Shown one piece after another: positions 1-15,153 of a stretch of 15,153 nt of DNA. The notes under the pieces are model-generated. The model was not told the DNA's origin. It saw only the letters and a program-made list of their open reading frames with translations, and searched no databases. Position numbers and translations under genes: made by a program. Each line of letters begins with the position of its first letter. Within the stretch, counting starts at the first letter, position 1. Origin of the DNA: Actinomycetes bacterium (lineage in GTDB: Bacteria; Actinomycetota; Acidimicrobiia; Acidimicrobiales; Bog-793); contig JAKAOD010000017.1 of NCBI GenBank assembly GCA_021823365.1, positions 1 through 15,153 of the forward strand, in the 5' to 3' direction.

Positions 1-34
1 GCTCGTCGAGGTCGGCAACGTCTATCCGCACTGA
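1..34 (+). CDS. 3' end of an unidentified upstream gene (partial)
   Basis: The frame starting at base 2 reads LVEVGNVYPH and then stops at TGA (32-34). Codons are GC-rich in the third position, as in the other genes here, and a hairpin follows at 85-99. Only ten residues are visible, so neither coding status nor family can be established. It could equally be non-coding sequence. Confidence 0.25.
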   Translation, partial: LVEVGNVYPH

Positions 35-84
35 CCCTGGTCCCGTGCCATCACCTCCGGCGGGATGAGGCGGGCAGATTCGAC

Positions 85-99
85 GGGTTCACCGAACCC
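85..99. terminator. Small hairpin, possible terminator
   Basis: GGGTTC (85-90) and GAACCC (94-99) form a perfect 6-bp stem with a 3-nt ACC loop. It lies about 50 bases after the putative upstream stop and before the insertion sequence. There is no strong U-tract, only CTTACTCCTG after it. Its role as a terminator is inferred from shape and position alone. Confidence 0.3.
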
Positions 100-156
100 T
101 TACTCCTGATCATTCACGCGACCTCGTGACCTGACCTGCGCGTATCCGCGGAAAGG

Positions 157-1705
157 CCCTTCCGATAAGGGAAACTGATGGTGTCGAAGCCACAGCATCC
201 CCTCAAGAAGGGCACTTCCAAAGTGAACGGTACCAGCACGAGGCGCGTGAGAGTGGAAGCCGGCGGGACGGGCGTCGTGTCCCACGTCGGGCTGCATGCC
301 CTCGGCGCCTTCGCCGACCGCCTCGGCCTCGGCGACGCCGTGTCTCACGTCATCGGGCAGCGGGCGATGCTCGTCCACGATCGCGGCAAGGTGGTCGTCC
401 AGACGGCCCTCGTGCTCGCCGGTGGCGGTGAGAGCTGTGCCGACATCGAGCACCTGCGAGCCGAGCCCACGCTGTTCGGCTTCGTCCCCTCCGACTCGAC
501 CGTGCACCGGGCCTTCCACGAGATCACGAGCGAGGCGAGGACCGCGGTGGCCGCCGCAGTGGCCAGGATACGAGCCGAGGTCTGGTCGCGCTCTGCGGCG
601 ACGAAGGTGGGACCGGTGATCCTCGACATCGACGCCTCTCTCGTCGAGGTCCACTCGGAGAACAAGGAGGGGACGGCTCCCACCTACAAGGGAGGGTTCG
701 GCTTCCACCCGATCTTCTGCTTCGCGGACGCGACCGGCGAGGCGCTCTCGGGGATGCTTCGTCCAGGCAACGCCGGCTCGAACACCACAGCAGATCACAT
801 CTGCCTGCTCGACCAGGCGATCGCCCAGCTGTCAGCAGAGGTGCGCGCCGGCCACGAGGCGGGCGACGACGCCTCTCTCGTTCGCCGTGAGGTGATCTGC
901 CGGACCGACTCGGGCGGCACGACCGCAGGCTTCATGGCAGCGCTGCGTACCCGCGACGTGAGGTTCTTCACCTCGGCGATGACCAACACCGAGGTCCGCT
1001 CGGCGATCCTCGATGCCATCGGGATCGAGGAGGCCTGGGTGCCGGCGATCACGAAGAACGGCGAGGAGCGAGACGGGGCGTCGGTCTGCGAGCTCACGAG
1101 CCTCGTCGAGCTCTCGGGCTTCCCAGAGGGCACCCGGCTCATCGTGCGAAGAGAGCCGCTTCATCCCGGAGCTCAGCGCAGCTTGTTCCCTTCGCTCGAG
1201 TACCGCTACTGGGGCTTCTACACCGACGTCGAAGGCGAGGTGGCCGAGCTCGACCTCACGATGCGCCAGCACGCTCACGTCGAGAACCACATCGCCCGTC
1301 TGAAGGACTCGGGGCTGTGCCGCCTCCCGTTCTCGGACTTCGAGGCGAACGCCAGCTGGATGGCCGTCGTCATGTTGGCGGCCGACCTCGTCGCATGGCT
1401 CCACCTCCTCTGCCTGGACGGCCACTGGTCGAGCGCCCGCTCGAAGGCACTCAGGTGGGGCCCGTTCCATGCCCCCGGGCGGATCATCCGAGCCGGGCGG
1501 AGGACCCTCGTGCGCGTCCTCGAGCACTGGCCGGGCGCCGAGGCGCTGCTCGGTGCCTACCGACGCAGCACCGCTCTCACCTGAGCTCACCAGCTCGAGA
1601 AAGCGTGACGAGGGTCGAACTGCCACGCCTGCACACCGGTCTTTCGCGGCGATGACCCCGAAATGGAGCGTCACTCCACCTCGACCTCCCCTATCGCGGC
1701 GAGGG
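157..1705 (+). mobile_element. IS1380-family insertion sequence, ends tentative
   Basis: One transposase gene fills the element, and about 1.55 kb is a normal size for IS1380-family elements. The proposed ends come from an imperfect inverted pair: CGATAAGGGA at 163-172, just before the transposase start, and the reverse complement of 1687-1696, CGATAGGGGA (9 of 10 identical). CCCT-type bases lie outside each. I could not find a convincing target-site duplication, so the boundaries may be off by tens of bases. The palindromic CCCTT/AAGGG at 157-171 could also be a transposase binding site or a translational control hairpin. Confidence 0.4.
178..1584 (+). CDS. IS1380-family DDE transposase
   Basis: This 468-residue protein catalyses cut-and-paste movement of its insertion sequence. 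The family is recognised from the motif run DIDASLVEVHSENK, then APTYKGGFGFHPI and LRPGNAGSNTTADHI, all typical of IS1380 transposases. Likely catalytic acidic residues are D152 (in DIDASL), D244 (in CRTDSGGT) and E369 (in HVENHIARLKD). Length is normal for the family and no frameshift is visible, so it may be active. The ATG at 178 has an AAGGGA ribosome site at 167-172. It faces the same way as the downstream permease, from which it is separated by a 390-base gap. Confidence 0.95.
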   Translation: MVSKPQHPLKKGTSKVNGTSTRRVRVEAGGTGVVSHVGLHALGAFADRLGLGDAVSHVIGQRAMLVHDRGKVVVQTALVLAGGGESCADIEHLRAEPTLFGFVPSDSTVHRAFHEITSEARTAVAAAVARIRAEVWSRSAATKVGPVILDIDASLVEVHSENKEGTAPTYKGGFGFHPIFCFADATGEALSGMLRPGNAGSNTTADHICLLDQAIAQLSAEVRAGHEAGDDASLVRREVICRTDSGGTTAGFMAALRTRDVRFFTSAMTNTEVRSAILDAIGIEEAWVPAITKNGEERDGASVCELTSLVELSGFPEGTRLIVRREPLHPGAQRSLFPSLEYRYWGFYTDVEGEVAELDLTMRQHAHVENHIARLKDSGLCRLPFSDFEANASWMAVVMLAADLVAWLHLLCLDGHWSSARSKALRWGPFHAPGRIIRAGRRTLVRVLEHWPGAEALLGAYRRSTALT

Positions 1706-1940
1706 GTCGGCCGCCGACGTCAATGGGGACCTACGGGCGGGTGCCAATGACCGGCATGAATGATCGGGGCTAACGGGCTCAGGTCGAGCTTGGGGCAGGA
1801 CCCGACTCCGGACCCCCTCCACCTCCGAGGGTTCCGAAACCAGATCGCGGCACGCGCGCTCCCGATCTCGTCGTCTCGCATCCGTGAATCCCGTGCCGCG
1901 ACCATCGACGGCCGTGGGCCGGTCGGTTCCTCGGGGCCGA
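1585..1940. other. Intergenic gap between transposase and permease
   Basis: About 355 bases without a convincing gene. The short ORFs here show no recognisable protein and read as shadows. It contains the likely right end of the insertion sequence (about 1687-1705), which includes a CCCCT/AGGGG 5-bp stem around a 9-nt loop, and a small palindrome around GGAGCGTCACTCC (1666-1678). The stretch 1915-1940 leads into the operator-like palindrome. No tRNA-like fold was noticed. Confidence 0.5.
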
Positions 1941-1956
1941 AGGGCCGTTCGGCCCT
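1941..1956. promoter_or_regulatory. Box A: DosR-like 16-bp palindrome
   Basis: AGGGCCGTTCGGCCCT is a perfect 6-bp inverted repeat around GTTC. It differs from box C (10932-10947) at 2 of 16 positions and from box B (3168-3183) at 3. The half-sites resemble the mycobacterial DosR/DevR operator, which is built on GGGAC and GTCCC or GGCCC halves. GACAAT at 1978-1983 could be a -10 element about 21 bases downstream. That would put the transcript start near 1990 and favour a permease start at GTG 2002 or 2017. Binding by a DosR-type regulator is inferred. Confidence 0.55.
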
Positions 1957-1974
1957 ACCAGGAGCGCCAGCCGG

Positions 1975-3204
1975 GTGGACAATGCATCGAGTGACGTCGA
2001 TGTGAGTGGTGATGCGGTGCCAGGACCAACAGGACCAAGCAGCCCGGCGCCACGGCGAGCCAAGCTGTCGGTTCGCGACGAGACCAAGCCCTTCGTCCTC
2101 ATCGGCGCGATCGTGCTCGGGATCGTGGCCAACCGCCTTGTCGACGGCCGCCTGGTCCACTTCGACTGGGTGTCGAACGTGGCGGTGTTCGCGGTGATGT
2201 TCGCGGTGATGGCCTTTGTCGAGGTGAAAGACGTCGGCGTGGCCTTCAAGAAGCTGAAGCCGACCGGCCTCGCGCTCCTCACCAACTTCGTCTTCACCCC
2301 GGCCTTCGCCTGGGTGCTCGGATGGCTGGTGCTGCGCAACTACCACGACATCTGGGCCGGGGTGATCCTCTACACCCTCACCCCGTGCATCGGTTGGTAC
2401 CTGATCTTCACCGACCTCGCCGAGGGTGATGTCGCCTGGGGCGTGTCGCTGCTCCCGTGGAACCTCGTGCTCCAGATCGTGCTGTTGCCGTTCTACCTGT
2501 GGCTGCTCGTCGGAAAGGTGGTGCCAACCTCGGCGGCGACGCTGCTCGCAAGCGTCGGGCTCTACCTCGTCGCCCCCTTCGTCCTCGCCTACGGCGTGCG
2601 ATGGGTCTTGGAGCGGGCCAAGGGAAAGGATTGGACCTACGGCGCCTACAAGCACGCCATCGGCGAGGTGAAGATGTGGGCGCTCGCCGCTCTGGTGGTC
2701 ACGATCTTCGCCTTCCAGGCGAGCTTCAGCGGGATCGGCCTCGTGCGCATCGGCCTCATCATCGCGGTGATCTCGCTGTTCTTCGTCGGGCTGTTCGCCC
2801 TCAGCCTCACCGTCGGGCGGCGCTTCCACCTCGGCTACGCGGACACCGCCACGCTCGTGTTCACGACGACGGCGCGCAACTCCGAGTCGGTCATCGGCGT
2901 CGCCGCGGTCGCCTTCGCCGGCCACCCGCTCGTGCTCGTCGCCATCCTGGTAGGCCCGGTGGTCGAGCTGCCGGCGCTTCTCGGGCTGAGCCGGCTGATG
3001 GTGTGGCTGCACCATGTACTTGCCTGGCCCGGCACCTTGGAGGCCCCGGCCGCAGCCGACGGCGGGACGGCCTCGACCGAGGCAGCGGAGGAGGGGGCAG
3101 ACGCGCTCGGTGCAAGTCGCCGTGAGGAGGTGCCGCTCGACGGCCACCGCCCCGGCGGGCGAACAGTAGGGACTTTAGGCCCTTTTAGGCGGCGAGCGGG
3201 ATGA
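1975..3204 (+). CDS. Acr3-like arsenite/BASS-superfamily permease
   Basis: Polytopic inner-membrane protein of 409 residues with about ten hydrophobic segments between residues 35 and 355, and a charged Ala/Glu-rich C-terminal tail. Segments such as LTPCIGWYLIFTDLAEGD and FTTTARNSESVIGVA, then VGPVVELPALLGL, match the Acr3 branch of the bile acid/arsenite/riboflavin superfamily. The single cysteine C138 in TPC and the acidic residue E331 in VGPVVE fall where Acr3 proteins have the functionally important TM4 Cys and TM9 Glu. This supports an anion or metalloid exporter, probably of arsenite or antimonite, but the substrate is inferred. GTG 1975 has AGGAG at 1960-1964. If box A drives transcription, a later start (GTG 2002 or 2017) is plausible, and the first 15 to 30 residues are low-complexity anyway. 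An ArsA-family ATPase lies 11.6 kb away on the other strand. Confidence 0.8.
   Translation: MDNASSDVDVSGDAVPGPTGPSSPAPRRAKLSVRDETKPFVLIGAIVLGIVANRLVDGRLVHFDWVSNVAVFAVMFAVMAFVEVKDVGVAFKKLKPTGLALLTNFVFTPAFAWVLGWLVLRNYHDIWAGVILYTLTPCIGWYLIFTDLAEGDVAWGVSLLPWNLVLQIVLLPFYLWLLVGKVVPTSAATLLASVGLYLVAPFVLAYGVRWVLERAKGKDWTYGAYKHAIGEVKMWALAALVVTIFAFQASFSGIGLVRIGLIIAVISLFFVGLFALSLTVGRRFHLGYADTATLVFTTTARNSESVIGVAAVAFAGHPLVLVAILVGPVVELPALLGLSRLMVWLHHVLAWPGTLEAPAAADGGTASTEAAEEGADALGASRREEVPLDGHRPGGRTVGTLGPFRRRAG
3168..3183. promoter_or_regulatory. Box B: DosR-like 16-bp site upstream of first ATPase
   Basis: AGGGACTTTAGGCCCT is the member most like the mycobacterial operator, with a GGGACTTTAG core. It shares 13 of 16 positions with box A. 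It overlaps the last codons of the permease gene and ends 105 bases before the ATPase start at 3289. Boxes C and D end 86 and 89 bases before their plus-strand genes. The box-to-start distance therefore supports a promoter-linked site. Confidence 0.6.
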
Positions 3205-3288
3205 GAAGCGCCCGGGACGGGTTGAACCGAAGGACACGACGGGACGGGAGCGCGACGCCGCCCGTTGAGAGCATTGAAGGAGAACCAC

Positions 3289-5734
3289 ATGGCAAAGGTC
3301 GTTGAGCACCAGAAGGCCACCGAGATCGTCACCTCTGCCCCGCCGCCGACGGCAGTGGCCGGCCGGGCACGGCAGCATCAGCGGCCGGCCTGACCAGCAC
3401 CGAGGCGCTCGGCCGCCTCGGGCGCTTCGGGCCGAACGCCGTCGTCGAGACACCGCCGCGCACCTGGTTCCTCCTGCTGCACCGCTTCTGGGGGGTGATC
3501 CCCTGGATGCTCGAGGCCGCCATCATCATCGACCTGGTGCTCGGCCGCTACGCCGAGGCCGGGGTGATCGCCGCCCTCCTCGTGTTCTCGGCCGGTCTCG
3601 GCTTCTACCAGGAGCGCCGAGGAAAGAAGGCTGTCTCCCTGCTGCGCTCGCAGCTGCAGGTGAACACCCGGGTGCGCCGCGACGGCGCCTGGCAGATACT
3701 TCCTGCGGCCCAGCTGGTCCCAGACGACGTCGTCTACCTGCGGGCCGGCGATGTCGTCCCCGCAGACGTGGCGCTCGCGGACGGGGTGGTCTCGCTCGAC
3801 CAGTCCCAGCTCACCGGCGAGTCGCTCCCGGTCGAGGCCCGCGCCGGCGACAGCGCCTATGCCGGCTCCCAGGTCTCGAGGGGCGAGGCCACCGGAGTGG
3901 TGAGCGCACGGCCGGGAGGACCCAATTCGGAAAGACCGCCCAGCTCGTCCAGCTGGCCCGGGCCCCGAAACGCCTGCAGCTGCTCACCGTGTCGATCGCC
4001 AAGTACCTCCTCGCCCTCGACGTGGTGCTCATCGCCATCGTCATCGGCGCCGCGGTCTGGAAGGGGACGACGCTGTCGAACACCCTGCCGTTCGCCCTGA
4101 CGCTCCTCGTCGCCTCGGTGCCGGTCACCCTGCCCGCCAGGTTCACCATGTCGGCCGCGATGGGGGCCGCCAACCTCTCGAAGAAAGGGGTGCTCGCTAC
4201 GCACCTTTCGGCCATCGAGGACGCGGCGACCATGGACGTCATCTGCGTCGACAAGACCGGCACCATCACCGAGAACCGCCTCGGCGTCGAACAGGTCGCC
4301 TCTCTCGGAGACATGAGCCCCGACGAGGTGCTCGCCCTCGCCGTGGAGGCCTCCGACGAGGCCACCCAGGACCCCTTGGACCTGGCGATCCTCGCCGAGG
4401 CCGCACGCCGGAGCCTCTCCGCCAGCGAGGGGCCCGAGCGGCTCGCTTTCGTGCCCTTTGACCCGACCACCAAGCGCTCCGAAGCAGATGTCCGCCACGA
4501 CGGCACCGTCACCCACGTTCTGAAGGGTGCCCCGCGCACGCTCGCCGCGCTCGCCAAGGTCCCCTTCGAAGAGGTCGAGGCCGACGTCGAGCGCCTCGCC
4601 GCCGACAGCGCCCGGGTGCTCGCCGTGGCGAGCGGCCCCCAAGACGCCCTGCACCTCGACGGGCTCGTCGCCCTCTCGGACCCGCCCCGGGCCGACTCCG
4701 CCGGCCTCGTGAAGGCCCTCGGCGCCGAGGGGGTGCGGGTCGTGATGGTGACCGGGGACTCCGAGGCCACCGCCCGAGCCGTCGCAGAGAAGATCGGGAT
4801 CGGCGGCGAGGTGGCCCCCCCAGGAACCATCACCGAGGATCTCGACGCCATCACTGCCGAGCGCTACTCGGTGTTCTCCGGGGTGCTCCCCGAGCACAAG
4901 TTCGCCCTCATGAAGGCCCTCCAGGACGCCGGCCACGTCGTCGGGATGACCGGCGACGGGGTGAACGACGCCCCTGCTCTCGGCCAGGCCGACGTCGGCG
5001 TGGCGGTGGCCTCCGCCACCGACGTGGCGAAGGCCTCGGCGAGCCTCGTGCTCACAAAGGAGGGCCTCGGCGAGATCCTCATGGCCATAAAGGGCAGCCG
5101 CAACATCTACCAGCGCATGCAGACCTGGACGACGGCCATGATCACCCGCAAGGCGGCCATCCCGCCGTTCCTCGCCCTGGCGCTGCTCGTGTGGGGGGCC
5201 TTCGCCCTCACCCCGCTCCTCGTGGTGCTCTTCATGCTGCTCGGCGACATCGCCACGTTCGCCCTCTCCAAGGACAACCTCGTGCCCTCCACCCGGCCGG
5301 ACCGCTGGGTGGTGCGCTCTCTCGTCACCACCGGGCTTGGCTTTGCCACCTTGCTGTTCCTGGCGAGCGGGGCGATCTTCTGGGTTGCCCACTACGGCCT
5401 CGGGCTCAGCATCGCCCAGACCCAGACCGCCGCCTACCTGTGGCTCGTCTTCGCCGGCGGCCAGACTGCCCTCTACCTCGCCAGAGCCCGCGGAGTATTC
5501 TGGGCCAAGCCCTTCGCCGGCAAGTGGCTCCTCTGGGCAAGCGTGTTCGACATCGCCGTCGCCGTGGTGATGGCCAACCAGGGCTGGCTCATGCACCCGC
5601 TCTCGGTCGCCTGGATGGCCAGCCTGTTCGGCGTCGCCGTCGCCTACCTCGTTGTGGGCAACGCCTTCCGGCTCGCTGCCTCGGCCTTCATCCGGCGCCT
5701 GGCGCCGGGCCGGGCGGCACGGGCGGAGAGCTGA
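3289..5734 (+). pseudogene. P3A-type proton-efflux ATPase with two apparent frameshifts
   Basis: The gene encodes a plasma-membrane H+-ATPase (P-type, class IIIA). ATG 3289 has AAGGAG at 3276-3281 and opens MAKVVEHQKATEIVTS, but that frame stops at 3391. The ATPase continues in a second frame (GLTSTEALGRLGRFGPNAV, 3387 on) to about 3907, then in a third frame to the TGA at 5732. Each switch fits one missing base. Restoring a base after 3907 gives SATAGRTQFGKTA, which parallels GATGARTYFGRTA in the neighbouring paralogue. The repaired protein would have about 815 residues with LTGES, phosphorylated D322 in DKTGT, KGAP, GDGVND, and M6 D654 (LGDIATF) at the position of the proton-binding Asp of plant pumps. 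All motifs are intact, so sequencing or assembly error or very recent decay are both possible. Box B precedes it. Confidence 0.85.
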
Positions 5735-5779
5735 CCGTCGTCCTTACCCAGTGCAACAGCGAAGAGAAGGAGGAATCTG

Positions 5780-5980
5780 ATGGCAGCACCCGCATGGGAT
5801 CTACCCAGCGGGGGCGGGCGGCTCGTTGTGACCAACGGCCCTAGCGCGAGCCGCGGCTGTAAGACCAGATTGGATCGGACGGCTGCAGCCGGTGCCGACC
5901 GGCGTGACGGCTCGGGCTCTGGAGTATCCCCGTGGCAAAGCGCACCGACGAACAGCAAGCCATCGCTTCGCAGCTCGTGA
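5780..5980 (+). CDS. Doubtful small ORF with strong ribosome site
   Basis: A 66-codon frame starts at ATG 5780 behind AAGGAGG, the best Shine-Dalgarno match in this part of the window. It begins MAAPAWDLPSGGGRLVVTNG. It has no recognisable family, becomes Ser/Arg-rich, and overlaps the start of the next ATPase in another frame. It also contains box D. It may be a relic of a gene start, a leader peptide, or chance. I would not assign a function. Confidence 0.2.
   Translation: MAAPAWDLPSGGGRLVVTNGPSASRGCKTRLDRTAAAGADRRDGSGSGVSPWQSAPTNSKPSLRSS
5827..5842. promoter_or_regulatory. Box D: degenerate DosR-like site upstream of second ATPase
   Basis: TGTGACCAACGGCCCT keeps a GACC left half and a perfect CGGCCCT right half but matches box B at only 10 of 16 positions. 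It ends 89 bases before the GTG at 5932, nearly the same distance as box C has to its plus-strand gene. A weak -10 candidate, TGTAAG, lies at 5858-5863. This is the weakest of the four sites and relies on position for support. Confidence 0.4.
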
Positions 5981-8406
5981 CAGGGCCGTCGCTCCCAGAG
6001 ACGCCGCTGGTTGCCGAGGCCGCCGCTCCAGCTCCCGGGCGGGGTGAGGCCGGGGAATCCGGTGGGGCTGGTCACCCTGGTGGGCTGCGCAGCGTCGAGG
6101 CAGCCGAGCGCCTGGCGGCATTTGGTCCCAACGCTGTCGCCGACTCACGACCGAAGCGGCTGCTCGCCCTTGCCCGCGGCTTTTGGGGGCTGGTCCCCTG
6201 GATGCTCGAGGCGGCCGTCGGCATCGAGCTGTACCTCGGGAACTGGGTGGAAGCGGTCGTGATCGCGGCGCTGCTCGTGTTCAACGCCGGGCTCTCGTTC
6301 TTCCAGCAGAACAAGGCGCAGCGGGCGCTCGGCCTGCTGCGCCAGCGCCTCGACGTGACCGCGCGGGTGCGTCGAGACGGAGAATGGCAGGAGGTTCCTG
6401 CGGCTGGCCTCGTGCCCGGCGACCTCGTCCACCTGCGGATGGGAGACATCGTCCCGGCCGACGTCGAGCTCGCCGATGGCAGGATCGAGGTCGACCAGTC
6501 CCAGCTAACCGGCGAGTCCGCCCGAATCGACCAGGAACCAGGTGCGACCGCCTACAGCGGTTCCCTCGTCACATGGGGCGAGGCGAGCGGTCTGGTCGGC
6601 GCCACGGGCGCCCGCACCTACTTCGGCAGAACGGCTGAGCTCGTCAGGGTGGCGGAAGCGCCCCGTCGCCTCGAGATCCTGATCGTGCACATCGCCAAGT
6701 ACCTGGCAGCCGTGGTCCTTGCCCTCGCCGCCGCGGTGTTCATCTACTGGGGCGTCGAGGGCAGGTCCTTCCTCGACATGCTCCCCTTCGGGCTCATGCT
6801 GCTCGTAGCCTCCGTTCCGGTCGCCCTGCCGGCCATGTTCACGATGTCGGCCACCTTGGGCGCCCAGGGGCTGGCCCAGAACGGGATCCTGGTCACGCGC
6901 TTGTCGGCAATCGAGGACGCCGCCACCATGGACGTCGTCTGCCTCGACAAGACCGGCACCGTCACCGAGAACCGCTTGAGCGTCGAGACCCTGGCGCCGC
7001 AGGGCTCGAGAAGCGGAGACGAGCTGTTGTACCTCGCCGCCCTCGCGTCCGACGAGGCGACCCAGGACCCGATCGACCTCGCCATCCTCGCCGCCGCCCG
7101 AGATCACGGCCTTCCCGACGGCTCGGCGAGAGAGGCTTTCGTGCCCTTCGACCCGGTGACCAAGCGCTCGGAGGCGTCTGTCCGCGAGGACGGCAAGGTC
7201 CTGCGGGTGGTGAAGGGGGCCCCTACGGTCGTGGCAGAGCTCGTCGGCGGACGGCCGGACCTCGTCTCCGACGTCGAGCGCCTGTCGGCGGGGGGCTCCC
7301 GAGTTCTCGCCGTGGCTGCCGGTGCCGGCGCCACACTCGAGCTGGCCGGCTTGGTCGCTCTCGCCGACCCGCCGCGCCCGGAGTCCGCCGAGCTGATCCA
7401 CCGCCTGCACGCGAGCGGCATGAGGGTGCTTCTCGTGACGGGCGACGGCGAGGACACCGCACGGGCCGTTGCCGAGAAGGTCGGCATCACCGGGGCGGTG
7501 GCTCCTTCAGGGACGCTGCACGAGGGGGTCGAGCCCGAGACCATCTCCCGTTTCGAGGTCTTCGCCGGAGTGCTCCCGCAGGACAAGTACACCCTCGTGA
7601 AGGCGCTCCAAGAGGCGGGGCACGTGGTCGGCATGACCGGTGACGGCGTGAACGACGCCCCCGCCCTGCGCCAGGCCGACGTCGGCATCGCCGTCGCCGC
7701 GTCCACGGACGTCGCCAAGGCGGCGGCCAGCCTGGTGCTCACCCGACCGGGGATCGGCGAGATCATGGCCGCCGTCCAAGGAAGCCGGCGGATCTACCAG
7801 CGCATGAAGACCTTCGTCGTCACCATGCTCGCCCGCAAGATCGGCATCCCGATCTTCCTCGCGGGCGGGGTCGTTCTCGCCGGAGTGTTCGTCACGACCC
7901 CGGCCCTCATCGTCCTGCTCATGTTCGGCACCGACATCGCCACGATGACCCTCTCCACCGACCAGGTCGTCGCGTCCGAGGGCCCCGACAGCTGGTCCGT
8001 CGCCTCCCTCGTCACCACCGGGGCGAGCATCGGAGCGCTCCTTGTCGGCCTCAGCACGGCCGTCTACTGGAGCCGGTACCTATTCGGGCTCAACCTGCGC
8101 CAGACGCAGACTTTGGCCTTCGTCTGGCTGGTGTTCGGGGCGGCCCAGGCGATCTTGTACCTCATGCGCAACCCGCGCTGGTTCTGGCACCGGCCCCACC
8201 CGAGTCGGATGCTGGCCGTCTCGAGCACCGTCGACATCGTCGGAGTCGGCCTCATCGCCTGGTTCGGCTGGCTCACGGCTCCGATCCCGATCGGCCTGAT
8301 CGCCGCCACCCTCGGCCTGGCGGTCGCCTTCCTGTTCGCGACCGACCTGGTGAAGATGGCACTGGCGCACCTTGGAGCACGACCCGCTAGGACACCTGCG
8401 TCGTGA
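5932..8406 (+). CDS. P3A-type proton-efflux ATPase, intact
   Basis: This 824-residue plasma-membrane H+-ATPase (class IIIA) uses ATP to export protons. In order it shows a variable N-terminus, a cation-ATPase N domain (SVEAAERLAAFGPNAV), M1-M2 (PWMLEAAVGIELYLG), the actuator motif LTGES (TGES 193-196), M3-M4 with ASVPVALPAMF, phosphorylated D339 in DKTGTVTENRL, KGAP, GDGVND (570-575), and six C-terminal helices. D668 in FGTDIATM matches the M6 aspartate that binds the proton in plant pumps. GTG 5932 has GGAG at 5921-5924. It is a full-length paralogue of the disrupted ATPase just upstream and follows box D. It lacks the CPC-type membrane motif of heavy-metal P1B pumps, so proton is the best substrate guess. 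Confidence 0.92.
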   Translation: MAKRTDEQQAIASQLVTGPSLPETPLVAEAAAPAPGRGEAGESGGAGHPGGLRSVEAAERLAAFGPNAVADSRPKRLLALARGFWGLVPWMLEAAVGIELYLGNWVEAVVIAALLVFNAGLSFFQQNKAQRALGLLRQRLDVTARVRRDGEWQEVPAAGLVPGDLVHLRMGDIVPADVELADGRIEVDQSQLTGESARIDQEPGATAYSGSLVTWGEASGLVGATGARTYFGRTAELVRVAEAPRRLEILIVHIAKYLAAVVLALAAAVFIYWGVEGRSFLDMLPFGLMLLVASVPVALPAMFTMSATLGAQGLAQNGILVTRLSAIEDAATMDVVCLDKTGTVTENRLSVETLAPQGSRSGDELLYLAALASDEATQDPIDLAILAAARDHGLPDGSAREAFVPFDPVTKRSEASVREDGKVLRVVKGAPTVVAELVGGRPDLVSDVERLSAGGSRVLAVAAGAGATLELAGLVALADPPRPESAELIHRLHASGMRVLLVTGDGEDTARAVAEKVGITGAVAPSGTLHEGVEPETISRFEVFAGVLPQDKYTLVKALQEAGHVVGMTGDGVNDAPALRQADVGIAVAASTDVAKAAASLVLTRPGIGEIMAAVQGSRRIYQRMKTFVVTMLARKIGIPIFLAGGVVLAGVFVTTPALIVLLMFGTDIATMTLSTDQVVASEGPDSWSVASLVTTGASIGALLVGLSTAVYWSRYLFGLNLRQTQTLAFVWLVFGAAQAILYLMRNPRWFWHRPHPSRMLAVSSTVDIVGVGLIAWFGWLTAPIPIGLIAATLGLAVAFLFATDLVKMALAHLGARPARTPAS

Positions 8407-8720
8407 TCGCCCATGAGCTGGCGGTCTGGCTCTGGGTGCTGGCCTGGCTAGTGGTGCCGGTGGGTCCGGTCACCGCTCGCCTGCAGCCGGCCGGTGGCAT
8501 CATGGCACGACTGCCGGCGCCCCAGACGCCTCCCTGCCGGTGCGCTGCCGGTGACGAGAGCCCACCTTCCCGTCCTCTTCGACCTGAAGACCTCCTGACT
8601 CGGGCTCTGCCGCGGCTCCGGCTACGGCACTCGGGCCGGAGCGCGCTGCGCGCCGTCGAGCATCGACACTGGCAGATCCGATGGCTCGTGACGATCCGGC
8701 AGCGGTGCCTCCTGGCCTGA
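8403..8720 (+). CDS. Doubtful small ORF coupled to the ATPase stop
   Basis: GTG 8403 overlaps the ATPase TGA as GTGA, a typical coupling arrangement. The first 25 residues (MIAHELAVWLWVLAWLVVPVGP) could be one membrane helix. The rest is Arg/Pro/Leu-rich with no family signature and looks like a shadow frame. It overlaps the start of the next membrane protein. It may be a short membrane peptide followed by decay, or not a gene. Confidence 0.2.
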   Translation: MIAHELAVWLWVLAWLVVPVGPVTARLQPAGGIMARLPAPQTPPCRCAAGDESPPSRPLRPEDLLTRALPRLRLRHSGRSALRAVEHRHWQIRWLVTIRQRCLLA

Positions 8721-9292
8721 CGCAACAGATGCGGTCTTCTGCGGCGTCGATGAAGATGATCAACCGGAGGGTGGCGGCGCTGGCCGCAGCGGCCGTCGTG
8801 CTCATGGTCCCGTGGATGGTGTTCCTCGGCGTCACCCTCCCCCCCCGATACGAGGCACGTCAGTGGCCACTGCTTTGGATCGGCTTCGACTTCTTCGAGG
8901 TGGTGGCACTCGCCCATGTGGCGTGGTCGGCATGGTTCCGCAGGCAGGTCACCCTCATCAGCAGCATCGTGGTCGCCACGTTGCTGTTCGCCGACGCATG
9001 GTTCGACGTGGTCACGTCGATCGGGAACCGCGACGAGTGGGTCACGGTTGCCACGGCCCTCGCCGGCGAGCTCCCGCTGGCGCTCTTCTTCCTCTGGATC
9101 GCTCGCCGCATCCTCGTCCGCATGGTCGCCGCACTTCACTGCGCCGAGGGCAGGCAAGGACCGCCCCCGCGCCTGCGCGACGCCAGCATCCTCGCCCACC
9201 CCGTCCGGCCGGGCGCGGCGTCCGCATGGGACCATCGGGACCCGCTCGGGGAGGGGGCGGACTGGAGGGACGCCGACGGGGCGAGCCTCTGA
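8681..9292 (+). CDS. Four-helix membrane protein of unknown function
   Basis: Up to 203 residues with four predicted membrane helices: VAALAAAAVVLMVPWMVFLG, a segment around PLLWIGFDFFEVVALAHVAW, a segment around ISSIVVATLLFADAWFDVV, and ATALAGELPLALFFLWIAR. The WIGFDFFEV and LLFADAWFDV motifs place acidic and aromatic residues inside helices. From memory such proteins are common and uncharacterised in actinobacteria. The start is uncertain: ATG 8681 has no clear ribosome site, and ATG 8729 or 8750 are alternatives just before the first helix. The C-terminal 50 residues are polar and probably cytoplasmic. A hairpin follows its stop. No function can be given. Confidence 0.7.
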   Translation: MARDDPAAVPPGLTQQMRSSAASMKMINRRVAALAAAAVVLMVPWMVFLGVTLPPRYEARQWPLLWIGFDFFEVVALAHVAWSAWFRRQVTLISSIVVATLLFADAWFDVVTSIGNRDEWVTVATALAGELPLALFFLWIARRILVRMVAALHCAEGRQGPPPRLRDASILAHPVRPGAASAWDHRDPLGEGADWRDADGASL

Positions 9293-9302
9293 GCGGCAGT
9301 GT

Positions 9303-9333
9303 CGGCGATCCACTCGGCTCGTGTGGATCGCCG
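9303..9333. terminator. Strong hairpin between convergent genes
   Basis: CGGCGATCCAC (9303-9313) pairs perfectly with GTGGATCGCCG (9323-9333) around a 9-nt loop, giving an 11-bp stem. It lies 10 bases after the membrane-protein stop and about 120 bases past the end of the convergent minus-strand flavoprotein gene. There is no U-run on either side, which is common for high-GC actinobacterial terminators. A bidirectional terminator is the likely role. Confidence 0.65.
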
Positions 9334-9454
9334 GAGGCCCGGGCGTCACGGAACGAGACGAACTCCAAGCACACCTCGCTCAGGCCGGGGCCACGCAGCC
9401 TCCACACCCTGCCAGGCGAGCGCCCATGGCGCGTCGTCGAGTCGATGTCGTCTT

Positions 9455-10864
9455 TCAACCGCCCGGTCGACGGCGAGGCTCGTAAGGGGGGTCGTGGATG
9501 GGTCTCGGCATCAGCGCGTGCTGGAGCGCCTGGGAGAGCCCCGGGAACACCGACAGGGTGCCGGCCGCCTGGGCGAGGGTGAGGCCGCCGGTCATGGCGA
9601 AGGCGATCCCTTGGATGAGCTCGGGCGAGCCCGCTCCGACAGCGTGGGCGCCGAGGATCCGGCCGCTGCCGGCCTCGGCGAGGACCTTCACGAAGCCCTC
9701 CGGCTCGCCGACGACGTTGCCGACCGGACAGACGTCCCGGTAGTCCTGACGGTGCACCTCGACGGCGAGTCCCTCGTCGCGCGCCTGGTCCTCGGTCAGC
9801 CCCACGCCCGCCACCGGCGGAGTGAGCCCGACCAGGTACGGGACCACCCGGTCGTCGAAGGCGGCCCGCTCGCCCCTCAGGGCGTTGCCGGCGACCATCG
9901 TGCCCTGCTTGGTGGCGACCGGCGACAGCTGGTAGGACCCGGCTCGCACGTCCCCGATGGCATAGATGTGCTCCACGTTGGTACGCAACGTGGGGTCGGT
10001 TGGGATCCCGTGGCGGTCATAGGCCACCCCGGCGGCCTCGAGAACGAGATCGTCGACTGCCGGCACCATCCCGGCCGCCAGGAGCACCCGGTCGGCCTCG
10101 AGCTGCAAGGGGCCGTCGGGTGCCGTCGCCTCCACGGCGATGCCCCCGCCCTGCCGGGTGAGGCGCTCGACCCCGGTGGAGAGGTGCAGGGTGATCCCGA
10201 GCCGCTCCGCCATGGCCGCCACCTCGGACCGCACGTCCTGGTCGACCCGTCCGAGCACATGGTCCAGCAGCTCGATGACCGAGACCTCGACGCCGACGCG
10301 GGCCATCATGAAGGCGAACTCCATGCCGATCACTCCGCCGCCGATCACGACCAAGCGGCGGGGGAGCTCGCGCGCCTCGAGCATCTCGACGTGCCCATCG
10401 GCCAGCTCGATGCCGTCGATAGGCAGTTTGGGCAGCCTCGCACCGGTCGCCACCACGATCGAGGCGCCGTGGAGGACTCGGTCACCGACGGCGACTGAGT
10501 GCGGGTCGACGAAGCGACCGGACCCGGCGACGAGGATCGCCCCGCCTTGGACGAGCTCCTCGGGCTTGGGATCGGCGCAACCGGCCACGATGGCCTGGGC
10601 CCGGTCTACGGCGGCAGCCCAGTCGACCTGCGGTTCGCCGACGGTGATCCCGAACTCGGAGGACCGGCGGATCAGGCTGAGGATCTCGGTGACCCTGACC
10701 AGGGTCTGCTTGGGGATTCACCCGTAGTGGAGTCAGGTGCCGCCGATCTTGTCGGGCTCCACCACCGCCACGCTGGCGCCGAGCGCCAACGCCCGCCGCG
10801 CCACCGCGCCGCCGCCCGGGCCAGCGCCGAGGACCACCAGGTCGTAGCGATCGGCTGCGTCCAT
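9455..10864 (-). CDS. MerA/Lpd-like flavoprotein with UGA at both redox Cys positions; candidate selenoprotein
   Basis: A 469-codon FAD/NAD(P)-dependent disulfide-reductase-family protein. ATG 10864 has GGGAGGAG just upstream. Domains are an FAD fold (GAGPGG, 13-18), the active-site motif, ATGAR (139-143), an NAD(P) fold (GGGVIG, 175-180), the FAD-contacting IGD (303-305), and the C-terminal dimerisation domain. Where the family has GGTCLHYGCIP, this gene reads GGT-UGA-LHYG-UGA-IP, so UGA sits at residues 44 and 49, exactly the CxxxxC pair. Everything else is in frame and well conserved. The gene's own stop is also UGA. A SECIS-like hairpin follows the second UGA. The usual catalytic His and Glu near the C-terminus appear as F440 and Q445 (TLSVFPGLSQAL), closer to mercuric reductase than to Lpd or glutathione reductase. 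There is no N-terminal metal-binding domain or C-terminal CC. Selenocysteine is most likely, cysteine by an opal tRNA is the alternative, and a substrate is not assignable. It is divergent from the SQR-like gene, with box C between. Confidence 0.85.
10691..10706 (-). promoter_or_regulatory. SECIS-like hairpin inside the flavoprotein gene
   Basis: Read on the minus strand, GACCCU pairs with AGGGUC around a GGUC loop, giving a perfect 6-bp stem. Seventeen bases separate the second UGA (10718-10720) from the first loop base, and 32 separate the first UGA from it. E. coli fdhF has 18 bases and the same GGUC apical loop. Bacterial SECIS elements place the UGA roughly 16-37 bases from a loop that begins with G, so both UGA codons are in range. 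The bulged U of fdhF is not evident, but bacterial SECIS structures vary. Confidence 0.65.
10718..10720 (-). other. In-frame UGA at residue 49 (second active-site position)
   Basis: Codons around it read TAC GGG TGA ATC CCC AAG (Y G ? I P K). This is the second Cys of CxxxxC, normally the one forming the charge-transfer complex with FAD. It is the UGA best placed for the hairpin at 10691-10706. Confidence 0.9.
10733..10735 (-). other. In-frame UGA at residue 44 (first active-site position)
   Basis: Codons read GGC ACC TGA CTC CAC (G G/T ? L H context, GGT?LHYG). This is the first Cys of CxxxxC, normally the interchange thiol. It has no separate strong hairpin of its own. A weak GGG/CCC stem would place the second UGA in its loop. 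Recoding would have to use the hairpin 32 bases downstream. Confidence 0.9.
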
Positions 10865-10931
10865 CGGTTCTCCTCCCGGCGTACACCTAGGTCGGCAACA
10901 GCGAGCCTACGACAGGGTCCGTTGCGGGACA

Positions 10932-10947
10932 AGGGTCGTTCGACCCT
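10932..10947. promoter_or_regulatory. Box C: perfect DosR-like palindrome in the divergent promoter
   Basis: AGGGTCGTTCGACCCT is a perfect 6-bp inverted repeat around GTTC and matches box A at 14 of 16 positions. It lies 86 bases before the SQR-like start (11034) and 67 bases before the flavoprotein start (10864), so it could control both. A partial second copy, AGGGTCCGTTGCGGGA, may lie just to its left (about 10915-10930). A tRNA T-arm was considered and excluded because the loop is only four bases. Confidence 0.6.
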
Positions 10948-11033
10948 GGCTGGACCCGCCACCGAAGCGGAGACTGGCGACGGTACCGGGTCACTGCGCC
11001 GGCCGCGCAGGCAGCGCCACAGGGGGTACGGCG

Positions 11034-12311
11034 ATGGCAGAGCAGATCGTGATCCTGGGTGGCGGGACCGGGGGGACGCTGCTCGCCAACCGCCTGCGCC
11101 GTGCCTACGGACGGCGTGAGGCGGCCATCGCCGTGGTCGACCGGGACGACCGCCACATCTACCAGCCCGGCCAGGTGCCCGTTGCCTTCGGCATCAGCCG
11201 GCCGAAGGACATCGTTCGGTCCCGCCGGCGCCAGCTGCGAGCCGGAGTCGACTTCCACGAGACCGAGATCGGCCACGTCGACCTCGGCGAGCAGCAGGTG
11301 CATCTGGATGGTGGCCCCGTCCTCGACTACGACGTGCTGGTGGTCGCCACCGGGGCGCGCCTCGCCCCCGAGGCCACCCCCGGCCTCACCGGGCCGGGAT
11401 GGATGGACACGGTGCTCACCTTCTACGACCTAGAGGGCGCTGCCGCCCTCTCAGCGGCCCTCGAGCGCTTCGACGAGGGGCGCCTCGTGGTCGGCGTGGT
11501 CGACATGCCGATCAAGTGCCCCGTCGCACCCCTCGAGTTCTGTCTCTTGGCCGACTGGTACTTCACCCAACGCCACCTGCGCGACCGGATCGAGATCACC
11601 TTCCTGAGCCCCCTGCCCAACCTCTTCTCGGCGCCAATCGCCGACGCGAGCGTCGAGCAGCTCTTCGCCGAGAAGCGGGTCGGCCAGGAGACCGGCTTCC
11701 ACATCTCAGAGGTCGACGGGGCGAGCGGACGGATCCTCGGCGAAGACGAGCGGGAGATCGGCTTCGACCTGGCGGTGGTCGTCCCGTCCTTCCGGGGCGC
11801 CGCCTATGTCGGACGCTCTGCGGGTCTCGGGAACGACCGGGACTTCATCGAGGTGGACACCAAGACCCTGCAGTCGCCTGTGTATCCGAACGTGTTCGCC
11901 ATCGGCGACGCCGCCGACCTCCCCACCTCCAAGACCGGGTCGGTGGCGCACTTCGAGGGCGAGGTGGTCGCCCACAACGTCCGCCGGTTCCTCGCCGGGC
12001 AGCCCGCCGACGCCCACTACGACGGCCACGGCACCGGCTTCATCGAGACCGGCTTCCACAAGGCGATGCTGCTCGACTCGAACTACACCACCCAGCCCCT
12101 GCCCGGACACTTCCCGACCGCCGTCGGGCTGCCGCTCCTGAAGGACTCGCGCCTCAGCCACCTGGCCAAGGTCGAATTCCAGTGGTTCTACTGGCACTTC
12201 CTCCTCCCCGGGCGTGACATCCCCGGGCTCGGGTCGGCCATGCCGACGCGCGGAAAGGCCCGGGTGGCGGACATCGACGCCGCACCCGGCGCTCCGGCCC
12301 CGCCTGCGTGA
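11034..12311 (+). CDS. SQR-like FAD-dependent oxidoreductase (sulfide:quinone reductase family)
   Basis: A 425-residue flavoprotein likely peripheral to the inner membrane. It has GGGTGG near residue 9 for FAD, DRDDRHIYQPGQVPVAFG, DMPIKCPVAPLEF with C162, C170 just after, and IGDAADLPTSKTGSVAHFE, all typical of SQR-related proteins that pass electrons from sulfide or polysulfide to quinone. C162 matches the conserved SQR cysteine of KCPxAP. The late cysteine expected in DGHxxCFIETG is Gly335 here (HGTGFIETGF), so the classical Cys pair is incomplete and the reaction may differ. ATG 11034 has AGGGGG at 11021-11026. A hydrophobic C-terminal region (FQWFYWHFLLPG) could bind membrane. It is divergent from the candidate selenoflavoprotein, with box C shared. 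Confidence 0.85.
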   Translation: MAEQIVILGGGTGGTLLANRLRRAYGRREAAIAVVDRDDRHIYQPGQVPVAFGISRPKDIVRSRRRQLRAGVDFHETEIGHVDLGEQQVHLDGGPVLDYDVLVVATGARLAPEATPGLTGPGWMDTVLTFYDLEGAAALSAALERFDEGRLVVGVVDMPIKCPVAPLEFCLLADWYFTQRHLRDRIEITFLSPLPNLFSAPIADASVEQLFAEKRVGQETGFHISEVDGASGRILGEDEREIGFDLAVVVPSFRGAAYVGRSAGLGNDRDFIEVDTKTLQSPVYPNVFAIGDAADLPTSKTGSVAHFEGEVVAHNVRRFLAGQPADAHYDGHGTGFIETGFHKAMLLDSNYTTQPLPGHFPTAVGLPLLKDSRLSHLAKVEFQWFYWHFLLPGRDIPGLGSAMPTRGKARVADIDAAPGAPAPPA

Positions 12312-12422
12312 GCAGCGGGCTTTGTCGCAGTAAGGTTGGACGACCTGCAAGCCGCTGGTCCATGGCACTGTTCCGGTCCCGGCGCGTCCGATATCGGTGC
12401 GAGAAGGCATTTCACCGCAGAC

Positions 12423-12713
12423 ATGGCGTTCGAGGAGCAAATCCCCGACACCGTAAAGCCGCGGGCGGCTGTCCTCCTCGACGTGCCGGCCGAGAAATGC
12501 CGGCAGCGCCTGCTCGTCCGGGCGGCTATGGCTATAGAGGGTCGCGACGACGACGCGGCCGGGACGATCGACCATCGCCTTGATCTGTTCGAAGAGGACC
12601 TGACGCCGGTGATCGAGTGCTACCAGCAGTGGGGACTCCTCATTCGAGTCGACGACGTGGCGGATCGCCGCGTCGTGACCGAGCGGAGCCTCGATCGCCG
12701 GGGCACCCCGTGA
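12423..12713 (+). pseudogene. 5'-truncated adenylate-kinase-like remnant
   Basis: The frame reads RAAVLLDVPAEKCRQRLL, then EGRDDDAAGTIDHRLDLF, then TPVIECYQQWGLLIRVDD. This matches the C-terminal half of adenylate kinases: AMP-side LDVP, the RxDD segment, and the final xVD. The N-terminal P-loop (GPPGAGKGT) and AMP-binding parts are absent from all upstream frames, and the open frame extends only to 12336 with unrelated sequence. About 96 of the usual 190-215 residues remain. It ends in TGA overlapping the GTG of the next gene. A domain-only protein is possible but loss of the P-loop argues against kinase activity. Confidence 0.65.
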
Positions 12714-13957
12714 CCACTCAAGCGAGCGACGGAGGCGCCGGGCCGGTCGCCGGCTCTCCGTTCCAGGTCATGTTCGTCGTGCTGTTTCCGGTCCGCGCAC
12801 CTCGAAGCTTCGAGGGCTTCCCAACCTCCCTCGCCGGGATCGACCCGCTGCCGCAGGGCGCCGTGCAGGTTCGGATGGACCAGCTCCACGACGTCCAGGC
12901 AGCGATCCTCGGGCAGGAGTACCTCGAGAGCCGTCGGGTCGCCCGCTGGCCGCTCGGGCGGATCCGGCTCCCCGAGGATGTCGAGGGCACAGGCCCGGGC
13001 TGCGCCGAGGTGTTCTTGGTGACCCATACTGCTGGGGGTGCCTTGTGGGAGGCGTGGATGGCACCGTCGGACCAGACGCTCGACGCTGCTCGCTTCGTCT
13101 CGTGGCTACGGCCGGACCAGGACACGAGCCCGGTGGGCGTGCTTCGCCAGGCCGTCGCCCGTCTCACCCGAGAGCTCCTCTCGTCGCCGGAGCCCGACGA
13201 CGCCTTCCCCTTCACGGTGCTGCGCCGGCCCGGCAAGACGGCGCCTGTTGAAGCCGTGGTCGCCGACAACTCCGAGGACTTGGTGCGGATCCTCTACCTC
13301 GACAAGTCGAGGCTCAGCTTCAAGCAAAGGGTCATCGACGAGGAGCTCGCCCACGACTTCTGCCTACGCGACGGGGGGATCTCGCTGCTCGCGGCCCGCG
13401 GCGCCCTCGACCTGCGGGTGGGCGAGAGCCTGGTGGTCGACCCGGCGAGCGGGACGGTCCTCGTTCCGCGAAGCGCCCTCCCGCTCCTTGTCTCCATCGA
13501 GCTCCTGCTCGTCGAACGGGTGGTGTTGCAGGTCTTCCTTCGGCAGGTCGCCGGGGATGCCGAGCCGGGGTCGCTCTCCCGCCTGCTCGAGCTCAAGACT
13601 GCGATGCTCGACGGGCTGGCCGAGTACCGCGGCACGGTCGCCGAATCCAACCGGTTCAGCTCGGAGGTCACCTCCTACGGCGAGCAGGTCCTCGGCCTCG
13701 ACGTCCTCTACGCGACGCTCACCGAACGGCTCGATGCCCTCACCTTCGACATCACAACCAGGTACCAGCAGAAGACCAACGCCTTGCAGTTCGCCCTCAC
13801 CGTGGTACTCGGCAGCTTCCAGGCTGCGAGCGTCGCCGCAGTGATCGCCTCCGTCGCCTACCGGCAGGGGCCGCTGCTGGTGCTCGCCTGGGCAGCCGGG
13901 ACGGCGCTCGCCGCCGCCGCGGCGATCACGGCGTTGTTCCGCCACCACATGCGCTGA
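12710..13957 (+). CDS. Membrane-anchored protein of unknown function, CorA-like topology
   Basis: 415 residues from GTG 12710, which overlaps the preceding stop as GTGA. An upstream in-frame ATG at 12617 would add Arg-rich, non-coding-looking sequence, so the GTG is preferred. Residues 1-300 form a soluble alpha/beta domain without a motif I recognise. A long helical region follows (LLELKTAMLDGLAEYRG and on to LTERLDALTFDITTRY), then two membrane helices near the end (ALQFALTVVLGSFQAASVAA and PLLVLAWAAGTALAAAAAIT). Soluble domain, long helix and two C-terminal helices recall CorA or RMD1/DUF155 proteins, but no GMN motif is present, so magnesium transport is not supported. No function is assigned. 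Confidence 0.75.
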   Translation: MTTQASDGGAGPVAGSPFQVMFVVLFPVRAPRSFEGFPTSLAGIDPLPQGAVQVRMDQLHDVQAAILGQEYLESRRVARWPLGRIRLPEDVEGTGPGCAEVFLVTHTAGGALWEAWMAPSDQTLDAARFVSWLRPDQDTSPVGVLRQAVARLTRELLSSPEPDDAFPFTVLRRPGKTAPVEAVVADNSEDLVRILYLDKSRLSFKQRVIDEELAHDFCLRDGGISLLAARGALDLRVGESLVVDPASGTVLVPRSALPLLVSIELLLVERVVLQVFLRQVAGDAEPGSLSRLLELKTAMLDGLAEYRGTVAESNRFSSEVTSYGEQVLGLDVLYATLTERLDALTFDITTRYQQKTNALQFALTVVLGSFQAASVAAVIASVAYRQGPLLVLAWAAGTALAAAAAITALFRHHMR

Positions 13958-14839
13958 CAACAGTTGCGCTGACCCACCACCGGGCAGTCTGCCGTCGCAC
14001 GAACGCCGCCCCTCCACCGATGATCGGGGCCACCGCGGCTGCGGAGCCCTAAAGCTCAGCCGGGCCTTGCCTGAAGGTTGCTCCGACCCAGTGGTGCCGT
14101 GCCGAAGGCGAGGTCTGCGAGGGCCCACGTAGCCCACACGGCGCGCACGAGCCGGTCGAGGCGTGCCCGTGGAACAGGACGAGGTCGGCCACGGCCGCGG
14201 TCTTCGGTCGTGGGCCGAGGCGACCCTGGGCCGAGCGGGTGTCGATCACTTCGAAACTGGGCAGCCCGAGGATGTCGAGCCATCCCGGCGCGTACCAGCG
14301 GTCCCGAGGCCCCTGGCTGCGGGCCGATTGCTCGAGGTTGGTGCGGTGGCGCTGCGCTCGTCGGCGGCCATCGTGTCAGAACTTGAGGACGGTGGCGCCC
14401 CTTTGTTCGCAAAGCGGACGTAGGCATCGCGTGCGTACCGCGAGGTGATGCCCGCGCGGACAGCGCCTTCTCGCTTCCCCGCGGCGCGCGCCGCGTTTGG
14501 GCACGCCCCGACCGGGACTCCGGCCACGACCAGCTCTCCTTGGCTCGGCGCTCGCGCGCGGCGGGGCCGACTCCGTTGGCACCGTAGGCGACGTCGGGCT
14601 CCGGTCTCTCGACCATCTCGGTGACGATCGAGGGTGCATCAAGGGTGGTCGCGATCACGTGGATTGTCACCCACGAGAGCAGCCCGGCCTTCCCTGTCGC
14701 AGCATCGGCGAGGATTGTCACCTACGAGAGCAGCCCGGCCTTCCCTGTCGCAGGATCGGCGAGCCGTAACGGGGTAGAGGGCTGCTCGGGGTTCGTAGGC
14801 CGTGACACCGGCCACCGGAGCCCGCCGGTTTAGCACCGT
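13958..14839. other. 880-base stretch without a convincing gene
   Basis: Both strands carry long open frames, the longest at 14056-14721 minus and 14246-14527 minus, but none has a recognisable motif and their composition is Arg/Pro/Ser/Ala-rich like shadows. Short stretches such as APSIVTEMVERPEPDVAYG (near 14590-14640) and AVRAGITSRYARDAYVRF (about 14405-14460), both minus but in different frames, look more protein-like. They could be a decayed, frameshifted gene. No tRNA or CRISPR pattern was found. The right side holds the 51-bp duplication. Confidence 0.5.
14661..14762. repeat. Two tandem copies of a 51-bp unit
   Basis: 14661-14711 and 14712-14762 differ at about two positions (CCCACG versus CCTACG, and AGCATC versus AGGATC). 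Each unit starts GGATTGTCAC and contains GAGAGCAGCCCGGCCTTCCC. The period of 51 is a multiple of three, so any frame across it gives a 17-residue repeat, but I see no credible gene using it. Near identity points to a recent duplication. Confidence 0.9.
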
Positions 14840-15153
14840 TCACGCCATCGCCGCGGCCGGCGCGGCGCTGAGCCGGGACAGCGCCTCGATGCCGGTGGGT
14901 GCCTCGGCCAGCATGGGCACCAGCGCCAGGCGCCGCGCGTAGCGGGCGGCGATCTCCGCCAGGCGGTGGGTCTCAGCATCGGCCCGGGCGGCGAGCAGCG
15001 CGTCGGTGGTGGAGGTGGCGGCGAGGCTCTGGTTAGCGACCCAAGCGAACGGCTCGATCCCCGCCCGGCGCAGGTCCTCCTGCAGGGCGGCCGCCTCGTG
15101 GATCGGGGTGGCCTCGGGCACGGTGACGACGATCACGGAGGTGAACCCGGGAT
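14840..15153 (-). CDS. arsA: C-terminal part of ArsA-family anion-transporting ATPase (partial)
   Basis: The frame is open to the window edge and ends at TGA (14842-14840), giving about 104 residues. Text such as VIVVTVPEATPIHEAAALQ, then DLRRAGIEPFAWVANQSLAA and ALVPMLAEAPTGIEALSRL matches the C-terminal region of bacterial ArsA/Get3-type ATPases, which energise arsenite efflux or handle membrane-protein cargo. The P-loop and switch regions lie outside the window, so catalytic integrity cannot be judged. Together with the Acr3-like permease it suggests metalloid resistance, though the two are far apart. Confidence 0.85.
   Translation of the reverse strand, partial: PGFTSVIVVTVPEATPIHEAAALQEDLRRAGIEPFAWVANQSLAATSTTDALLAARADAETHRLAEIAARYARRLALVPMLAEAPTGIEALSRLSAAPAAAMA

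Follow-up and report, generated by a model that had tools for sequence, protein, structure and literature searches.

A candidate double-selenocysteine branch of the group I FAD disulfide reductases, with one predicted SECIS hairpin for two UGA codons

On the minus strand of a 15,153-nucleotide stretch of DNA from an Actinomycetes bacterium (the whole stretch analysed, hereafter the window) we find a gene whose product, judged by its sequence, belongs to the group I FAD disulfide reductases, and in which UGA occupies both codons of the redox-active cysteine pair. Both codons, at residues 44 and 49, are very probably decoded as selenocysteine by way of a single predicted SECIS hairpin that follows them, a reading that we consider likely because relatives keep the UGAs together with a matching hairpin. 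We further consider it probable that the gene represents a branch of selenoproteins in the Lpd/MerA superfamily that had not been listed before, in which UxxxxC, CxxxxU and UxxxxU forms share a single hairpin of constant position; in its UxxxxU (UU) form a diselenide would face the flavin, the catalytic histidine and the flavin-side lysine would have been discarded, and Cys96 and Cys379 would have been gained as a likely second relay. The positions of the features are collected in the table.

Table. Features of the window that bear on the candidate UxxxxU reductase and its surroundings
Feature	Position	Strand	Remarks
Candidate UxxxxU FAD disulfide reductase gene	9455..10864	-	469 codons and a TGA stop; UGA at codons 44 and 49
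Shine-Dalgarno-like GGGAGGAG	10870..10877	-	precedes the ATG at 10864; GGAGGA upstream of this ATG
UGA codon 44	10733..10735	-	first (interchange) position of the CxxxxC motif
UGA codon 49	10718..10720	-	second (flavin-side) position of the CxxxxC motif
SECIS-like hairpin GACCCU-GGUC-AGGGUC	10691..10706	-	apical loop 10697-10700
Cys96	10577..10579	-	in 32/32 UU-clade rows covering the site; in no row of the other compared groups
Cys379	9728..9730	-	in 34/34 UU-clade rows; in no row of the other compared groups
Phe440 at the Lpd catalytic His position (HPTxSE -> FPGLSQ)	9545..9547	-	from alignment
SQR-like flavoprotein (type III sulfide:quinone reductase)	11034..12311	+	divergent neighbour; no in-frame UGA
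ACR3/SBF-like transporter	1975..3204	+	Pfam SBF over cut-off; TIGR00832 (arsenite efflux) below cut-off
ArsA-type ATPase, C-terminal end	14840..15151	-	runs off the window

An earlier note on this DNA had described the frame as intact from its ATG except for the two UGAs, and our translation agrees: the only in-frame stops are those at residues 44 and 49, both TGA, within GGT*LHYG*IPKQTLVRV. The Shine-Dalgarno-like sequence GGGAGGAG ahead of the ATG backs a start upstream of both. Two stops placed at random among 469 codons would fall on exactly these sites about once in 110,000 times (469 × 468/2), and the pair is kept in two related genes, one from an Actinomycetes metagenome-assembled genome (L001, 89% protein identity to the window) and one from an Acidobacteria metagenome-assembled genome (L002, 56%), both with the motif GGT*LxYG*IPKQTLVRV; the note's judgement that a chance double hit was very unlikely is thus borne out. 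Codons 1-43, which precede both UGAs, are under purifying, protein-level selection, with dN 0.033 and dS 0.374 (dN/dS about 0.09) between the window and L001, and 0.44 and 0.92 between the window and the more distant L002.

These observations bear on two explanations that need no recoding. Decay or assembly error does occur on the contig, where a P-type ATPase gene is divided between two frames and only part of an adenylate kinase remains, but gene decay, or an error of sequencing or assembly at both codons, seems exceedingly improbable given the recurrence of the same UGA pair in two other assemblies, the low dN/dS ahead of the UGAs in the comparison with L001 and the lack of any other stop in 469 codons; we rejected it as contradicted by L001 and L002. 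It is also highly improbable that the product is the downstream part only (for example from the GTG at 10588, 377 amino acids), with a dead frame upstream. Gene callers do pick such starts: in a search of a set of 5.8 billion proteins, the 31 nearest of 120 listed (49-90% identity) all start past codon 49. When aligned to the window, however, these starts are scattered from residue 61 to 112, and a product of that length would have neither the FAD-binding motif GxGxxG nor the redox motif, nor the start backed by the Shine-Dalgarno-like sequence; the selection on codons 1-43 led us to reject a downstream start as the real gene. The remaining 89 listed proteins share at most 39% identity with the window, and two truncated entries of the protein set, P0007 and P0021, are near-copies of the L001 and L002 genes.

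All nine window ORFs examined, the reductase gene itself and eight others, end in TGA, so any recoding would be local, with UGA an ordinary stop here, and a wholesale reassignment of UGA was rejected on this ground. Rfam and ARAGORN searches of the window gave two sub-threshold Rfam matches and no tRNA.

The read-through protein matches two Pfam domains above their cut-offs, Pyr_redox_2 with 190 bits and Pyr_redox_dim with 80 bits, which jointly span nearly its whole length, and it has the Lpd/GR/MerA fold by which group I FAD pyridine nucleotide-disulfide reductases are recognized. Membership in the Lpd or the MerA family was rejected, as the NCBIfam cut-offs are not reached: TIGR01350 (dihydrolipoyl dehydrogenase) scores 333.2 bits (cut-off 408.8) and TIGR02053 (MerA) 307.3 bits (cut-off 454.45). 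Among the best 25 NCBIfam matches (June 2026) of the UU, UC and CU proteins there are general reductase models only.

Genome contigs yielded at least 592 matching stretches, of which 80 were taken and, with one viral match, made up 81 loci, so that the counts are lower bounds. Sites 44 and 49 are covered by 80 of these loci; among the matches listed, 77 have cysteine at both (C/C), two have UGA at both and one has UGA followed by cysteine, which places the window's UGAs, as the earlier note had proposed, on the two cysteines of the GGTCxxxxC motif. With six C/U genes added, the two columns hold cysteine or UGA and no other residue. Random stops, which the note had taken as a sign against recoding, are absent from the UGA genes: L001 and L002 have two in-frame TGAs each, and each of seven single-UGA genes has one, without further stops. 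In each of seven C/C loci the local alignment contains a single stop, possibly the terminal one.

The seven single-UGA genes are of two kinds. In Jeotgalicoccus marinus (L003, also L120) UGA stands at site 44 only (UxxxxC), and with its read-through protein as query seven of 398 genomes of the Jeotgalicoccus class match at E <= 1e-100, each with one internal TGA. The other six of these seven (L121-L126) have UGA at site 49 only (CxxxxU), in the motif GGTCLNWG*MPKKALVR. Each cysteine has thus been replaced by UGA singly in relatives, and both have been replaced in the window's branch.

In a rapidly computed maximum-likelihood tree, built from 112 rows chosen by hand that include 102 of 238 database proteins and omit the short protein P0205, a single set of 80 rows (SH-aLRT 99) takes in every UU, UC, CU and truncated row and five C/C rows; the other 32 C/C rows are separate. 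The UU branch has support of 100 and comprises 34 rows, in three of which the two UGAs were read in DNA, the other 31 being truncated predictions. The tree carries long-branch warnings, including one for the C/C row P0180 that adjoins the UU branch. Four Cys/Cys proteins, P0130 and P0131 (Chloroflexota metagenome-assembled genome), P0134 and P0148, are nested in the UGA branch, the first three full-length and P0148 shorter at its start; a reversion from selenocysteine to cysteine is a possible reading of their placement. Draws of 396 genomes per phylum from two phyla, and 298 genomes of the order of L001's genome, each returned at E <= 1e-90 the centre genome's own gene only, a plasmid tblastn search gave at least 5000 records, the 5000 counted being all under 60% identity, and viral contigs gave one match at 23% identity.

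Downstream of the two UGAs, the transcript can form a SECIS-like hairpin with a stem of 6 bp and the loop GGUC, whose apical loop lies 17 nt past UGA-49 and 32 nt past UGA-44; the 45 nt from UGA-49 fold at -10.1 kcal/mol. A 2026 review (PMC13188914) gives limits for bacterial SECIS elements of 16-37 nt spacing, a stem of 4-16 bp, a loop of 3-9 nt with an early G and a minimum free energy (MFE) of at most -7.5, and the window hairpin falls within these for both spacings, stem, loop and energy. As 17 and 32 nt both lie inside the 16-37 nt range stated there, one hairpin could serve both UGAs. The earlier note did not mention this element.

The hairpin tracks the UGA codons across the family. At alignment-based positions, a stem of at least 6 bp and a G in the first two loop positions are found in 10/10 UGA genes, and at the same place the stem is at most 5 bp in 77/77 Cys/Cys genes among the matches listed, these sequences being related and not independent. 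The window and L002, which differ at about 43% of residues, share 12 consecutive identical codons, 48-59, covering UGA-49 and the entire hairpin; the next-longest run is four, and a 12-codon run was reached in 2 of 20,000 permutations of synonymous identity. In L126, two of the six pairs are changed on both sides with pairing kept, a covariation that comes from one distinct sequence and that, among four sequences, 30 of 500 shuffles equal. The stability of the window hairpin shows no excess over shuffled sequence (z -0.03), and z-scores elsewhere are -0.53 (L002), -1.39 (L126) and -3.57 (L125). The case for the hairpin accordingly comes from its fixed position, its sequence conservation and its absence from C/C genes, and not from energy.

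One could also suppose that selenocysteine enters at one site only, most likely 49 with its 17-nt spacing, UGA-44 being passed in some other way or acting as a regulatory stop. Two UGAs separated by 15 nt would otherwise depend on the same hairpin, in six relatives the UGA is found at site 49 alone, and the sole DNA case with UGA at site 44 alone, that of Jeotgalicoccus, sits in a genome with neither SelA nor tRNA-Sec over cut-off. Yet the Jeotgalicoccus gene keeps the hairpin in the same place, 32 nt from its UGA-44 and inside the 16-37 nt range given in PMC13188914, and both L001 and L002 keep both UGAs; we thus give single-site insertion little credence and favour selenocysteine at both positions.

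Whether the machinery for this is present was asked of the relatives' genomes, a check on selA, selB, selC and selD that the earlier note had suggested, and the answer is divided. The L002 genome has all four: a tRNA-Sec (selC) with anticodon tca (67.4 bits, over cut-off), and SelA (529 bits), SelB (300 bits) and SelD (365 bits) over their curated cut-offs, SelD itself having one TGA. In the L001 genome, a fragmented draft of 5.4 Mb, no match to any of the four exceeds its cut-off. SelA does so in 12 of 32 genomes of the family to which L001 belongs and in all six CxxxxU genomes, and hence in six of the seven single-UGA genomes. The seventh is that of Jeotgalicoccus, in which SelA and tRNA-Sec were sought and neither was over cut-off. 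ORFs flanking the Jeotgalicoccus gene (5249-9377 and 11851-13494 of L003) resemble, by eye, IS21 istA/istB and mercuric reductase, with a MerR regulator nearby; such flanks, in a genome where neither SelA nor tRNA-Sec passes its cut-off, suggest that this gene is perhaps a stranded, horizontally acquired copy.

The genomes without selenocysteine genes over cut-off, L001 (none of the four) and Jeotgalicoccus (neither SelA nor tRNA-Sec), would fit a different decoding, in which a suppressor tRNA-Cys with a UCA anticodon (selC*-like) reads both UGAs as cysteine and the enzyme is an ordinary CxxxxC reductase; opal suppressor tRNA-Cys species are known in some anaerobic bacteria (PMC7609411). This too we regard as very unlikely, as the L002 genome has a tRNA-Sec with a tca anticodon and the other selenocysteine genes, the conserved hairpin has the place and loop of a SECIS element, and the loss of the His and Lys discussed below accompanies the two UGAs. 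Furthermore, the six CxxxxU genes write the adjacent cysteine as TGY, and UGA is therefore not a free synonym for cysteine in them. The double-selenocysteine recoding put forward in the earlier note is thus supported by the UGA/Cys columns, by the sel genes of L002 and by the conserved hairpin.

The active site of the UU branch differs from that of its relatives beyond the two UGAs. A His-Glu pair in the C-terminal domain of dihydrolipoyl dehydrogenase is catalytic. In the window protein this pair is absent, Phe standing at the His position and Gln445 at the Glu position, and Phe replaces the His in 33/33 UU-branch rows with a residue there. The His is kept in 9/9 UC, 18/18 CU and 10/11 other truncated rows, as well as in the four C/C relatives inside the branch; the 33 other C/C rows have 23 His, 8 Tyr and 2 Phe. 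Similarly, the Lys four residues past the second redox position has become Gln (Gln53 in the window) in the three UU rows that cover the site, and is Lys in every non-UU row with a letter there. That the UU branch has lost both residues suggests that the selenium pair has assumed the tasks of the lost base. The two cysteines specific to the UU clade (Table) may help its enzyme as a second thiol pair. Glu198, which closes the second Rossmann strand, is present in 28/29 UU rows with a letter there and is presumably a mark of NADH preference. MerA requires a C-terminal Cys pair; the window protein ends in ...PPYEPRRRPGG, without a pair of that type.

The surroundings of the gene give some indication of what the enzyme may act on. 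In L002, reading along one strand, the reductase gene follows those for an ArsR regulator, ArsD with an AhpD/CMD-type domain, ArsA and OsmC. L001 keeps the SQR-like neighbour (1667-3013) and the P-type ATPase neighbour of the window. Lpd, AhpD and OsmC are linked in mycobacteria and others. These ars-type and OsmC surroundings favour a role for the window's branch as a thiol/metalloid-stress reductase, with low confidence as to its substrate. No 2-oxoacid dehydrogenase or mer genes were found among the window ORFs scanned. For the CxxxxU genes, six stretches were fetched and neighbours scanned in four: the gene lies one gene from OsmC in L140, one gene from a 2-oxoacid dehydrogenase E2 in L139, and between DUF3939 and homoserine O-succinyltransferase genes in L136 and L138, so that two of the four scanned neighbourhoods (L136 and L138) show no metal or thiol-stress link.

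Several further features of these neighbourhoods can be recorded. The best model for the SQR-like neighbour is NF049943, a selenoprotein subtype of type III sulfide:quinone reductase, at 479 bits in the window and 487 bits in L001 (cut-off 525), although the gene contains no in-frame UGA. In L002, ArsD is fused in frame to the AhpD/CMD-type domain (2954-3703). A complete IS1380-family transposase gene (178-1584, plus strand) borders the arsenic-related region of the window. The P-type proton ATPase occupies 3302-5734 and, for its N-terminal part in another frame, 3495-4100 (plus strand), with a frameshift, real or an assembly error, probably near 3930-3950. The adenylate kinase remnant (12336-12713, plus strand) covers Pfam ADK positions 85-150 only and is below cut-off; in L001 the gene is intact (1037-1624) in the same place beside the SQR gene.

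We propose the following mechanism. SelB carrying Sec-tRNA(Sec) would read UGA-44 and UGA-49 from the one hairpin, 32 and 17 nt away, to yield a NADH-dependent reductase in which a predicted diselenide beside the flavin replaces the usual disulfide. Such a pair might have the lower potential and faster exchange that the earlier note expected of it. By analogy with the family, NADH would reduce FAD, two electrons would move from FAD to Sec49 and from there to Sec44, and Sec44 would then attack the substrate. Because a selenol would already be ionized at neutral pH, such an enzyme could dispense with the catalytic His and the flavin-side Lys, whose places are taken in the window protein by Phe440 and Gln53. 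More speculatively, the partner could be an intermediate formed under arsenic and peroxide stress, either a disulfide or a metalloid-thiol species, with the ArsD-AhpD-type fusion or the OsmC protein encoded beside the L002 gene as candidates.

Few flavoenzymes have been studied as closely as the group I disulfide reductases, and among the matches listed 77 of 80 loci have CxxxxC as the pair that faces the flavin. A natural family with C/C, U/C, C/U and U/U on one fold would provide a built-in experiment on the contribution of each selenium, as well as a compact example from nature in which two UGAs, separated by 15 nt, would share a single SECIS hairpin. It also points to an annotation gap, as in most database entries found for the branch the FAD-binding and redox sites are missing, gene callers having placed the start beyond the UGA; an example is the 413-aa P0143 of Caldalkalibacillus salinus, named 'dihydrolipoyl dehydrogenase family protein'.

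In Table 1 of the 2026 review PMC13188914 (119 families) no enzyme of the Lpd/MerA superfamily appears as a UxxxxU, UxxxxC or CxxxxU form, and the titles and abstract openings among the matches listed name none, although the full texts of PMC12013277 (deep-Sep) or Haft and Tolstoy 2025 may mention one. Two entries in that table come close. The CoA-disulfide reductase-like FAD-dependent oxidoreductase (UGxP; TIGR03385) is, like the predicted window protein, a selenocysteine flavoprotein of the wider pyridine nucleotide-disulfide oxidoreductase group, but has a single selenocysteine in another motif, and its model gives the window protein 82 bits (cut-off 579). The rhodanese/DsbD-like selenoprotein TsoB (UxxxxU, NF045694; Table 1 of PMC13188914) has two selenocysteines at the same spacing, but belongs, judging by its name, to a different family. 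NF045694 is not among the best 25 of the 67 NCBIfam matches of the window protein. Compared with lipoamide dehydrogenase (TIGR01350; Mycobacterium tuberculosis Lpd, 2a8x/3ii4), the window has UGA for both redox cysteines and the changes of His to Phe440, Glu to Gln445 and Lys to Gln53; compared with MerA (TIGR02053; Tn501 1zk7, Lysinibacillus 5x1y), it again has UGA for both redox cysteines, and no C-terminal Cys pair. Animal thioredoxin reductase is a group I flavoenzyme with selenocysteine in its C-terminal GCUG tail and CxxxxC as its flavin-side pair, whereas in the window the UGAs stand in the flavin-side pair itself.
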